From contig NZ_VFNX01000001.1 of assembly GCF_006715785.1 (NCBI RefSeq), positions 248,001 through 312,000 of the forward strand: a stretch of 64,000 nucleotides of DNA, given 5' to 3'. Position numbers and translations under genes: made by a program. Every line of letters starts with the position of its first letter. The first letter of the stretch is position 1. This DNA is from Streptomyces puniciscabiei. Its GTDB lineage: Bacteria > Actinomycetota > Actinomycetes > Streptomycetales > Streptomycetaceae. Under the pieces are notes generated by a model, which saw only the letters and a program-made list of their open reading frames with translations, had not been told where the DNA came from and searched no databases. Below, one piece after another: positions 1 to 64,000 of the stretch.

Positions 1-1020
1 GGCTGGCGCTGGATCTTCTTCGTGAACCTGCCCGTCAGCGTCGTCGAGGTGTTGCTGACCCTGCGGGCGGTGCCGGAGTCGCGGGGGCCGCGGGGGATGC
101 GCGTGGACTGGGCGGGCATGGCCGCGTTCGCCGGCTTCGGGGGCGGTGCGACGTACGCGGTGGTGCGGGCCGGCGAGGACGGCTGGACGGCGCCGGCGGC
201 GCTCGTGGCGTTCGGGTGCGCGGCGCTGGCGCTGGTGGTGTTCGTGGTGGTGGAGCGGCGCACCGCGCATCCCCTTCTGGACCTGTCGCTGCTGCGGCGG
301 CCCGCGTTCGTCGGGGTGATGCTGGGGGCGTTCGCGTTCAACGGGGCGGCGTTCGGGGTGACGCCGTACCTGTCGATCTGGATGCAGACGCTGCTGGACA
401 TGTCGCCGGTGCGCGGCGGGCTCACCCTGCTGCCGATGACGGTCGCGGCGATGCTCGTCGCCGTGCTGGTGGGCCGGCTGCTGCACGGGGTGCCGGCACG
501 GCTCACCATCGGCGGCGGTCTGTTGCTGATCGGCACCGGGACCCTGTGCCAGGCCGTCCTGGACGCGGCTGCCTCCTGGACGGTGCTGGTGCCCGGGTTC
601 GTGCTGGTCGGCGTCGGCACCGGGTTCGTCGGCCCGACGGTCGCCGGGGCCGCGCTGGCCTCGGTGCCGCCGGAGCGGGCCGGGATGGCGGGCGGCGCGG
701 TGAACACCGTCCGGCAGCTCGGGTACGCGCTCGGCGTGGCCGTCCTCGGCACCGTGCTCACCTCCCGGATGACCGGCATGCTGCCGGCCGGCGCGGCCCA
801 CGGGCTGGCCGGAGGTGGAGCCGGTGCGCTGCGCGGCTCCTTCCCGGAGCACACCTTGCGCGCCGCGTACGCCTCCGGCCTGAACGGCGCGCTGGTGGTG
901 GCGGGGCTCGCGGGCACGGTCGCGGGCGCGCTGGTGCTGCTGCTGGTGCGGGCGGACCGGCCCGCGCGGCGCACGGCGTCCGGGGCGGAGGCGGAGAAGG
1001 CGGTGGCGGCGCACCACTGA
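1..1020 (+). CDS. MFS drug exporter, DHA2 (EmrB/QacA) type, 5' end cut by window
   Basis: This is the C-terminal part of a proton-driven multidrug exporter of the 14-helix DHA2 branch. The frame is open from base 1, so the true start lies outside the window. The first residues, GWRWIFFVNLP, are the conserved junction that follows about 160 residues in this family. The rest is a run of hydrophobic segments with the late family motif PPERAGMAGGAVNTVRQ near the last third. The protein ends in a short polar tail. No regulator is visible beside it. A GC-rich hairpin follows the stop. Family membership is clear from the sequence; the substrate cannot be told. Confidence 0.88.
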   Translation, partial: GWRWIFFVNLPVSVVEVLLTLRAVPESRGPRGMRVDWAGMAAFAGFGGGATYAVVRAGEDGWTAPAALVAFGCAALALVVFVVVERRTAHPLLDLSLLRRPAFVGVMLGAFAFNGAAFGVTPYLSIWMQTLLDMSPVRGGLTLLPMTVAAMLVAVLVGRLLHGVPARLTIGGGLLLIGTGTLCQAVLDAAASWTVLVPGFVLVGVGTGFVGPTVAGAALASVPPERAGMAGGAVNTVRQLGYALGVAVLGTVLTSRMTGMLPAGAAHGLAGGGAGALRGSFPEHTLRAAYASGLNGALVVAGLAGTVAGALVLLLVRADRPARRTASGAEAEKAVAAHH

Positions 1021-1037
1021 CCACGACGTACGGCGGT

Positions 1038-1072
1038 GAGGGCGGTCCGGGAGCTGTTCCTGGGCCGCCCTC
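1038..1072 (+). terminator. Hairpin after the MFS gene
   Basis: GAGGGCGG pairs with CCGCCCTC and two further GC pairs lie inside, with a loop of about 13 bases. It begins 18 bases after the MFS stop. There is no T-run, which is usual for factor-independent terminators in high-GC actinomycetes. Confidence 0.5.
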
Positions 1073-1190
1073 GCGGCCGTATCTCTGCGGGCCGGGCCGC
1101 TGCCGGGCCACGCCCGATATGCGAGGATCGGTGCAGTGTGCGCCGTAATCGCCGCGTACAGATTCGGTGGAGATTACGGCACCGAAACTT

Positions 1191-1204
1191 ACTGACCCGT
1201 CAGT
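1191..1204. promoter_or_regulatory. ACTGAC-CC-GTCAGT palindrome, TetR-like operator candidate
   Basis: It has two perfect 6-base arms around CC, 172 bases before the TTG start of the acyl-CoA ligase. A closely related perfect 14-base palindrome, ACTGACCGGTCAGT, lies at 13456-13469 between pqqA and the aldo/keto reductase. Its size and symmetry fit a TetR-family site. The regulator is unknown and not encoded next to it. Confidence 0.4.
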
Positions 1205-1376
1205 ATTGTGTCCGGCCCTTCCCCATGTGCGGGCATTTTCCGATCACCGCCCGGGTGAAACGTGAGCTTTGCTCGGTTTCCGACCCCCTCCCGCCCGGTG
1301 ACGGCGTGGGGTAGCTTTCACGGCGCTGTGCCGCGTATCACGGCGTGACCAAGCAGTGAGGACCGGGGAGCGAGGA

Positions 1377-3203
1377 TTGCGCGAGTTCACCAACCCGCCG
1401 CTCACATCGGCACCGCCGGTGGGCGGTCTGGCCGACGCGGTCTTCGAGCATGCCCGGACGGACCCCACGCACGTCGCCCTCGGCCGCAAGGACGCCTCCG
1501 GGCAGTGGCGCGAGGTGACCTCCGCCGAGTTCCGCGACGAGGTCCTGGCCCTCGCCAAGGGCCTGCTCGCGCGCGGCATCCGCTTCGGCGACCGCGTCGC
1601 CATCATGTCCCGCACCCGCTACGAGTGGACCCTGTTCGACTTCGCGCTGTGGTCGATCGGCGCCCAGGTGGTGCCGGTCTACCCGACGTCCTCGGCCGAG
1701 CAGTGCTTCTGGATGCTGTACGACGCCGAGGTGTCCGCGGCGATCGTGGAGCACGAGGACCACGCGATGACCATCGCCACCGTCATCGACCGCCTCCCGC
1801 AGCTGCGGCAGCTGTGGCAGCTGGACTCCGGCTGTGTTCAGGAGCTGTACGACGCCGGGGCGCACCTGGACGACGAGCTGGTGCACCGGCACCGTCAGGC
1901 GGTCACCCCGGATTCGGTCGCCACGATCATCTACACCTCGGGCACCACCGGCCGCCCCAAGGGCTGTGTCCTCTCGCACGCCAACTTCATGTACGAGGCG
2001 GACACGATGATCGAGCGCTGGCAGCCGGTGTTCCACACCAAGAAGGACGACGAGGCCTCCACCCTGCTGTTCCTGCCGCTCGCGCATGTCTTCGGGCGGA
2101 TGGTGGAGGTGGCCGCGATCCGCGGGCGGGTCCGCTTCGGGCACCAGCCGCAGCTGAACGCCGCCGCCCTGCTGCCCGACCTGCAGGCGTTCAAGCCCAC
2201 CTTCATCCTCGCGGTGCCGTACATCTTCGAGAAGGTGTTCAACGCGGCCCGCCGGAAGGCGGAGAAGGAAGGCAGATCCGGGCCGTTCGAGAAGGCCGTC
2301 GACATCGCGGTGAAGTACGCGGAGGCCGTGGAGGCCAAGGCGTGGGGCACCGGGCCCGGCCCGTCGGCGGGATTGCGCATGCAGCACCAGTTCTTCGACA
2401 AGGTCGTGTACTCCAAGGTCCGCGCGGCGATGGGCGGCCGGATCCGCAACGCGATGTCCGGCGGCTCGGCGATGGACCGCCGGCTGGGCCTGTTCTTCGC
2501 GGGCGCGGGCGTGCAGATCTACGAGGGCTACGGCCTGACCGAGTCGACGGCCGCGGCGACCGCCAACCCGCCCGAGCGGACCCGGTACGGCACCGTCGGG
2601 CAGGCCATCCCGGGCGTGACCGTGCACATCGCCGACGACGGGGAGATCTGGCTGTACGGCGGAAACGTTTTCCAGGGCTATCTGAACAACCCGAAGGCCA
2701 CCGACGAGACGCTGCACGACGGCTGGCTGGCCACCGGCGACCTCGGTGCGCTCGACGAGGACGGCTATCTGACCATCACCGGCCGCAAGAAGGAGATCCT
2801 GGTGACCTCCGGCGGCAAGAGCGTGTCCCCCGGGGTGCTGGAGGAGCGGGTCCGTGAGCATCCGCTGGTCAACCAGTGCATCGTCGTCGGCAACGACCGG
2901 CCCTACATCGCCGCCCTGGTCACCCTCGACCAGGAGGCCGTCGAGCACTGGCTGCAGATGCGCGGGAAGCCGCGGATGACCCCGGCCGAGCTGGTGCGCG
3001 ACCCGGACCTGGAGACGGAGGTGCGGCGGGCGGTGGTCGCCGCCAACACCCTCGTCTCCCAGGCCGAGTCCATCCGTACCTTCCGCATCCTTGCGCAGCC
3101 GTTCACCGAGGAACACGGCCTGCTCACGCCGTCGTTGAAGCTGAAGCGGAAGGCGATCGAGAAGGCGTACGGCAACGAGGTCGAGGCCCTCTACCGAACC
3201 TGA
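1377..3203 (+). CDS. Long-chain fatty-acid--CoA ligase (AMP-binding family)
   Basis: It activates fatty acids to acyl-CoA through an acyl-adenylate and feeds beta-oxidation or lipid synthesis. The product is 608 residues, normal for actinobacterial FadD15-like ligases. The P-loop motif YTSGTTGRPKG is near residue 185, the YGLTES motif near 384 and the ATGDLG motif near 450. I chose the TTG start at 1377 because GGGGAG lies six bases upstream and the product then begins MREFTNPP, as in relatives. An in-frame GTG at 1356 would add seven residues. A TetR-like palindrome lies upstream. It converges on the sugar dehydrogenase gene with only 18 bases between the two stops. Confidence 0.9.
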   Translation: MREFTNPPLTSAPPVGGLADAVFEHARTDPTHVALGRKDASGQWREVTSAEFRDEVLALAKGLLARGIRFGDRVAIMSRTRYEWTLFDFALWSIGAQVVPVYPTSSAEQCFWMLYDAEVSAAIVEHEDHAMTIATVIDRLPQLRQLWQLDSGCVQELYDAGAHLDDELVHRHRQAVTPDSVATIIYTSGTTGRPKGCVLSHANFMYEADTMIERWQPVFHTKKDDEASTLLFLPLAHVFGRMVEVAAIRGRVRFGHQPQLNAAALLPDLQAFKPTFILAVPYIFEKVFNAARRKAEKEGRSGPFEKAVDIAVKYAEAVEAKAWGTGPGPSAGLRMQHQFFDKVVYSKVRAAMGGRIRNAMSGGSAMDRRLGLFFAGAGVQIYEGYGLTESTAAATANPPERTRYGTVGQAIPGVTVHIADDGEIWLYGGNVFQGYLNNPKATDETLHDGWLATGDLGALDEDGYLTITGRKKEILVTSGGKSVSPGVLEERVREHPLVNQCIVVGNDRPYIAALVTLDQEAVEHWLQMRGKPRMTPAELVRDPDLETEVRRAVVAANTLVSQAESIRTFRILAQPFTEEHGLLTPSLKLKRKAIEKAYGNEVEALYRT

Positions 3204-3221
3204 GCCTTGGTTGACGGGAGG

Positions 3222-5249
3222 TCAGCTGATCGTCACCTTGAAGATCTTGTCCGATCCGTCGGCGGCGCCTCCGTTGTTGTCGCAGTTGGTGGTGGACAGC
3301 CACAGCTGGTCGGCGCCCGGCACCTTGGTCACGGTCCGCAGCCGGCCGTAGGTGCCCACGTAGTACGCACTCGGTGTGCCGACGCTCTCCGTGTCACCGT
3401 TGATGGGGATGCGCCACAGGCGTTCGCCGCGCAGGGACGCCATGTAGATCACGTTGCGGACGACGGCGATGCCGCTCGGCGAGGCCTCGGAGACGTTCCA
3501 GGTGGCTTTGGGGTTGGTCATGCCGGCGACGTTGCAGTTGCCCTCGCAGGTGGGCCAGCCGTAGTTCGCACCGGGCTTGATGAGGTTGAGCTCGTCCTTG
3601 GAGCTGTTGCCGAACTCCGCCTCCCAGAGTCGGCCGTTGCGGTCGAAGGCGAGGCCCTGCGGGTTGCGGTGGCCCAAGGAGTAGACGTAGTTGCCGAAGG
3701 GGTTGCCGGGGGCCGGTCTGCCGTCGGTGGTCATGCGCAGGATCTTGCCGTTGAGGGAGTTCTTGTCCTGCGCGAGGTCGGGCTGCTGGGCCTCGCCGGT
3801 GGAGACGTACAGGTAGCCGTCGGGGCCGAAGGCCAGGCGGCCGCCGTTGTGGTAGCGGTTCTTCTTGATGCCCTGCAGCAGGACCTTGTAGTCGCCGAGT
3901 GTCGTGCCGTCGTAGGTCATGCGGACGACCCGGTTGCCCTCGGCGGCGGTGTGCATGAAGTACACGTAGTGGTTGGTCTCCCACTTGGGGTCGACGGCGA
4001 CGCCGAGCAGGCCGCCCTCGCCGTTGGTGGTGACGGCGTTGGGCACCGTGCCCACCTGCGTCCTCGTGCCGCTCCTGGTCAGCTTCCACACCCGGAAGTC
4101 GTCCCGCTCGGTGACCAGGGCGGACTGGCCGTCGGGCAGCCAGTAGGTGCCCCAGGGGATGGTCCAGCCCGTGGAGAGCGTGGCGATGGAGGACGGGACA
4201 CCGCCGTCGGTGGCGCAGGCCTTGGTGGTGAAGGAGACCGTGTTGCTCGGCGCTGAGACGTTGCCGGCGGCGTCACGGGCCACCACGTTCAGGCTGTACG
4301 GGCTGTCGCAGGCGAGCCCGGTGAGCGTGGTGGAGGTGCCGGTGACGGTCTTGTAGACGGTGGTGTCGCTGCGCACGTCGTAGGCGGTGACCGCGCGGTC
4401 GTCGCTCGAGGCGCCCCAGGTGAGGTCGACCGTGTTCGACGTGACGTTCGCCGTGTGCAGGGTGCCCGGCGCGGTCGGCGGTGTGGTGTCGGAGCTGGGC
4501 CTGGTGGTGCAGTCGACGACCAGGCTGGCGGGCGAGGTGTTGCCGGCCGCGTCACGGGCGACGACCGTGAGGTCGTAGGTGGTGTTCGGGGCGAGCCCGG
4601 TCAGCGTCTTCGTGGTCGCGCTGCCCGGTGCCTCGCCGAGCTTGTTGCCGTGTTCGTACAGGTCGTACGCCGCGACGCCCACGTCGTCCGTCGACGCGCC
4701 CCAGGACAGGGTCAGGCGGTCCTCGCCGATGTCCGGGCAGGAGGGCTGCCCGGGGCGGGTGGGGGCCTGGGTGTCGGTCGGCGTGCCGAGGCTCAGGCGG
4801 TCGAGGTTCGGGCCGCCGTTCGCCGTGGTGGCCGTCGCCCGGATCTTGTTGCTGCCGGCCTTGAGGGTGACGGTGACGCTCCTGGCCGCCCAGGTGTTCC
4901 AGTCGGGCGTGCCGGGGAAGGAGACGGCGGGCGCGACGACGGTGCCGTTGACGGAGAGGTCCATCGGCCGGTCGGCGGCGGTGCCGTTGGCGTACCGCAG
5001 GGTGACCGACGCGGGTCCGGCGGAGGCGGCGCCGACCGTGAACTCCACGTAGGAACCCCTGGTGTTGGTGTAGTCGACGAAGCCGGTGCCCGTGTAGCCG
5101 GTGTGGTTGGTGGCGACGGCGCCCTGGGAGATCAGGGCGTCCTCGGCCTGGTAGTCGGTGGCCGCGGCGGCGGTGCCCTGGCTCAGGCCGGCGAGCGGCA
5201 GTGCGAGGGCCGCGGCCAGGCCGTACGGCAGAACTCTTCTGAGACGCAT
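3222..5249 (-). CDS. Secreted PQQ-dependent sugar dehydrogenase with CBM35 and two FN3 domains
   Basis: A soluble quinoprotein dehydrogenase predicted to oxidise aldoses outside the cell. The 675-residue product has a signal peptide (1-30), a CBM35-like domain (about 30-155), two fibronectin type III domains (about 156-250 and 253-345) and a beta-propeller of the glucose/sorbosone dehydrogenase family (about 350-675). The motif YHNGGRLAFGPDGYLY carries the histidine that acts as catalytic base in soluble glucose dehydrogenase. LGHRNPQGLAF and GANYGWP match its PQQ/substrate region. The ATG at 5249 follows GAGGAG. It is the last gene of the pqq operon, 22 bases after the triple hydrolase. Family and PQQ dependence are well supported; the actual sugar is unknown, and fungal AA12 relatives accept L-fucose among other pyranoses. 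Confidence 0.88.
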   Translation of the reverse strand: MRLRRVLPYGLAAALALPLAGLSQGTAAAATDYQAEDALISQGAVATNHTGYTGTGFVDYTNTRGSYVEFTVGAASAGPASVTLRYANGTAADRPMDLSVNGTVVAPAVSFPGTPDWNTWAARSVTVTLKAGSNKIRATATTANGGPNLDRLSLGTPTDTQAPTRPGQPSCPDIGEDRLTLSWGASTDDVGVAAYDLYEHGNKLGEAPGSATTKTLTGLAPNTTYDLTVVARDAAGNTSPASLVVDCTTRPSSDTTPPTAPGTLHTANVTSNTVDLTWGASSDDRAVTAYDVRSDTTVYKTVTGTSTTLTGLACDSPYSLNVVARDAAGNVSAPSNTVSFTTKACATDGGVPSSIATLSTGWTIPWGTYWLPDGQSALVTERDDFRVWKLTRSGTRTQVGTVPNAVTTNGEGGLLGVAVDPKWETNHYVYFMHTAAEGNRVVRMTYDGTTLGDYKVLLQGIKKNRYHNGGRLAFGPDGYLYVSTGEAQQPDLAQDKNSLNGKILRMTTDGRPAPGNPFGNYVYSLGHRNPQGLAFDRNGRLWEAEFGNSSKDELNLIKPGANYGWPTCEGNCNVAGMTNPKATWNVSEASPSGIAVVRNVIYMASLRGERLWRIPINGDTESVGTPSAYYVGTYGRLRTVTKVPGADQLWLSTTNCDNNGGAADGSDKIFKVTIS

Positions 5250-5271
5250 GGGTGTTTCTCCTCGTTCCCGC

Positions 5272-8200
5272 TCACCCCGTGGAGGGGGCTTCGCCGTTGG
5301 ATGCACTGGGCCTCACCCGGATGAGCCGGGTCTCGCCCGGGCGGAGGGTCGCGCTGTAGGAGCCGTTGATCGTGCCCTTGTGGGTGCCGGACCACAGGTC
5401 GGTGACGTCGCCGGAGCCGGTGAAGCCGACCTGGGACCAGCTCACGGTGACCGTGGCGCTGCCGGAGGTTCCGGTGTTGAACAGGGCCACCACGTGGTCG
5501 CCGTTGCTCTCCCGCTTGCTCCACACCTGCTTGACACCGCTGTTCACGAGGCGTTTGGCCGCGACCCCGTCCTGGTCGACCCCGATCAGCCGGTCGTTGG
5601 TGAGCATCGCCCTGTCGACGGAGTCCAGGTGGGTGAGGTCGGTGCCGAGCAGGAGGGGGGCCGCCGCCATCGCCCACAGCGTGAGGTGCGAGCGGCGCTG
5701 GTCGGCCGTGAGGGCCGCCTGGTCGCCGTTGCCGATCTCCAGCGAGTCCAGGTCGTTCCAGCCGCCCGGGCCGGCGTACGGCTGCCAGGACGCGGCCGAG
5801 TCGAAGCGCCTGGAGACGTGGGACCAGTCGGTGAGCGGATAGCCGCTGCCGTGGGGGCCGGGGCCGCAGTAGCACTCCACGTCGCCCTGGGTGCGCCAGC
5901 TGTTCGCGAGCCTGCGCCAGGTGGTGGCGTGGTCGATGGGGAGGTTGTTGGACAGGGCGAAGGTGATGGGCCGGCCGGTGGCACGCAGGGCCCTGTCCCA
6001 GGCCTGGACGTCGGGGATGTCCTGGCTGCCCACACCGTCGATCTTCAGGTAGTCGACTCCCCAGGAGGCGAACTGCCTGGCCCAGGAGTCCACGAACTCC
6101 TGTGCGCCGGGCTTGGAGTAGTCGATGGCGTACATGTTCCCGCAGTTGTAGTTCTTCTCGGTCCTCGTGGTGTCCGCGATGTCCTTCGCGTGGTACGGCG
6201 TCCCTTCGATCGGCGTGTTCCTCAGGACGGCGTTCCGGGCGATGCCGGGGGTGACGTAGAAGCCGAATCCCAGACCCCTGGAGTGGACGTGGTCGGCGAG
6301 GGCCTGGATGCCGTCGGGGAACTTGGCGGGGTCCACGGCCCAGCGGCCGTGGGAGTCGACGGTGAACCCGTTCGCGTCGCACTTCTGCCAGAAGTCGTCG
6401 AGGTTGACCTGGGTGAAACCGTGGTCCTTCAGCCCGCTGGAGGCCAGCGCGTCGGCCTGGGCCTCGATCTTCGCCTCGGTCGGCTGCCGGCGTACGAAGC
6501 TCCAGCTGCTCCAGCCCATGGCGGGGCGCAGGGACCGTCCGTTGTCGGAGGACGGGGTGAGTGTGGCCGCGGGTGTGGCGTACGACGTGCCGATCCAGGC
6601 CTCGTCGATCCGCAGCCGCCGGTAGCGGCTGGTGTCGGTGGCGGCGGCCCAGGTGGTGTCGACCTCGAGGCGGACGTAGCGGGCCGTGGTGCCGGGCAGG
6701 TCTATGCCCTGGATGCCGCGGGCGCTGGGGAGTTGGCCGGACGTGACCGCCGGGCCCCAGTTCGTGCCGTCGTCGCTGAGGTAGACCTTGTAGGCCTTGA
6801 TCCTCGCGGACTGTTCGGTGGCGGAGCGGGCGTAGGCGACGGAGTCCTCGCGCTGGTTGAGCCCCACGTACCGCACCTTCTTCGCGGAGCCGAGGTCGAA
6901 GGTGAGCGTCACCGGGAGCGTCCCGCCGTTGTCCCAGTAGGTCAGGTAGTCGCCGTCGCCTGCGGCGGACCCTGGGCGGCCACTCACCGAGGTGCTCGCG
7001 GTGACCTTGACGCCGGTCGCGATGCCCTGGCGGCCCGCGGTGATCACCTTGAAGACGGTGTCGTACGGGTCCCAGCCGCCGAGACCGGTGAGGGTGAGCA
7101 CTCCGCCGGACTGCGACCAGGCAACCGGCGCTCCGGTGCGGAGGTCGGTGACCGAGGCGATGCGGTAACCGTTGTCGCGGATGCGCAGGGTGCCGGTGTT
7201 CGGCGGGGTCAGGACGTGGATGTACTGCCGGTTGGGGTCGTCCTTGGCGACGGTGGTGACGCCGTGGGCGCCGTCGTTCCAGAAGCCGGGTTTGAGGCCG
7301 CCGTACATGTAGCCGCCGCCCTCGGTGCCGTGCAGGGACTCCCAGATCTTGTCGAGGTAGGAGTTGGCGAAGTTGTCGAAGTCGGCCTGGTTCGACGGGA
7401 ACTTCCCGTTGACCTGGGCGGTCTCCGCCATGAGCGCCTTCACCGAGGAGCCGGCGTTGGTGATCAGCCGGCCGAGGGTGAGCATCTTGTCGACGGTCGG
7501 GTTCGAGCCGTCGTACCACCAGGCGCCGGTCGACGGCAGCTTGAAGTCGGCCTCCGTGAGCCGGGGTTGGGCGGTGTAGAGCGCCTGCGGGTAGTCGTAG
7601 GCGGGTGTCATCCCGGTCTTCTGCTCATTGCTGATCATGTCCATGATCGGCGTGTCCTCGTTGTTGTTGCTGAGGGTGTAGTTCGGGCGCTTCCGATAGA
7701 TCTGCGCGTAGAGGTTGTGGCTCTCCCAGTACGCGTTGTCGTTGTCGATCCAGAAGCCGCCGAGGTCGGGGTAACGGTCCATGACCTCGAAGAAGTTGTC
7801 GTAGGAGAACTGCCCGAAGCCGTCGCGGGTGGTCAGGTCGACATGTCGGCCCTTGTAGGCGGAGTAGGCGGCCGAGTCGAGCCATTCGTGACCGCCCTCG
7901 TCGTGCCACTGGGGGTCGTCGGTCATGTAGAGGATGACCTTCATGCCCTTGGCCTTGGCGGCGTTGATCAGCTCACCGAGGAAGTCCCGCTTGGTGGAAC
8001 AGGAACCGGGGATCTTCGACGGCCACGGGCGGGCGTAGCCGAGCCTGCTGTGGAAGGTCGCCAGCACGAGGTACTGCGTGTGCAGTTTCCGCGCCTCGTT
8101 CACCCAGTACTCCGGCGTCCAGCCGCCGCTGGTGACGTCCTTCTCCCAGGCGGTGCAGTCGGTGTGGGCGGGGACGGTGCGCAGGCCCCAGTGCAGGAAG

Positions 8201-9795
8201 AGGCCGCCGACGGAGGCGCGGAGGAAGGCCTGGCGGGGGTTCTCGACGTCACGGGGGCGCACCTGTGTCGCGCAGTTCCGGCTGGATCCGCTCGCCGAGA
8301 CGCGCAGGGCGCCGCCGGTGGTGGTGTGGCTGTCGCCGACGCAGTAGCCGGTGACGGACTGGAAGCCGAGGTCGTGAGGTGAGGTGCTGCCCTTCTGCGC
8401 CGTGAACCGGGTCAGCCGGATGCCGCTCGCCGCGTTGGCGATGAGGGCGGGCCGGCCGTCGTCGGCGGCATATCGCACACTGCTGTCGGTGAACTGTATG
8501 CCGTCGGCATTGTGCAGGTACCAGCCGTACGCCGGCCGGGTCCCGATGCTCTTGGGGTTGTAGTCCTTCGGGTCGTTGCCCGGCACACCGGTGGACATCG
8601 TGCCGTTGCCGCCCGGGACCGTGATGTCGACGTGGTCGAAGGTGACGTCGCTGATGCGGTGGCCGTCCTCGCCCCACAGGGTCGGGCTGAAGGACGGGCT
8701 GTTGCCGGTGGCCGTGATGTCGTCGTAGGTGATGTCGCTGATCGATCCGACACCGGGGCTGTTTCCGCACCGTCGACGCGTGCCGATCTTCTCCATGATC
8801 GGCGAGTGCACGTCGGTCATGGTGATGTCGCGGTAGTGGACGTCGGAGATCTTCGCGCCGTCCATCGAGACCATTCCGAGGCCGGACTTGTCGGCACCCT
8901 CGATGCGGATCTTCTCGAACTGGTAGTCGGAGAAGTCGCCGCAGGTCTCGGAGCCGAACATCAGGGCGTTGCAGCAGCGCGCCGACAGCACCGAACCGCT
9001 CACCCGTACATGGCCGTTGGGGAGTTTGGCGCCGAGGGCGTAGTCGCTCTTGAAGACCAGGGCGTCGTCGTTGGCCGCGATGTGCGCGTTGGTGATGGTC
9101 ACGTCGGTGGTGGAGATGACGTTCCAGCCGTCGCGGTCGCTCGCGGTGTCGATGGTCAGGTGGTCGGAGACGACGTTCGTGCAGCCGTTGATCAGGGCGG
9201 CGAAGTGGCCGCCGCGGCGCAGGGTGAGGCCGTCGCCGAGCCGGAGTCCGTCGCAGCGGGTCAGCGAGAGGATCTTGTCGGCCTGGCCGGACTTCGGGTT
9301 GCCCGTGATCAGGTTGCCGGCGCCGTCGATGACCCCGCCGCCGGTGAAGCCGATGTCGGTCAGCCGGTCGCCGTAGATCATCGCGTCGTGGAAGTGGCTG
9401 TGCCCGTAGTCCTGGTACTTGTCGTTCGGGTTGGACTCGGGCGGGTCGTAGGCGCCGGCGGAGGAGCCCTGGAGGGTGGCGCCCTTGTCGATCTGGAGCG
9501 TCACATGGCTCTTCATGTGGATGGTGTTCCTGGACCTGTAGGTGCCGGCCGGGAGGCGGACGGTGCCGCCGCCCGCCGCGGCCGCCGCGGTGATGGCCTT
9601 GTCGATGGCCGGGGTGTCGTTGGCGGACCCGTCGCCCTTGGCGCCGTAGTCGCGCACGTCGTACACGGTTGCGGGGCGGGGCGTGGTGGGGTGCGGGGCC
9701 GCGACGGCGGCGGGGTGGGTGAGGCCGAGGACGACGGCGAGGACGCCCAGGACGATCGTCGCCGCCCGTCTCGGGCCCCTTCTAATCATGTTCAT
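5272..9795 (-). CDS. Secreted three-catalytic-module glycoside hydrolase (GH28-like, GH29-like, F5/8C domain, GH27)
   Basis: A 1507-residue secreted protein. After a signal peptide (about 1-33), residues 45-510 form a parallel beta-helix of the polygalacturonase/pectate-lyase-3 type, opening with DVRDYGAKGDG and carrying NDDALVFKS near 241. The usual GH28 HG and RIK motifs are not evident. Residues about 515-910 resemble alpha-L-fucosidase (GH29), with a candidate nucleophile in GGFWIDND near 678. Residues about 920-1045 form a discoidin-like binding domain. Residues 1085-1507 are a GH27 alpha-galactosidase with YLKID (nucleophile Asp, near 1252) and WRTQGD (acid/base Asp, near 1303). The ATG overlaps the stop of the GH105 gene by four bases, so translation is probably coupled. 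The frame is continuous and the modules are clear; the substrate is inferred to be a plant pectic or gum-type side chain. Confidence 0.85.
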   Translation of the reverse strand: MNMIRRGPRRAATIVLGVLAVVLGLTHPAAVAAPHPTTPRPATVYDVRDYGAKGDGSANDTPAIDKAITAAAAAGGGTVRLPAGTYRSRNTIHMKSHVTLQIDKGATLQGSSAGAYDPPESNPNDKYQDYGHSHFHDAMIYGDRLTDIGFTGGGVIDGAGNLITGNPKSGQADKILSLTRCDGLRLGDGLTLRRGGHFAALINGCTNVVSDHLTIDTASDRDGWNVISTTDVTITNAHIAANDDALVFKSDYALGAKLPNGHVRVSGSVLSARCCNALMFGSETCGDFSDYQFEKIRIEGADKSGLGMVSMDGAKISDVHYRDITMTDVHSPIMEKIGTRRRCGNSPGVGSISDITYDDITATGNSPSFSPTLWGEDGHRISDVTFDHVDITVPGGNGTMSTGVPGNDPKDYNPKSIGTRPAYGWYLHNADGIQFTDSSVRYAADDGRPALIANAASGIRLTRFTAQKGSTSPHDLGFQSVTGYCVGDSHTTTGGALRVSASGSSRNCATQVRPRDVENPRQAFLRASVGGLFLHWGLRTVPAHTDCTAWEKDVTSGGWTPEYWVNEARKLHTQYLVLATFHSRLGYARPWPSKIPGSCSTKRDFLGELINAAKAKGMKVILYMTDDPQWHDEGGHEWLDSAAYSAYKGRHVDLTTRDGFGQFSYDNFFEVMDRYPDLGGFWIDNDNAYWESHNLYAQIYRKRPNYTLSNNNEDTPIMDMISNEQKTGMTPAYDYPQALYTAQPRLTEADFKLPSTGAWWYDGSNPTVDKMLTLGRLITNAGSSVKALMAETAQVNGKFPSNQADFDNFANSYLDKIWESLHGTEGGGYMYGGLKPGFWNDGAHGVTTVAKDDPNRQYIHVLTPPNTGTLRIRDNGYRIASVTDLRTGAPVAWSQSGGVLTLTGLGGWDPYDTVFKVITAGRQGIATGVKVTASTSVSGRPGSAAGDGDYLTYWDNGGTLPVTLTFDLGSAKKVRYVGLNQREDSVAYARSATEQSARIKAYKVYLSDDGTNWGPAVTSGQLPSARGIQGIDLPGTTARYVRLEVDTTWAAATDTSRYRRLRIDEAWIGTSYATPAATLTPSSDNGRSLRPAMGWSSWSFVRRQPTEAKIEAQADALASSGLKDHGFTQVNLDDFWQKCDANGFTVDSHGRWAVDPAKFPDGIQALADHVHSRGLGFGFYVTPGIARNAVLRNTPIEGTPYHAKDIADTTRTEKNYNCGNMYAIDYSKPGAQEFVDSWARQFASWGVDYLKIDGVGSQDIPDVQAWDRALRATGRPITFALSNNLPIDHATTWRRLANSWRTQGDVECYCGPGPHGSGYPLTDWSHVSRRFDSAASWQPYAGPGGWNDLDSLEIGNGDQAALTADQRRSHLTLWAMAAAPLLLGTDLTHLDSVDRAMLTNDRLIGVDQDGVAAKRLVNSGVKQVWSKRESNGDHVVALFNTGTSGSATVTVSWSQVGFTGSGDVTDLWSGTHKGTINGSYSATLRPGETRLIRVRPSASNGEAPSTG

Positions 9796-11003
9796 GACAC
9801 CTCATCACCTCGCAGTTGCTCGTTCATGATCAGGAAGGCCCCGAGCCCGTGGAAGTCGTTGGTGGCCCGGGTGCGACCGACGTAGTAGACGTAGTCGCCG
9901 ACGTTGGTGCCGACGGATATGCCGGCCAGGTTCGTACGGCCGTCCGCGCCGACCGAGAGCCGGGCCAGCACTCCCCGGTAACCGCGCCGGGCGACCGCCT
10001 CGAAGCGCGGGTCCAGGTAGCCCTGCCGGGCGCCGCGGGAGAGGGCGTAGGCGAACATGCTGGAGCAGGAGGTCTCGGTCCAGTCGTCCGGCCGGGAGCC
10101 CTTGTCGATCACCTGGAACCAGCGCCCGGACGCCGGGTCCTGGTACTTCTCCAGCGCCGAGGCCAACGAGTGGAGGATGCCGAGCAGTTGGGGGCGCCCG
10201 GGCTGGTCGGCGGGGATCGCGTCGAGGACGTTCACCAGCGCCATGGCGTACCAGCCGACGGCACGGCACCAGTGCTCCGGAGCGAGTCCGGTGGCCGGGT
10301 CGGCCCAACCCGCCGACCTCGACTCGTCGTAGGCGTGCCGCAGCAGGCCGTTCGCCACCTGGAGGTGACCGCCGTAGACGGACAGCTGCCGGGCGGCCTC
10401 CTCGTTCGTGTACGCGCTGTCGCCGAATTCCCTGCCGTACTCGACCAGGAAGGGGTTGACCATGTAGGCGCCGTCCGCCCACAGCTGGTGGGCCCGGCCG
10501 CTGGTGTCGGCGTGCCAGAAACCGCCGTCGGAGGTGCGCGGGTAGCTGTTCAGGCGGCCGCGGATCCTCCGCGCGGCCCTGCGGTAGCGGTCCTGACCGG
10601 TCTCGTGGTGCAGGATCACCAGCAGCCGGCCCGCCTGCATGCTGTCGAGGCTGTCGAAGGACTGGTCGATCGTGCCGTCACTGTGCACGAACCGGTCGAC
10701 GTAGGCCTTGATGTAGGTGAGCAGACGGGGATCGTGGGTGCGCCGGTACACGAGGTACTGGCCGTACAGGTACAGGCCCACGGGGTACGACCAGCCGCCG
10801 ATGGTCGCCGGTGTGTAGCGGGCCATGGTGGAGTCCACGACGGCCGTGGACCAGTCGCGGGCGGCGGCGGGGCGGGGCGCCAGGGCCGCGGCGGAGGGTA
10901 CGGGCGCGGCGCTCGCCGAGGGTACGGCGGCGGGCAGCGCGGCCAGGGTGGCGGTGGCGAGCGTGACCGCGGTCAGCGCGGCTCGCAGGCGTCGGCGTCT
11001 CAT
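9792..11003 (-). CDS. Secreted GH105/GH88-type unsaturated glycuronyl hydrolase
   Basis: Predicted to remove the unsaturated uronic acid left at the non-reducing end of oligosaccharides by polysaccharide lyases. The 403-residue product has a signal peptide (1-32) and an (alpha/alpha)6 barrel. LWADGAYM near residue 176 carries the Asp expected to hydrate the double bond, and LDSMQAGRLL and HWCRAVGWYAMAL are typical of the family. The ATG at 11003 has AGGAGG in front and overlaps the pqqE stop by four bases; its own stop overlaps the next start by four bases. The gene therefore sits as a coupled link between PQQ synthesis and the triple hydrolase. A signal peptide is notable, since many GH105 enzymes are cytoplasmic. 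Confidence 0.85.
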   Translation of the reverse strand: MRRRRLRAALTAVTLATATLAALPAAVPSASAAPVPSAAALAPRPAAARDWSTAVVDSTMARYTPATIGGWSYPVGLYLYGQYLVYRRTHDPRLLTYIKAYVDRFVHSDGTIDQSFDSLDSMQAGRLLVILHHETGQDRYRRAARRIRGRLNSYPRTSDGGFWHADTSGRAHQLWADGAYMVNPFLVEYGREFGDSAYTNEEAARQLSVYGGHLQVANGLLRHAYDESRSAGWADPATGLAPEHWCRAVGWYAMALVNVLDAIPADQPGRPQLLGILHSLASALEKYQDPASGRWFQVIDKGSRPDDWTETSCSSMFAYALSRGARQGYLDPRFEAVARRGYRGVLARLSVGADGRTNLAGISVGTNVGDYVYYVGRTRATNDFHGLGAFLIMNEQLRGDEVS

Positions 11004-12082
11004 GGTCCTCCTTCTCGGTAGGCGTACGCGGGCGGATGAGCGCAGTCGGCGGCGCCGCGCACCGCCGCGGCCACGACGGGGTGGTCCGGGGCGTGCCGGC
11101 AGGCGGGGTCGGTGCGGGTGGCATCGCCGGTCCGGGCGTACGCCTGGCAGCGGCAACCGCCGTGGTCGACCGTGCGCAGGGCACAGCCGCGGCACGGTTC
11201 GGGCATCCAGGACTCGCCCCGGAAGGCGTTGAAGGCCCGCGACTCCCGCCAGATCCAGCCGAGTTCGCGGTGTGTCACGTTCGGCGGGTCCAGGCCGGGC
11301 AGGGTGCCGGCCGCGGGGCACGGCAGCACCGTGCCGTCCGGGGCGACGGTGAGCGAGACCGCGCCCCAGCCGCCCATGCAGGGTTTCGCGGTGGCGTCGA
11401 CCAGGTCGGGGGCCACCCACACCAACTCCGGTGTCCTACCGAGGCGTTCACGCCAGCTTGTCACTCGGGCCCGGGCGCGTTCGACCTGGGCGGGTGTGGG
11501 CAGCAGCGCCGCGCGGTTGCGGGCCGCCCACCCGTGGTACTGGGTGTTCGCCAGCTCGATCCGGTCGGCGCCCCAGTCGAGCGCGAGCCTGATGAGACCG
11601 TCGAGGTCGTCCAGGTTGCCGCGGTGCAGCACGGCGTTCAGCCCCAGCGGCAGTCCGGACTCGCGGATCAGCCGGGCTGCACGCTCCTTCGCGGTGAAAG
11701 ACCGTGCGCCCGCGATGTGTTCGGCGGCGGTGCGGTCCGCGTGCTGCACCGACAGCTGCACACTGCGCAGCCCGGCCCCGGTCAGTTCGGCCAGCCGGCG
11801 CTCGCCGAGGCCCACCCCGCTGGTGACGAGCTGCGTGTACAGGCCGGCCCCGTCGGCGGCGGCCACCAGGTCGGGCAGGTCGCGCCGCAGCAGCGGCTCG
11901 CCACCGGACAGATGGGTGTGCACGACACCGAGGGCACCGGCCTGCCGGAAGACCTCCGACCACTCCTGCGTGGACAACTCCGCCGAACGGCGGACGAGTT
12001 CGACGGGGTTGGAGCAGTAGCCGCAGCGCAGGGGGCAGGCGTGGGTGAGCTCGGCGAGCAGGGCCCAGGGCGGGTCGGTCAT
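11000..12082 (-). CDS. pqqE: PqqE, radical SAM PqqA glutamate-tyrosine cross-linking enzyme
   Basis: It forms the carbon-carbon bond between Glu and Tyr of the PqqA peptide, the first step of PQQ synthesis, with PqqD as peptide chaperone. The 360-residue product has the radical SAM motif CPLRCGYC (Cys16, Cys20, Cys23), the SAM-binding GGEP, and a C-terminal SPASM region with cysteines in CMGGWG, PCPAAG and PCRGCAL. The ATG at 12082 overlaps the pqqD stop by four bases. A longer open frame runs upstream to 12514 but lacks homology. The family is unmistakable. Confidence 0.95.
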   Translation of the reverse strand: MTDPPWALLAELTHACPLRCGYCSNPVELVRRSAELSTQEWSEVFRQAGALGVVHTHLSGGEPLLRRDLPDLVAAADGAGLYTQLVTSGVGLGERRLAELTGAGLRSVQLSVQHADRTAAEHIAGARSFTAKERAARLIRESGLPLGLNAVLHRGNLDDLDGLIRLALDWGADRIELANTQYHGWAARNRAALLPTPAQVERARARVTSWRERLGRTPELVWVAPDLVDATAKPCMGGWGAVSLTVAPDGTVLPCPAAGTLPGLDPPNVTHRELGWIWRESRAFNAFRGESWMPEPCRGCALRTVDHGGCRCQAYARTGDATRTDPACRHAPDHPVVAAAVRGAADCAHPPAYAYREGGP

Positions 12083-12360
12083 CTCAGAAAGCCCTCCTTC
12101 CGCAACCGGTGGAGAAACGCCGGGACTTCTGCGGCGACGGGCGCGGCGGGATGGCGTACGGCCAGGACGGCGACGACGGCTGCCACGTCCCGGACGCCGT
12201 CGCACAACCTCAGGACCGCGCCCGCACTGCCGTCGAGGACCACCACCCGCTCCGGCAGCAGCAACAGGTCGGCGTCCCGGACCGGGTCGTGCCGCAGCAC
12301 CACACCTCGGGCGAGCGCCGGACGCCATGACGGGGCAAGCGGTGCCGGCGGCGCCGTCAT
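12079..12360 (-). CDS. pqqD: PqqD, PqqA-binding peptide chaperone
   Basis: A 93-residue RRE-fold protein that binds PqqA and presents it to PqqE. Visible family features are the central LLLLPERVVVLDGSAGAVL segment and a C-terminal helix ending FLHRLRKEGFLR, typical of PqqD. The start overlaps the pqqC stop by four bases and the end overlaps the pqqE start by four bases. The order C-D-E is the common bacterial one. Some bacteria carry PqqC and PqqD as one fused protein; here they are separate but coupled. Confidence 0.93.
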   Translation of the reverse strand: MTAPPAPLAPSWRPALARGVVLRHDPVRDADLLLLPERVVVLDGSAGAVLRLCDGVRDVAAVVAVLAVRHPAAPVAAEVPAFLHRLRKEGFLR

Positions 12361-13082
12361 GTCCCGCTCCGGTCCACCGCGTCCAGCAGGGCCCACAGCA
12401 CCTCGCACTTGAACTCCAGTGCGCCCAGGGCGCGTTGCTGCTCCGCGCGGGTGCGGGCCCGGGCGAGGACCAGGGCGAGGGCCTGCTCGGCGTCCCGGGC
12501 CCCTTGGGTGACACGGGTGCGGAAGTAGGCGAGGCCCGCGGGGTCGATCCACGGATAGTGGCGTTCGAAGGCGGCGATGCGGGTGCGCATCAGGTCCGGG
12601 GCGGACAGCTCGGTCAGGGAGGCCGCGACGGCGTCCAGCACCGGGCGCCGCCGGCAGAAGGTGACGTATCCCTCCACCGCGAACCGCACCCCGGGCGGGA
12701 CCCGGGAGGTGTCCCACAGCTCCTCGCGGGCGAGCCCGGCCGCCTCGCCGAGCCGCAGCCAGCGCTCGATGCCGCCGCCCTCCGGGGAGTCGGCGTCGGT
12801 ACCGTCCTGGTCGTGGATGCGGCGCAGCCAGGCCCGGCGGTCCTCGGGCCGGTCGAACTTGGCGAGGATCAGCGCGTCCTTGACGGGGATGTGCCGCTGG
12901 TAGTGGAAGCGGGCGGCGATCCAGCGGCGCAGTTCGGCCGGGGTCAGTTCGCCGCGGTGCATCCGCTGGTTGAAGGGGTGCCGGTCGTGGTAGCGCGTCG
13001 CGGTGACTGCGCGCAGCCGCTCGGTGAACCGGGCGGCCGGCCAGGCGGCACAGCCGTCGGGTTCCGGTGGTGCCGCGGTCAT
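12357..13082 (-). CDS. pqqC: PqqC, pyrroloquinoline-quinone synthase
   Basis: A cofactor-less oxidase that carries out the final ring closure and eight-electron oxidation giving PQQ. The 241-residue product is of normal length. Diagnostic stretches are YHDRHPFNQRMHRGEL near the N terminus, WIAARFHYQRHIPVKDALI, and EGYVTFCRRRP. The ATG at 13082 overlaps the pqqA stop by four bases. No pqqB lies between pqqA and pqqC, which is where it usually sits in proteobacterial operons. Confidence 0.95.
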   Translation of the reverse strand: MTAAPPEPDGCAAWPAARFTERLRAVTATRYHDRHPFNQRMHRGELTPAELRRWIAARFHYQRHIPVKDALILAKFDRPEDRRAWLRRIHDQDGTDADSPEGGGIERWLRLGEAAGLAREELWDTSRVPPGVRFAVEGYVTFCRRRPVLDAVAASLTELSAPDLMRTRIAAFERHYPWIDPAGLAYFRTRVTQGARDAEQALALVLARARTRAEQQRALGALEFKCEVLWALLDAVDRSGT

Positions 13083-13246
13083 GCGGCCGGGGGCGGCTCG
13101 GGCGGCCGGCGGTCGGCGAGCGCGTAGGCGGTCACCTCCAGCGCCGTCTCCACGACGTGGTAACCAGGGTTTCTCCAGACCTTTTCATCCGATGTCTCGG
13201 GGCCGGAGCGGTGCGTCAAGACAGGCAGGGAAGGGTTCTCGGTCAT
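13079..13246 (-). CDS. pqqA: PqqA, PQQ precursor peptide (55 residues)
   Basis: The ribosomal precursor whose Glu and Tyr side chains become PQQ. The frame encodes 55 residues. The conserved E-V-T-x-Y core is present as EVTAY (Glu37, Tyr41), preceded by WRNPGYHVVETAL, which lines up with the W-x-K-P-x-Y region of classical PqqA. The N-terminal leader is longer than the 23-30 residues of most PqqA peptides. The stop overlaps the pqqC ATG by four bases. The ribosome site is weak (AGGAAAGCGAG). It is easy to miss because the gene is under 200 bases, but position and core motif make the call strong. Confidence 0.9.
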   Translation of the reverse strand: MTENPSLPVLTHRSGPETSDEKVWRNPGYHVVETALEVTAYALADRRPPEPPPAA

Positions 13247-13561
13247 GGGTGCGTACTCGCTTTCCTGAGGGTGGGGAGTCTCAGAAGGGAGCCGGAGGGG
13301 GAACGCGGCCTGGTCAGGACCCGTTCACATGTATGCACCGGGTTCAGTGACGCGTCCGGTGGCGCGATACAGAGTTGCGGGACGACGGGCTCCGGTCAAT
13401 GGTCCGGACCGAAAACGTCGGATGCGTTTCCGGCCAATCTCCACTCCTGGGGCTGACTGACCGGTCAGTTCGAGGCGGATCACGCCGTCAGGAATGCGGC
13501 GCGGCGCTTGATCGTTGACGATGGGAGTACCACCTGTCGACAACGAAGGATCAAGAGGCTC
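13247..13561. promoter_or_regulatory. Divergent control region between pqqA operon and aldo/keto reductase
   Basis: This 315-base region must hold the promoter of the 10-kb pqq/hydrolase operon. I see a 10-base palindrome GGTCCGGACC (13401-13410), a LacI-like degenerate dyad CGGATGCGTTTCCG with a central CG (13419-13432), and a perfect 14-base palindrome at 13456-13469. No CebR or CsnR box is present. No -10/-35 pair can be assigned with confidence. Confidence 0.5.
13456..13469. promoter_or_regulatory. Perfect 14-base palindrome ACTGACCGGTCAGT, TetR-like operator candidate
   Basis: It lies 93 bases before the aldo/keto reductase start and 210 bases before pqqA. Its arms ACTGAC/GTCAGT are identical to those of the palindrome at 1191-1204 in front of the acyl-CoA ligase, so one regulator may act on both. 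No TetR gene is present in the window. Confidence 0.5.
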
Positions 13562-14398
13562 GTGAGCAGCAAGGTCCCCCCGATCATCCTGAACAACGGC
13601 GTCGAGATGCCCCAGCTGGGCTTCGGCGTGTGGCAGGTGCCGGACGACGAGGCCGAGCGGGCCGTCGCCACGGCGCTGGAGGCCGGGTACCGCAGCATCG
13701 ACACCGCGGCGATCTACGGCAACGAAGAGGGCACCGGCAAGGCGATCGCCGCCTCCGGCCTGCCCCGCGAGGACATCTTCGTCACCACCAAGCTCTGGAA
13801 CAGCGACCAGGGGTACGACGCCACGCTGCGCGCCTTCGACGCGTCGCTGCGGAAGCTGGGCCTCGACCACCTCGACCTGTACCTGATCCACTGGCCGCTG
13901 CCGGCCCGCGGCACGTACACCGACACCTACAAGGCGTTCGAGAAGCTGCTGGCCGACGGCCGGGTCCGCGCCATCGGCGTGTCCAACTTCCTTCCGGAGC
14001 ACCTCGAGCGGCTTCTCTCCGAGACCTCGGTCATCCCCGCGGTCAACCAGATCGAGCTGCACCCGCATCTGCAGCAGCACGCCGCCCGGGAGTTCCACGC
14101 CGAGCAGGGCATCGCGACCGAGGCCTGGTCGCCGCTCGGCCAGGGCAAGGGCCTGCTGGAGGTGCCGGCGATCGTCGCCATCGCACAGAAGCACGGCCGC
14201 ACCCCGGCCCAGGTCGTGCTGCGCTGGCACGTCCAGCTCGGCAACGTGGTGATCCCGAAGTCTGTGACGCCGTCCCGAATCAGGGAGAACATCGAGGTCT
14301 TCGACTTCAGCCTGGACGACGAGGATCTCGCGGCGATCAGCGCGCTCAACGAGGACCGGCGCCTGGGTCCCGACCCGGCCACCTTCGACATGGGCTGA
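13562..14398 (+). CDS. Aldo/keto reductase
   Basis: A cytoplasmic NADPH-dependent carbonyl reductase of the AKR5-like bacterial group. The 278-residue product has the catalytic set Asp and Tyr in DTAAIYGNE, Lys in TTKLWN and His in LIHWPL, and the cofactor region IPKSVTPSRIRENIEVFDF. The GTG at 13562 follows an AAGGATCAAGAGG ribosome site; an upstream in-frame TTG at 13508 would add 18 unlikely residues. It is divergent from the pqq operon and could share control with it. A strong terminator follows. The physiological substrate is not visible from sequence. Confidence 0.9.
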   Translation: MSSKVPPIILNNGVEMPQLGFGVWQVPDDEAERAVATALEAGYRSIDTAAIYGNEEGTGKAIAASGLPREDIFVTTKLWNSDQGYDATLRAFDASLRKLGLDHLDLYLIHWPLPARGTYTDTYKAFEKLLADGRVRAIGVSNFLPEHLERLLSETSVIPAVNQIELHPHLQQHAAREFHAEQGIATEAWSPLGQGKGLLEVPAIVAIAQKHGRTPAQVVLRWHVQLGNVVIPKSVTPSRIRENIEVFDFSLDDEDLAAISALNEDRRLGPDPATFDMG

Positions 14399-14437
14399 CA
14401 CCCAGCGCCTTCGGCACGGGCTGACGCCCACCGCGCA

Positions 14438-14491
14438 GCGCACGGCCACGCGTCCCGTCCACGACACGGGGCGGGACGGGTGGCCGTGCGC
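14438..14491 (+). terminator. Strong hairpin after the aldo/keto reductase
   Basis: GCGCACGGCCAC pairs perfectly with GTGGCCGTGCGC, and an inner GTCCCGTCC/GGGACGGG extension lengthens the stem. It lies between two converging genes and could serve both directions. Confidence 0.75.
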
Positions 14492-14556
14492 GCTTCGGGG
14501 CGGCCACCCGGCGCACCACGCGTCCGACCTGGGATGCCCCGGATCGCTCGTGGGGC

Positions 14557-15168
14557 TCAGTCGCCCCGTACGTCGGCGTGGACGACCTCGAACTCCTCCA
14601 GGGCGACGACCGTGCAGTGCGCCTTGGCCGCGCCCTCGCGCCGGATCGCCGCCTGTCCGGCACGGGACGCGGTGAGCGACGCGCGGTCGGCGAAGAGGAC
14701 CCCCGCCATGCCGCGGCCGCGTTCCCGGTCCACGAAGAGGGCCGCACCGGCGAATCCGGGCAGGACCTCCAGCCGGGGCAGCGCGCCGGTGTGGAAGGTG
14801 TCGGTGGCGAGGTCCGCGTCCGCCGGGTCGAACTCGAGCCGGGTGACCCGCAGCCCGCCGCCGGTGACGGGCCGGTGCGCGCGGTGGAAGACGGCGGCCT
14901 CGTAGTTCTCGACCGCGAGGGTCCCGGCGAAGGGCTGCAGCAGCTCCGGCCGCCGGGCGCTCATCACCTCGTCGCTGATGCGGCGCGCGTCCGCGGACTC
15001 CCACCAGCTGACCGTGAGCAGTTTGCCGAGCTCACGGTCGACGAAGACGCCCGCACCCCGGTAGCCGGGCCGTTCCTCGAGCAGGTCGTGCCCCCGTGTG
15101 TTCAGGGCCCCCACGGCCGTGCCCAGCCGCGCCGGATCGCCGGTCGCGTACACCGTGCGTACGAACAT
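14557..15168 (-). CDS. Tandem ABM-like (dimeric alpha/beta barrel) protein
   Basis: A 203-residue protein made of two related halves. Each carries the pattern pgFxGAxxFVDRExGr followed by a hydrophobic strand: GYRGAGVFVDRELGKLL in the first half and GFAGAALFVDRERGRG in the second. This is the layout of a fused pair of ferredoxin-like ABM domains, as in antibiotic-biosynthesis monooxygenase-like or stress proteins. The ATG at 15168 has GGAGGCGAGG in front. No cofactor motif is visible. It stands alone, convergent with the aldo/keto reductase. The fold is reasonably supported; the function is unknown. Confidence 0.7.
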   Translation of the reverse strand: MFVRTVYATGDPARLGTAVGALNTRGHDLLEERPGYRGAGVFVDRELGKLLTVSWWESADARRISDEVMSARRPELLQPFAGTLAVENYEAAVFHRAHRPVTGGGLRVTRLEFDPADADLATDTFHTGALPRLEVLPGFAGAALFVDRERGRGMAGVLFADRASLTASRAGQAAIRREGAAKAHCTVVALEEFEVVHADVRGD

Positions 15169-15345
15169 GCGCCTCGCCTCCCGGAGCGGCGGCCCCGCCG
15201 ATCGACGCGGCAGGGACATCCGGAAAAAGTGGTCTCCTTCAGTGTTGCCACGGTCTCAAATCCCCGCAATACGCACAGCTTTCGGGAGCCCGCAACCGCA
15301 GGGTTGACGCGGACATGCAGATGGGTCCACGGTGTACGGCACCTG

Positions 15346-15364
15346 GTAAGGAAACTTTCCTAAC
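15346..15364 (+). promoter_or_regulatory. CsnR-type operator in front of chitosanase
   Basis: A 19-base dyad centred on GGAAACTTTCC with one mismatch between the outer arms, ending 17 bases before the chitosanase GTG. It matches the AGGAAACTTTCCT box bound by the ROK-family repressor CsnR upstream of chitosanase csnA in Streptomyces lividans. At this position it would block transcription until chitosan oligomers are present. Confidence 0.75.
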
Positions 15365-15380
15365 AGAAGGGCCCCTCACA

Positions 15381-16088
15381 GTGCGCCTTCGAACCCTGAC
15401 CCTTGCCGCGGCCTCCGGGGCCGCCCTGCTCGCCGCCGGAGTGCTGCCCGCCCACGCGTCCGCCGGCCCGGCCGCGCGGACCGCTCCCGCCTCCGCCCAG
15501 GAGGGCTCGGTCAGCGCGGCCGATCTGCTCGCCAAGGTGAAGTCCTGTTCGCAGATATCCAACGGCAAGTACAAGACCGACGACGAGACGTCGGCCACGG
15601 TCCCCGTGTGCGGCAAGAACGGCGCGGTCTTCTGGAAGGCCGACATGGACATCGACTGCGACGGCCAGCGCACCACCAACTGCAACGAGAACCGCGACCC
15701 CTGGTACCAGGACGACACCGCCTTCCACCAGTCCGACGGCAAGCCGCTGAAGGCGGAATCGCTCCCGTACATCGTCGTCCCCAGCTCCAGCAGCATCTGG
15801 AACTACGCCGGCGCCGGCATCAAGGGCGGCGGCGTGGTCGCGGTCATCTACAACAACAAGGTGGAGTACGCCGTCGTCGGCGACACCGGCCCCACGAAGA
15901 TCATCGGCGAGGCGTCGTACGCCACCGCCAAGGCGCTCGGCATCGACCCGGACCCGAAGTCCGGCGGCGCCGACTCGGGCGTGACCTACATCCTGTTCAA
16001 GAACTCCCGGGTCTCCCCCATCGAGAGTCACAGCGCCGCGGTCTCCCTCGGGGACCAGCTGGCCAAGCAGTTCCTCGCCAACAACTGA
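15381..16088 (+). CDS. Secreted GH75 chitosanase
   Basis: An endo-chitosanase that cleaves beta-1,4-glucosamine chains outside the cell. The 235-residue product has a signal peptide (about 1-35). The GH75 catalytic domain contains VPVCGKNGAVFWKADMDIDCDG, with the conserved Asp cluster, and VVGDTGPTKIIGEAS with a conserved Glu. The GTG at 15381 has GAAGG about ten bases upstream. The CsnR-type dyad directly in front supports chitosan-dependent control. Size and motifs are normal for the family. Confidence 0.9.
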   Translation: MRLRTLTLAAASGAALLAAGVLPAHASAGPAARTAPASAQEGSVSAADLLAKVKSCSQISNGKYKTDDETSATVPVCGKNGAVFWKADMDIDCDGQRTTNCNENRDPWYQDDTAFHQSDGKPLKAESLPYIVVPSSSSIWNYAGAGIKGGGVVAVIYNNKVEYAVVGDTGPTKIIGEASYATAKALGIDPDPKSGGADSGVTYILFKNSRVSPIESHSAAVSLGDQLAKQFLANN

Positions 16089-16101
16089 CTAGCTCTGTAG
16101 G

Positions 16102-16803
16102 TCAGTTGGGCTGACCCAGCGGCCGTACGACCACGGTGTTGACGTCGACCCCGGCCGGCTGCCGGATCGCCCAGACCACCGAGTCGGCGATCTGGTCGGC
16201 GGTCAGCAGGTGCCCCGGGGGCAGGCTGCCGAGGCCGTCCCAGAACGGGGTCTCCACCCGGCCGGGGGCGACCAGCGTCACCCCGATCCCGAACTCCGTG
16301 ACCTGGCGCCGGGTGTTCTCGGCGAGCCCGGTGACCGCCCATTTGGTGGCGCCGTAGAGGTTGCCCGGGGTGTTCACGAACCCGGCGACGCTGCCGATCA
16401 GGACGATCCGGCCGCGGGACTCCTTCAGCGCCTCGACGGAGGCCCGGACGAGCAGGGCCGGGCCGAGGACATTGGTGAGCACCATCTCGGTCCAGCCGGC
16501 CGGGTCGCCCTCGGCGACGGTGTCGTGGGTGGCGAAGCCGGCGTTGGCGACGACCGTGTCGAGTCGGCCGTACGCCTTGAGCGTACGGCCGACAGCGTCC
16601 TGTACGTCGTCGAACGCCGACGCGTCCCCGGCGACCGTCAGCAGTTCCTCGGGATTCCCGAGCCCCTCGGCGAAGTCCCGCAGCCGGGCCTCCGTACGGC
16701 CGGTGACGGTGACCCGGTGGCCGGCGGCCAGCAGCTGCCGGGTGACGGCGGCGCCGATGCCGGTGCCACCACCGGTGACGAGTGCGACCGGAGAGTCGTT
16801 CAT
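16102..16803 (-). CDS. SDR-family oxidoreductase
   Basis: A classical short-chain dehydrogenase of 233 residues. The nucleotide-binding motif TGGGTGIG is near residues 10-17, NAG follows the fourth strand, the catalytic Ser is in IGSVAG near 139, and Tyr and Lys are in YGATK near 153. The ATG at 16803 is preceded by GGGGA. It converges on the chitosanase gene with 13 bases between the stops. The substrate cannot be inferred, and no partner gene is adjacent. Confidence 0.9.
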   Translation of the reverse strand: MNDSPVALVTGGGTGIGAAVTRQLLAAGHRVTVTGRTEARLRDFAEGLGNPEELLTVAGDASAFDDVQDAVGRTLKAYGRLDTVVANAGFATHDTVAEGDPAGWTEMVLTNVLGPALLVRASVEALKESRGRIVLIGSVAGFVNTPGNLYGATKWAVTGLAENTRRQVTEFGIGVTLVAPGRVETPFWDGLGSLPPGHLLTADQIADSVVWAIRQPAGVDVNTVVVRPLGQPN

Positions 16804-16862
16804 GTGGGGTCCCCCTGTGTGTCGGTGAGGCCAGGAGTCCATCACTTGGAGCCCTCTCGAAG

Positions 16863-17198
16863 TCAAGTGCCGTCGCAGCTGGGGCGGTACGGCACCGACG
16901 GCAGGTACCGGCGCCAAGCCGCGGGCCCGACCCCGCCGCGCGCCCTCGAGCAGACGGCCGCAGCGACCCGCTCCGGGTCCAACGGCCGTCCAGGGGAGGG
17001 CAGATGCGCCGTGGCGAGGCGCAACTCCCCTGCTCCGGAGCCGAATCCGACGGCGAGCGCTGGGCCGTCCCCGGCCGGGATCGTCACCGGTGCGAGGCGG
17101 GGCTGCCCCGTCTCCCACACCTGGACGGACCCGTCCGGGGCGCCGGCCGCGAACAGCGCGCCGTCCCCCGAGGGCGGATCCGGATCCGCGCGAGGCGG
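16863..17198 (-). pseudogene. Remnant of a WD40-repeat protein C-terminus
   Basis: The reverse frame from 17198 to 16863 reads a WD40-like repeat end (GDGALFAAGAPDGSVQVWETG) followed by a second partial blade and the tail WRRYLPSVPYRPSCDGT. That tail closely resembles the end of large actinobacterial WD40 or AAA-WD40 proteins (PxWxxYLPxxPYxxxC). There is no start codon or ribosome site in front and the frame is blocked by TGA at 17201-17199. The rest of the gene is missing, so this is a decayed fragment. The region from 17199 to 17361 shows no gene. Confidence 0.6.
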
Positions 17199-17361
17199 TC
17201 AAGCGCGGGGTGCTCGCCGGGCACTTCGAGGAGTGCCGGACCTGGGCGGTGCGGGCTGCCCGGGTGGGTGTGTTCGTGCGGGCGGGCGGTGCTCGGTGGC
17301 GCGGTCGGGCGGGCGGCCGGTGCCGGGGCATGCTCGGTGGTGCGCTCCCGGAGACACCGGG

Positions 17362-18273
17362 TCACACCGGCCGTACCGCCCGGTGCACCGTATGGGCCGC
17401 CAGTACGAACACATCGGGACGCCGGTGCAGGCTGCCGGGGTCGGTGGGGTCGAGGAGGCGGTCGAGGGTGGCCCTGTCCTCGGCGTCCAGGGCGTCGGCG
17501 TGGATGTCCCTGGTGCGGCTCAGCGCGCCGACGACGAATGCGCGGACCCGGTCCGGTACCGGGGCGGGGATGTCGAGGAGGAAGCTGCGGGTGCCCGTGT
17601 GCTTCAGGCCGGCCGCGGCCAGGAGGGCGGCCCAGTCCTCGGCCTCGGCGACCGCGCCCGGCAGCTCGGCGCGCATCCGCGCGAAGCGGTCCTCCTGGGC
17701 CACGTCGAGGCGGGCCTGCAGTCCGGGGCGGCCGAAGCCGATCTCGCGGGGCAGATAGCGGGCGTGCAGGCCGCCCTCCAGGATGGCCAGGGTGCCGCCG
17801 GGGGCGAGCCGGGCACCGAACGCGGCGAGCGCGGCCCTCTGGTCGCCGAGGTGGTGCAGGCTGCGGCTCGCCCACAGCAGGTCGGCCGGATAGTCCAACC
17901 CGGCGAGGGATTCCGGAAGTTCGCCCACGAGGGTGTCGAAGCGGTCGGCGAAGCCCAGGCGGGTGGCCCGGTCCCGGGCGCGTTCCAGAAGCGGTGCGGA
18001 GGCGTCGGCGGCGACCACCCGCGCGCCGGGGAACGTCTCCGCCATCAGGCAGGCGATCACTCCGGGCCCGCTGCCCGCGTCCACGATCAGTCCCGGCTCG
18101 GTCACTTCCTTGCCCAGCCAGGCCAGGGCGCGCGCGTACGCGGGGGCCGACACCTCGGCCTCCGCCTCCAGGAGCGCCGCCATCGCGGCCCAGTCGACGT
18201 CGCCGCCGTGGGTGTGACCGTGACCGTGCCGTGTGGGGTGCCCGTGGTGATGGGCCTGGTGGTCGTGTGCCAT
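17362..18273 (-). CDS. Class I SAM-dependent methyltransferase with His-rich N-terminus
   Basis: A 303-residue methyltransferase with the SAM motif VDAGSGPGV, an acidic ribose-binding residue in VVAADAS, and the late motif LWASRSLHHLGD. The first 24 residues hold ten histidines in HxH patterns, a likely metal-binding tail such as is seen in Ni/Zn-handling proteins. The ATG at 18273 follows GAGAGG. It is divergent from the PhyH-family gene, 147 bases apart. The methyl acceptor is unknown. The His tail is odd and could be metal storage, a metal sensor or a chance extension. Confidence 0.82.
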   Translation of the reverse strand: MAHDHQAHHHGHPTRHGHGHTHGGDVDWAAMAALLEAEAEVSAPAYARALAWLGKEVTEPGLIVDAGSGPGVIACLMAETFPGARVVAADASAPLLERARDRATRLGFADRFDTLVGELPESLAGLDYPADLLWASRSLHHLGDQRAALAAFGARLAPGGTLAILEGGLHARYLPREIGFGRPGLQARLDVAQEDRFARMRAELPGAVAEAEDWAALLAAAGLKHTGTRSFLLDIPAPVPDRVRAFVVGALSRTRDIHADALDAEDRATLDRLLDPTDPGSLHRRPDVFVLAAHTVHRAVRPV

Positions 18274-18420
18274 GTCGCTCAGCCTCTCGCTCGGATGCGG
18301 CCAGAGTGCGACGGCACACGAGGAGACGCCAGTTTCGTTGCCGGTGCCGCAAAAAGGGTGCCGGAACGGCAAGGAAAATCCGGGTGCGCGCGAGCGGGCG
18401 CGGCGCCAGTATGGGGCTTC

Positions 18421-19185
18421 GTGGACGACGAACCGGTGCAGCGCTTCCTCGACGACGGCTTCGTGAAGATCGACGGCGCGGTCCCGGCCCCTGTCGCCGA
18501 GGACTGCGCCAGGCTGCTGTGGCGGGAAACCGGTTACGACCCGGACGACCCGGGCACCTGGAAGGATCCCGTGGTGTGGGTCGGGGACATGGCCCAGGAG
18601 CCGTTCGACGCGGCGGTCAACTCCCCTGTGCTGCGCGAGGCGTTCGATCTGCTCGTGGGTGAGGGCCGATGGACTCCGCGCCGTTCGCTGGGCACGTTCC
18701 CGCTGCGCTTTCCGCACACCGAGGAGCCTGACGACGCCGGGTGGCACATCGAGGGCAGCTATCTGCCGCAGGGCGAGACCTGGTACTTCGCCAACCTGCG
18801 CTCGCGGGACCGCGCGCTGCTGATGCTGTTCCTGTTCAGCGAGGTCACCGAGGCCGACGCCCCGACGCGGATCCGGGTCGGCTCGCACCTGGACGTGCCG
18901 CCCCTGCTGGAGCCGTACGGCGAGGCGGGGGCGTCCGTCCTGGAGCTCGGTCCCCGGCTGGACCGGGCCACGGCCCACCGGCCGCTCGCCCACGCCACCG
19001 GCCGCCCCGGTGACGTCTTCCTCTGCCACCCGTTCCTGGTGCACGCGGCCCAGCCGCACCACGGCACCCGGCCGCGTTTCATGGCGCAGCCGCCGCTGTA
19101 TCCGGCGGTGCCCTTGGAGCTGGAGCGGCCGGACGGCACGTACGCGCCGGTGGAGCGCGCGATCCGCCGGGGTCTGCGCCGGTAG
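18421..19185 (+). CDS. Phytanoyl-CoA dioxygenase (PhyH) family protein
   Basis: A 254-residue Fe(II)/2-oxoglutarate-type oxygenase. The proximal iron motif reads GWHIEGS, so the expected HxD is HxE here; the distal histidine is in HPFLVHAAQPHHGTRPRFM, followed by the arginine expected to bind 2-oxoglutarate. The GTG at 18421 fits the family start (VDDEPVQRFLDDGFVKIDGAV), although the ribosome site is weak. It converges on the GH6 gene with 35 bases between the stops. HxE ligation is known in clavaminate synthase, so activity is still plausible. The substrate is unknown. Confidence 0.82.
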   Translation: MDDEPVQRFLDDGFVKIDGAVPAPVAEDCARLLWRETGYDPDDPGTWKDPVVWVGDMAQEPFDAAVNSPVLREAFDLLVGEGRWTPRRSLGTFPLRFPHTEEPDDAGWHIEGSYLPQGETWYFANLRSRDRALLMLFLFSEVTEADAPTRIRVGSHLDVPPLLEPYGEAGASVLELGPRLDRATAHRPLAHATGRPGDVFLCHPFLVHAAQPHHGTRPRFMAQPPLYPAVPLELERPDGTYAPVERAIRRGLRR

Positions 19186-19220
19186 GAGCCGACCCCGGCG
19201 GAGGTCACCGGGTCACCGGG

Positions 19221-20969
19221 TCAGGGCAGCGGCGGATACGCGTTCTGCATCAGCTGCTGGAACTGGGCGGAGAACCAGTGCCCGGCCAGCGGCGCGTTCG
19301 GCAGCGCACCCGTGGGGTTGTTGCCGTTGCGGGCGTTGCCGCCGTAGGTGGGGTCACACATCCGGTCGAAGCCCTTGCCCTCGTCATTGGCGATGGCGGT
19401 GCTGGAGCCGTCGGACTCCCCCGGCGCCTTGGCCCACACATAGGCGTCGATACCGGCGGCCGGCGCCGCGGTCGGCCGTTCGCCGAGGCCCGCGCCGCTC
19501 TGGTTGCACCAGTTGCCGACGTGGATGCGCCGGTCGGTGCGGCCGCCGTTGACATAGTCGTCCACGGAGGTCAGCGGGCCGGGACCGGTGGGCCGTGCGG
19601 TGCCGCCCCAGCCGTTGCGGGAGGTGTCGATCAGCATGCCGAGGCCGGAGCCGAACCCGGCGGCGATCAGCTTGTCCCGCAGGGCGAGGGCGTACGACTG
19701 CTCGTCCACGTACTGGTTCCAGTCCACCCACTTCGACTGGCGCACGGTCGTGCCGTTCACCGTGTCGGTGACCTTGACGTACGGCTCCTTGGTGGCGCTG
19801 TAGTTGGCGGTGTTGACGATGAAGCCGGCCACGTCGTTCACGCTCGCGCCGTTCGTCGTCGCGACCTTGTGGAACTCCTGCACCGCCGGGCCGAGGTTGG
19901 TGTCCCAGCCGAGCCAGCCGTGGTGACCGGCGTCCACGTAGTTGTACACGTTGGGGATGGCCCCGAGCTTGTCCAGGGCGTAGGAGACGCCCTTCTCGTA
20001 GTTGCCGTTGTTCTTCATGGTCACGCAGGCGTCCGTGGTGGAGTTGGTGCCGCCGGCGTTGGTGACCAGGTTGGGCAGGGAGTCGGGCTCGATGACGGTC
20101 ACGATCCTCAGGGAGGCGTACGCCGGGTCGGAGAGGATCGAGGCGATCGGGTCGATGTACTGCGTCTTGTACCTGTCGATGTCGTCGGGGCCGAGTTCGC
20201 CGTTGGAGGCGAGGGCGGCGCAGTCGCGTCCGGGGAGGTCGTAGATGACCAGCTGGACGACCAGGTCGCCGGAGCCCTTCTGCTTCAGGGCCTCGTTCAG
20301 GTGGTCGCGCAGGCCCATGCCGCCGTTCACGCCGTTGATCGCGGCGATCCGGTCGAGCCACACGGCGGTGGGCTGGTCGGAGACGCGGCTGCCGCCCGGT
20401 TCGGCGGCGGCCTTCGCCGACCACTCGGGGTTCACATAGACCTTGGCCCCCGCGTAGGGGTTGTCGACCCGGCTGCCGGTACTGCCGCCGCCCGTGCCGC
20501 CACCGCCGGTACCTCCACCACCGGTACCTCCACCACCGGAGCCGCTGCCGTCGTCGACGTTGCAGGTGACGCCGTCGAGGGTGAAGGTGGCGGGCACGGC
20601 GTTGGTGCCGCTGTAGGAGGCGTTGAAGCCGAAGCGGACCGACCCGCCGGTCGCGAGAGTGCCGTTGTAGCCGGCGTTGGTGGCGGTGACATCGGCGCCG
20701 CTCTGGCCGACCTGCGCGTTCCAGGCGTCGGTGACCTTCTGGTTGCCCGCGTACGACCACTTCAGCGACCAACTCGACTTGGCAGCCCCGTTGTTGGTGA
20801 TGGTGACGGCGGCGGTGAAGCCGGTGTCCCACTGGTTCTGCACGGTGTAGGCGACGGTACAGGGGACGGTGGAGGTGGCGGCGCCGGCGGGTGCCGCGAG
20901 CAGCGCCGTCCCGGAGGTCCCGGCGACCAGCGCCAGGGCCGCGAGCAGCGAGGTTCTGGTACGACTCAT
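19221..20969 (-). CDS. Secreted GH6 cellulase (cellobiohydrolase/endoglucanase) with CBM2
   Basis: Cleaves cellulose with inversion from the non-reducing end. The 582-residue product has a signal peptide (1-31), a CBM2 (about 32-135), a Gly/Thr/Ser linker (about 140-165) and a GH6 domain (170-582). Catalytic-region motifs are VIYDLPGRDCAA and VIEPDSLPN, with NVYNYVDAGHHGWLGW. Its length and long loops favour the cellobiohydrolase branch. The ATG at 20969 has GAAGGA upstream. It is the second gene after GH5, 30 bases downstream, so probably one transcript under the CebR-type control region at 22476-22729. Confidence 0.92.
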   Translation of the reverse strand: MSRTRTSLLAALALVAGTSGTALLAAPAGAATSTVPCTVAYTVQNQWDTGFTAAVTITNNGAAKSSWSLKWSYAGNQKVTDAWNAQVGQSGADVTATNAGYNGTLATGGSVRFGFNASYSGTNAVPATFTLDGVTCNVDDGSGSGGGGTGGGGTGGGGTGGGSTGSRVDNPYAGAKVYVNPEWSAKAAAEPGGSRVSDQPTAVWLDRIAAINGVNGGMGLRDHLNEALKQKGSGDLVVQLVIYDLPGRDCAALASNGELGPDDIDRYKTQYIDPIASILSDPAYASLRIVTVIEPDSLPNLVTNAGGTNSTTDACVTMKNNGNYEKGVSYALDKLGAIPNVYNYVDAGHHGWLGWDTNLGPAVQEFHKVATTNGASVNDVAGFIVNTANYSATKEPYVKVTDTVNGTTVRQSKWVDWNQYVDEQSYALALRDKLIAAGFGSGLGMLIDTSRNGWGGTARPTGPGPLTSVDDYVNGGRTDRRIHVGNWCNQSGAGLGERPTAAPAAGIDAYVWAKAPGESDGSSTAIANDEGKGFDRMCDPTYGGNARNGNNPTGALPNAPLAGHWFSAQFQQLMQNAYPPLP

Positions 20970-20999
20970 GAGTGCGGGTTCCTTCTTCCGTCGTTGGGC

Positions 21000-22475
21000 T
21001 TACGGGTTCAGGGCGCGCAGGTGGTCGCGCAGCCCGGTGCCGTACGCGGTGGGTGTGCCGTCGTAGGCGGAGATCAGGGACGGGCCCGAGGAGCAGTCCC
21101 AGGTGTTCCAGGCCCAGCCCAGATAGGACAGGTTCCGGTCGTCGAACCACTTCATGACCTGGTCGACGAACGCGTGCGAGCAGGTGTTCTCGCCGATCTC
21201 ACCGGCGATCAGCGGTACCTGGGCAGCGACCGGGGCGAGGGTGGAGTTCCAGCAGCTCTCGGTCGAGCAGGTGTTGAAGTTGTAGACGTGATAGGCGGCG
21301 GTCAGATTGCCGGCCGGGTCGGTGGGCTTGTAGGTCAGCCACTGGCTGAGGTCGTTGGAGTACGCCGGCCCGCCGGCCATGATGACGTTCTTGGCTCCGG
21401 CGGACCGGATACTGTCGACGAGATCCTGCATACCGGCGACCTCGTACGAGATCCCGGGGCAGGTCCCGCCGTCCCGCCAGCACTTCCAGGCGTCCGTGGT
21501 GCTGGAGGTGGCCCGGTCCGGATAGGGCTCGTTGAACAGGTCGAACACCGGTGCCGGGTCGTCCTTGAAGGTGCCGGCCACCGACGCCCAGAACGACGGG
21601 CTGTACTGCCTGTCGGGCATCGGCTTCTGGCAGGTGGCGTGGACGTCCGAGCAGCCGGCCGAGTTGCCGGTGTACTGGCCGTAGGACCAGTGCAGGTCCA
21701 GGACCGGGGTCAGGCCGTGCGCCTCGACGCGGGCCACCAGGTCCTTGACGGCGGCTATGTAGTTGGCGCCTGCGTACTGGGGCTTGACGTTGGAAAGACC
21801 CAGCCAGCACTCCTCGTTGAGCGGTATGCGCACCGCGTCGGCCTTCCAGTCGGCGATCGCCTTGATCGCCGCGTCGTCGACCGGGCCGTCCCAGATGCCG
21901 TAGCCCTGGACACACATGAACTCGCCACCGGAGCGGTTGACGCCGAGGAGGCGGTGGTCCTTGCCGGCGGCGTCCACGAGCCTGTTCCCCAAGACGTGCA
22001 GGGCGGGGGCGGCGCCGCCGGAGGCCGGGGGCGGCGTGGTCGGGGGCGGAGTCGGCTCGGGGTCCGCATTGCAGGTGGTGCCGTTGAGCCTGAACACCGT
22101 GGGCGCGGTGTTGGTCCCCGCCCAGGAGGCGAGGAAACCGGCGGTGACACTCGCGCCGGTGCCGAGGGAACCGTTGTAGCTCTCGTTCCCGGCGCTCACG
22201 GTGCCGCCGGACTGCGACCACTGGGCGTTCCAGCCCTGGGTGACCTTCTGGCCGTCGGCGAAGTCGAAGGTGAGCCGCCAACCGCTCAGCGCGGACCAAT
22301 TGTTGGTGATCCTGACGGAGCCCTGGAAGCCGCCGTCCCACTGGCTGGTGACGGAGTACTCCACCGTGCACGCGGGCGTGGCTCCCTGGGCCGACACCAC
22401 CGGGACGACCGCGCTCGCCACGAGCGCGACCGCACCGGCGGCGGCTAAAAGTACTGAACGCGGGGGGTGTCGCAT
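21000..22475 (-). CDS. Secreted GH5 endoglucanase with CBM2
   Basis: An endo-beta-1,4-glucanase (retaining). The 491-residue product has a signal peptide (1-32), an N-terminal CBM2 (about 33-137), a Pro/Thr linker and a GH5 domain (about 160-491). The acid/base Glu is in DLFNEPYPD near 317 and the nucleophile Glu in LIAGEIGENTC near 424. The ATG at 22475 follows AAGGAG. A degenerate CebR-like site lies 49 bases upstream. It shares a divergent control region with GH48 and precedes GH6 in the same direction, so endo- and exo-acting enzymes are made together. Confidence 0.92.
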   Translation of the reverse strand: MRHPPRSVLLAAAGAVALVASAVVPVVSAQGATPACTVEYSVTSQWDGGFQGSVRITNNWSALSGWRLTFDFADGQKVTQGWNAQWSQSGGTVSAGNESYNGSLGTGASVTAGFLASWAGTNTAPTVFRLNGTTCNADPEPTPPPTTPPPASGGAAPALHVLGNRLVDAAGKDHRLLGVNRSGGEFMCVQGYGIWDGPVDDAAIKAIADWKADAVRIPLNEECWLGLSNVKPQYAGANYIAAVKDLVARVEAHGLTPVLDLHWSYGQYTGNSAGCSDVHATCQKPMPDRQYSPSFWASVAGTFKDDPAPVFDLFNEPYPDRATSSTTDAWKCWRDGGTCPGISYEVAGMQDLVDSIRSAGAKNVIMAGGPAYSNDLSQWLTYKPTDPAGNLTAAYHVYNFNTCSTESCWNSTLAPVAAQVPLIAGEIGENTCSHAFVDQVMKWFDDRNLSYLGWAWNTWDCSSGPSLISAYDGTPTAYGTGLRDHLRALNP

Positions 22476-22523
22476 GAGCGACTCCTTGCAGTTGGGCGCG
22501 CCGTGACGGACGCGTCGACTGAC

Positions 22524-22537
22524 CGGAACCGCTCCCA
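22524..22537 (-). promoter_or_regulatory. Degenerate CebR-like site upstream of GH5
   Basis: CGGAACCGCTCCCA matches 11 of 14 bases of TGGGAGCGCTCCCA, with the right half intact. It lies 49 bases upstream of the GH5 start. It may bind the repressor weakly or cooperatively with the perfect box at 22667. Confidence 0.5.
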
Positions 22538-22666
22538 CTGGTGCGAAGGAAGGTAGCGCCAAGTGCCCGGGATGCCCAGGGGAGTTGCTGACTTTTCCGC
22601 AACCGCCTCCGTCGAATCTTTTCGACTCTTCAAGCGCCTTGACGGCCCACAGGGACGTCATCACCA

Positions 22667-22680
22667 TGGGAGCGCTCCCA
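22667..22680 (+). promoter_or_regulatory. Perfect CebR box TGGGAGCGCTCCCA
   Basis: A perfect 14-base palindrome identical to the consensus bound by CebR, the LacI-family cellobiose/cellotriose-responsive repressor of streptomycete cellulase genes. It lies 50 bases before the GH48 start and 192 bases before the GH5 start. Confidence 0.9.
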
Positions 22681-22729
22681 CTGGTTCAAGCCTTGACTTC
22701 TCCCCCACGCCCCAAGGAGGAACCAGCAC

Positions 22730-25648
22730 ATGGATCCCGGACGTAGGAGCAGAGCCGTGCGGCGGCTTTGGACCGCCTTGGCGGCCGCGTTCGCCCTGCC
22801 CCTGTCGATGCTCGCCACCGGCACCACGGCCGCGCACGCGGCGTCCGTGCAGTGCAGCGTCGACTACAAGACCAATGACTGGGGTTCCGGCTTCACCGCC
22901 GACCTCACGATCACCAACCGCGGCACGGACCCGATCGACGGCTGGACGCTGACCTACACCTACACCGGCAACCAGACGCTGTCGAACGGCTGGAACGGCA
23001 CCTGGTCCCAGTCCGGCAGGACCGTCACCGTGAAGAACGCCTCGTACAACGGCACCATCGCCGCGGGCGGCGCGGTCTCCACCGGCGCGCAGTTCGGCTA
23101 CAGCGGGACCAACACGGCTCCCGCCTCCTTCGCCGTCAACGGCACGACCTGCGCCGGCGCCCACCAGCCGCCGGTGACGGTGCTGACCAGCCCGGGCGCG
23201 GGGGCGGTGTACACACAGGGCGACGCGGTGCCGCTCGCGGCGACCGCGGCGGCGGCCGACAACGCGACGATCAGCAAGGTGGAGTTCTACGACGACACCA
23301 CGCTGCTCGGGACGGACACGAGCGCGCCGTACACACTGTCCGCCTCCGATTTGACCGTGGGCAGCCATTCCCTGGTGGCGAAGGCGTACGACAGCCTGGG
23401 CGCGTCCGCCGAGTCCACACCGGTGGGCATCACGGTGGCCTCCCGACCCGCGGTCGTGGCCTCGCCCACCCAACTGGGCGTCCAGCAGGGCAAGTCGGGC
23501 ACGTTCGGTGTCAAGCTGTCGACCCGGCCGAGCGCGAACGTGACCGTGAGCGTGGCCCGTACGGACGGCACCACCGGACTGTCCGTCACCGGCGGCTCCT
23601 CGCTGACGTTCACACCGTCGAACTGGAACACGGCGCAGAACGCGACCGTCACGGCGGACTCCTCCGGCACCGGCAGCGCGACCTTCACCGCCTCGGCCAC
23701 CGGGTACACCAAAGCCACGGTGACGGTGACCGAGCTGGCGGCGGCGAAGGCGTACGACGCCCGCTTCCTGGACCTGTACGGGAAGATCACCAACCCGGCG
23801 AACGGCTACTTCTCCCCCCAGGGCATCCCCTACCACTCGGTGGAGACCCTGATCGTCGAGGCCCCGGACTACGGGCACGAGACGACGTCGGAGGCGTACA
23901 GCTATCTGCTGTGGCTGCAGGCCATGTACGGCAAGGTCACCGGCGACTGGTCGAAGTTCAACGGCGCGTGGGCCCTGATGGAGAAGTACATGATCCCCAC
24001 ACACGCCGACCAGCCGACGACCTCCTCCTACAACGCCTCCAAGCCCGCGGCCTACGCGCCCGAGGAGGACACCCCGGACCAGTACCCGGCAAAGCTGGAC
24101 ACGTCCGTGTCCGTGGGATCGGATCCGATCGCCGGCGAGCTGAAGAGCACGTACGGCACGGGCGACGTCTACGGCATGCACTGGATCGAGGACGTCGACA
24201 ACGTCTACGGCTACGGCGACACACCGGGCGGCACCTGCGAGGGCGGCCCGACGGCGAGCGGTCCGTCGTACCTGAACACCTTCCAGCGCGGCCCGCAGGA
24301 ATCGGTGTGGGAGACGGTCCCGCAGCCGACCTGCGACGCCTTCAAGTACGGGGGCAAGAACGGGTACCTGGACCTGTTCACCGGTGACAACTCCTATGCC
24401 AGGCAGTGGAAGTACACCGACGCCCCGGACGCGGACGCCCGCGCCGTGCAGGCGGCGTACTGGGCGGACGTATGGGCGAAGCAGCAGGGCAAGGGCGGTG
24501 ACGTGTCCGCCACGGTCGCCAAGGCCGCGAAGATGGGCGACTACCTGCGGTATGCGATGTACGACAAGTACTTCAAGAAGATCGGCAACTGTGTGGGGGC
24601 CTCGACCTGCCCGGCCGGCACCGGCAAGGACGCCTCGCACTACCTGCTGTCCTGGTACTACGCCTGGGGCGGCGCCACCGACACCGGCGCGGGCTGGGCC
24701 TGGCGGATCGGCTCCAGCCATGTCCACGGCGGCTACCAGAACCCGCTCGCCGCGTACGCGCTGAGCAGCTACCCGGACCTGGAGCCCAAGTCGGCCACCG
24801 GCGCCTCGGACTGGGGCAGGTCGCTGCAGCGGCAGCTGGAGTTCTACCAGTGGCTGCAGTCGTCCGAGGGCGCGATCGCGGGCGGCGCGACCAACAGCTG
24901 GCAGGGCCGTTACGCCACCCCGCCGGCCGGGACGCCGACCTTCTACGGCATGTACTACGACTGGGAGCCCGTCTACCACGACCCGCCGTCCAACCAGTGG
25001 TTCGGCTTCCAGGCCTGGTCGATGGAGCGGGTCGCCGAGTACTACCAGCAGACCGGGAACGCCACGGCCAAGGCGGTCCTCGGCAAGTGGGTGAAGTGGG
25101 CGCTGTCCCAGACCACGATCAACCCCGACGGCACCTACCGGATCCCCTCGACGCTCCAGTGGTCCGGCCTGCCCGACACCTGGAACCCGTCAAGTCCCGG
25201 CTCCAACAGCGGACTTCACGTCACGGTCGCCGACTACACCGACGACGTCGGGGTGGCGGCCGCGTACGCCAAGACGCTGACGTACTACGGCGCCAAGTCC
25301 GGTGACGCGACGGCCAGGTCGACCGCGAAGGCGCTGCTGGACGGGATGTGGAACAACCACCAGGACAGCCTGGGCATCGCCGTCCCCGAGACACGCAGCG
25401 ACTACAGCAGGTTCGGCGACAGCGTGTACGTGCCGAGCGGCTGGAGCGGCACCATGCCGAACGGCGACGCCATCAACTCCTCGGCCACGTTCACCTCGCT
25501 GAGGTCCTTCTACAAGAACGACCCGGCCTGGTCGAAGATCGAGGCCTACCTCAAGGGCGGCGCCGCGCCCAGCTTCACCTATCACCGCTTCTGGGCCCAG
25601 GCGGACATCGCGCTGGCCATGGGCTCGTACGCGGAGCTTCTGGAGTAG
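22730..25648 (+). CDS. Secreted GH48 cellobiohydrolase with CBM2 and Ig-like/beta-sandwich modules
   Basis: A processive reducing-end cellobiohydrolase. The 972-residue product has a signal peptide (1-38), CBM2 (about 39-145), an Ig-like domain with [19 protein letters not shown] (about 150-240), a Calx-beta-like domain (about 240-335) and a GH48 domain (about 345-972) containing [20 protein letters not shown] and [18 protein letters not shown]. The ATG at 22730 follows AAGGAGG. The perfect CebR box lies 50 bases upstream. It is divergent from GH5-GH6, giving a three-enzyme cellulase locus. A hairpin terminator follows the stop. Confidence 0.95.
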
Positions 25649-25685
25649 GCGACCGCAACCGCGCCTCTTCTGTCCGGGCTGAACC

Positions 25686-25718
25686 GCCGGGGGTGTACCG
25701 CTGAGGTACGCCCCCGGC
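25686..25718 (+). terminator. Hairpin between GH48 and the facing methyltransferase
   Basis: GCCGGGGGTGTACC pairs with GGTACGCCCCCGGC around a GCTGA loop: a 14-pair stem with one mispair or wobble. It lies between two converging genes and probably works in both directions. Confidence 0.8.
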
Positions 25719-25742
25719 ACTCCCACGGCGAAGATTTCGCCG

Positions 25743-26492
25743 TCAGCCCGCCTCCGCCTTCCGGAACGCGCGCACCGCGAACACCGGGTCCGGGCGCGGG
25801 CGGTCCTGGTCCGGGAGGCGGGACAGGCGCGCGGCGAACTCCTCGGTGCGCGGCTCGCCGGGTGGCAGCTGGGTGAACCAGCCGCGGCGCAGGTCGGCGA
25901 TGGTGGTGCGGGGGCTGCGGCCCTGGCCGACGCCCGGGAACACGGCGCTGCCGGCCGGCCGGAGCCCGTGCCGGACGGCGTGCGCGGTGACGGTGGCCGC
26001 GGCGTCCCGGGCGGGGTGGCGCGGACGGGAGGCGAGGACGGCGTCGATGTCACTGCCGACGTCGTGCGCCGCGGCCTTGTCGACGGTGGTGACGTAGACC
26101 CCGCCGGGCCGCAGCACCCGGGCACACTCGGCGACGATGCGGTGGACGTCCTCGGCGTCCGGCAGCAGGTGCAGCAGCCAGATGCTGGTGACGGCGTGGA
26201 AGGTGCCGGTGCGAAACGGCAGCCGGCGGCTGTCGGCCCGTACGATCGCGCCCGGCAGCCGCGCGCCCGCCCTGCGCACCATGGCGGCGGTGAGGTCGGC
26301 GCCCGTCACCCGCAGCGCGGGGCGGCCGGCGGCCAGCCGGCGGGTGACGATGCCCGTGCCGCAGGCCACGTCGAGGAGCCGGCCCGGCCCCTCGGGGATC
26401 AGGCCGAGCACCGCCTCGGTGGCCGCCGCGGCGCGGGCCTCGCCGCCACGGGAGGCGTCATAGGCGCCGGCTTCCTTGTCGTAGTCGAGCAC
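25743..26492 (-). CDS. Class I SAM-dependent methyltransferase
   Basis: A 249-residue methyltransferase of the Methyltransf_11 type. Motif I is LLDVACGTGIVTRRL, the acidic motif II residue is in VTGADLT, and RVLRPGGVYV is the usual post-II strand. The start is GTG at 26492, five bases after the stop of the upstream pterin dehydratase, so the two are likely co-transcribed. It resembles small-molecule methyltransferases; the acceptor is unknown. Confidence 0.85.
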   Translation of the reverse strand: MLDYDKEAGAYDASRGGEARAAAATEAVLGLIPEGPGRLLDVACGTGIVTRRLAAGRPALRVTGADLTAAMVRRAGARLPGAIVRADSRRLPFRTGTFHAVTSIWLLHLLPDAEDVHRIVAECARVLRPGGVYVTTVDKAAAHDVGSDIDAVLASRPRHPARDAAATVTAHAVRHGLRPAGSAVFPGVGQGRSPRTTIADLRRGWFTQLPPGEPRTEEFAARLSRLPDQDRPRPDPVFAVRAFRKAEAG

Positions 26493-26497
26493 GCCCC

Positions 26498-26806
26498 TCA
26501 GTGTGCGTGGTGACCTGGGGCGATGTCCTCCACCCTGCGGGCGAGCGCGAAGTCGTTCGCGGTGAGTGCGCCGCCCGCGCTGTGTGTGTGGACGCTGAGG
26601 GACACGGTGTTGTAGCCGAGGGTGAGGTCGGAGTGGTGGTCCAGTTCGTCCTGGACGGCGGCGATGTGCATGACCAGCGCCGCCGCCGCGACGTGCGAGC
26701 CGAGGCGGTAGGAGCGGGTGAGCCGGCCGGTGTCGTCGACCGACCAGCCGGGCAGCTCGGCGAGCCGGTCCTCGATCTCCTTCTGCGACAGCGGTTCGAC
26801 GGCCAT
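26498..26806 (-). CDS. Pterin-4a-carbinolamine dehydratase (PCD/DCoH family)
   Basis: It dehydrates 4a-hydroxytetrahydropterin to recycle the pterin cofactor of aromatic amino acid hydroxylases, or acts in other pterin chemistry. The 102-residue product carries the active-site pattern HHSDLTLGYNTVSLSVHTHSAGG, close to the family signature with three histidines. The ATG at 26806 precedes MAVEPLSQKEIEDRLAELPGW, a typical beginning. It lies directly upstream of the methyltransferase. No aromatic hydroxylase is in the window. Confidence 0.88.
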   Translation of the reverse strand: MAVEPLSQKEIEDRLAELPGWSVDDTGRLTRSYRLGSHVAAAALVMHIAAVQDELDHHSDLTLGYNTVSLSVHTHSAGGALTANDFALARRVEDIAPGHHAH

Positions 26807-26879
26807 GGCCTCGGTCCTTCCCGATGATGCGGCACGGACTCCCAGCGTGCCACAGCCGTACCGGCTCGGCTCCGGTCGA

Positions 26880-28007
26880 TCACGCCGGCCCGAAGAGCCA
26901 CCCGCGGACCCGCACCGCGCCGAGGTCGTCGGCGAGCACGGCGATCCTGGCCCGGCCCTCCACCCGCTGGACCCACTCGTGCGGCAGGGCATGGTCGCCG
27001 TACTGCGCGCCGAGGAGGTTTCCGCAGATGGCGCCGGTGGAGTCGCTGTCGCCGGAGTGGTTGACCGCCATCAGCAGCTTGGTCTCGACGCGGCCCGGAT
27101 ACAGCGCGCAGAAGACGGCTATGGCCAGCGCCTCCTCGGCCACCCAGCCCGCGCCGAGCCGCTCGACACGCTCCGGCGGCGCCACCGAGACGTCCCCGGC
27201 CTCGGTGACGGCGCGCTCCAGGACCTCGGTCGTCTCCTCGTGGCCCGGGTAGCGGGCCAGCAGCCGCATCGCACGCAGGACCGCGCCCTCCATGGAGTCC
27301 CCGGCGACGAGATTGGCGACGATCGCGGCCAGCGTGCCGGCCGCGTAGTAGCCGGTGGGGTGGCCGTGGGTGATCTGGGCGGCGCGGGCCGCCATCTGGA
27401 AGGCTACGTGGTCGTACTCGGCGATGAGGCCGAAGGGGGCCGAGCGCATCACCGCGCCGCAGCCCTTGGAGGCGGGGTTGACCTCGCCCGGCCGGCCCTC
27501 GAGAGGCAGCCACCGGTCGGGGGTGTACCGCCGGGCGACGCCGGACAGGCAGGCGTTGCCGGGGGCGCGGCGGGCGTACAGCCACGGCTCGGTGACCAGG
27601 CCGCCCGCAGGGCCGGCCAGCAGCGGCGCGGTTACCGGTCCGGGCTGGGACTGGGTGTGCAGCCAGCGTTCGTACGCCTGGAGCATCATCTCGGGCCAAC
27701 GGTCGGAGATGTCCCCCATTCTTCCGCGGTCGTGGCGTTCCCCCTTCCTCTCGAAGGAGTGGGCCTCGACGAGGGCCTCGGCCGTGAAGAGCGTCATCTG
27801 CGTGTCGTCACTGATCAGGCCCACCTCGCCGTGCGGCCCGGGCACCAGGTCGGTCACCCCGTGGGGGCCGTGGGCGGCGCGGATCCGGTCGATGGCGTCG
27901 AACTCGACGGGATAGCCCAGCGCATCGCCGATCGCCCCGCCCAGCAGGCAGCCGCGCACCCTGGCGCGGTACTGCGCCGCGCCGTCCCTGTCCCACGGCC
28001 CGTTCAT
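26880..28007 (-). CDS. ADP-ribosylglycohydrolase (DraG/ARH family)
   Basis: Removes ADP-ribose from proteins or cleaves O-acetyl-ADP-ribose. The 375-residue product has the Mg-binding set GDALGYP, SDDTQMT and SGDSDSTGAICGN, as in DraG and ARH3. The ATG at 28007 follows GAGGAG. It faces an XRE regulator with only 29 bases between the start codons, so the regulator may control it. No partner ADP-ribosyltransferase is present nearby, so the target is unknown. Confidence 0.9.
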   Translation of the reverse strand: MNGPWDRDGAAQYRARVRGCLLGGAIGDALGYPVEFDAIDRIRAAHGPHGVTDLVPGPHGEVGLISDDTQMTLFTAEALVEAHSFERKGERHDRGRMGDISDRWPEMMLQAYERWLHTQSQPGPVTAPLLAGPAGGLVTEPWLYARRAPGNACLSGVARRYTPDRWLPLEGRPGEVNPASKGCGAVMRSAPFGLIAEYDHVAFQMAARAAQITHGHPTGYYAAGTLAAIVANLVAGDSMEGAVLRAMRLLARYPGHEETTEVLERAVTEAGDVSVAPPERVERLGAGWVAEEALAIAVFCALYPGRVETKLLMAVNHSGDSDSTGAICGNLLGAQYGDHALPHEWVQRVEGRARIAVLADDLGAVRVRGWLFGPA

Positions 28008-28036
28008 ACACGCACTCCTCGACTACGGTCGTATCC

Positions 28037-28864
28037 ATGACCATTGTCGCGACCGGTAAAGCCACTTACTCCGCCACCCCGTCCGACAAGGGCGTCGGCC
28101 CGCTGCTGCGCGCCTGGCGGGAGCGGCGCCGGATCTCCCAGCTGGAGCTGGCGCTGCGCGCCGACTCCTCGGCCCGGCACATCAGCTTCATCGAGACCGG
28201 CCGGTCCCGGCCGAGCGAGGAGATGGTGCTGCGGCTCGCCGAACATCTGGACGTGCCGGTGCGCGAGCGCAACGCGCTGCTGCTGGCGGCCGGTTACGCC
28301 CCGCACTATCCGGAGACCCCGCTGGACGACCCGGCGCTGAACGCGCTGCGCGACGGCATGGAACGCCTCATCCAGGGCTACGAGCCCTACCCGGCCCTGG
28401 TGGTCGACGCCTGCTACACGGTCGTGGCCGCGAACCGGGGCATCATGATGCTGCTGGACGGCGTGCCGGAGTCACTGCTCGCGGCACCGAACGCGATGCG
28501 GCTGACCCTGCATCCGGAGGGTCTGGCACCGCGCATCCGCAATCTGCGTGAGTGGCGCGGGCACCTGCTCGCGCAGATGGAGCGGCAGATCGCCCTGCAG
28601 CGCTCGGACCAACTGCGCGCCCTGTACGAGGAGGTGGCCGCCTACCCGGTGCCGGAGGACGCGCCGGGTGCCGAACCCGCCGAACCGGTCCCGTACTTCG
28701 CGCTCCCCATGGTCATCGAACACGACGGCCGGGTCCTGTCGTTCGTGTCGTCCATCTCCACGTTCAACACGCCGATGGACGTCACGGTCGCCGAACTCGC
28801 CATCGAGACGTTCCTGCCGGCGGACCCGGCGACGGTCAAGTACCTGCACACGCTGGTCGGTTGA
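28037..28864 (+). CDS. XRE-family regulator with MmyB-like ligand domain
   Basis: A 275-residue transcription factor. A helix-turn-helix lies at about 22-80 (LLRAWRERRRISQLELALRADSSARHIS, then ETGRSRPS), and the rest is a PAS-like MmyB domain (YTVVAANRGIMMLL), thought to bind a fatty acid or small ligand. No ribosome site is visible before the ATG at 28037, so the message may be leaderless. It is divergent from the ADP-ribosylglycohydrolase 29 bases away; MmyB-type regulators usually control an adjacent divergent enzyme gene. Confidence 0.88.
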   Translation: MTIVATGKATYSATPSDKGVGPLLRAWRERRRISQLELALRADSSARHISFIETGRSRPSEEMVLRLAEHLDVPVRERNALLLAAGYAPHYPETPLDDPALNALRDGMERLIQGYEPYPALVVDACYTVVAANRGIMMLLDGVPESLLAAPNAMRLTLHPEGLAPRIRNLREWRGHLLAQMERQIALQRSDQLRALYEEVAAYPVPEDAPGAEPAEPVPYFALPMVIEHDGRVLSFVSSISTFNTPMDVTVAELAIETFLPADPATVKYLHTLVG

Positions 28865-28973
28865 CCGCTGCCGGGGGGATCGTTCCCCGCCACCGGATCC
28901 CCTCGGACCGGTGTGCGAGAGGGGATCACATGGCAGACTGCGCGGGTACTTCGGCGCGTGGGGAGGGCGTGGC

Positions 28974-29837
28974 GTGAGTGAGCGGCGGGCTGCGCCCACC
29001 GTGGGACAGGTGGTGCTCGGTAAACGGTTGCAGGAACTGCGCGAGGCGTCGGGCCTGAGCCGGGAGGAGGCCGCCCGGGTCCTCAGGGTGGCGTCGGCGA
29101 CCGTACGGCGGATGGAGATGGCCGAGGTCGCGCTGAAGATCCCGTACGTGCAGGTGCTGCTGGACACCTACGGGGTGGCCGAGGAGGAGGCGGCCGCGTT
29201 CGTGCGGCTGGCCGAGGAGGCGAACCAGCCGGGCTGGTGGCAGCGGTTCCACGACGTCCTCCCGGACTGGTTCAGTCTGTACGTCAGCCTGGAGGGCGCG
29301 GCCCGGATCATCCGCTCCTACGAACCGCACTTCGTCCCCGGTCTGCTGCAGACCGAGGACTACGCGCGGGCGGTGCTGGAGGCCGGGACGATCGGGCAGA
29401 CCTCGCCCGAGACCGTGGAGCGGCATGTGTCGCTGCGTATGGAACGGCAGCGGCTGCTGGAGCGGCACGACCCGCCCCACCTGTGGGTGATCATGGACGA
29501 GACGGTGCTGCGGCGCCCGGTGAGCATGCGCGGCGAGGTGATGCGCGACCAGCTGGACAAGCTGCTGGAGTACGCCGAGCGGGACCGGGTCACGCTGCAG
29601 CTCGCCGAGTTCGCGGCGGGCCCGCATCCAGGGACGTACGCGCCCTTCACGCTGTTCCGGTTCGCCGAGCCGGAGCTGCCGGACATGGTGTTCACCGAGT
29701 ACCTGACCGGCGCCCTCTACCTGGACTCCCGCCGCGAGGTGGCCGCGCATCTGGAGGTGCTGGACCACATGACGGCCCGCGCCGCGTCGGCCCAGCGCAC
29801 CCGGACCCTGCTGCGGGAGTTCCGCGAGACCCTGTGA
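28974..29837 (+). CDS. XRE-family regulator with DUF5753 (Scr1-type)
   Basis: A 287-residue protein with an N-terminal helix-turn-helix (about 12-70: LQELREASGLSREEAARVLRVASATVRRMEM) and a DUF5753 domain (SLEGAARIIRSYEPHFVPGLLQTEDYARAV, then TLQLAEFAAGPHPG and VFTEYLTGALYLDS). Streptomycetes carry dozens of these, usually paired with a DUF397 gene; here there is none, and a DUF574 methyltransferase follows instead, 36 bases downstream. The GTG at 28974 follows GGGAGGG. The ligand and targets are unknown. Confidence 0.88.
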   Translation: MSERRAAPTVGQVVLGKRLQELREASGLSREEAARVLRVASATVRRMEMAEVALKIPYVQVLLDTYGVAEEEAAAFVRLAEEANQPGWWQRFHDVLPDWFSLYVSLEGAARIIRSYEPHFVPGLLQTEDYARAVLEAGTIGQTSPETVERHVSLRMERQRLLERHDPPHLWVIMDETVLRRPVSMRGEVMRDQLDKLLEYAERDRVTLQLAEFAAGPHPGTYAPFTLFRFAEPELPDMVFTEYLTGALYLDSRREVAAHLEVLDHMTARAASAQRTRTLLREFRETL

Positions 29838-29873
29838 CGCCACGCCGGACCGATTCCTGGGGGAAACCACCGT

Positions 29874-30683
29874 ATGACCGCACGCGATGCCACGCCGACG
29901 CCGCTCGACACCGGCCGTCCGCACCCCGCCCGGGTGTACGACTGGTGGCTGGGCGGCAAGGACAACTACCCGGTGGACGAGGAGCTGGCGCGGAAGATCC
30001 TCGCCGTGGACGGCACGGTGCTGCGCGGGGCGCGGGCCAACCGCCGCTTCATGCACCGGGCCGTCCGTACGGCGGCCGAGGCCGGGGTACGGCAGTTCCT
30101 CGACATCGGCACCGGCATCCCGACCGAACCCAACCTGCACCAGGTCGCGCAGGGCGTGGCCCCGGAGTCCAGGGTGGTGTACGTCGACAACGACCCGATC
30201 GTGCTGCGGCACGCGGAGGCGCTGCTGCAGGGTTCCGCCGAGGGCGGCACGGACTATGTGCACGCCGATGTCCGCGATCCCGGCACCATCCTGGGCCTGG
30301 CGCGCGAGTCCCTCGACTTCGGCCGCCCGGTCTCACTGTCGCTGGTCGCCCTCACCCACTACCTGGGTGACCAGGAGGACGATGTGTTCGGGCTGGTCAA
30401 GCGGTACGTCGACGAGCTCGCGCCGGGCAGTTTCCTGATCCTCTCGCAGGTCACCCAGGACCTCGGTCCGGAAGGTGTGGCCAAAGCGGCCGAGCTGTTC
30501 CGCAGGAGCGGCACGCCGTTCCACCCCCGCACGCTGCCCGAGTTCTCCCGCTTCTTCGACGGCCTGGAACTGCTCGGTCCCGGCGTCATCCCGGTGTACG
30601 GCTGGCGTCCCGAACCGGTGGACGTGGCGGCCCAGGCGGAGGGCGTCGTGCCGGTGTACGCGGGGGTGGCGGTCAAGCGCTGA
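29874..30683 (+). CDS. SAM-dependent methyltransferase, DUF574 family
   Basis: A 269-residue protein of the actinobacterial DUF574 (Methyltransf_19) group. It has the typical start RPHPARVYDWWLGGKDNYPVDE, the SAM motif FLDIGTGIPTEPNLHQVA, and VVYVDNDPIVLRHA. The family is often encoded next to XRE-DUF5753 regulators, as here, which hints at a shared function, but no substrate is known. The ATG at 29874 follows GGGGGAAACC at suitable spacing. Confidence 0.88.
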   Translation: MTARDATPTPLDTGRPHPARVYDWWLGGKDNYPVDEELARKILAVDGTVLRGARANRRFMHRAVRTAAEAGVRQFLDIGTGIPTEPNLHQVAQGVAPESRVVYVDNDPIVLRHAEALLQGSAEGGTDYVHADVRDPGTILGLARESLDFGRPVSLSLVALTHYLGDQEDDVFGLVKRYVDELAPGSFLILSQVTQDLGPEGVAKAAELFRRSGTPFHPRTLPEFSRFFDGLELLGPGVIPVYGWRPEPVDVAAQAEGVVPVYAGVAVKR

Positions 30684-30716
30684 CCCGCGCACGCCGCGCC
30701 GCCGGTCCGGGACGGC

Positions 30717-30784
30717 CCGTACGGGTGGCCGGGCGGCGCGCGGAGGGTGGAGGGTGACCATCCGGCCGGATGACCCGTACGGGT
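30717..30784. promoter_or_regulatory. Pair of CCCGTACGGG palindromes upstream of narJ
   Basis: Perfect palindromes at 30717-30726 (CCCGTACGGG) and 30773-30784 (ACCCGTACGGGT), 57 bases apart, lie 104-170 bases before the narJ start. The repeated perfect symmetry suggests a pair of operator sites that could loop or bind cooperatively. The regulator is unknown. Confidence 0.45.
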
Positions 30785-30887
30785 CCGTGGACGGGTGCGC
30801 TCCCCTGCTCGCCCCTAGGTTGCTGACCACGGGGTGGCTGCGCCGACGGCGGACCTCTGCCGACCCGGCCGATGCGAAGGAGCCCTG

Positions 30888-31373
30888 ATGCCCTCGGACG
30901 CGGTGCTGTACCAGGCGGCGGCGCTCTGCCTGACCTACCCGGACGACGACCTCATCGCCCGGCTGCCGCTGCTGCGCGAGGCCGCCCCGCAGCTGCGGGC
31001 GTTCACCGACCATGCCGCCCTCACCCCGGCGCGGGAGCTGGCCACGCACTATGTGCGGGTCTTCGAGGCCGGGAACCGGCACAGCCTGTACCTGAACCGG
31101 TGGCACGACGGGGACGCCCGGCGGCGCGGAGTGTCCCTGGAGGGCCTCAAGAAGGTGTACCGCGAGCACGGACTGGAGTTCAGCGGCGAGGAGCTGCCGG
31201 ACTTCCTGCCGGCGGTGCTGGAGTTCACCGCGCGGACGGGCGACACCAGCCTGCTGACCGAACACCGCGACGGCTTGGAGCGGCTGCGCACCCGGCTGAC
31301 CGTCTACGGCACACCGTATGCGGCCGTCCTGGACGCCGTATGCGCCACACTGCCGACCGCATACAAGCCGTAG
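30888..31373 (+). CDS. narJ: NarJ, nitrate reductase molybdenum cofactor assembly chaperone (orphan)
   Basis: NarJ binds apo-NarG and lets the molybdenum cofactor be inserted. The 161-residue product starts VLYQAAALCLTYPDDDL and contains HYVRVFEAGNRHSLYLNRWHDGDARRRG, the core signature of the family. The ATG at 30888 follows AAGGAG. No narG, narH or narI lies beside it. It converges on dnaK. It is either displaced from a nar operon or works in trans on a reductase encoded elsewhere. Confidence 0.85.
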   Translation: MPSDAVLYQAAALCLTYPDDDLIARLPLLREAAPQLRAFTDHAALTPARELATHYVRVFEAGNRHSLYLNRWHDGDARRRGVSLEGLKKVYREHGLEFSGEELPDFLPAVLEFTARTGDTSLLTEHRDGLERLRTRLTVYGTPYAAVLDAVCATLPTAYKP

Positions 31374-31384
31374 CCGGGCAGGCG

Positions 31385-33244
31385 TCAGGCGGCTCCGCCC
31401 TTGCTGCCGGGTTCGTCGTCCACGATCTCCGCGTCGACCACCCCCTCCTCGTCGGCCGTGCGCTCGCCCTCCTGCGCGCCCCGGCCGCCCGAGGAGGCGG
31501 CCGCGTACATGGCCTGTCCCATCCTCTGGCTGACGGTGGCGAGTTTCTCCACGCCGGTGCGCAGGGCGGTGGTGTCGGCGTTCCGTTCCAGCAGGGTCTT
31601 CAGCTCCGCCGCGGCCGACTCGACCTCGCCGCGTGTGTCGGCGGGCACCCGATCGTGGTTGTCGCGCAAGAACTTCTCGGTCTGGTAGACGAGTTGCTCG
31701 GCCTGGTTGCGCATCTCGGCGGCCTCGCGGCGCCGCCGGTCCTCCTCGGCGTACTGCTCGGCCTCCCGCATCATGCGGTCGATGTCCTCCTTGGGCAGCG
31801 CCGAGCCGCCGGTCACCGTCATCTTCTGCTCGCGTCCCGTCGCCAGGTCCTTCGCCGAGACGTGCATGATCCCGTTGGCGTCGATGTCGAAGGCGACCTC
31901 GATCTGCGGGACGCCGCGCGGGGCGGGCGGCAGCCCGGTGAGGTCGAAGACGCCGAGCTTCTTGTTGTAGGCGGCGATCTCGCGTTCGCCCTGGTAGACC
32001 TGGATGCCGACCGAGGGCTGGTTGTCGGTGGCGGTGGTGAAGATCTCCGAACGGCGGGTCGGGATCGTGGTGTTGCGCTCGATCAGCCTGGTCATGATGC
32101 CGCCCTTGGTCTCGATGCCCAGGGACAGCGGGGTGACGTCCAGGAGGAGGACGTCCTTGACGTCGCCGCGCAGGACGCCGGCCTGGAGCGCGGCGCCGAC
32201 GGCGACCACCTCGTCGGGGTTGACGCCCTTGTGCGGGTCCTTGCCGGTGAGCTCGCGCACGAGATCGGTGACGGCGGGCATCCGGGTGGAGCCGCCGACG
32301 AGGATGACGTGGTCGATCGCGGACAGCTGGATCCCGGCGTCCTGGACGGCCTGGTGGAAGGGCTTCTTGCAGCGGTCGAGCAAGTCGGCGGTCAGCTCCT
32401 GGAACTGAGCGCGCGTCAGTTTCTCCTCCAGGTGCAGCGGGCCCTCGGCGGAGGCGGTGATGTAGGGCAGGTTGATGGTCGTCTCCGAGGAGGAGGACAG
32501 TTCGATCTTGGCCTTCTCGGCGGCCTCCCGCAGCCGCTGCACCGCCATCTTGTCGGCGCCGAGGTCGATGCCGTGACCGCCCTTGAACCGCTTCACCAGG
32601 TACTCGACGATCCGCTGGTCCCAGTCGTCGCCGCCGAGCCGGGTGTCGCCGTTCGTGGCCTTCACCTCGATGACGCCGTCGCCGATCTCCAGCAGGGACA
32701 CGTCGAAGGTGCCGCCGCCGAGGTCGAAGACCAGGACCGTCTGTTCGTCGCCCCGGTCCAGGCCGTAGGCGAGGGCGGCGGCGGTCGGCTCGTTGATGAT
32801 CCGGAGCACCTTCAGGCCCGCGATCTCGCCGGCCTCCTTGGTGGCCTGCCGCTGGCTGTCGTCGAAGTACGCCGGTACGGTGATCACCGCGTCCGTGACG
32901 TCCTCGCCGAGGTAGGCCTCCGCGTCCCGCTTCAGTTTCTGCAGCACCCGCGCGGAAAGCTCCTGCGCGCGAAAGCGGGTGCCGTCGACGGAGCCCTGCT
33001 CCGGAAAACGCCAGGAAGCGTCTCCCATGTGCCGTTTCACCGAGCGGGCGGTGCGCTCCACGTTGGTCACGGCCTGCCGTTTGGCGACCTCGCCGACCAG
33101 CACCTCCCCGTTCTTCGCGAACGCCACCACGGACGGCGTGGTCCGGGCGCCCTCCGCGTTGGTGACGACGGTGGGCTCGCCGCCCTCCAGGACGGCCACC
33201 ACCGAGTTCGTCGTCCCGAGATCGATCCCGACCGCACGTGCCAT
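31385..33244 (-). CDS. dnaK: DnaK-type Hsp70 chaperone (stand-alone copy)
   Basis: An ATP-driven protein-folding chaperone of 619 residues. ATPase motifs are [45 protein letters not shown] and [11 protein letters not shown]. The substrate domain contains [17 protein letters not shown]. The tail ends [16 protein letters not shown]. No grpE, dnaJ or hspR follows, unlike the standard actinobacterial dnaK operon, so this is probably a second paralogue. The ATG at 33244 has GAAGGGGA in front. No HAIR or CIRCE element was seen in the 138 bases upstream. Confidence 0.92.
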
Positions 33245-33383
33245 GGTCCGTCCCCTTCCGCCCGGGCGACTGCCGCACTCCCAGCACAGGACGTGCCCGC
33301 GACGCTGTCAATGCCCGGGTTCCCGGGAACGGCGATGCCGCGCCCCCGGACCGGGACGCGGCATCGAGGCGCCGTACGAGCCG

Positions 33384-33809
33384 TTAGGCCAGCTCGGCCG
33401 TCAGGGTGATGGTGGTACCGGCAAGGGCCTGGCTGACCGGGCAGTTCTTCTTGGCGTCCTCGGCGGCCGAGGCGAAGCCCTCCGCGTCCAGGCCCGGCAC
33501 CTCGCCGCGCACGGTGAGGTGGATGCCGGTGATGCCCTCGCCCGGCTGGAAGGTCACGTCGGCCTTGGTCTGCAGCCGGGTGGGCGGGGTGCCGGCGCCG
33601 GTCAGGCCGTGCGAGAGGGCCATGGAGAAGCAGCTGGAGTGGGCGGCGGCGATCAGCTCCTCGGGGCTGGTCTTGCCGTTCGCCTGCTCGGCGCGCGACG
33701 GCCACGACACCGGCTGCTCGCCGATGCCGGAGGAGTCGAACGTGACGACGCCGTGCCCCTGGAGCAGGTTGCCTTCCCAGACGGTGTGCGCGGTGCGCGT
33801 GGTGGCCAC
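33384..33809 (-). CDS. OsmC-family peroxidase
   Basis: A 141-residue OsmC/Ohr-type thiol peroxidase that detoxifies organic hydroperoxides. The two catalytic cysteines are in AAAHSSCFSMALS and AKKNCPVSQAL, the classical spacing of OsmC. The GTG at 33809 follows AAAGGAA. It stands alone upstream of dnaK in the same direction with 139 bases between. The typical beginning is TTRTAHTVWEGNLLQGHG. The call is safe; the preferred peroxide is not deducible. Confidence 0.92.
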   Translation of the reverse strand: MATTRTAHTVWEGNLLQGHGVVTFDSSGIGEQPVSWPSRAEQANGKTSPEELIAAAHSSCFSMALSHGLTGAGTPPTRLQTKADVTFQPGEGITGIHLTVRGEVPGLDAEGFASAAEDAKKNCPVSQALAGTTITLTAELA

Positions 33810-34027
33810 GATGGTTCCTTTCGCGTCGGGTCCCGTCACGTGAGATCCCGTTACGGGAGTTTTCCGTGCTCCTATCCGATCACATCCGGGCTCATCGCAC
33901 TCCGAAGACCGGGCCACGCGGCGTGAACGGGAGGTGACTTCCCCGCGGGATGGCGCAACCCGCCGAAGTTCGAGCGGTGTACGACTCGAGCAGTGCGGGT
34001 GTCCGGCCGGGCGGGCGCAGCCGGTTC

Positions 34028-36196
34028 TCAGGCGGCCTGCTCGTCCTCGGTTTCGTCGGTGCCGGTGTCCTCGGTTTCGTCGGTGCCGGTGTCCTCGGTG
34101 AGCGGTACCTGGGGTCCGTTCAGTTCGCCCAGCCAGCGGCGCAGTACCCGGTGCACCTGCTCGGCGCCGGTCAGTTCCTCCTCGCCGTCCACGGGCGCGG
34201 ACAACTCCAGCGGCGAGAGCAGGAACGGGTGGGCCTGGGCGCCGCCGAGACCGCCGTGGGAGCCGATCTGCTCCTCGAAGGCGAGGACCTCGCCGTCGGC
34301 GGGGTCGAAGGCGGAGTTCACCATGATGTCGGCGGTGTGCGGGAAGGAGTGCGTGCGCCGGACCGCGTCGGCGGCGCCGGGACCGAAACGGGCCAGCGGG
34401 CCGGGTTCCCCGTCCAGCTCGGCCAGCGGAATCTCGGTGCCGTAGGGGCCCAGCACCACGCCGTCGTGCTCCGCGCTGCGCACCAGCAGGAAGCCGATGC
34501 CGGGGTGGTTGGCGAGGGTGGTGAGCAGGGCGGGGTGGCGGGCGTCGATCTCCTCCTTGGTCATGCGGTGCGGCACGTCCGGGAAGGAGACCAGGCCGAG
34601 GTTGCCGGAGGCCAGCACGACGGGCTCGGAGCCGCGGACGGGGCGCTGCTGCTCGTCCTTCTCCTCCACGGGCCGGCGCAGCGCGGCCCGGACGGCGGCA
34701 CGCGCCTCGGCACCGCTGTGCGTGCCCTCCGCCCGGCGCGGCACGTGCAGCCCGCAGCCGGCCCGGACCAGGTCGCCGAGGGTGAGCCCGTACCGGGAGC
34801 GGAAGGTCTCGCCGGGGGTCTGCCCGTGGTCGGACAGGACGACCATGCGGTACGGGCGCGGTGCGTGCTCGGCGACCCGCTGGAGGAGGGCGAGGGAGCG
34901 GTCGAGGCGCCGCAGCACCTTCTCGGCGTCCCGGCTGCACGGTCCGGAGTGGTGGGCGACCTCGTCGTAGGCGACGAGATCGGCGTAGACGGCGGTGCGC
35001 CCGGCGAGCATGTCGCCCATCACCGCGGCGACGACGACGTCCCGTTCGACGACGGTCGCGAAGGCGCGGACGAGCGGGTAGAGCCCGCCGCGGCTCACCC
35101 GGGGACGCTGCTTCCGGATTCGGGCGCGGGTGGACTGACCGATCTCACGGGCCACCTCGGCGACGAAGGACAGGGCGGTGCGGACGGCGCCCGCGGGGTC
35201 GGAGAAGTAGGCGAAGTAACCGGCGCGGGAACGGTTCTCCCGGCTCCGGCGGCGGGCCGCGATGGACAGGACCAGCGCCTGTTCCCCGGCGCCGCCGCTG
35301 AAGAGGTTGCCGCGGCTGGCGCCGTCGACGGTGAGCAGTCCACCATCGCCGGTGTGCCGTATGGCGCGGCGCTGCAGTTCGGCGGCGCTCGTCGGCCGGT
35401 TGCACACCATCACCTCCCCGCGGTCCTTCTCGTACCAGCGGAAGGCCGGCACGTCGAAGGTGCTGCCGTGCAGGATGCCGAGCTGGCTGGCACCGGTCTG
35501 GCTGGACCAGTCGGTGCGCCAGGGGGTCAGGCGGTGTGTGGGCCGGGGGCCGCCGTGGCCGGCCGGCGGTATGCCGTCCGCGTTCCGGACTTCGCCGGCC
35601 GGCCGTGTGCCGTCGCCCGTGCCCAGCCAGCCCGCGACCGTGGGCATCAGGCCCTTGCGGACGGCGTCCACCAGCACGTCGTGGCCGACACCGTCGAGCT
35701 GGACGAGGACCAGGCCCGGGGTGGTGGGGCAGGGCGGGTCGGATCTGCGGCGGCGGGCGGCGAGGCGGTGCAGACGGCGCCGGTAGGTCTCGTCGTCGCG
35801 TACGGCGAGGGCCGCGCCGGTGGCGGAGGCGACGGCGGACATCACCGCGGCCACGATGACGGCGGTCTCGGGAGCCGCCTCGCCGCGCCCGGAGGGGTTG
35901 ATGCGCAGGGCGAGCAGCAGCAGGGAACCGTTGAGGAAGAAGACCAGCAGACCGAGCACGAGGGCGGGCACGAGCAGCAGGAGCCGGACCAGGAGCGGCC
36001 ACACCACGGCCGACAGCACACCGAACGCACCGGCGCCGCAGGCGGCGGTGACGGCGATGCGGGTGGCGCTGTCACCGTCGGCGGACTGGAGCTGGAAGTC
36101 GGGCAGGAGCGCGGCGAGGACCAGCATGGTGAGGGTGGAGACCGCCCATACGGCGATGCTCCGTCCCACCTGACTCGCGACCCGCCGCCACCGCAC
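34028..36196 (-). CDS. Membrane protein: phage-holin-like domain fused to alkaline-phosphatase-superfamily phosphodiesterase
   Basis: About 722 residues. The N-terminal 140 residues contain four hydrophobic segments of the holin superfamily IV layout (VWAVSTLTMLVLAALLPDF and three more). From about 165 the protein is a type I phosphodiesterase/alkaline-phosphatase-superfamily domain with metal-ligand stretches LVQLDGVGHD, AYDEVAHHSG, VLSDHGQTPGETF and GSHGGLGG. The C terminus is an acidic Thr/Glu/Asp tail with an exact repeat. The GTG at 36196 has AGGGGGG eight bases upstream; an ATG at 36217 would add seven residues. The membrane anchor and the hydrolase domain suggest it acts on a lipid- or nucleotide-linked phosphate outside or at the membrane. 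The substrate is unknown. Confidence 0.82.
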   Translation of the reverse strand: MRWRRVASQVGRSIAVWAVSTLTMLVLAALLPDFQLQSADGDSATRIAVTAACGAGAFGVLSAVVWPLLVRLLLLVPALVLGLLVFFLNGSLLLLALRINPSGRGEAAPETAVIVAAVMSAVASATGAALAVRDDETYRRRLHRLAARRRRSDPPCPTTPGLVLVQLDGVGHDVLVDAVRKGLMPTVAGWLGTGDGTRPAGEVRNADGIPPAGHGGPRPTHRLTPWRTDWSSQTGASQLGILHGSTFDVPAFRWYEKDRGEVMVCNRPTSAAELQRRAIRHTGDGGLLTVDGASRGNLFSGGAGEQALVLSIAARRRSRENRSRAGYFAYFSDPAGAVRTALSFVAEVAREIGQSTRARIRKQRPRVSRGGLYPLVRAFATVVERDVVVAAVMGDMLAGRTAVYADLVAYDEVAHHSGPCSRDAEKVLRRLDRSLALLQRVAEHAPRPYRMVVLSDHGQTPGETFRSRYGLTLGDLVRAGCGLHVPRRAEGTHSGAEARAAVRAALRRPVEEKDEQQRPVRGSEPVVLASGNLGLVSFPDVPHRMTKEEIDARHPALLTTLANHPGIGFLLVRSAEHDGVVLGPYGTEIPLAELDGEPGPLARFGPGAADAVRRTHSFPHTADIMVNSAFDPADGEVLAFEEQIGSHGGLGGAQAHPFLLSPLELSAPVDGEEELTGAEQVHRVLRRWLGELNGPQVPLTEDTGTDETEDTGTDETEDEQAA
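34047..34094 (-). repeat. Two exact 24-base tandem repeats in the phosphodiesterase tail
   Basis: Copies at 34047-34070 and 34071-34094 are identical and encode two TEDTGTDE-type units in the acidic C-terminal tail. The repeat is recent, since no base differs, and is likely to vary in copy number between strains. Confidence 0.85.
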
Positions 36197-36305
36197 GTCT
36201 CGTACCCCCCTGCACATCTCACGTCCCGCCCCGCTCGACGCCCACGGCCTCGCTCCACCTTGTCACACGGGTCTGCCGCGGGCCGTCGCCGTCGAGCCGA
36301 TCGCG

Positions 36306-37028
36306 TTGTCGGTCCCCGGACCCGACGGACGCGCCTCCCGGACCGCCCCGGCGCAGGTGAAGGACGGATTTCCCGACGAGCTCGCGGAGTTGAATGCCCT
36401 GGCCGAGTCGGTACGAGGCACCTTGTCCGGCGAGCGGGCACGCGTCGAGGCGCTGATGTCGGCGGGGCGCGAGTGGCCGTACGACGAATGGTGCCGCCAC
36501 TACCGCGACCATCCGGTCACCGGCGTCCTCGCCCGCCGGCTGATCCGGGAGTTCCAGGGAGCCGACGGCACGTGGCGGGCGGCGGCACCCGACCATCCTC
36601 ACGCAGCTCAAGAGGGGTGCCTGAGGGCCGCCGTGACGTTCCGGGACGAGACCGCGACGGGCAAGCCGGTCGCCGCGTGGGAGGTCGCCGGGCTGCCGGA
36701 CCGGATGGCCGTACGGGAGCTGATCGGACTCCGGGTCCAGGAGGAGGTCGCCCGGCACAACGCCCGTCCCGGCAACCGGTTCGACGGACTCGTGCGCCCC
36801 GCCGACGCCGAGGTGGAGCTCAACGGCTACCGGCTGCGCGAGCCCCGCCGCATCGGCGCGGAGTGCCAGGCCGAGATCGCCGAACGCGCCTTCCTGGCGG
36901 GCGGGTTCTTCGTGCTGACCGGCGATCGCCAGGTCGAGGATCTCGACGAGGTCGTGGAGCTCACCGTCGAGCCCGACCTGGTCTTCGTCGAGCTGGTCGC
37001 CCTCGTGGGCGGTCAGCGGCCGTCGTAG
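36306..37028 (+). CDS. Uncharacterised protein joining a DUF4132-like fragment to a small GG-ending domain
   Basis: The open frame reads 240 residues from a TTG at 36306; a GTG at 36357 is another possible start, and neither has a good ribosome site. Residues about 20-110 resemble part of DUF4132 proteins (WCRHYRDHPVTGVLARRLIREF), which are normally several hundred residues long, so this part looks like a remnant. From MAVRELIGLRV (ATG at 36705, 107 residues if it starts there) the sequence changes character and ends FVELVALVGGQRPS, which recalls the GG end of beta-grasp proteins. It overlaps the facing gene by 16 bases. This may be a deletion-fused pseudogene carrying one intact small gene. 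Confidence 0.5.
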   Translation: MSVPGPDGRASRTAPAQVKDGFPDELAELNALAESVRGTLSGERARVEALMSAGREWPYDEWCRHYRDHPVTGVLARRLIREFQGADGTWRAAAPDHPHAAQEGCLRAAVTFRDETATGKPVAAWEVAGLPDRMAVRELIGLRVQEEVARHNARPGNRFDGLVRPADAEVELNGYRLREPRRIGAECQAEIAERAFLAGGFFVLTGDRQVEDLDEVVELTVEPDLVFVELVALVGGQRPS

Positions 37029-37450
37029 CCCGCCGTCGGCATGGACAGCCTGCGGTGGACCCGGGCCTTCATCTGCGCGTCGTACGACGGCTCGGCCCGT
37101 CCGACGGTCTCCACGCGCACGCCCCGGCGCGCGCACTCCGCGGTGAACGCCTCGACCGAGGAGAGAGCGCGCCTCAGCACGCGCAGGCTGGGGGCGACGA
37201 ACACGTCCACGCCGGGCCGGACGCCGTCCCACAGGGCGCCGTGGTCGAAGCGCAGTCCGCCGACGAGGAGTTCCCGGGCGATGACGTACCCGTGTTCGGC
37301 GGCCCAGCGGGCGCACATGGCGTGCTGGCTCCGGGAGTCGACGAGGAACGGGTCCGCTTCCAGTTCCTCCAGCGGGGTCAGGCTGGCGATCGCGATGACC
37401 CGCACCGGCGCGGGCGCGGGTGTGTCGGAGGTACCCCGCAGCTGTCCCAT
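37013..37450 (-). CDS. Resolvase-like (degenerate serine recombinase N-domain) protein
   Basis: A 145-residue protein. VRVIAIASLTPLEE, RSQHAMCARWAAEHGYVIARELLVGGL and VDVFVAPSLRVLRRALSSVEAFTAECARRGVRVETV follow the strand-helix order of a serine recombinase catalytic domain. The usual R-S-D spacing is disturbed and no DNA-binding C-terminal domain follows. It is therefore probably not an active recombinase; streptomycetes have similar small proteins of unknown role. The ATG at 37450 is chosen because the sequence becomes family-like right after it. The 3' end overlaps the facing gene by 16 bases. Confidence 0.5.
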   Translation of the reverse strand: MGQLRGTSDTPAPAPVRVIAIASLTPLEELEADPFLVDSRSQHAMCARWAAEHGYVIARELLVGGLRFDHGALWDGVRPGVDVFVAPSLRVLRRALSSVEAFTAECARRGVRVETVGRAEPSYDAQMKARVHRRLSMPTAGYDGR

Positions 37451-37534
37451 GGCGTCCCCCTCACCTCCGGGTTTCGCCGCAGACCCTACTCCTGCCCGTA
37501 GGCTTCGGGGAGTCGCGTGAAGGAGGCGAAAAGG

Positions 37535-38308
37535 GTGCCGGTGGAGATCACCTGGTGGGGTCACGCCACCTGCACGGTGAGCGATGCGAACACACGGGTG
37601 CTCACCGATCCCCTGTTCGCCCGCCGGCTGGCGCATCTGCGGCGGCGCCGGGGTGCCGTACCGCCGGCCGAGGCCCGCCGCGCGGACGTGGTGCTGGTCT
37701 CGCATCTGCACGCCGACCATCTGCATCTGCCCTCGCTTGCGGAGCTCGCCCCCGGCACGCGCCTGCTCGTGCCCCAAGGCGCACCACGGGCCGTGCCCGG
37801 TCTGCGCCGCCTGCGCCGGCTGCGGATCATGGAGGTGGCGCCCGGGGACGCGGTGCGGATCGGTGAACTGCTGGTGCGGGTGGTTCCGGCACTGCACGAC
37901 GGGCGGCGGCTGCCGGTGGGCCCGCACCGCTCACCCGCGCTCGGCTATGTCGTGGAGGGCGAGGCGCGGACGTACTTCGCCGGGGACACCGGGCTGTTCG
38001 ACGCGATGGCCGAGCGGGTCGGGCCGGTGGACATGGCGCTGCTGCCGGTGGGCGGCTGGGGGCCGTATCTCGGCGCGGGCCATCTGGACGCGGGACGGGC
38101 GGCGCGGGCGCTGGCCCGGCTGGCGCCGCGGGCTGCGGTGCCGGTGCACTACGGGACGTACTGGCCGATCGGGATGGACGCGGTGCGCCCGCACGAGTTC
38201 CATGCGCCGGGGGACGAGTTCGTGCGGCTGGCGGCCGTGGCGGCACCGGATGTGGCGGTGCACAGGCTGGGCCACGGCGAGAGCGTGCGGCTGGAGGTCG
38301 CGCGGTGA
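37535..38308 (+). CDS. Metallo-beta-lactamase-fold hydrolase (UlaG-like)
   Basis: A 257-residue MBL-fold protein with metal motifs HLHADHLH and GDTGLFD, and WWGHATCTV at the start, as in UlaG-like lactonases/phosphodiesterases. The GTG at 37535 is preferred because AAGGAGG lies eight bases before it; an in-frame GTG at 37517 would place that site inside the gene. It overlaps the DedA gene by GTGA, so the two are co-translated. The substrate is unknown. Confidence 0.85.
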   Translation: MPVEITWWGHATCTVSDANTRVLTDPLFARRLAHLRRRRGAVPPAEARRADVVLVSHLHADHLHLPSLAELAPGTRLLVPQGAPRAVPGLRRLRRLRIMEVAPGDAVRIGELLVRVVPALHDGRRLPVGPHRSPALGYVVEGEARTYFAGDTGLFDAMAERVGPVDMALLPVGGWGPYLGAGHLDAGRAARALARLAPRAAVPVHYGTYWPIGMDAVRPHEFHAPGDEFVRLAAVAAPDVAVHRLGHGESVRLEVAR

Positions 38309-38916
38309 CCTGGCTCGCCGATGCCTCGAGAGCCGTGACGACCGAGTCCACGCAGCAGGCGGTGGGCTATCCGTCGTTGTTCCTGCTGGTGCTGATCGGG
38401 GCGCTGGTGCCGGTGGTGCCGACCGGGGCGCTGGTGAGTTCGGCGGCGGTCGTGGCGCTTCATCAGACGGCGCCGTCCTCGCCGGCCCTGGTGTTCGTGA
38501 CGGCGTCGCTGGCGGCGTTCCTGGGGGATGCGGCGCTGTACTCGCTGGGGCGGCGCGGGATGCGGTCACGGAACGGGTCGCGGTGGCTGGAGGCGATCCG
38601 GAGCCGGGCGCCGGAGGAACGGCTCGCGCAGGCGCGGGGGAAGTTGGGCGAGCACGGGGTCGCGGTACTGGTCCTGTCCCGGCTGGTGCCTGCCGGTCGC
38701 ATACCGGTGATGTTGGCTTGTCTGATGGCGGAGTGGCCGCCCAGGCGGTTCGCTCGGGGGAATCTGCCTGCGTGTCTGGCCTGGGCGGCCACGTACCAAG
38801 TCATCGGGATCTTGGGGGGGTCGTTGTTCGAACAGCCGTGGGAGGGGGTTGTGGTCGCGGTCGCGCTGACCGTGGTGATCAGCGCGATGCCGAGTGTGGT
38901 GCGGCGGTTCCGGTAG
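38305..38916 (+). CDS. DedA-family membrane protein
   Basis: A 203-residue membrane protein with the VTT/DedA features: an early helix with IGALVPVVPTG, a GDAALYSLGRRGM segment and SRLVPAGRIPVMLACLMAEWP, where the Arg is typical of the flippase-like core. DedA proteins move undecaprenyl phosphate or phospholipids across the membrane. It begins with GTG four bases inside the preceding MBL gene, so a functional link to that hydrolase is likely. The stop is 21 bases from the facing MBL gene. Confidence 0.87.
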   Translation: MTWLADASRAVTTESTQQAVGYPSLFLLVLIGALVPVVPTGALVSSAAVVALHQTAPSSPALVFVTASLAAFLGDAALYSLGRRGMRSRNGSRWLEAIRSRAPEERLAQARGKLGEHGVAVLVLSRLVPAGRIPVMLACLMAEWPPRRFARGNLPACLAWAATYQVIGILGGSLFEQPWEGVVVAVALTVVISAMPSVVRRFR

Positions 38917-38936
38917 CGCGCCCCTGAAGGGACGCC

Positions 38937-40115
38937 TCAGTCGAGCACCATGGAAGCGCCGATCGGCAGGTCCCACAGGTCTTCTCGCTCCAGTCCCGCC
39001 TTCTCCCACGCCGCCCGCACCCTGGTGAGCGGTTCCAGGACCGGCTCCGCCGAGAGGATGAAGGTGCCCCAGTGCATGGGGGCCATGCGGCGCGCGCCCA
39101 GGTCCAGGGTGGCCTGTACGGCCTCCTCCGGGTCGCAGTGGACGTCGCTGAGCCACCAGCGGGGGTCGTAGGCGCCGATGGGCATGAGGGCGAGATCGAT
39201 GCCGGGGTAGCGGCGGCCGATGCGGGAGAACCAGTGGCCGTAGCCGGTGTCGCCGGCGAAGTAGAGGCGCTGTCCGTCTGTGTCGGTGAGGATCCAGCCG
39301 CCCCACAGGCTGTGACAGGTGTCGGTGAGGGTGCGCTTGGACCAGTGGTGGGCGGGGACGAAGTCGAAGCGGACGTCGGACAGTTCGGCACCCTCCCACC
39401 AGTCCAGCTCGGTGACGCAGGTGAAGCGGCGCCGACGGAACCAGCGGCCGAGGCCGGCCGGTACGAACACCGGGGTGTCCCGCGGGAGTTGGCGCAGGGT
39501 GGGGGCGTCGAGGTGGTCGTAGTGGTTGTGGCTGATGACGACGGCGTCGACGCGGGGCAGGGTGTCCCAGGGAACGCCGACCGGGGTGACGCGGGCCGGG
39601 GTGCCGAGGATGCGGCGGGACCAGACGGGGTCGGTGAGCACGGTCAGGCCGCCGATCCGCACGACCCAGCTCGCGTGTCCGGCCCAGGTGACGGCGAGGG
39701 TGCGGGTGTCGACGCGGGGCAGCGGGGCGGGAGCGCAGGGGAGCCGGGGGACGTCCGCGAGGCCTTCGGAACCGGGGCGCACGGCCCCTTCGCGGGCGAA
39801 GCGGGCGAGGGCCTTGAGGCCGGGCAGGGGGGCGGTGAGCCGGTCGTGGAAGGTCCGTGGCCACACACGGTGTTCGCCGAGGGGACGGGGTTCGGCCAGC
39901 GGCGGGAACGGGGGTGCCAGGGGGGGTGGCGTGGCGGTGGCGCGAGTCGGTGGGGTCGGTGCGGTCGCCGTTGCCGTTGCGGTCGTGGTCGTGGTCGTGG
40001 TGGTGGTCGGCGCGGACGTAGTCGTGGTCGCCATGGTCGTCGCGGTCGTCGTGGTCGATCCGGGCTCATGCGTCTCGGGCTCGTGCGTCTCGGTCTCGTG
40101 CGTCTGCTGCGTCAT
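38937..40115 (-). CDS. NAPE-PLD-like metallo-beta-lactamase protein with Thr-rich N-terminus
   Basis: A 392-residue protein. The catalytic domain (about 130-392) has AGHASWVVRIGGL, SHNHYDHLD, the FAGDTGYG motif and MHWGTF, as in N-acyl-phosphatidylethanolamine phospholipase D and bacterial relatives. The first 70 residues are a low-complexity tail of THE/THEPE units followed by long Thr and Ala-Thr runs. The ATG at 40115 follows GGGAG and overlaps the stop of the aminotransferase-like gene by four bases; another ATG at 40130 lacks a ribosome site. The tail could be a flexible, possibly O-glycosylated, spacer, but no signal peptide is present. Confidence 0.85.
   Translation of the reverse strand: MTQQTHETETHEPETHEPGSTTTTATTMATTTTSAPTTTTTTTTTATATATAPTPPTRATATPPPLAPPFPPLAEPRPLGEHRVWPRTFHDRLTAPLPGLKALARFAREGAVRPGSEGLADVPRLPCAPAPLPRVDTRTLAVTWAGHASWVVRIGGLTVLTDPVWSRRILGTPARVTPVGVPWDTLPRVDAVVISHNHYDHLDAPTLRQLPRDTPVFVPAGLGRWFRRRRFTCVTELDWWEGAELSDVRFDFVPAHHWSKRTLTDTCHSLWGGWILTDTDGQRLYFAGDTGYGHWFSRIGRRYPGIDLALMPIGAYDPRWWLSDVHCDPEEAVQATLDLGARRMAPMHWGTFILSAEPVLEPLTRVRAAWEKAGLEREDLWDLPIGASMVLD
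39980..40060 (-). repeat. Simple GTC/GTG-rich repeat coding the Thr run
   Basis: The plus strand is built from imperfect GTCGTG units and codes poly-Thr on the minus strand. It is likely to be length-variable by slippage. Confidence 0.7.
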
Positions 40116-41368
40116 CGAGGAGGCTCCCATCGCTGAGCGTCGTCGCGGAGATCGTCGAGGACCGACGTCAAGGAGATCAACGCGCGTTGCACATGTGGCA
40201 GTTCCAACGGCACGGGTGAGGTGAGGCATTCCGCGCGTTCCTCGTCGGTGCCGCCCAGCAGGGGGCCCGTGGCGAGGCGTACGCGCAGCGCTGCGAGGTC
40301 GTCGCCGAAACGGTGGCCGCCGGGCGCGGGCATGCCGAGCCGGGCGGTGAGGAGGTCCTCCAACTCCTGTGCGTCGCCGACGCCTTGTTCGGCGAGCGGT
40401 TCGCGCAGTGGGCCGAGGTCGGCGTACAGGTGGCGGCCGGCCTGCGGGGGTCGGGCGAGCGCGCCGGCGGCGACGACGGCGGCGTGCGCGGCGGCGGCCA
40501 CGCGCGCGTGCAGCCGTACGGCGGCCTCGCGGCGCTCGGTGACGGGCGGGGGTTCGTCGAGGGCGTATCCGGCCGCGGCGGCGACGGGTGCGGCGATGCG
40601 CGCGCCGAGCCCGGTGAGGATGTCGAGCACGCGCGCGTGGAGGTGCTGTCCGGGTTCGGTCGCGGGAAACCGGGCGACGGCGGCGGGCCAGCCGGGCGGC
40701 AGCAGCGATCCGGCGAGGTCGGTGACGACGGTGACCCGTTCGGGCAGCATCTCGGCGGGGCTGAGCAGCACGGTGTCGTGGGGATGGTGCAGGGTGTCGC
40801 GCCAGGTCTCGTCGCTGACCAGGTGCAGTCCCTCGGCGGTGGCGGCCTCGACGGTCTCGTGCAGCAGTTCCGGCGGGGCGACGGTGGCGGTCGGGTCGTC
40901 GGCGACGGACAGCACGAGCAGCCGTGGGTCACCGCCCTCGGCCCTGACCCGGCGGACGGTCTCCAGAAAGGCGTAGGGGTCGGGCACACCGCCGCTCTCG
41001 GCGGGGGTGGGCACATGGTAGGCGGGCCGGCCGAGGACCCGGGCGTACGGCGCCCACCAGGCGGCGCAGGGGCGCGGTACGAGGACGTCGCCGCCGTCCG
41101 AGGCGAGCGCGGCGGTGAGGGCGAGGAGCAGCGCGGGGGCGCCGGGGCCGGCCGCCACCTGGTCGGGGACGGTGGGCAGTCCGCGCCGGGTCCAGTAGCC
41201 GCAGGCCGCTTCGAGGAGGGCGGGGGCGCCTCCGACGGGCTGGGCGTCGCCGCGGCTCGCCGCCGCAGCGAGTACGGCGGTGAGCTCCGGGAGTACGGGC
41301 AGTCCGTCGCCCGGCAGCGGCGGGCCGTAGCGGACGGGGCCGTGGCCCTCGGGGTCCGTCCGCCGCAT
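40112..41368 (-). CDS. PLP-dependent aminotransferase-like protein (class I/II fold)
   Basis: A 418-residue protein. VLVPRPCAAWWAPYARVLGRPAYHVPTP and ATAEGLHLVSDETWRD match the fold of class I/II aminotransferases. The segment VTVVTDLAGSLLPPGWPAA sits where the PLP-binding lysine motif (SxSKxxxxPGxR) should be, and the lysine is missing. The enzyme is therefore probably unable to form the usual Schiff base, or has changed function. The ATG at 41368 follows GGAGG. It is translationally coupled to the NAPE-PLD-like gene by a four-base overlap. Confidence 0.75.
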   Translation of the reverse strand: MRRTDPEGHGPVRYGPPLPGDGLPVLPELTAVLAAAASRGDAQPVGGAPALLEAACGYWTRRGLPTVPDQVAAGPGAPALLLALTAALASDGGDVLVPRPCAAWWAPYARVLGRPAYHVPTPAESGGVPDPYAFLETVRRVRAEGGDPRLLVLSVADDPTATVAPPELLHETVEAATAEGLHLVSDETWRDTLHHPHDTVLLSPAEMLPERVTVVTDLAGSLLPPGWPAAVARFPATEPGQHLHARVLDILTGLGARIAAPVAAAAGYALDEPPPVTERREAAVRLHARVAAAAHAAVVAAGALARPPQAGRHLYADLGPLREPLAEQGVGDAQELEDLLTARLGMPAPGGHRFGDDLAALRVRLATGPLLGGTDEERAECLTSPVPLELPHVQRALISLTSVLDDLRDDAQRWEPPR

Positions 41369-41600
41369 GTCCGCCTCCGCGCGGTCCTGGTGCCGGGTGC
41401 CGCCGGTCCGGGCCGGGTGACCGGGACGGGCGGACTGTGTCGTCGTGGGCTGCTGTGGGGAGCGTGGGTGGGGGCTGTGGTGTCGGTCGGTGTCGTCCGT
41501 GGCCTGTGCCGTCCGTTGGTGTTGCGGTCTGCTGCCGGTGTCCTCGGGAGAGTGTGTACCCGCCGGGCGGCACTCCATGGGGGGACGGGCGCCGCCCGGG

Positions 41601-42410
41601 TCACAGGTCCGTGGACCGGCCTCCCGCGGGGCGGCAGCGGCCGTACAGGCGGTAGCCGGCTCCGCCGCAGGCCGCGGCGATGAAGGCGGCGCCGGCGGCG
41701 AGGGCCGGGACCGAGTCGCTGAAGCTGCCGCCCGCGCCGGCCTCGACTCCGTGCTGCACGGTGGGCGGGTCGCAGCCGCCGGTGCCGGGACCCTGCCGGC
41801 CGTCGGGGGCGCCGCAGTCGTGGCCGGCGCGGCAGGGCTCGTCGCGGGCCCGCGTGCACCGGTGGCCTTCGTCCGGGCAGGCCCCGGCGCCGGGGCAGTC
41901 CCGGCCGTCACCGCGGCACCGGCCGGCCTCCGGGCACGGCGTCCGCCCCGGGCACGCCTCCCACCGCTTGCAGTCCGTACCGCTCGAGCACGACTCCCCG
42001 GGCCTGCAACTCGCGCCGCCGGAGCACACCTCCCCCGGCTTGCAGCCCGTGCCGCCCGAGCACACCTCCCCCGGCTTACAGTCCACGCCGCCCGTGCACA
42101 CCTCCCCCGGCCTGCAGCTCGCACCGCCCGTACAGGCCTCCCCCGGCTTACAACTGGCACCGGCCGAGCACGCCTGCCCCGGCCTGCAGCTCGCGCCGAC
42201 GTCCTGGCAGGGCTCGCCGGCCCGGCAGGGGGCGGGGCTGTCGCGGGACTCGCCGCACTGCTGCGATGCGAGACAGGGGCCGGGGACGCGCCCGGGCGCG
42301 ACGGTGCCGGCCGGAGACGGGGCGTCGACGGCGGAGGCGGCGGGGCCGGCCAGGGCGAGCACGGTACCGGCGACGAAGGCGACGGACAGGGCACGAGCGG
42401 TGCGGCGCAT
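41601..42410 (-). CDS. Secreted cysteine-array protein with C-terminal membrane anchor
   Basis: A 269-residue protein of no recognised family. After a signal peptide (1-27) it contains 28 cysteines. From residue 75 to 165 a cysteine occurs at exactly every sixth position (16 in a row), alternating C-(K/R)-P-G-E-x and C-(S/T)-G-G-x-x units, so the true repeat is 12 residues. A hydrophobic stretch near 235-256 followed by YRLYGRCR suggests a C-terminal anchor. The ATG at 42410 follows GAGGAG. Such a molecule should be a disulfide-bonded rod or a metal-binding surface protein. No neighbour explains it. Confidence 0.8.
   Translation of the reverse strand: MRRTARALSVAFVAGTVLALAGPAASAVDAPSPAGTVAPGRVPGPCLASQQCGESRDSPAPCRAGEPCQDVGASCRPGQACSAGASCKPGEACTGGASCRPGEVCTGGVDCKPGEVCSGGTGCKPGEVCSGGASCRPGESCSSGTDCKRWEACPGRTPCPEAGRCRGDGRDCPGAGACPDEGHRCTRARDEPCRAGHDCGAPDGRQGPGTGGCDPPTVQHGVEAGAGGSFSDSVPALAAGAAFIAAACGGAGYRLYGRCRPAGGRSTDL
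41937..42188 (-). repeat. Seven 36-base repeats encoding the Cys array
   Basis: Seven consecutive units of 36 bases (12 residues each, two cysteines per unit), the inner ones nearly identical. They extend from the codon of Cys75 to just before Cys159. Confidence 0.85.
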
Positions 42411-42917
42411 GGGACGGGCTCCTCGGCGGGCACGGCGGATCGGTCGGCGGTGGTACGCCGGACGCCGGTACGGCCGTACGGCGCCACCGGGGGCACCGGC
42501 AGGCCGGGGCGGGCCGCTGCCCCTACGGCGTCACGGGTACGGGGCACGGGGCGTGCCCTCGCTGCCATGACAGCCCGCACGGCGGCGCGGCGCGCGCGGC
42601 CGGACCCCATTCGCGGGACGGGCACGCCCGGCCGGGTGACAAACACCGGCGCGCGGTTTCCGGCCCCCCGCCCGGCCGCACGCACGCCACCGTGCCGCCC
42701 GTACCCGCGCCCGCCACCCACCCGTCCGTTTTCGCGCCCGCCGTCCGCCGCCCGCCCCGGACCATGACCGCGCCACGCCCAGTCCCAGGTCCCCGGTCCG
42801 GGCACGCCGAGGGCATCGCCTCCTCCCCCAGGGAGGTTTTCCGTCCCCCGTGCAGGTGACTCGGTATGCGCTGACCGGATCGTCCGCTTCGTCATCACCC
42901 CACCGGGGAGGTCCTTC
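42411..42917. other. Divergent intergenic region of 507 bases
   Basis: No convincing gene on either strand. A perfect 12-base palindrome GTACGGCCGTAC lies at 42468-42479, 58 bases before the Cys-array gene start, and is a candidate operator. The last bases hold the GGGGAGG ribosome site of the TPP enzyme. Confidence 0.4.
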
Positions 42918-44711
42918 ATGAGTACCAAGGTCGCCGACCACATCCTCGAGCGCCTGCGCGCTTGGGGCGTGGAACAGGTCTTCGGCTATCCGGGCGACGG
43001 CATCAACGGGCTGCTCGCCGCATGGGGCCGGGCCGAGGACAGGCCGCGGTTCATCCAGTCCCGGCACGAGGAGATGTCCGCGTTCGAGGCGGTCGGGTAC
43101 GCCAAGTTCAGCGGCCGTATCGGGGTGTGCGCGGCGACGTCGGGGCCGGGCGCCATCCATCTGCTCAACGGCCTGTACGACGCCAAGCTCGACCACGTGC
43201 CGGTGCTGGCGATCGTCGGCCAGACCAACCGGACCGCGATGGGCGGCTCCTACCAGCAGGAAGTCGATCTGCACACGCTCTACAAGGACGTCGCCTCGGA
43301 CTTCGTGGAGACGGTGACGGTGCCCGAGCAGCTGCCGAACGTGCTGGACCGTGCGATCCGCACCGCCTACGCCCGGCGCTGCCCGACCGCCCTGATCATC
43401 CCCGGTGACGTGCAGGAGCTCGACTACTCGGCGCCGACGCACGAGTTCAAGATGGTGCCCTCCAGCATGGGCATGAGCGAGTACACCATGACCCCGACGG
43501 ACGAGGCGCTGCGCCGCGCGGCGGACGTGCTGAACGCGGGCGACAAGGTCGCGATCCTCGTGGGCCAGGGCGCGGCCGGCGCGGTCGCGGAGGTGCAGGA
43601 GATCGCCGAGCTGCTCGGCGCGGGCGTCGCGAAGGCGCTGCTCGGCAAGGACGTGCTGAGCGACGAACTGCCCTACGTCACCGGGCCGATCGGGCTGCTG
43701 GGCAGCCGGCCGTCGTACGAGCTGATGCGGGACTGCGACACCCTGCTGACGATCGGGTCGTCGTTCCCGTACACGCAGTTCATGCCGGACTTCGGCAAGG
43801 CGCGCGGGGTGCAGATCGACATCGACGCGCACATGATCGGGATGCGCTACCCGTACGAGGTGAACCTGGTCGGAGACGCCCGGGCGACGCTGCGGCGGCT
43901 GGTTCCGCTGCTGAAGAGCGACCGCGGGCGCGAGTGGTACGACACGGTGTGCGCGAACGTGCGGCGCTGGCACGAGACGATGGAGCGGCGGGCCCACCTG
44001 TCGGCGGACCCGATCAACCCGGAGTACGTCGCCCGGGCGCTGGATCCACTGCTGCCGGAGAACGCGATCCTGACCTCCGACTCCGGGTCGGTCGCCAACT
44101 GGTACGCGCGGCACATCACGATGCGGCCGGGCATGCGCGGTTCGCTGTCCGGGACGCTGGCGACGATGGGGCCGGGTGTGCCGTACGCGATCGGCGCGAA
44201 GTTCGCGCATCCGGACCGGCCGGTGTTCGCGCTGGTCGGTGATGGCGCGATGCAGATGAACGGCCTGGCGGAGATGATCACGGCGGCGAAGTACCGGGAC
44301 CGCTGGTCGGATCCGCGGCTGGTGGTGGGCGTGTGGAACAACCAGGACCTGAACCAGGTGACCTGGGAGATGCGCGCCATGGAAGGTGCGCCGTCCTTCC
44401 TGCCCTCGCAGGAGATCCCGGACGTGCAGTACGCGGCGTTCGCCCGCTCGCTGGGGCTGACCGGCGTCCGGGTGGAGAAGCCGGAGGACGTGGAGGCGGG
44501 CTGGCGTGCGGCTCTGGAGGCCGACGGGCCGAGCGTGATCGAGTTCCTCACCGATCCCGCCGTACCGCCGATCCCGCCGCACGCGACCTGGGAGCAGATG
44601 GAGGCGACGGCGGCGTCGATCCTGAAGGGGGACGCCGACCGGCGATCGATGGTCAAGCAGGGCCTGAAGGCGAAGGTGCAGGAGTTCCTGCCGGGCAGGG
44701 ACAAGAGCTAA
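42918..44711 (+). CDS. Thiamine-pyrophosphate enzyme of the pyruvate oxidase/acetolactate synthase family
   Basis: A 597-residue TPP-dependent enzyme, closest in layout to pyruvate oxidase/dehydrogenase (PoxB). The catalytic Glu of the N-terminal domain is in QSRHEEMSAFEA, the FAD/ADP-binding central domain contains GQGAAGAVAEVQEIAELLG, and the TPP motif GDGAMQMNG...NNQDLNQ lies near 440-480. The ATG at 42918 has GGGGAGG upstream. It starts an operon with a DUF2795 gene, a frameshifted membrane protein and a PfpI-like protein. The substrate is probably pyruvate. Confidence 0.87.
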   Translation: MSTKVADHILERLRAWGVEQVFGYPGDGINGLLAAWGRAEDRPRFIQSRHEEMSAFEAVGYAKFSGRIGVCAATSGPGAIHLLNGLYDAKLDHVPVLAIVGQTNRTAMGGSYQQEVDLHTLYKDVASDFVETVTVPEQLPNVLDRAIRTAYARRCPTALIIPGDVQELDYSAPTHEFKMVPSSMGMSEYTMTPTDEALRRAADVLNAGDKVAILVGQGAAGAVAEVQEIAELLGAGVAKALLGKDVLSDELPYVTGPIGLLGSRPSYELMRDCDTLLTIGSSFPYTQFMPDFGKARGVQIDIDAHMIGMRYPYEVNLVGDARATLRRLVPLLKSDRGREWYDTVCANVRRWHETMERRAHLSADPINPEYVARALDPLLPENAILTSDSGSVANWYARHITMRPGMRGSLSGTLATMGPGVPYAIGAKFAHPDRPVFALVGDGAMQMNGLAEMITAAKYRDRWSDPRLVVGVWNNQDLNQVTWEMRAMEGAPSFLPSQEIPDVQYAAFARSLGLTGVRVEKPEDVEAGWRAALEADGPSVIEFLTDPAVPPIPPHATWEQMEATAASILKGDADRRSMVKQGLKAKVQEFLPGRDKS

Positions 44712-44729
44712 CCCCCTGTGGAGGTTGAC

Positions 44730-45107
44730 ATGCAGCGAGGCAGTGACCGGCTGAACGTCCATAGGGACGACGAGATGAAACACGAGCTGAAGGGTCTGCT
44801 GAGGTCCGGGCATCCGACGCGGGTGGAGGAGTGGCACGATCCCGAGCCGGCCGCGGACGACGACCCGGAGGTGTGGAGCGGACCCGTGGGCGGCCTGGGC
44901 TCGCCGGCGTCGCTGGAGCGGGTGCGGTCGGAGCTGGCCCGCACCCTGAGCCGCGGCTCGTTCCCGGCGACCGCCCGTGACCTGGCCAGGACGCTGCGCC
45001 GGCACAACGCGCCGACCGCGCTGGCCGACGCCGTGGCCGCGCTGCCCCACTCGGCGCGCTACCAGAACGTGCAGCAGCTGGCCGAAGCACTGGCGGGCGG
45101 CGCATGA
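44730..45107 (+). CDS. DUF2795 protein
   Basis: A 125-residue protein of unknown function with a DUF2795-like C-terminal part (LARTLRRHNAPTALADAVAALPHSARYQNVQQLAEAL). Its N terminus is charged, with EEWHDPEPAADDDPEV. The ATG at 44730 follows GGAGG in GTGGAGGTTGAC. It lies 18 bases after the TPP enzyme and its last bases overlap the next start by ATGA, so it is a member of that operon. Confidence 0.8.
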   Translation: MQRGSDRLNVHRDDEMKHELKGLLRSGHPTRVEEWHDPEPAADDDPEVWSGPVGGLGSPASLERVRSELARTLSRGSFPATARDLARTLRRHNAPTALADAVAALPHSARYQNVQQLAEALAGGA

Positions 45108-45773
45108 GGCGGAGCCAGGCGGTCGATATCGCGAGGGGGGCCGGCGTCGACGTCGAGGTGACGACCACCCGGTTCCTGCTGTACGGGCTGCTGCCCGGCT
45201 GGTTCGTCCCCGGGCTCGCCGACTGGCTGATGCACCGGCGCACCCGGATCGAGGACACCGCGGGGACGAAGGAGTCCCTGATCCATGCACTGATGATGGC
45301 CGAGGTCGGGGCGCCGATCGCGCTGACCCTGCGCTACCGGATCAACCCGCTGCTGCTGAGCGTGCAGCTCGGGGCGGCGGCGGTGCACGAGGCGACGGCG
45401 CTGTGGGACGTGCGGACGGCCGTCGACAGCGACCGGGAGGTCAAGCCGCTCGAGCAGCACATCCACAGCTTCCTTGGAGGCGCTGCCGTTCGGCGCGCTG
45501 GTCTCGCTGATGTGCCTGCACGCCGACCAGGTGCGGTCGTTGCTGCGGGGCGGCCGCGGGGATCCCCACGCCTGGCGGCTGCTGCCGCGCCGGCGCCCGC
45601 TGTCGCCCGGCTATCTGGCCGGGATCGGCCTCGGGATCGGGCTGAGCGTGGCACTGCCGTACGGCGAGGAGCTGCTGCGCTGCCGGCGGGCGGCCCGGGA
45701 ACGGAAAGGAGACGGAGAATCATGCGGATCGCGTTTTTGGTGGCACCGCAGGGCGCGGAGCAGGTCGAGCTGA
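45104..45773 (+). pseudogene. Frameshifted membrane protein gene
   Basis: The first 122 codons (to about 45470) encode a protein with FLLYGLLPGWFVPGLADWLMHRR and an Ala/Leu-rich membrane region, ending ...EQHIHSFL. The natural continuation, EALPFGALVSLMCLHADQVRSLL...YLAGIGLGIGLSVALPYGEELL, lies in the next frame, ending at 45773. One extra T in the CTTGG run near 45474 explains it: removing it restores LEALPFGAL. The original frame stays open and runs in phase into the downstream PfpI-like gene, so automatic tools may report one false 386-residue fusion. It is either a sequencing error or a real mutation. The family is unknown. Confidence 0.75.
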
Positions 45774-46264
45774 CCGAGCCGTGGAAGGCGGCCTCCGACG
45801 CCGGGCACGAGCCGGTGCTGGTGTCGACGAAGCCCGGGAAGGTGCAGGCGTTCGACCATCTCGACAAGGGCGACACGTTCGAGGTGGACGAGGTGGTGGG
45901 CGAGACCTCGGTGAACCGGTTCGGCGCCCTGGTGCTGCCCGGCGGGGTGGCCAATCCCGACTTCCTGCGGATGGACGACAAGGCCGTGGCGTTCGTGAAG
46001 GACTTCTTCGAGCAGGGCAAGCCGGTCGCGGCGATCTGCCACGCTCCGTGGACGCTGGTGGAGGCGGACGTCGTACGGGGCCGGGTACTGACCTCCTGGC
46101 CGAGCCTGCGGACGGACATCCGCAACGCGGGCGGCACCTGGGTGGACGAGCAGGTGAAGATCTGCGACCACGGCTCCAACCAGCTGGTGACCAGCCGCAA
46201 GCCGGACGATCTGAAGGCGTTCTGCGATGCCTTCCTGCACGTGTTCGCGGGAGAGCCGGGCTGA
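45722..46264 (+). CDS. PfpI/DJ-1 family protein (YhbO-like)
   Basis: A 180-residue DJ-1/PfpI-family protein with the nucleophile elbow AAICHAPWTL (Cys) and GALVLPGGVANPDFL. Members act as deglycases, stress-protective hydrolases or proteases. The ATG at 45722 follows AAAGGAGACGG. It overlaps the shifted reading frame of the preceding gene by 52 bases. Last gene of the TPP-enzyme operon; a terminator hairpin follows within 30 bases. Confidence 0.9.
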   Translation: MRIAFLVAPQGAEQVELTEPWKAASDAGHEPVLVSTKPGKVQAFDHLDKGDTFEVDEVVGETSVNRFGALVLPGGVANPDFLRMDDKAVAFVKDFFEQGKPVAAICHAPWTLVEADVVRGRVLTSWPSLRTDIRNAGGTWVDEQVKICDHGSNQLVTSRKPDDLKAFCDAFLHVFAGEPG

Positions 46265-46305
46265 CACCGGGAGAGCCGGGCTGACACCGGGAGAGCCGGG
46301 CTGAC
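46249..46305 (+). repeat. Three tandem copies of a 20-base unit at the end of the PfpI gene
   Basis: The unit GGGAGAGCCGGGCTGACACC starts at 46249, 46269 and 46289, the third copy incomplete. The first copy contains the stop codon. Each unit brings its own TGA, so copy number does not change the protein. The last copy forms one arm of the terminator. Confidence 0.85.
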
Positions 46306-46315
46306 CGGCTCTCCC
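46289..46315 (+). terminator. Perfect 11-pair hairpin after the PfpI operon
   Basis: GGGAGAGCCGG pairs with CCGGCTCTCCC around GCTGA. The left arm is the third copy of the 20-base repeat. It lies between converging genes and probably acts on both. Confidence 0.85.
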
Positions 46316-46412
46316 CACTCGACCGGGGCCGATCCACGCGGGTCGGCCCCCTTTCCCGTCGCCATCAGGGCTCGGGCCGGGGCTCAGACGGACGCCTCCG
46401 CTCCGGCGGGGC

Positions 46413-46670
46413 TCAGGTGCCGGACGCCTCCGGAGTCGCCGCCTCGCCGCACCGCCGTTCGCGGGCACCCTCGCGGGTGCGGGCCGCGCTGACCAGGCGG
46501 CGCGGATTGCGGCGCAGATACTCGCCCTCCAGTTGCGCCATGCGCTCGTTGTGGGTCCGCAGCGCGTCGTTCGAGCCGTACAGGAGGGTGTCGTGACGCG
46601 TGCGGTGGATCGTTTCCAGCTCCTTCATGAGCTGCTGGTCGTCCAGTCGGCTGGGCTCGACTCCGGTCAT
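46413..46670 (-). CDS. Small DUF6158-like protein
   Basis: An 85-residue soluble protein rich in charged residues (MTGVEPSRLDDQQLMKELETIHRTRHDTLLYGSNDALRTHNERM), a pattern seen in short actinobacterial proteins of unknown function (DUF6158-like). The ATG at 46670 is preceded by GCGGGG. It diverges from the baeRF gene with 92 bases between the starts. Mostly helical, with no catalytic motif visible. Confidence 0.7.
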   Translation of the reverse strand: MTGVEPSRLDDQQLMKELETIHRTRHDTLLYGSNDALRTHNERMAQLEGEYLRRNPRRLVSAARTREGARERRCGEAATPEASGT

Positions 46671-46762
46671 GTGGTGCCCCGCTCGTCGTATCCGTGTCCC
46701 CGGGTACCGGCCCGGGTACCCGCCCGGCAGCCACTGCCCCGAGGACTTTCCGGGAGGAATCC

Positions 46763-47878
46763 ATGCTGCTCTCGTTCCTGAACCCACTGTACGAACATCC
46801 GGGGTCCTGGGCCTCCGCATACGTGGACACCTCGATCCACACGGAGGACCAGCAGCAACGCCGTCATCTGAGCGCGGAGGCGGTCACCCGGGAGCTGGCC
46901 CGGCAGGGGGCGGACGAGCCCACCTGCCGTGCGGTGCACGATGCACTGGAGGGCCTGCGGCACGCGCCGGAACCGTACGGCCGGGCGGTGTTCGCCCGGG
47001 ACGGCGAGGTGGTCCTGGAGGTGCCGCTGACGCGGGGGCCGCAGGACGGCGAGGCGTACTGGGGCGCGCTGCCCCGGGTGACACCGCTGCTGGACCTCGC
47101 CGGTGAGGACCCGCTGTCGCTGGTGGCCTACATCGACCGGACCGGAGCCCGCATCGAGCTGCGCAGCGCGCTGCTGCACGAGGAGGCCGGGCAGGTGACG
47201 GGCCGGCAGTGGCCGGTGCACAGGTCGAAGGCCTCCGACTGGTCCGAGCGGCACTTCCAGCTGAAGGTGGAGGACACCTGGGAGCACAACGCGCGCGAGG
47301 TCGCCGAGGCGCTCGCCGCGTGCCAGGAGGAGACCGGCGCCGACCTGCTGATCCTGTGCGGCGACGACCGGGAGCGCAGGTCGGTGCACGAGCAGCTGCC
47401 GAAGGCGCTGCAGGACCGTGTGATGGAGACGTCGCGCGGCAAGGACAGCAACCTGCTGCCGCAGGAAGTGGAGGAGCTGCGCGCCGAGCACGTACGGCAG
47501 CGGATCCTGGCGGAGGTGGACCGGTTCCGGGCGGCGCGCACGCCGGACCAGGAGCGTCGGGCCGCGGCCGTCGAAGGGGTGCCGCAGCTGATCGAGGCGG
47601 CGCGCGAGCACCGGCTCGCCGAGCTGCTGATCCGCCCCGACGCGCCCGACACGCACCGCGAGGTGTGGATCGGCGAGGACCCGGACCAGCTGGCGGCGCG
47701 CCGCGACGAGCTGAAGGACATCGGCGAACACCAGGCCTGGCCCGCCCGCGCCGACGACGCCCTGGTGCGGGCAGCCGTGGTCACCGACGCGCCGGTGGTG
47801 TCGCTGACGCCGGTGCTCCGGGAGACGGGCGAGGAGATCGCGCCGGAAGGCATGGGGGCACTGCTGCGCTGGAGGTGA
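46763..47878 (+). CDS. eRF1-like (baeRF, Vms1-type) protein
   Basis: A 371-residue bacterial relative of eukaryotic release factor eRF1 and of the Vms1 peptidyl-tRNA hydrolase. SWASAYVDTSIHTEDQQQRR at the start and TGADLLILCGDDRERRSVHEQLP in the middle are typical of the baeRF group. It may clear stalled peptidyl-tRNA. The ATG at 46763 follows GGGAGGA. The canonical catalytic GGQ of eRF1 is not present, as expected for this family. The next gene, on the other strand, is an ABC-F ATPase, also a ribosome-associated family. Confidence 0.8.
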   Translation: MLLSFLNPLYEHPGSWASAYVDTSIHTEDQQQRRHLSAEAVTRELARQGADEPTCRAVHDALEGLRHAPEPYGRAVFARDGEVVLEVPLTRGPQDGEAYWGALPRVTPLLDLAGEDPLSLVAYIDRTGARIELRSALLHEEAGQVTGRQWPVHRSKASDWSERHFQLKVEDTWEHNAREVAEALAACQEETGADLLILCGDDRERRSVHEQLPKALQDRVMETSRGKDSNLLPQEVEELRAEHVRQRILAEVDRFRAARTPDQERRAAAVEGVPQLIEAAREHRLAELLIRPDAPDTHREVWIGEDPDQLAARRDELKDIGEHQAWPARADDALVRAAVVTDAPVVSLTPVLRETGEEIAPEGMGALLRWR

Positions 47879-47895
47879 CCGATGGCGTCACATGC

Positions 47896-49515
47896 CTAGC
47901 GGGCGCGCTCCACTCGGCGTTCGTCCCACACCGGTTCCGCCGTCTCACGCACGCGGCCGTCGGCGCCGAAGACCAGGTAGCGGTCGAAGGAGCGGGCGAA
48001 CCAGCGGTCGTGCGTGACGGCGAGGACCGTGCCGTCGAAGGCCTCCAGACCCTCCTGCAGGGCCTCGGCCGACTCCAGGTCGAGGTTGTCGGTCGGCTCG
48101 TCCAGCAGCAGCGCGGTCGCGCCCGCCAGCTCCAGCAGCAGGATCTGGAAGCGGGCCTGCTGGCCGCCGGAGAGCCGGTCGAAGGTCTGCTCGGCCTGCA
48201 GGGTCAGCTCGTAGCGGCGCAGCCGGGACATGGCGGCGCCGCGATCCTGGGAGTGCTCCTTCCACAGGATGTCGAGGAGGGTACGGCCCGCCAGCTCGGG
48301 GTGGGCGTGGGTCTGTGCGAAGTGGCCCGGGACGACGCGTGCGCCGAGTTTCCACTTCCCCGTGTGCGCGACGTCCTCGCCGGCCAGCAGGCGCAGGAAG
48401 TGGGACTTGCCGGAGCCGTTGGAGCCGAGGACGGCGACCCGTTCGCCGTAGAAGACCTCCAGGTCGAACGGCCGCATCAGGCCGGACAGTTCGAGTCCCT
48501 CGCAGGTGACGGCCCGTACGCCGGTGCGGCCGCCCTTCAGGCGCATGGTGATGTCCTGCTCGCGCGGCGGCTCCGGCGGGGGGCCGGCCTCCTCGAACTT
48601 GCGCAGCCGGGTCTGGGCGGCGGCGTACCGGGAGGCCAACTCGTGGCTGACGGAGGCGGCCTGACGGAGGTTCAGCACCAGCTTCTTCAGCTGGGCGTGC
48701 TTCTCGTCCCAGCGGCGTCGCAACTCCTCGAAGCGGGCGAAGCGTTCACGGCGGGCCTCGTGGTAAGTGGCGAAGCCGCCGCCGTGCACCCAGGCGTCGG
48801 CACCGGCCGGGCCGGGCTCCACGGAGACGATCTTCTCGGCGGCGCGGGCGAGGAGTTCACGGTCGTGGGAGACGAACAGGACCGTCTTGGGGGTCTCCTG
48901 GAGCTGCTGCTCGAGCCATCGTTTGCCGGGCACGTCGAGGTAGTTGTCCGGCTCGTCCAGCAGCAGGACCTCGTCGGTGCCGCGCAGCAGCGCCTCCAGC
49001 ACGAGGCGTTTCTGCTCGCCGCCGGAGAGGGTGCGCACCTGGCGCCACTGGGCGCGCTCGTAGGGCATGCCGAGGGCCGCGGTGGTGCACATGTCCCACA
49101 GGGTCTCGGCCTCGTAGCCGCGTGCCTCGGCCCAGTCGGCGAGGGCCTGCGCGTAGGCCAGCTGGGCGGCCTCGTCGTCGACGGTCATGAGGGCGTGCTC
49201 GGCCTCGTCGACCGCCTTGGCCGCCTCGCGGATGCGGGGCGGGGCGACGGAGACGAGGAGGTCCCGTACGGTCGTCTCGTCCCGTACGGAGCCCACGAAC
49301 TGGCGCATCACGCCGAGGCCGCCGCTGACGGTGACGGTGCCGCCGTGCGGCTTCAGCTCCCCGGAGATCAGCCGGAGCAGCGTCGTCTTGCCGGCGCCGT
49401 TCGGGCCGACCAGGGCGACGGCGGCGCCTTCCCCGACCCGGAAGGACACGTCTCCGAGCAGCGTCCTCCCGTCGGGGAGGTGGTACTCGAGGTGCGCGGC
49501 TTCCAGATGTCCCAT
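47896..49515 (-). CDS. ABC-F family ATPase (translation factor-like)
   Basis: A 539-residue protein with two ABC ATPase domains and no membrane part, the ABC-F layout. Walker A motifs are GPNGAGKTTLLRL and GSNGSGKSHFLRL; signature motifs LSGGEQKRLVLEALL and LSGGQQARFQILLLEL; Walker B LLLDEPDNYLD and LLLDEPTDNLD. The linker lies at about 250-330. ABC-F proteins act on the ribosome, some giving antibiotic protection. The ATG at 49515 begins MGHLEAAHLEYHLPDG. It converges on the baeRF gene with 17 bases between the stops. Confidence 0.9.
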   Translation of the reverse strand: MGHLEAAHLEYHLPDGRTLLGDVSFRVGEGAAVALVGPNGAGKTTLLRLISGELKPHGGTVTVSGGLGVMRQFVGSVRDETTVRDLLVSVAPPRIREAAKAVDEAEHALMTVDDEAAQLAYAQALADWAEARGYEAETLWDMCTTAALGMPYERAQWRQVRTLSGGEQKRLVLEALLRGTDEVLLLDEPDNYLDVPGKRWLEQQLQETPKTVLFVSHDRELLARAAEKIVSVEPGPAGADAWVHGGGFATYHEARRERFARFEELRRRWDEKHAQLKKLVLNLRQAASVSHELASRYAAAQTRLRKFEEAGPPPEPPREQDITMRLKGGRTGVRAVTCEGLELSGLMRPFDLEVFYGERVAVLGSNGSGKSHFLRLLAGEDVAHTGKWKLGARVVPGHFAQTHAHPELAGRTLLDILWKEHSQDRGAAMSRLRRYELTLQAEQTFDRLSGGQQARFQILLLELAGATALLLDEPTDNLDLESAEALQEGLEAFDGTVLAVTHDRWFARSFDRYLVFGADGRVRETAEPVWDERRVERAR

Positions 49516-50014
49516 GGGGAGGCATTCTCCGGGCCGCCCCCGCCTCCGGGCAACCGCTTATCGCCCGGCCCGCCCCAGGCCACCGGCCTCCTGACCTGCA
49601 CCACCCCTCCACGAACACCGCTCGCCGGTCCCGGCCCGGCCTGCCCACGAGCCTCCGCGCCGCCTCCCGATCCCGCGGAGGCGGGCAGATGCACTCGGCC
49701 ACGTTCAGCTCGGCCTGCGCGCCGGAATTCCCCATGTCCCGCGTTCCCGGTATGGAGCCCCTCCCCGCATGCGCCGCCCACCAGCCCTCAGCCCGTCCCC
49801 CACAGCGGCCCCGCAGCGTTCAGCCATCGCAAGCGCCGCCCAGGCCTCCCCCGGCGGCCACCCGGTACGCCCGATCCCCCGGCTCCCGCCGCCGCCCGGC
49901 CGCGCCGGCCACCGGCTTTTACTACCGACCGCCTGCCCCGCCGTAAGCCCACCGGCCCTCCGTACCCGGCCGCCTGCCCTGCCACAGCCACCGTCCCTCC
50001 CCGCCCAAGGCCGG
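49516..50014. other. Gene-free stretch of 499 bases
   Basis: The plus strand is strongly C-rich and the frames that stay open show no family features, only Pro/Arg-rich translations. I see no RNA gene. It contains the upstream region of the ABC-F gene at its left end. Confidence 0.4.
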
Positions 50015-50671
50015 CTACCGCGCCGTATCCACCCGCTCCCCCGTCGGACCGGCCTCTCCCGCCGGTTCCACCGTGGTCCCCTCCCAGGACACGGCCTTCC
50101 AGCCGTCGGAGGGGGAGCCCTCCAGGGCGATCACGCCGGTGTTGCCCAGGGGGCGGGCGGCGGCGAAGGGGACGTCGACGTTGTGGGCGCGGGCGGCGGC
50201 CCACAGGCGGATCGCGGCGCCGTGGCTGACCATGGCGACCGTGCCGGCGCCGCTCGCGGCGGCCTCGGCGATCACGGCGTCGTACCGGGCCAGGGCCTCC
50301 TCGCCGCTCTCTCCGCCGGGGATGCGCGGCGCGGTGTCGCCGGCCGCCCAGGCGAAGATCGTGCGCATGTACTCCCGGCCCTCGGCGGACTCGCCGGGCA
50401 GCATCTCCAGGTCGCCGGCGGACACCTCGCGGATTCCGTCCCGGACGATGACCTCGAGGCCCCGGGCGGCGGCCAGCGGGGCGGCGGTGAGCCGGGCGCG
50501 CAGCAGGGGCGAGGCGTACACGGCCTCGATGACCTCGCCGGCGAGCGCCTCGGGCAGTGCGGCGGCCTGTGCCTCGCCCAGCTCGGTCAGCGCAGGGCCC
50601 GGCACGGCGGTGTCCAGCAGATGGTGCACGTTGGACGGGGTTTCGCCGTGGCGGACGAGGAGCAGGCGCAT
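50015..50671 (-). CDS. Histidine phosphatase (phosphoglycerate mutase-like)
   Basis: A 218-residue member of branch 1 of the histidine phosphatase family, with the RHG motif in LLLVRHGETPSN (phospho-His), ASPLLRARLTA, and the second His in AMVSHGAAIRLW. The ATG at 50671 follows AAGGAG. Members dephosphorylate sugar phosphates or phosphoserine-like metabolites; the substrate is unknown. It is divergent from the PAP2/DAGK fusion, 79 bases apart. Confidence 0.9.
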   Translation of the reverse strand: MRLLLVRHGETPSNVHHLLDTAVPGPALTELGEAQAAALPEALAGEVIEAVYASPLLRARLTAAPLAAARGLEVIVRDGIREVSAGDLEMLPGESAEGREYMRTIFAWAAGDTAPRIPGGESGEEALARYDAVIAEAAASGAGTVAMVSHGAAIRLWAAARAHNVDVPFAAARPLGNTGVIALEGSPSDGWKAVSWEGTTVEPAGEAGPTGERVDTAR

Positions 50672-50750
50672 GCGGGGGCTCCTTACGGCGCCGGCGGGTG
50701 TCCGGCGCGGACAGGCACAAGAAACGGGCACTTCAGGGTAACCGGACTCC

Positions 50751-52259
50751 ATGAGCCCGGACCTGGACCTGACCCGCCTGGAGCCGGCCGCCCGTGCGGC
50801 CGGCCGGAGCCCGCTGTGTCGGCTGCTGGAACTGGACGGCCGCCTGTTCGAGGCGGCCGCCGCCTGGCACTGGCCCGGCGCCGAGCGGGTGCTGCCCCGC
50901 CTGAGTCACAGCGCGAACCACGGGGTGCTGTGGTTCGCGACGGCCGCCGCGATGGCGGCGAGCCGCACCCCGAGGGCCCGCCGGGCGGCCGCCCGGGGCC
51001 TGGCCTCCCTCAGCCTGGCCTCGCTGGCCATCAACACGATCGGCAAGCGCTCGGTGCGCCGCGCCCGCCCGGTACTGGACCCGGTGCCGCTGGCGCGGCA
51101 GCTCAGGCGGCAGCCGATCACCACGTCGTTCCCGTCGGGGCACTCCGCGTCGGCCGCCGCGTTCGCGACCGGGGTCGCGCTGGAGTCCCCGGCGTGGGGC
51201 GCGGCGCTGGCGCCGGTGGCGTTCTCGGTGGCGGCCTCCCGGGTGTACACGGGCGTTCACTTCCCGAGCGACGTGCTGGCCGGGGCGGCGCTCGGCGCGG
51301 GCGCGGCCTTCCTGGTACGCCGGCTGGTGCCGACCCGCGCCCAGGTGCGGCGGCGGTCCCGGCCCCGCGCCGAGGCTCCTGCGCTGCCCGAGGGCGACGG
51401 TCTGGTGGTGGTCGCCAACCGGGCCTCGGGGACGGCCGACCGGATCGGTGCGCTGCGCGGCGCGCTGCCGCGGGCGGAGATCGTCGAGTGCGCGCCGGAG
51501 GAGGTCGGCGACGAACTGGCGAAGGCGGCGGCCCGTGCCCGGGTGCTCGGCGTGTGCGGCGGCGACGGCACCGTGAACGCGGCCGCGAGGGTCGCGCTCG
51601 CCCACGGGCTGCCGCTCGCGGTGCTGCCGGGCGGCACCCTCAACCACTTCGCCCTCGACCTGGGCGTGGTGGACGAGCGCGATCTGGCCTGGGCGGTCCG
51701 GCACGGCGAGGCGGTGCGGGTGGACGCGGTCCGCTGGGCCACCGACGACGGCGAGGGCCTGTCCCTGAACACGCTGAGCCTGGGCGTCTATCCGGAGCTG
51801 GTGCGCGTGCGGGAGCGGTGGTCGCACCGGATCGGCGGCTGGCCGGCCGGCCTGCTGGGCGCCCTGCGGGTGCTGCGCGCGGACCGGCATCCGCTGGAGG
51901 TGGAGCTGGGCGGTGAACGGCGGCCGTTGTGGCTGCTGTTCGTCGGCAACGGCGTCTACCACCGCATGGGGCTCGCGCCCGGCCGCCGTACCGATCTCGC
52001 GGACGGTCTGCTGGATGTGCGGGTGGTGCACGGCAGCCGGCGGCCCGCGCTGCGGCTGCTGGCGGCGGCCGCCGCGGGTCCGCTGACCCGTTCTCCGGCC
52101 CACTCGGCGGTGCAGGTGACCCGGCTGCGGGTGACCGGTCTCGCGCCGGGCACCCCGATGGCGTACGACGGCGAGGTGACCACCGTGTCGGGCGAGGTGA
52201 CCCTGGAGAAGCTGCCGGAGGCCTTGACGGTCTACCGCCCGCTGCGCACTGCTTCCTGA
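50751..52259 (+). CDS. PAP2 phosphatase fused to diacylglycerol-kinase-like domain
   Basis: A 502-residue two-domain lipid enzyme. The N-terminal half is a membrane PAP2 phosphatase with KRSVRRARP, SFPSGHSAS and SRVYTGVHFPSDVLAG. The C-terminal half is a DAGK_cat/NAD-kinase-like domain with GVCGGDGTVNAAARVA and LPGGTLNHFALDLG. The same protein can therefore remove a phosphate from a lipid phosphate and add one to a lipid, a fusion seen in actinobacteria. The ATG at 50751 is taken; the ribosome site is weak. It is followed by a methyltransferase gene 144 bases later. Confidence 0.88.
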   Translation: MSPDLDLTRLEPAARAAGRSPLCRLLELDGRLFEAAAAWHWPGAERVLPRLSHSANHGVLWFATAAAMAASRTPRARRAAARGLASLSLASLAINTIGKRSVRRARPVLDPVPLARQLRRQPITTSFPSGHSASAAAFATGVALESPAWGAALAPVAFSVAASRVYTGVHFPSDVLAGAALGAGAAFLVRRLVPTRAQVRRRSRPRAEAPALPEGDGLVVVANRASGTADRIGALRGALPRAEIVECAPEEVGDELAKAAARARVLGVCGGDGTVNAAARVALAHGLPLAVLPGGTLNHFALDLGVVDERDLAWAVRHGEAVRVDAVRWATDDGEGLSLNTLSLGVYPELVRVRERWSHRIGGWPAGLLGALRVLRADRHPLEVELGGERRPLWLLFVGNGVYHRMGLAPGRRTDLADGLLDVRVVHGSRRPALRLLAAAAAGPLTRSPAHSAVQVTRLRVTGLAPGTPMAYDGEVTTVSGEVTLEKLPEALTVYRPLRTAS

Positions 52260-52277
52260 CGCACCATCAGACAAGGA

Positions 52278-52290
52278 TGACGTAGCGTCA
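52278..52290. promoter_or_regulatory. Small inverted repeat TGACG-TAG-CGTCA
   Basis: A 5-base-arm dyad 114 bases upstream of the methyltransferase start, in a less GC-rich stretch that includes TGAAATGG and TCATTATTCGG. It may be a promoter or operator; no regulator is known. Confidence 0.3.
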
Positions 52291-52403
52291 GACCAGTATG
52301 TGAAATGGCGGTCTCATTATTCGGCATCCGCGCGTACGGTGATGCGTACCGGCCCGGGCGAGGGCGACGAAGGCCCGGACGAGGGTGACGAAGGGGAGCA
52401 GCC

Positions 52404-53225
52404 ATGCCGAAAGCGCAGGAGACCGCCGTCTACACGCACGGGCACCACGAGTCGGTGCTGCGGTCGCACACCTGGCGGACCGCCGAGAACTCCGCGGCCT
52501 ATCTGCTCGGCTCCCTGAAGCCCCACATGCGAATCCTGGACATCGGCTGCGGGCCGGGCACCATCACCGCCGATCTGGCGGCCCTGGTCCCGGACGGCCA
52601 CGTCACCGGCGTCGACCACGCGCCGGGCATCCTGGAACAGGCCCGGGCCACCGCCGCCGGGCGCGGCCTGACCAACGTGGACTTCGCGGTAGCCGACGTG
52701 CACGCCCTGGACCACCCGGACGACACCTTCTGCGTGGTCCACGCCCACCAGGTGCTGCAGCACGTCGGCGACCCGGTACAGGCACTGCGCGAGATGCACC
52801 GGGTGACGAAGCCGGGCGGGTTCATCGCCGTACGCGACGCGGACTACGCGGCGATGACCTGGTACCCGGCGGTGGAGGGCCTCACCGACTGGCTGGACCT
52901 GTACGAGCGGGTGGCCCGGGCCAACGGCGGCGAGCCCGACGCCGGGCGCCGGCTGAAGGCATGGGCGCTGGCCGCCGGGCTGACCGACATCACCGCCACC
53001 TCCAGCACCTGGACCTTCGCCACGGCCGAGGAGCGGGCCTGGTGGAGCGGCCTGTGGGCCGACCGCACCCTGGCCTCCTCCTACGCGGAACGCGCCGCGC
53101 AAGGCGGTCACGCGACGGAGGCACAGCTGCGGGCCGTCGCCGGGGCGTGGCGGGAGTGGGGCCGACGGGAGGACGGCTGGTTCGCGGTACTGCACGCGGA
53201 AATTCTGTGCCGTAAGGCAGCCTGA
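52404..53225 (+). CDS. Class I SAM-dependent methyltransferase (UbiE/COQ5-like)
   Basis: A 273-residue methyltransferase. Motif I is ILDIGCGPGTITADLAAL, the acidic loop is VTGVDHAPGILEQA, motif II is VHAHQVLQHVGDP, and VTKPGGFIAVRDADY is the post-motif strand. It resembles the streptomycete group often found near secondary metabolite or membrane genes, but no such cluster is beside it. The ATG at 52404 has GGGGAG before it. The stop is embedded in a hairpin at 53221-53240. Confidence 0.87.
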   Translation: MPKAQETAVYTHGHHESVLRSHTWRTAENSAAYLLGSLKPHMRILDIGCGPGTITADLAALVPDGHVTGVDHAPGILEQARATAAGRGLTNVDFAVADVHALDHPDDTFCVVHAHQVLQHVGDPVQALREMHRVTKPGGFIAVRDADYAAMTWYPAVEGLTDWLDLYERVARANGGEPDAGRRLKAWALAAGLTDITATSSTWTFATAEERAWWSGLWADRTLASSYAERAAQGGHATEAQLRAVAGAWREWGRREDGWFAVLHAEILCRKAA

Positions 53226-53240
53226 ATCCCGAGATTCAGG
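53221..53240 (+). terminator. Small hairpin at the end of the methyltransferase gene
   Basis: CCTGAATC pairs perfectly with GATTCAGG around CCGA. It covers the stop codon and lies 25 bases before the start of the next gene, so it may be a weak terminator or an mRNA structure. Confidence 0.5.
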
Positions 53241-53264
53241 AAACCCGGAATGCAGGAGGTCATT

Positions 53265-53435
53265 ATGGTTCCCATCCTGCTGGTATTGCTTTTGGCGCTC
53301 ATTCTGTTCGGCGTCGGATTCGCGGTGAAGGTTCTCTGGTGGATTGCCCTGGCAGTGCTGGTGGTCTGGCTGCTGGGTTTCCTGGTCCGCAGCACGACCG
53401 CCGCCGGCGGCAGGAGCCGCTGGTACCGGTGGTGA
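53265..53435 (+). CDS. Small hydrophobic membrane protein (56 residues)
   Basis: 56 residues, with two hydrophobic helices (VPILLVLLLALILFGVGF and WWIALAVLVVWLLGFLV) and a basic tail RSRWYRW. Very short 'hydrophobic proteins' of this kind recur in streptomycetes. The ATG at 53265 follows AGGAGG at five bases; an in-frame ATG at 53250 lies before that site and is less likely. The stop is 6 bases from the facing gvpK stop. Function unknown. Confidence 0.75.
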   Translation: MVPILLVLLLALILFGVGFAVKVLWWIALAVLVVWLLGFLVRSTTAAGGRSRWYRW

Positions 53436-53441
53436 GATGAG

Positions 53442-53723
53442 CTAGTCCCGGGGAAGCAGCGGTCCGAGCGGCCCGAGGTCCAGATTCAGGTCCTCGGGCC
53501 GCAGTCCGTAGCGCTCGCGCAGTTCGGCCATGCGCTCCTCCAGGAGCATCAACGTGAGCCCGATCCGCTCCTCCTGCTCCTCGGTCAGCTCGCCGGTGTC
53601 GAAGCGGCGCACGGCCTGCCGTTCCATCAGCTGCCGGAGCAGTTCCACCACCGTGAGCACCAGTTTCACCAAGTCGCGCTCGACCGTGTCGGGTTCCAGG
53701 TCGAGCCGGTTGCGCCGGGTCAC
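53442..53723 (-). CDS. gvpK: GvpK, gas vesicle protein
   Basis: The last gene of the gvp operon, 93 residues. NRLDLEPDTVERDLVKLVLTVVELLRQLMERQAVRRFD is the diagnostic core of GvpK, a minor protein needed for gas vesicle assembly. The start is GTG at 53723, overlapping the stop of gvpS by GTGA. It faces a small membrane-protein gene with six bases between stops. Confidence 0.93.
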   Translation of the reverse strand: MTRRNRLDLEPDTVERDLVKLVLTVVELLRQLMERQAVRRFDTGELTEEQEERIGLTLMLLEERMAELRERYGLRPEDLNLDLGPLGPLLPRD

Positions 53724-53929
53724 ATGAGCTCCTCTGGAGAGGGGGAAACCAGCTCGAAGGGCGAGGGGACCGACTCGTTCACCGAGCTGATCAGGGCGTT
53801 CAGGTCGATACGCACGAGGTCCACGTCCGCGATCCTGAGGGTGATGTCGCCCGTGATGACGACTCCACCGGCGAGCAGCCGGTCGAGCAGGTCGACAAGG
53901 GCGATCTCGCGCCGCTCCACGACGGTCAC
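53720..53929 (-). CDS. gvpS: GvpS, GvpA-related gas vesicle structural protein
   Basis: 69 residues, a member of the GvpA/J/S family of small shell-related proteins: ALVDLLDRLLAGGVVITGDITLRIADVDLVRIDLNALISSV follows the amphipathic alpha-beta-beta-alpha pattern of GvpA. The GTG at 53929 overlaps the stop of gvpL by GTGA, and its end overlaps gvpK. Position (between gvpL and gvpK) fixes the name, as in other Streptomyces gvp clusters. Confidence 0.88.
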   Translation of the reverse strand: MTVVERREIALVDLLDRLLAGGVVITGDITLRIADVDLVRIDLNALISSVNESVPSPFELVSPSPEELM

Positions 53930-54696
53930 GTCTCCCCCTCCCCCGTAAATGAATAGGCGGCCCAGGGACCGGTGAGTTCCACCCGGATTCCGGGCGCCTC
54001 GTCCTTTGTGCGGTCCACCAGTTCCACGAATTCCTCGGAGTGCATTCGGGGCACCAGATAGGCCGCGTTGAGGACATTTCGGCCGGGCACTGCGGAAAGT
54101 GCGGAATTCTGCGGCGGGTGCATCCGGGAATCCTCGGCGTACTGGCACAGACGCTCGTGCAGCGACCGGGCGAACTCCTCGGCCCGCTGCCACTTCTCCT
54201 CCTGGGCATGACTGCTCTCGCGCCGCCGGCGCAGATAGTCCCGACCGCTCCCCGGCTTCGCTGCGGTGGCCGGCGCGGGCTCGGCGGGCTCGGCGGGCTC
54301 GGCCTCCAGGTACACCTTCACACCCCACTCGACGCGGCCTTCCAGCCGGTCGAGGATGCGCCTGAAGTCCTCCTCGCGGGCCTCGATCATCGAGCGCACC
54401 CCGCTGCAGTCCCTGAAGACGGTCCCGAGCCGGAGCGGCAGCGGGGTGGTGACCGTGGTGAGCGCGTCGATCACGCCCTGGTGGGCGCGGGCGGTCGCGG
54501 CCAGCCAGTCCAGGTCCTCCAGGTGGGCCTTGAGGGCCACCTCGCTGAAATCGGTTTCCGGGACCTGGCCGATGACCGCGACCAGGCCGTGGTGGTGCAG
54601 CAGCCCGGGCGGAACGCCCCCGATGCCCGTGAGCTGGGACTGCAGGGGCGTCCCGAAGGGGTGGCAGACGGCGTACACATAGCGCAGTCCGGTCAT
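53926..54696 (-). CDS. gvpL: GvpL, GvpL/GvpF-family gas vesicle protein
   Basis: 256 residues, of the GvpL/GvpF family needed for gas vesicle formation. YVYAVCHPF opens the first domain, TPLPLRLGTVFRD is the conserved centre, VEWGVKVYLEAE starts the second domain, and LTGPWAAYSFTGEGE is the family ending. A charged, Ala/Pro-rich insert with EPAEPAEPAP lies near 180. The ATG at 54696 overlaps the gvpJ stop by four bases. Confidence 0.92.
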   Translation of the reverse strand: MTGLRYVYAVCHPFGTPLQSQLTGIGGVPPGLLHHHGLVAVIGQVPETDFSEVALKAHLEDLDWLAATARAHQGVIDALTTVTTPLPLRLGTVFRDCSGVRSMIEAREEDFRRILDRLEGRVEWGVKVYLEAEPAEPAEPAPATAAKPGSGRDYLRRRRESSHAQEEKWQRAEEFARSLHERLCQYAEDSRMHPPQNSALSAVPGRNVLNAAYLVPRMHSEEFVELVDRTKDEAPGIRVELTGPWAAYSFTGEGET

Positions 54697-55028
54697 GGGG
54701 CCTCCTTCGGCACGTGGCCCGGCTCCAGCTCCTCCAGCCGGGCCAGCCGTTCCCTCAGCTCGGCGTTCTCCCGGGTCAGCTCGTCGCGGCGGGCCCGGGA
54801 CGACAGGGCCGGGTCGCTCTCCCACCAGTCGATCCCCATCTCCTTGGCCTTGTCCACCGAGGCGACGATGAGCCTCAGCTTGACGGTCAGCAGTTCGATG
54901 TCGAGCAGGTTGATCCGGATGTCACCCGCGATCACGATGCCCTTGTCGAGCACACGCTCGAGGATGTCGGCGAGGTTGGCTCCACTGCTGTGGCCGTACG
55001 GCTCGGGGAACCGGCTGGACGTCGTCAT
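54693..55028 (-). CDS. gvpJ: GvpJ, GvpA-related gas vesicle protein
   Basis: 111 residues. Residues 18-70 carry the GvpA-like core (NLADILERVLDKGIVIAGDIRINLLDIELLTVKLRLIVASVDKA) with the typical W at GIDWWESDP. A C-terminal coiled-coil tail (RDELTRENAELRERLARLEELE) follows. GvpJ is thought to act at the tips or in nucleating the shell. The ATG at 55028 overlaps the gvpZ stop by four bases. Confidence 0.92.
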   Translation of the reverse strand: MTTSSRFPEPYGHSSGANLADILERVLDKGIVIAGDIRINLLDIELLTVKLRLIVASVDKAKEMGIDWWESDPALSSRARRDELTRENAELRERLARLEELEPGHVPKEAP

Positions 55029-56176
55029 CGACGGCTCCTGCCTCCGGCGTACTCGGGTTCCTCTTCTTCCTCGTACTCGCCCTCGGGTTCCTCACCCTCC
55101 TCGGCTTCGTCCTCATAGGGCTCCTCGTCCTCGGCCTCGTACTCCTCGGGCTCGCCCTCTGCTTCCTCCTCGTCCTCTGCTTCCTCCTCGTCCTCTGCTT
55201 CCTCCTCGCCCTCGTACTCCTCGGCCTCCCCCTCGGCGCCTTCGTCCTCCGTGTCCTCGTCCTCGGGCGCCTCGGCCTCCTGCTCCTGTTCCTCCTCGGC
55301 CACGGCGTCCTCGTGGCTTTGCACCACCTCGCCGTCGCGGATCTCGCCGCGCCAGCTGTCCTCCGCCTCGCCCTTGAGGGTGATGAAGCGGGCGAAGTTC
55401 TTCAGGTCCAGCCTGACCCGGCGGCCCTGGGCGCGCCAGATGTTGCCGGTCTTCTCGAACAGGCCGGTCGGGTAGTACTCGATGACCAGCAGGACGCGGG
55501 TGAGGTTCTCCTCCAGCCGGTGGAAGGAGACCACGCCCTTGGTGGTGCCCTTGGCACCCTCCGACGTCCACTGGATGCGGTAGTCGGGTATCTGTTCGGT
55601 GGTCTGCGCCTTCCAACTACGGCTGGACCAGAATATCTTCGCCTGCCAGTCGGAATGGGTGTCGTCGGCACGGTTCGCGCTTTTGACGCCCTTGGCGAAG
55701 CTGCTGAAGTCCTTGTACTGGGTCCACTGGTCGTAGGCGGTGCGCAGCGGTACGCCGACGTCGATGGACTCCATGATGACGGTGGGCTTCTTGCCCGCGC
55801 CGCCCTTCTTGCCCTTGCTGCCGCCGAGGCTTCTGACCGCGTTCATCACGTTGTCCTTCATGCGGGATCCGCCCAGCTCCAGCGCGGAGCGCAGAGGGCC
55901 CTTGCCCTCGGCGAGCTTGCGGCCGCCATCGAGCGCCAGCTTGGCGAAGCCAGGGCTGTTGCCTTCGGCTATGTCGTTGAGCTTGCCCGTGGTCTCGCCG
56001 AGCTTGCGGCCGAGGCCGGTGAGCATCTTCGTGGCCTGTGCGGCCAGAAAGTCCTGGGCCTCCGCCTTCAGCCGGTCGGCAGCCTCGCTGTGGGCCAGAC
56101 CGGTCAGCGGGTTGTCCTTGGCCGCACCCGTGGCCTTGTCGGCCGCGGAGGTGGCCGATCCGAGGGTCTCGGTCAT
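55025..56176 (-). CDS. gvpZ: GvpZ, SRPBCC-family gas vesicle protein with acidic tail
   Basis: 383 residues, found only in actinobacterial gvp clusters. The N-terminal 110 residues are helical and polar; residues about 125-285 form an SRPBCC/START-like domain (IDVGVPLRTAYDQWTQYKDF and EYYPTGLFEKTGNIWRAQGRRVRLDL). The last 90-95 residues are almost pure Glu/Asp, with an EEAEDE repeat. The ATG at 56176 overlaps the gvpY stop by four bases. The strongly negative tail mirrors the strongly positive tail of GvpY. Its role in vesicle formation is not established. Confidence 0.85.
   Translation of the reverse strand: MTETLGSATSAADKATGAAKDNPLTGLAHSEAADRLKAEAQDFLAAQATKMLTGLGRKLGETTGKLNDIAEGNSPGFAKLALDGGRKLAEGKGPLRSALELGGSRMKDNVMNAVRSLGGSKGKKGGAGKKPTVIMESIDVGVPLRTAYDQWTQYKDFSSFAKGVKSANRADDTHSDWQAKIFWSSRSWKAQTTEQIPDYRIQWTSEGAKGTTKGVVSFHRLEENLTRVLLVIEYYPTGLFEKTGNIWRAQGRRVRLDLKNFARFITLKGEAEDSWRGEIRDGEVVQSHEDAVAEEEQEQEAEAPEDEDTEDEGAEGEAEEYEGEEEAEDEEEAEDEEEAEGEPEEYEAEDEEPYEDEAEEGEEPEGEYEEEEEPEYAGGRSRR
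55160..55210 (-). repeat. 18-base tandem repeat in the gvpZ acidic tail
   Basis: About 2.8 copies of an 18-base unit (TGCTTCCTCCTCGTCCTC on the plus strand), encoding EDEEEA-type hexads. The first two copies are identical. Confidence 0.8.
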
Positions 56177-56814
56177 CGGTCGTCACCGCCCTTCCGCTGC
56201 CGGGACGCGGCGGCCGTCTTCTTGCCGGCCGTCCTGCGAGCCGCGTCCGTCCTTTTCGCGGCCGCCTTCTTCGCGGGGGCCGCCTTCTTCGCCGACGCCT
56301 TCTTCGCCGCGGTCTTGTTGGCGGGAGCCTTCTTCGGCGGGGCCTTCTTGACGGGCTTGCCGCCGCGCGGCTCCTCACCCCGGCCGCCCTTGTCTTCCTG
56401 GCCCTCTTCGTCCCGGCTCTCGGTCTCGTCCGGGCCGGACTCGTCCGCGGACTCCTCGTCGTCCCGGTCCTCGGCGGAGGCGGAACCGGCGGGCACCGCA
56501 CCGGAGAGCTGGTCGCGAACCTGCTCGGTGCGGCCGTGCAGGCGGTCGGCGAGGGAGTTCATCTGCCTCTCGACCATGGCACCGGAGGCGGCCTTGCCGA
56601 CCCCCCGCAGGTCCTGGCGCAGCTGGTCGCCGATCTCCTTGAACTGCGGGTTGTCCTTCAGCTGCCGGCTCACCAGGTCGGCGAGCGTCCTCGGGCCGAG
56701 GTTGAGCTTCTTCCCGGCGACCAGGGATCCCATCGCCAGCGCCATTTTCAGTTTCTTCGTGCGTCCCAGAAGGTATCCGGCCCCTACGGCGAGGCCGAGT
56801 GCGGTGCGGTTCAT
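56173..56814 (-). CDS. gvpY: GvpY, actinobacterial gas vesicle protein with Lys/Ala-rich tail
   Basis: 213 residues. The N-terminal 100 residues are shared by GvpY of Streptomyces clusters (LGLAVGAGYLLGRTKKLKMALAMGSLVAGKKLNLGP), a Gly-rich hydrophobic region. A short acidic stretch then gives way to a Lys/Ala/Pro tail of about 60 residues with KKAPPKKAPANK, KKASAKKAAPAKKAAAK and similar, like a histone H1 tail. The ATG at 56814 lies one base after the gvpG stop. The gvpY end overlaps gvpZ. The tail is expected to bind acidic partners such as GvpZ or nucleic acid. Confidence 0.85.
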   Translation of the reverse strand: MNRTALGLAVGAGYLLGRTKKLKMALAMGSLVAGKKLNLGPRTLADLVSRQLKDNPQFKEIGDQLRQDLRGVGKAASGAMVERQMNSLADRLHGRTEQVRDQLSGAVPAGSASAEDRDDEESADESGPDETESRDEEGQEDKGGRGEEPRGGKPVKKAPPKKAPANKTAAKKASAKKAAPAKKAAAKRTDAARRTAGKKTAAASRQRKGGDDR

Positions 56815-56815
56815 C

Positions 56816-57073
56816 TCACGTCCCGTTGCCTGTGGTGTCGCCGGAGCGCAGGGCGATCTCCAGCCGGTCGAGCAGTTCGTCCTCGCGCCGGTCGAACTCC
56901 TCCTCGGTGATCTCGCCCGCCTCCAGTTGCTCCTCGAGGCGGGCCAGCTCGGCCCTCACGGTGGCGGGGTCGTAGTAGATCCGTTCCGCCTCGCGGAGCA
57001 CCTGTCGGATGGCCCACGCGCTGCCGCGCACGGGCGCGAAGGGCAGCATCAGCACTTCGCCGATCAGTCCCAC
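56816..57073 (-). CDS. gvpG: GvpG, gas vesicle protein
   Basis: 85 residues. LIGEVLMLPFAPVRGSAWAIRQVLREAERIYYDPATVRAELARLEEQLEAGEITEEEFDRREDELLDRLE is the whole family core: an N-terminal hydrophobic part and a helical C terminus with the short turn GEITEEEFD. GvpG is a minor assembly protein. The ATG is at 57073; the gvpF stop is 30 bases upstream, and gvpY starts one base downstream of the gvpG stop. Confidence 0.93.
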   Translation of the reverse strand: MGLIGEVLMLPFAPVRGSAWAIRQVLREAERIYYDPATVRAELARLEEQLEAGEITEEEFDRREDELLDRLEIALRSGDTTGNGT

Positions 57074-57103
57074 GGTGTTCTCCTTCCGCTCGGGCCGGAC
57101 GCG

Positions 57104-57874
57104 CTACTGCACGCCGGTGTCCGCACCCGCCGTGGTGCCCGCGGGCTGGGCGGGGCCGGGCTCGACGAAGCTGTACGGCGGCAGGGGGCCGTTGACGCGG
57201 AGGTCGAGGTGCGGGTTGTTCTCGCGGACCTGCTCGACCATGGCCAGGAAGTCCTCCGCCGTGTCCCGGGCGACCAGGAACGAGACGTTCACCAGCCAGC
57301 CCGTGGACTCGGGGCCGGTGCTGACCGCGGCGGCGGCCGGCGTGAGGAGACGCTGCACCTCGGCGGCGTCCTCGGCCTCCCGGGCCTTGACGGCGGCCGC
57401 GACCATCTCGCCGAGCCGGATCTTGTCGTCGTAACTCCCGCCCCCGGCGCGACGGTTGGCTTCGGCGAGTTCACGCATGTCCGCGTTCTCGGCCATCACC
57501 AGGTGCAGGACGGCGTCCTCGACGTGCGTGGCCTTGACGTTGTACTCGACCTTGCCGTCCAGCTCCCGCAGCCGCTCCAGGTAGTGGTCGGCCCGCTCGC
57601 CGAGCACCTGGGTGACCGCGTCGTCGTCGGCGGCGACGCTGCCGAAGCGCATGGGCAGGATGCAGCCGGCCGCGCCGGACTCGGCGAGCACGTTCTGGTG
57701 CGCGAGCAGGTCCCGGCGCTTGGGGCGCAGGTCCTCGGGGGCGTCGCTGACCACGGCGGCCAGCTCCCCGGCCGTGAGCACCCGTACCGGCCGGGGCGGC
57801 TCTCCCACGCCGGTCATGCCCTCGGGCAGGGCCGGATGCGCGCGGTTGGTGATCCCGTAGACGTACGTGCTCAC
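57104..57874 (-). CDS. gvpF: GvpF, GvpL/GvpF-family gas vesicle protein
   Basis: 256 residues. TYVYGITNRAHPALP opens the first alpha/beta domain, LPMRFGSVAADDDAV is the conserved centre, VEYNVKATHVEDAVL starts the second, and NPHLDLRVNGPLPPYSFVE is the family ending. GvpF coats the inner face of the vesicle or prevents GvpA aggregation in cyanobacteria. The GTG at 57874 overlaps the gvpA stop by GTGA. Confidence 0.93.
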   Translation of the reverse strand: MSTYVYGITNRAHPALPEGMTGVGEPPRPVRVLTAGELAAVVSDAPEDLRPKRRDLLAHQNVLAESGAAGCILPMRFGSVAADDDAVTQVLGERADHYLERLRELDGKVEYNVKATHVEDAVLHLVMAENADMRELAEANRRAGGGSYDDKIRLGEMVAAAVKAREAEDAAEVQRLLTPAAAAVSTGPESTGWLVNVSFLVARDTAEDFLAMVEQVRENNPHLDLRVNGPLPPYSFVEPGPAQPAGTTAGADTGVQ

Positions 57875-58293
57875 TCCTGCTCCTCCTTACGGCGCGCCGG
57901 AGCCTTGCGGGGCCGCGGCCGGGACTCGCCCTCCGCTTCCTGACGTGCCTGGTTGAAGGCGTCGGAAATGGTCTGCGCGGCGCCGGACAGCGCACCCTTG
58001 GACTTGCCGCGGGCGCCGGACTCGGTGACCTCGCCGACCAGCTCGGGCAGTCCGGGGCTCTTGTGCGGACCGGCCTCCAGGTCGAGGCGGTTGCAGGCCT
58101 CGGCGAAGCGCAGATACGTGTCGACGCTGGCCACGACGACCCGCACGTCGATCTTCAGGATCTCGATCCCGACCAGGGAGACACGCACGAACGCGTCGAT
58201 CACGAGTCCCCTGTCGAGGACCAGCTCAAGCACGTCGTAGAGGCCGCTGCTGCCGCCTCCGCCTCCGGTCTGCTGTGCCGGAACAACAGTCAT
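57871..58293 (-). CDS. gvpA: GvpA, gas vesicle shell protein with extended C-terminus
   Basis: The main shell protein. Residues about 15-70 are the GvpA core (LYDVLELVLDRGLVIDAFVRVSLVGIEILKIDVRVVVASVDTYLRFAEA). The full product is 140 residues, about twice the length of classical GvpA, because of a basic tail with two Arg/Pro/Lys patches (RPRPRKAPARRKEE). The ATG at 58293 follows GAGGAGGAA. Streptomycete GvpA are commonly of this long type. Confidence 0.93.
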   Translation of the reverse strand: MTVVPAQQTGGGGGSSGLYDVLELVLDRGLVIDAFVRVSLVGIEILKIDVRVVVASVDTYLRFAEACNRLDLEAGPHKSPGLPELVGEVTESGARGKSKGALSGAAQTISDAFNQARQEAEGESRPRPRKAPARRKEEQE

Positions 58294-58354
58294 GCCGGCG
58301 ATTCCTCCTCCTGAGTAGTCGGTACGCGGTGCGGGCCCTGGACACGCGCGGTGC

Positions 58355-58717
58355 CTATCGGCCCCGCGGGTCGGCCCTTCCGCGTTCGTAGCGGCGGACA
58401 CGCCGGTATCCGGCGAGCTGTCCGTCCTGGTCGAGGTCGACCTGGTAGCTCGCCATCAGGCTCATCGTGTCGGGTACCCGCGCCAGTTCCAGGACCTCGA
58501 CCTCCAGCGACCAGCCGTCCTCCGTCTGCTCGAACGAGGACACCGACTCCGGCGAGAGGCCGGTCAGTTCGGCGAGCTGGGCGCGCGCCTGGCGCAGCAC
58601 CTCCATGGGCGTCGGACGCTGGTCGTCCACCGTGTTTTCTGTGTTGCTGTGAGAGTCATGAGAATCATGTGACTCCCGTGAACTCTGTGACTGGGGCGTG
58701 TTCTTTGTGTTCGACAT
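58355..58717 (-). CDS. gvpO: GvpO, gas vesicle protein
   Basis: First gene of the operon, 120 residues. The C-terminal 75 residues are the GvpO domain (TPMEVLRQARAQLAELTGLSPESVSSFEQTEDGWSLEVEVLELARVPDTMSLMASYQVDLDQDGQLAGYRRVRRYERG). The first 40 are polar Ser/His/Asn/Thr low-complexity (ESHDSHDSHSNTENT). The ATG at 58717 follows AGGGGAGAGG. A gap of 61 bases separates it from gvpA. The promoter of the operon should lie in the 105 bases upstream. Confidence 0.92.
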   Translation of the reverse strand: MSNTKNTPQSQSSRESHDSHDSHSNTENTVDDQRPTPMEVLRQARAQLAELTGLSPESVSSFEQTEDGWSLEVEVLELARVPDTMSLMASYQVDLDQDGQLAGYRRVRRYERGRADPRGR

Positions 58718-58786
58718 GGCCACCTCTCCCCTGCGTGTGGCCGCCACATCCTTGGCCAAACCTCTGGCAGCCCTCGCCTGTCGCGG

Positions 58787-58809
58787 TCCGGCCGTCAGGC
58801 CTGGCCGGA
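58787..58809 (-). terminator. Small hairpin between ligD-like gene and gvpO
   Basis: TCCGGCC pairs with GGCCGGA around nine bases, between the LigD-like gene stop and gvpO. It may end the transketolase transcript before the gvp operon, though the stem is short. Confidence 0.45.
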
Positions 58810-58822
58810 GGGGGTACGTGTA

Positions 58823-59758
58823 TTAGCCATCCAGCGCCGCGAGACGACGGCGGGCGGACTCGAGGGACCGGCCGCGGCTCGGCAGACCGGCCCAGGGGTT
58901 CGTGTGCGCCTGGTCCACGGCGTCCGCGATCGTCCAGTGGCGGGCGTCGGTGCCGGGATCGTCCACCTGTTCCCAGGCTAGGGGCACCGCGACGGGCGCG
59001 CCCGGCAGGGCCCGGACGGCGTAGGGGGCGACAGCGGTCTGCGCGTAGGCGTTGCGCTGCACGTCGAGGTAGAGCCGGTCGCCACGGTCCCGCTTGCGGG
59101 AGGCGGTGGTGAGCCGGTCCGGATGCCGGCACTCGGCCAGCCGTGCCACGCCCTGGGCGAACTGGCGCACCTCGTCGAAGTCGTGGCGTCCGTCGAGCGG
59201 GACCACGAGATGGAGGCCGCGCGAGCCGGTGGTCATGGCCGCGGCGGGCAGCCCCAGCTCCTCCAGCAGCTCCCTGAGCCAACCTGCCGCCTCGCGCACC
59301 CGGGCGAAGTCGTCGCCGGGAGGATCGAGGTCGAGGACGAGCCGGTCGGGGTGGTCCGGGCCGCCGGCGCGGTCGGTGCGCGAGAGCCACCGGTGCATGG
59401 TGAGGCAGGCCTGGTCGGCGAGGTAGACGAGGGTGGCGGTGTCGTCGCACACGGCATGCGTGACCGTGCCGCCCTCCTTGGGGACCTCGACGCGGGTGAT
59501 CCAGTCCGGATAGTGCTCAGGGACGTTCTTCTGCATGAAGCGCTGCCCGTCGAGCCCGTCCGGATACCGCTCCAGCATCAGCGGACGGCCTCTCAGGTGC
59601 GGCACCATGTACGGCGCCACGGACCGGTAGTAGTCGGCGAGGTCGCCCTTGGTGTACTCCTCGGCGCCGGCGCCGCCCGGGAAGAGCACCTTCCCGGGCC
59701 GCCGGACCTCCACCGTGCGGCGGCCCGCCCGTATGCTCCGGGCGTCCGCGTCGGTCAT
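58823..59758 (-). CDS. LigD-type DNA polymerase/primase domain protein
   Basis: 311 residues, a stand-alone polymerase domain as found in the NHEJ ligase LigD. YTKGDLADYYRSVAPYMVPHLRGRPLMLERYPDG is the opening; the metal-binding Asp pair is in RLVLDLDPPGDDF; LHLVVPLDGRHDFDEVRQFAQGVA and PLAWEQVDDP follow. There is no ligase or phosphoesterase domain and no ku gene in view. The ATG at 59758 overlaps the transketolase stop by four bases, so it is co-translated with a sugar-metabolism enzyme. Confidence 0.88.
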   Translation of the reverse strand: MTDADARSIRAGRRTVEVRRPGKVLFPGGAGAEEYTKGDLADYYRSVAPYMVPHLRGRPLMLERYPDGLDGQRFMQKNVPEHYPDWITRVEVPKEGGTVTHAVCDDTATLVYLADQACLTMHRWLSRTDRAGGPDHPDRLVLDLDPPGDDFARVREAAGWLRELLEELGLPAAAMTTGSRGLHLVVPLDGRHDFDEVRQFAQGVARLAECRHPDRLTTASRKRDRGDRLYLDVQRNAYAQTAVAPYAVRALPGAPVAVPLAWEQVDDPGTDARHWTIADAVDQAHTNPWAGLPSRGRSLESARRRLAALDG

Positions 59759-61602
59759 CGCACGACCGCCTCCTCCACCAGCAGCCTGGCGGCCGCCGCG
59801 ATGCCCACGGCGTCGATGCCGGCCGCGTGCAGCTGCTCGTCCGGTGCGGCCGAGCCCGGCATGGTGCGCACCGCGAGCCGGACCAGCCGGGGCACGGGCC
59901 GGCCGTCGGCGAAGGCCTCCGCGACGGCGTCGCCGACGCCGCCCTCGGCACGGTGGTCCTCCACGGTGAGCAGACAGCCGGTCTCCTCCGCGGCCCGCTG
60001 CAGGGTCTCCGCGTCGGCGGGCTTGACGGAGTACAGGTCGATCACCCGCACCGGGATGCCGTCCGCGGCGAGCCGGTCCGCCGCGGCGAGCGCCTCGGGC
60101 ACGGTGACCCCGGCCGCGACGACCGTCAGCCGGTCCTCCTCGCTGGAGCGCAGCGTCTTGCTGCCGCCCACCGGGAACTCCTCGTCGGGGCCGTAGATCA
60201 CCGGGGTCTTGCCGCGCGAGGTGCGCAGGTAGCGGATGCCGTCGAGGCCGGCCATGGCCGCGACCAGCCGGGCGGTCTGGTTGGCGTCGCACGGGTACAG
60301 CACGGTCGAGCCGTACACGGACCGGAACATCGCCAGGTCCTCCAGGCCCATCTGGGAGGGCCCGTCCTGGCCGATCGCGACACCGGCGTGCGAGCCGACC
60401 AGGTTGATGCCGGAGCCGCTGATGGACGCCATCCGCACGAAGTCGTGGGCGCGGGTGAGGAACGCGGCGAACGTCGAGGCGTACGGCAGCCAGCCCCGCA
60501 CCGCCATGCCGACGGCCGCCGCGACCAGCTGCTGTTCGGCGATGTAGCACTCGAAGAACCGGTCGGGATGGGCCTTGGCGAACTCCTCGGTGCGGGTGGA
60601 GTCGCCGACCTCGCCGTCCAGGGCGACGACATCGCCGCGCGCGCTGCCGAGCGCAGTGAGGGCCGCGCCGAAGGCGTCCCGGGTGGCGACCTCGTCACCC
60701 TTGTCGTAGCGCGGCAGTTGCAGCACCTCGGTGGTCAGGTCGCGCAGCGCGGCGGCGGCCGGCGGCTCGTGGACCCGGACGTGCAGCCGGCGCGGTCCGC
60801 CGAGCTCGGCGACGGCCTCCTCGGCGTCCGGGAGCGGCTTGCCGTGATGGCCCTCCAGGTCCTCGACGGCGGCGACGCCCTTGCCCTTGAGGGTGCGGGC
60901 GAGGATCACCACGGGCTGCCCGGCGGTGGACAGCGCCTCGCCGTAGGCCCGGTCGATCTTGTCGACGTCGTGGCCGTCGATCTCGACGGTGTGCCAGCCG
61001 AAGGCCTGGAAGCGGCGGGCGTAGGCGTCCAGGTCGTGACCGTGCCGGGTGGGGCCGCGCTGGCCGAGCCGGTTGACGTCCACGATCGCGATCAGGTTGT
61101 CCAGGTGCTCGTGTCCGGCGTGTTCGGCGGCCTCCCACACCGAGCCTTCCGCCAGCTCGCTGTCGCCGCACAGCACCCAGACCCGGTACCCGGTGCGCTC
61201 CAGGCGCTTGCCGGCGAGGGCGATGCCGACCCCGACCGGCAGGCCCTGCCCGAGGGATCCGGTGGCCGTCTCCACCCAGGGCAGCCGCCGGGGCGTCGGA
61301 TGTCCCTCGAGCCGGCTGCCGAGCTTGCGGAAGGTGAGCAGCTCGCCGTCCTCGATGGCCCCGGCCGCCTTGTACGCGGCGTACAGCAGGGGTGTGGCGT
61401 GTCCCTTGGACAGCACGAAGCGGTCGTTGGCGGGATGTTCGGGGCGTTCGAAGTCGTAGCGCAGATGGTGGGCGAGCAGCACGGCCACCAGATCGGCGGC
61501 GGACATCGAGGACGTGGGGTGCCCGGATCCCGCGGCGGCGGACGCCCGCACGCTGTCCACGCGCAACTGCTGTCCCAGCTCGGCGAGTTCGGCGGTGTTC
61601 AT
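59755..61602 (-). CDS. Transketolase (615 residues)
   Basis: A TPP-dependent enzyme of the pentose phosphate pathway. TPP and catalytic motifs are AAGSGHPTSSMSAADLVAVLL, VLSKGHATPLLYAAY and VLCGDSELAEGSVWEAAE near residue 145, and AEQQLVAAAVGMAVRGW in the pyrimidine domain. At 615 residues it is shorter than the usual 690-residue Streptomyces transketolase, and is probably a second isoform. The ATG at 61602 follows AAGGAG. It lies 39 bases after the upstream NADH dehydrogenase-like gene and couples to the LigD-like gene. Confidence 0.87.
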   Translation of the reverse strand: MNTAELAELGQQLRVDSVRASAAAGSGHPTSSMSAADLVAVLLAHHLRYDFERPEHPANDRFVLSKGHATPLLYAAYKAAGAIEDGELLTFRKLGSRLEGHPTPRRLPWVETATGSLGQGLPVGVGIALAGKRLERTGYRVWVLCGDSELAEGSVWEAAEHAGHEHLDNLIAIVDVNRLGQRGPTRHGHDLDAYARRFQAFGWHTVEIDGHDVDKIDRAYGEALSTAGQPVVILARTLKGKGVAAVEDLEGHHGKPLPDAEEAVAELGGPRRLHVRVHEPPAAAALRDLTTEVLQLPRYDKGDEVATRDAFGAALTALGSARGDVVALDGEVGDSTRTEEFAKAHPDRFFECYIAEQQLVAAAVGMAVRGWLPYASTFAAFLTRAHDFVRMASISGSGINLVGSHAGVAIGQDGPSQMGLEDLAMFRSVYGSTVLYPCDANQTARLVAAMAGLDGIRYLRTSRGKTPVIYGPDEEFPVGGSKTLRSSEEDRLTVVAAGVTVPEALAAADRLAADGIPVRVIDLYSVKPADAETLQRAAEETGCLLTVEDHRAEGGVGDAVAEAFADGRPVPRLVRLAVRTMPGSAAPDEQLHAAGIDAVGIAAAARLLVEEAVVR

Positions 61603-61641
61603 GAGTCTCCTTGCGGTGAGTCGAGGGGTACGGCCCGCGGG

Positions 61642-63234
61642 TCACCCGGCGGCGGGGTCCGGGGGGTCGGTGCGCTTGACCGGGCCGGGGGCGGGGTGGT
61701 CCGGGGAGTCCGTGCGCCGGACGGGACCGGGGGCGGGGTGGTCTCCCCGCCCGGCGGCCGGCGGTTCGCCGTCAGGTCCCGCGTCGTCGGCCCGCGCCGC
61801 TTCTTCGGCCCGCTCCGGTCCCACCGCCCGCCCCGGCTCTTCCGCGCGCTCCGGCTCCTGCGCATGCTTCGGCTCCTGCCCCTGTTCCCGGCCGTCCGGC
61901 GGTTTCGGTCCGCCCGCCCCCTCCGGCCCGCCCGGGACGCGGGCCAGCTCCGGGGAGGCCGTGTCCAGGGGAACCGACCAGGACCGTACGAGGCCCAACT
62001 GGACGCCCTGGCGCGGCAGTACGGCGTCCAGCAGCCAGTCGGCGGCCACCCGGACACGGTTGCCGGGCAGCGCGGCCAGGTGGTAGCCGCGGGTGACCGC
62101 ACCGGCCGCGGGTCCGGACAGCGGGACGCCGAACGGGTTGGCGGCGGCCCGCACCCCGCCGAGGTCGACCGCGAACCCCAGGTCGCGATGGCGGTACGCC
62201 CGCCGGCGACGGCCGAGACCGAGCGAGGCGGCCACGTTCTCCCCGGCCACCCGGCCCTGCCGCCACGCGTGCTGGGCCGTCATCGGCGTGAAGGACCCCG
62301 GCCGCTCCAGGTCCGGTACGGCGGCCGCGTCGCCACAGCCGAAAACGTCCGGCCGGCCCGGCGCCTGAAGGTACGGGTCGACGAGCAGCCGGCCCCGCTC
62401 CAGCGGCTGCCCGACCCCCTCCACCAGCGGATCGGGCCGCACCCCGACACACCACACCAGCGTCCGGGTGGCCACGAACTCGCCGTCGGTGAGCAGCACT
62501 CCGTCGTGCGTGGCCTCCTTCACCGACGTGCCCATCCGGACGTCCACACCGCGGGCGCGCAGCACCCGGTCGGCCGTGCGGGACAGCCGCCGGTCCAGCT
62601 CGGGCAGCACACGCTCCGCCACGTCCAGCAGGATCCAGCGGGGCCGTACCCCGCCGGGCAGCGTGTGCCGGCGGGCCAGCCGGTCGGTGAGCAGCTGCAT
62701 CTGCGCGGCCACCTCGGTACCGGTGTAGCCGGCACCGACCACGACGAAGGTGCAGCGGGCCGCGCCGGCCTTCGGGTCGTCCTCGGTGGCGGCCAGCTCC
62801 ACCTGCCGGGTCACGTGGTCGCGCAGGTACAGCGCCTCGGGCAGCCCGCGGAAACCGTGCGCGTGCTCGGCGACCCCGGGGATGGGCAGCAGCTTGTTGA
62901 CGCTGCCGACGCTCAGCACCAGCCGGTCGTAGTCCAGGGTGCCGATGCGGCCCTCCGGGTCGGAGTAGTGCACCGTACGCCCGTCGAGGTCGACGTGGTC
63001 CGCCTCGCCGAGCACCATCCGCACCCCGTGCAGGGTGCCCGGCAGCGACACGGTGACCCTGCGGGCCTCCAGGATGCCGGCGGCGACCTGGGGCAGCAGC
63101 GGCAGATACAGGAAGTAGTCGGTCGGGTTCAGCAAGGTGACGTCGGCCCGGTGCCGGGTCAGCCGGGCCACTGTGCGGGCAGCCCGGTACCCGGCGAAAC
63201 CGGCGCCGACGATCACTACGTGAGGTCGGCTCAC
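61642..63234 (-). CDS. NAD(P)/FAD-dependent oxidoreductase (NADH dehydrogenase, NDH-2-like)
   Basis: 530 residues. The two Rossmann motifs are VVIVGAGFAGYRAA and FVVVGAGYTGTEVA, with FGCGDAAAVP for FAD. NDH-2 type enzymes pass electrons from NADH to quinone without pumping protons. The GTG at 63234 follows GGAGG. The C-terminal 90 residues are a Pro/Glu/Ala low-complexity tail ending in two HPAPGPV(R/K)RTD repeats; no ordinary NDH-2 has this tail. It is the first gene of the operon with transketolase and the LigD-like gene, and diverges from the LLM gene. Confidence 0.87.
   Translation of the reverse strand: MSRPHVVIVGAGFAGYRAARTVARLTRHRADVTLLNPTDYFLYLPLLPQVAAGILEARRVTVSLPGTLHGVRMVLGEADHVDLDGRTVHYSDPEGRIGTLDYDRLVLSVGSVNKLLPIPGVAEHAHGFRGLPEALYLRDHVTRQVELAATEDDPKAGAARCTFVVVGAGYTGTEVAAQMQLLTDRLARRHTLPGGVRPRWILLDVAERVLPELDRRLSRTADRVLRARGVDVRMGTSVKEATHDGVLLTDGEFVATRTLVWCVGVRPDPLVEGVGQPLERGRLLVDPYLQAPGRPDVFGCGDAAAVPDLERPGSFTPMTAQHAWRQGRVAGENVAASLGLGRRRRAYRHRDLGFAVDLGGVRAAANPFGVPLSGPAAGAVTRGYHLAALPGNRVRVAADWLLDAVLPRQGVQLGLVRSWSVPLDTASPELARVPGGPEGAGGPKPPDGREQGQEPKHAQEPERAEEPGRAVGPERAEEAARADDAGPDGEPPAAGRGDHPAPGPVRRTDSPDHPAPGPVKRTDPPDPAAG
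61657..61740 (-). repeat. Two imperfect 42-base repeats at the NDH gene end
   Basis: Copies at 61657-61698 and 61699-61740, differing at a few bases, encode a 14-residue unit each (HPAPGPVRRTDSPD and HPAPGPVKRTDPPD). Confidence 0.75.
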
Positions 63235-63393
63235 GGTGCGCCTCCGGCGGTGTGGCTCGTCCGAGGTTTTCCGCGTAACCGGGGCCGGGGCACCCAAACG
63301 CCGGACGGGTCACCCGTACGCCGGTCGGAGCACCCGAACGCCGCGCCGCACCCGCGGCGTTTCGCCCGACCGGCACCGGTTACCCGGCCCGGA

Positions 63394-63427
63394 ACCGGAT
63401 CACACGGCAGCACCGGATCACACGGCA
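63394..63427. repeat. 16-base direct repeat upstream of the LLM gene
   Basis: ACCGGATCACACGGCA occurs at 63394-63409 and 63412-63427, 18 bases apart, ending 28 bases before the ATG of the LLM gene. The spacing, nearly two helical turns, suits a regulator binding on one DNA face. Confidence 0.6.
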
Positions 63428-63455
63428 ACGGCGTCGCCCGCGCGGAGGTTCTCCC

Positions 63456-64000
63456 ATGCCCGAGTACGGCTATTTCCTGGCGAGCGAGGAGCACGACCCC
63501 GCAGCGCTCGTCGAGCAGGCCCGGATGGCCGAGCAGGCCGGCTTCCGGGCGCTGTGGATCTCCGACCACTTCCACCCGTGGAACGACGCGCAGGGGCAGA
63601 GCCCGTTCGTGTGGTCGGTGATCGGCGCCCTGTCGGAGGCGGTGTCGCTGCCCATCGAGACGGCGGTGACCTGTCCGACCGTGCGGATGCACCCGGCGGT
63701 GACGGCGCAGGCCGCGGCCACCAGCGCGGTGCTGACCGAGGGCCGTTTCCGGCTGGGCGTCGGCACGGGCGAGGCGCTCAACGAGCACATCCTCGGCGAC
63801 CGCTGGCCCCCGCTGCACGTCCGCCTGGAGATGCTGGAGGAGGCCATCCAGGTCATGCGCCGGCTGTTCACCGGGGAGGAGGTCAACCACCACGGCACGC
63901 ACTACACCGTGGAGAACGCCCGCCTCTACACCGTCCCCGAGGAGCCCGTCCCGATCGACATCTCCGGCTTCGGGCCGAAGGCGACGTCGCTCGCCGCCCG
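63456..64000 (+). CDS. F420-dependent LLM-class oxidoreductase, 3' end cut by window
   Basis: The first 181 residues of a luciferase-like monooxygenase-fold enzyme. EYGYFLASEEHDPAALVEQARMAEQAGFRALWISDHFHPWNDAQGQSPFVWSVIGAL and LTEGRFRLGVGTGEALNEH are diagnostic of the F420-dependent glucose-6-phosphate dehydrogenase-like LLM group. The ATG at 63456 follows GCGGAGG. The frame is open to the window edge. A 16-base direct repeat lies just upstream and may control it. Confidence 0.88.
   Translation, partial: MPEYGYFLASEEHDPAALVEQARMAEQAGFRALWISDHFHPWNDAQGQSPFVWSVIGALSEAVSLPIETAVTCPTVRMHPAVTAQAAATSAVLTEGRFRLGVGTGEALNEHILGDRWPPLHVRLEMLEEAIQVMRRLFTGEEVNHHGTHYTVENARLYTVPEEPVPIDISGFGPKATSLAA

Follow-up and report, generated by a model that had tools for sequence, protein, structure and literature searches.

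A PQQ synthesis gene block overlapping predicted pectin hydrolase genes and linked to a CBM35-bearing quinoprotein dehydrogenase at a conserved Streptomyces site

The window analyzed here, a stretch of 64,000 nucleotides from Streptomyces puniciscabiei, harbors on its minus strand a run of seven genes in the order pqqA, pqqC, pqqD, pqqE, a GH105 gene, a gene for a multi-module glycoside hydrolase, and a gene for a CBM35-FN3-FN3 quinoprotein dehydrogenase of the GSDH family (13246 to 3222). Five 4-base ATGA overlaps join the first six genes, from pqqA through the multi-module hydrolase gene. The last gap is 22 bases, provided that the dehydrogenase gene starts at the ATG at 5249; an alternative in-frame GTG at 5306 would make it overlap the multi-module hydrolase gene. 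In a background set made up of the remaining window, its flank, and 20 pqqB loci, such 4-base overlaps join 80 of 304 same-strand neighbors (26%). At this rate five in succession would have a chance of about 0.001, but they are ordinary for a real operon. The conservation of the run in relatives is stronger evidence than this statistic. The run with its overlaps, as described in the initial annotation, was confirmed by the coordinates, the five ATGA sites, the family matches, and this conservation. In relatives, genes were predicted by a home-made script, which makes their starts and some of their gaps approximate; in the window, the script placed the pqqD start at 12300 instead of the ATG at 12360. 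No electron acceptor was recognized among the operon genes, and an Rfam search returned no matches.

The first gene, pqqA (13079..13246), encodes a 55-amino-acid precursor peptide with the core ETALEVTAY. It scores 14.8 bits against TIGR02107, under the cut-off of 20; the core W..P......TALEVTAY or near variants, including the Glu and Tyr, is found in all 46 pqq-bearing loci of the site described below. The next three products all exceed the curated NCBIfam equivalog cut-offs: the PQQ synthase PqqC (12357..13082; TIGR02111, 268 bits, cut-off 240), the peptide chaperone PqqD (12079..12360; TIGR03859, 72 bits, cut-off 46), and the radical SAM/SPASM protein PqqE (11000..12082; TIGR02109, 475 bits, cut-off 381), which bears the motif HACPLRCGYC. 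The arrangement is not a canonical pqqABCDE operon, as there is no pqqB between pqqA and pqqC, which overlap by 4 bases.

PqqB has a role in PQQ synthesis, and the sole PqqB found in the genome is encoded on another contig (C5:68457-69338; 348 bits, cut-off 245). The operon is therefore not the self-contained unit that had been proposed. PqqB is encoded elsewhere in all 20 genomes examined with a pqqB-less operon (19 relatives and G000), and parsimony places the departure of pqqB from the operon only once. Twenty loci were retrieved for their pqqB: 17 appear in the PqqB tree as orphans (16 in one clade, with L131 of another type), L126 and L128 carry complete operons, and the pattern used by the script failed to pick up L129. 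Since the clade of 16 orphans (value 100) lies far from the operon copies, the nearest being L176, replacement by a divergent PqqB fits these sequences better than relocation of the operon's own pqqB.

The GH105 gene (9792..11003; Pfam GH88/105, 288 bits) has YteR as its nearest solved relative (PDB 1nc5/2d8l, 263 bits), a sequence match from which unsaturated rhamnogalacturonyl hydrolase activity is predicted. The multi-module hydrolase (5272..9795; 1507 amino acids) was resolved by Pfam and NCBIfam matches. Its GH28 or rhamnogalacturonidase-like module (approximately 8605..9660; Pfam GH28, 74 bits) scores 298 bits against NF049898, under the cut-off of 500, with only weak PDB matches. It is followed by a GH29-like module of distant alpha-L-fucosidase kinship (approximately 7051..8265; Pfam alpha-L-fucosidase, 45 bits, cut-off 25.2), an F5/8-type, CBM32-like module (6646..7005; Pfam F5/8, 59 bits), and a GH27 module resembling alpha-galactosidases or beta-L-arabinopyranosidases (approximately 5314..6429; Pfam Melibiase_2, 131 bits, and Melibiase_C, 62 bits; PDB matches 6f4c, 1uas, and 4nx0). 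In the GH29-like module, FWIDND, taken as the GH29 nucleophile motif, is invariant across 26 aligned sequences; the module matches PDB 9eu4 (E 1.5e-6), and Foldseek matches to GH29 came from a low-confidence model (pLDDT only 62). Most relatives' loci also hold a lyase-like gene, whose product had no match in the PDB. The GH105 protein, the multi-module hydrolase, and the dehydrogenase have N-termini that, judged by eye, resemble signal peptides. Together, the hydrolase set points to rhamnogalacturonan I as the predicted substrate.

The dehydrogenase (3222..5249; Pfam GSDH, 235 bits) consists of an N-terminal CBM35 (5159-4788), two FN3 domains, and a catalytic domain (4211-3225). The N-terminal module is above the cut-off for both Pfam CBM6 (39 bits) and CBM35 (32 bits), and among solved chains it lies closest to the CBM35-type 2vzp, whose group binds uronate. 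The catalytic domain was modeled by AlphaFold with a pLDDT of 93.9, and the nearest structure is 3DAS, a PQQ-bound aldose sugar dehydrogenase of S. coelicolor (TM 0.94, 49% identity), which agrees with the earlier description of a GSDH-family PQQ enzyme with a CBM35. Alignment to 3DAS places HNGGR, GHRN, and RLR in the protein, which we take to be PQQ-contact motifs from residue roles of the sGDH type. The HNGGR and GHRNxQG patterns are not universal, since they match 39 and 58, respectively, of 66 GSDHs found beside pqq without hydrolases; a fifth pattern, which matched 1 of 120 sequences, was badly built and was left out of the motif counts.

The operon recurs at one Streptomyces site, bounded on the left by a divergent gene for a DkgA-like aldo-keto reductase (AKR; 13562..14398, plus strand) and on the right by a convergent acyl-CoA ligase gene (AMP-binding; 1419..3203, plus strand). 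We tabulated 62 distinct occupants from 176 loci (the window, 80 named loci, and 95 from a genome search), leaving out loci in which no AKR adjoins the operon and keeping one locus per AKR sequence. The occupants carry pqq and GSDH, pqq with hydrolases and GSDH, hydrolases and GSDH without pqq, or decayed forms; because the 20-kb stretches or 10-kb flanks cut some operons, a GSDH missing at the end of a stretch does not count as a loss. The joint run of PQQ genes, hydrolases, and quinoprotein is thus conserved across many Streptomyces, and the search that the initial annotation had called for, pqqA-C-D-E upstream of GH105 in other genomes, found this arrangement recurring at the site.

A conserved region upstream of the run (13320..13561, minus strand), presumed to hold the operon promoter, is common to 25 pqq-bearing and 15 pqq-less loci in an alignment of 40 sequences, with blastn matches in the pqq-less gaps. 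Pattern scans turned up neither a terminator-like site on the strand of the operon nor, anywhere in 3000-13700, a sigma-70-type promoter consensus. They thus found no internal promoter or terminator separating pqqE from GH105, although for promoters they were equally blank upstream of the operon. We infer one transcript starting from the conserved region upstream of pqqA.

Presence of the pqq block at the site changes at least 8 times on a quick AKR+ACSL tree, in which 21/59 inner branches are below 80 and 25/62 rows are filled in fewer than half of the columns. Clear pqq remnants mark loss in four loci (L210, L213, L214, and L215); remnants are weak in L211 and L217, and none were seen in the other 10 of the 16 pqq-less rows. 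For these 10, loss is the direction given by the tree, since all rows outside a 40-row clade are pqq-bearing except L227. Gain instead of loss is disfavored by the four clear remnants and the tree. L230 is a decay intermediate with a truncated pqqC, and in L219 a contig end cuts the locus upstream of GH105, leaving the pqq state unreadable at the site. In L213, L215, and L225 the hydrolases are kept and the dehydrogenase is lost or a fragment; those genomes encode PqqC elsewhere.

GSDH homologs were found in 16/16 genomes searched. In 13 of them the hydrolase-dehydrogenase operon is kept with no PqqC or PqqE match (PqqE searched at E 1e-60), and the dehydrogenase retains the PQQ motifs; G276 is a 94% complete draft in about 1770 contigs. 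The pqq block, as judged from these gene contents, is dispensable at the site. The proposed co-synthesis of PQQ with the hydrolases stands as a shared, conserved run, but a strict need for it is weakened by these 13 genomes. Relatives that lost the cofactor genes yet keep the sugar-oxidizing enzyme may borrow PQQ from outside, and their dehydrogenase probably loads environmental PQQ made by others. PQQ non-makers such as E. coli depend on environmental PQQ (PMC6881789).

We consider it about two-thirds probable that this Streptomyces locus encodes an oxidative arm of pectin degradation that is supplied with PQQ and targeted by a CBM, and that lineages without pqq use the PQQ of others. A single transcript would yield PqqA, PqqC, PqqD, and PqqE together with the overlapping, predicted secreted hydrolases and the quinoprotein, and the divergent PqqB encoded elsewhere would complete the PQQ set. 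The GH105, GH28, GH29-like, and GH27 activities, with the lyase-like protein in most relatives, would take apart rhamnogalacturonan I. PQQ would exit the cell and load the dehydrogenase, which the CBM35 would hold on uronate-rich pectin and which would oxidize the reducing end (C1) of released aldoses to lactones. The electrons would pass to an acceptor; LPMOs, the partner suggested earlier, were rejected, as each of the genome's three AA10 genes is separated from the window by more than 0.49 Mb. Where pqqACDE is lost, the dehydrogenase stays under similar purifying selection, as the dN/dS values below indicate. Points against this reading are the 13 genomes with no PqqC or PqqE match, the three loci that retain hydrolases but no intact dehydrogenase, the small share of sampled pqqC loci (17 of 76) with these hydrolases in the run, the blank promoter scan upstream, and the failure to recognize an electron acceptor in the operon.

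It is unlikely that the PQQ genes and hydrolases are merely co-sited by history, with PQQ serving other dehydrogenases. A second GSDH is encoded in the genome (C1:1491754), hydrolases stay where the PQQ genes are lost, and among 76 sampled Streptomyces pqqC loci these hydrolases share the run in only 17, while 30 have a GSDH but none of them; in another kind of pqq locus, of which L136 was the one examined, a PQQ alcohol dehydrogenase stands beside pqq. Against this, pqqE overlaps GH105 in 29/36 adjacent pairs, 40 of the 76 loci have a GSDH within the run or close to it, and CBM35 is present in 44/54 rows of the site table with hydrolase or lyase genes, compared with 0/8 rows without. Slightly less probable still is a dehydrogenase that works independently of PQQ in vivo, as an apo form or with another cofactor, so that pqq loss would be neutral for it. 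The 13 genomes just described are compatible with this, as is the mean dN/dS of GSDH, which is 0.145 in both 6 pqq-less and 8 pqq-bearing pairs (pairwise Nei-Gojobori rather than a branch model, on hand-picked pairs, some from one species, with pair L221-L226 including G253, a genome with pqq elsewhere). However, the nearest solved structure is PQQ-bound, HNGGR, GHRN, and RLR are retained in 15/15 GSDHs from loci without pqq in view, and reliance on environmental PQQ has the E. coli-type precedent. That the pqq-like genes make another modified peptide is very improbable: the low PqqA score and the missing pqqB would allow it, but a different RiPP was rejected on the PqqC, PqqD, and PqqE scores and the existing PqqB, and the core Glu and Tyr are invariably present.

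As a more tentative extension of the oxidative-arm reading, with somewhat less than even odds, PQQ may be a shared extracellular good that producers leak onto degraded pectin; the quinoprotein, once secreted, would receive its PQQ outside the cell, the cofactor genes would be lost repeatedly, the PQQ enzyme kept by selection, and the presumed promoter would now read into the hydrolases. If so, cofactor freeloading in soil could be studied at this site as a natural experiment. The series of occupants makes it testable whether a PQQ non-maker can use a neighbor's PQQ and whether a divergent PqqB from elsewhere in the genome can sustain PQQ synthesis.

By combining redox-cofactor synthesis with pectin hydrolases predicted to be secreted and a quinoprotein targeted to its substrate, the operon suggests that pectin breakdown in Streptomyces has an oxidative arm. 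In a search of titles and the beginnings of abstracts, which covered few subscription papers, we found no description of an operon that joins PQQ synthesis to polysaccharide hydrolases. Pathway genes and, as in 40 of the 76 sampled pqqC loci, a linked quinoprotein dehydrogenase are shared with pqqABCDE operons, but here pectin-type hydrolase genes, the first of them overlapping pqqE, stand between pqqE and the dehydrogenase gene, and pqqB lies elsewhere. The enzyme belongs with the soluble aldose sugar dehydrogenases Asd/Adh (3DAS, 2G8S, and 3A9G) in the six-bladed propeller group, and differs from them by its added N-terminal modules and its place in a hydrolase operon. The AA12 pyranose dehydrogenases (CcPDH and TrAA12), PQQ sugar dehydrogenases of plant-polymer degraders, are candidates for a similar way of working; the window enzyme is only 14-16% identical to them (TM 0.70-0.71, lower than for 3DAS) and is without a cytochrome domain. 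Rhamnogalacturonan I degradation of the B. subtilis YteR type is the closest parallel for the GH105, the GH28-like module, and the lyase-like gene, but here the GH105 is predicted to be secreted and an oxidative arm with cofactor synthesis lies in the same operon.

The seven minus-strand genes running from pqqA (13246) to a dehydrogenase (3222) of the PQQ-dependent sugar dehydrogenase (GSDH) family form a same-strand run, as the initial annotation had claimed; neighbouring genes overlap by 4 bases (ATGA) at five junctions, and 22 bases separate the last gene from the one before it. PqqC, PqqD, and PqqE scored above the NCBIfam equivalog cut-offs; PqqA fell under its own (14.8 bits against 20), with its Glu-Tyr core intact. 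The nearest relative of the GH105 protein is YteR, a rhamnogalacturonyl hydrolase, and the 1507-aa multi-module hydrolase contains GH28/rhamnogalacturonidase-like, distant GH29-like, F5/8, and GH27 modules. The dehydrogenase combines a CBM35-type module, two FN3 modules, and a propeller, the model of which (pLDDT 93.9) matched 3DAS, the PQQ-bound aldose sugar dehydrogenase of S. coelicolor, with a TM score of 0.94. Its CBM35 is closest to the 2vzp group, which we take to be uronate-binding. Judged by eye, the N-termini of the GH105 protein, the multi-module hydrolase, and the dehydrogenase resemble signal peptides. A GH75 chitosanase-like gene lies near this site (window:15381-16088), and genes for CBM2-bearing GH6, GH5, and GH48 cellulases are found about 6 kb past pqqA (window:19221-25648).

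Gene overlaps alone are modest evidence, since a 4-base overlap joins 80 of the 304 same-strand neighbours counted across the sequences compared; the strong evidence is conservation across relatives. The operon occupies a Streptomyces chromosomal site flanked by a divergent DkgA-like reductase on one side and a convergent acyl-CoA ligase on the other, where 62 distinct loci of 176 could be placed, 46 bearing pqq genes and 16 lacking them. The states of this site include pqqBCDE with GSDH and no hydrolases; pqqBCDE with GH105, a lyase-like gene, and GSDH; the form seen in the window, without pqqB; and a hydrolase-GSDH operon without pqq. In 29 of the 36 pairs in which pqqE and GH105 are adjacent, the stop codon of the former overlaps the start codon of the latter. 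Among the 54 loci with hydrolase or lyase genes, 47 have the lyase-like gene and 44 a CBM35, compared with a CBM35 in 0 of the 8 loci without such genes. One lyase-like protein scored just over the PF14099 cut-off of 29.9 (30.5) and another under it (25.5), and a PDB search found no solved relative. The gene is absent from the window, and the near relative L033 has just a 58-aa piece.

On the tree of flanking genes, the presence of pqqCDE requires at least eight changes. Around 200 bases or more of the pqqA-upstream region, mostly at 72-80% identity, are retained in 15 of the 16 pqq-less loci (L227 has short blocks only), followed by GH105 or the lyase-like gene. Pieces of pqqA were detected in L210, L213, L214, and L215, and weakly in L211 and L217; L214 also keeps a 43-residue pqqE start, and L213 and L215 keep GH105 ends. 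Where such remnants exist, they set the direction as loss, and the presumed promoter would now read directly into the hydrolases. L230 is an intermediate, with pqqC shortened to residues 149-239; its genome encodes another intact pqqC and a PqqB.

The dehydrogenase often outlasts the pqq genes. In 15 fetched loci, one of which (L219) is cut upstream, the available sequence shows hydrolases and GSDH and no pqq genes. Genome-wide, 13 of these 15 genomes had neither a PqqC match (E up to 0.001) nor a PqqE match (E up to 1e-60), and two (G261 and G253) had another pqq operon. All 15 GSDHs retain the HNGGR, GHRN, and RLR motifs, and the mean dN/dS of the catalytic domain was 0.145 in six pqq-less pairs, 0.145 in eight pqq-bearing pairs, and 0.146 in four further pairs (GH105: 0.309, 0.257, and 0.313, respectively). 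The simplest reading is that GSDH still works in pqq-less genomes with PQQ obtained from the surroundings, as in E. coli and similar bacteria (PMC6881789). Counting against a tight dependence, L213, L215, and L225 keep the hydrolases with the dehydrogenase lost or fragmentary, in genomes having PqqC elsewhere.

The best explanation, to which we assign a probability of roughly two in three, is that PQQ genes are joined to predicted secreted rhamnogalacturonan-I enzymes and a CBM35 quinoprotein in one putative transcript, and that the lineages that lost pqq probably load outside PQQ. Our confidence is slightly reduced by the fact that only some of the pqq-less loci carry remnants. A single transcript would span the operon and its enzymes would be secreted; the lyase or a hydrolase would cleave rhamnogalacturonan I, GH105 and the multi-module hydrolase would free sugars, and the quinoprotein, anchored to the polymer via CBM35, would oxidise the aldose reducing end at C1. 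The fungal enzyme CcPDH preferred L-fucose and L-galactose among the deoxy and L-sugars tested and hardly took L-rhamnose (PMC4332668). Combined with the GH29-like module here, this makes either of those two sugars a reasonable starting candidate, although CcPDH is distant from this GSDH. The proposed electron transfer to LPMOs is not supported, as LPMOs are not linked to the operon.

The operon in the window lacks pqqB, and the sole PqqB found in this genome (G000) is encoded on contig 5 (348 bits against a cut-off of 245). PqqB was likewise encoded elsewhere in all 20 genomes examined with a pqqB-less operon (19 relatives and G000), in some within a second full operon. Across the 46 pqq-bearing loci, the absence of pqqB requires only a single change: the 25 pqqB-less ones fall in a 40-locus clade (support 97) alongside 15 pqq-less loci. 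Sixteen PqqBs encoded outside the site group together in a single clade with support 100, which sits on a long branch with L176 nearest, and a seventeenth, L131, is of another type. From these sequences, the operon pqqB looks to have been replaced by a divergent PqqB. L176, whose PqqB is the closest relative, has its pqq operon in the order A-C-D-E-B. The contig 5 pqqB (L115:9949-10845) lies a few kb from a cluster (L115:11975-19901) with a LacI-like regulator and an ABC transporter, identified by eye, and GH42 and GH53 genes, identified by Pfam. GH42/GH53-like genes occur near pqqB in 13 of 20 compared loci; rhamnogalacturonan I carries galactan side chains.

Operons of pqq with a linked dehydrogenase are already known. 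As far as the literature searched shows, three features appear to be new variations on this kind: the coupling of pqq to a predicted operon of pectin hydrolases, the outsourcing of PqqB, and the serial loss of the pqq block.

Architectures were compared across 80 loci, the best-scoring ones with a Streptomyces name in a PqqE scan of 421 relatives. In a genus sample, PqqC exceeded the cut-off in 66 of 295 genomes, at 76 places including the window, the other 75 of which were fetched. Hydrolases of the window type share a same-strand run with pqqC at 17 of the 76 places and lie nearby at one more, and GSDH is in the run or nearby at 40 or more, a lower bound because the fetched stretches end. 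Sixteen places (L135-L150) have neither; in L136, the one examined by Pfam, a PQQ alcohol dehydrogenase adjoins pqq, and the run also contains a gene of the peroxidase family (PF00141; L136:13924-16164). The GH29-like/F5-8 pair was detected in 39 of 295 Streptomyces-group genomes and in 5 of 394 genomes of a class-wide sample (137 genera), all five Streptomyces. In L193-L195, L063, L067, and L070, a gene with this pair sits immediately before pqqABCDE, and several of these loci have GH27 or GSDH close by. This separate arrangement appears to be a second link between the hydrolase and PQQ genes. A further type of pqq operon, in L181, precedes genes for a branched-chain-type ABC transporter and a GSDH-like protein of 700 aa (identified by Pfam in this locus only) and is a candidate for a PQQ system coupled to transport; L203 and L108 resemble L181 in their gene lengths.
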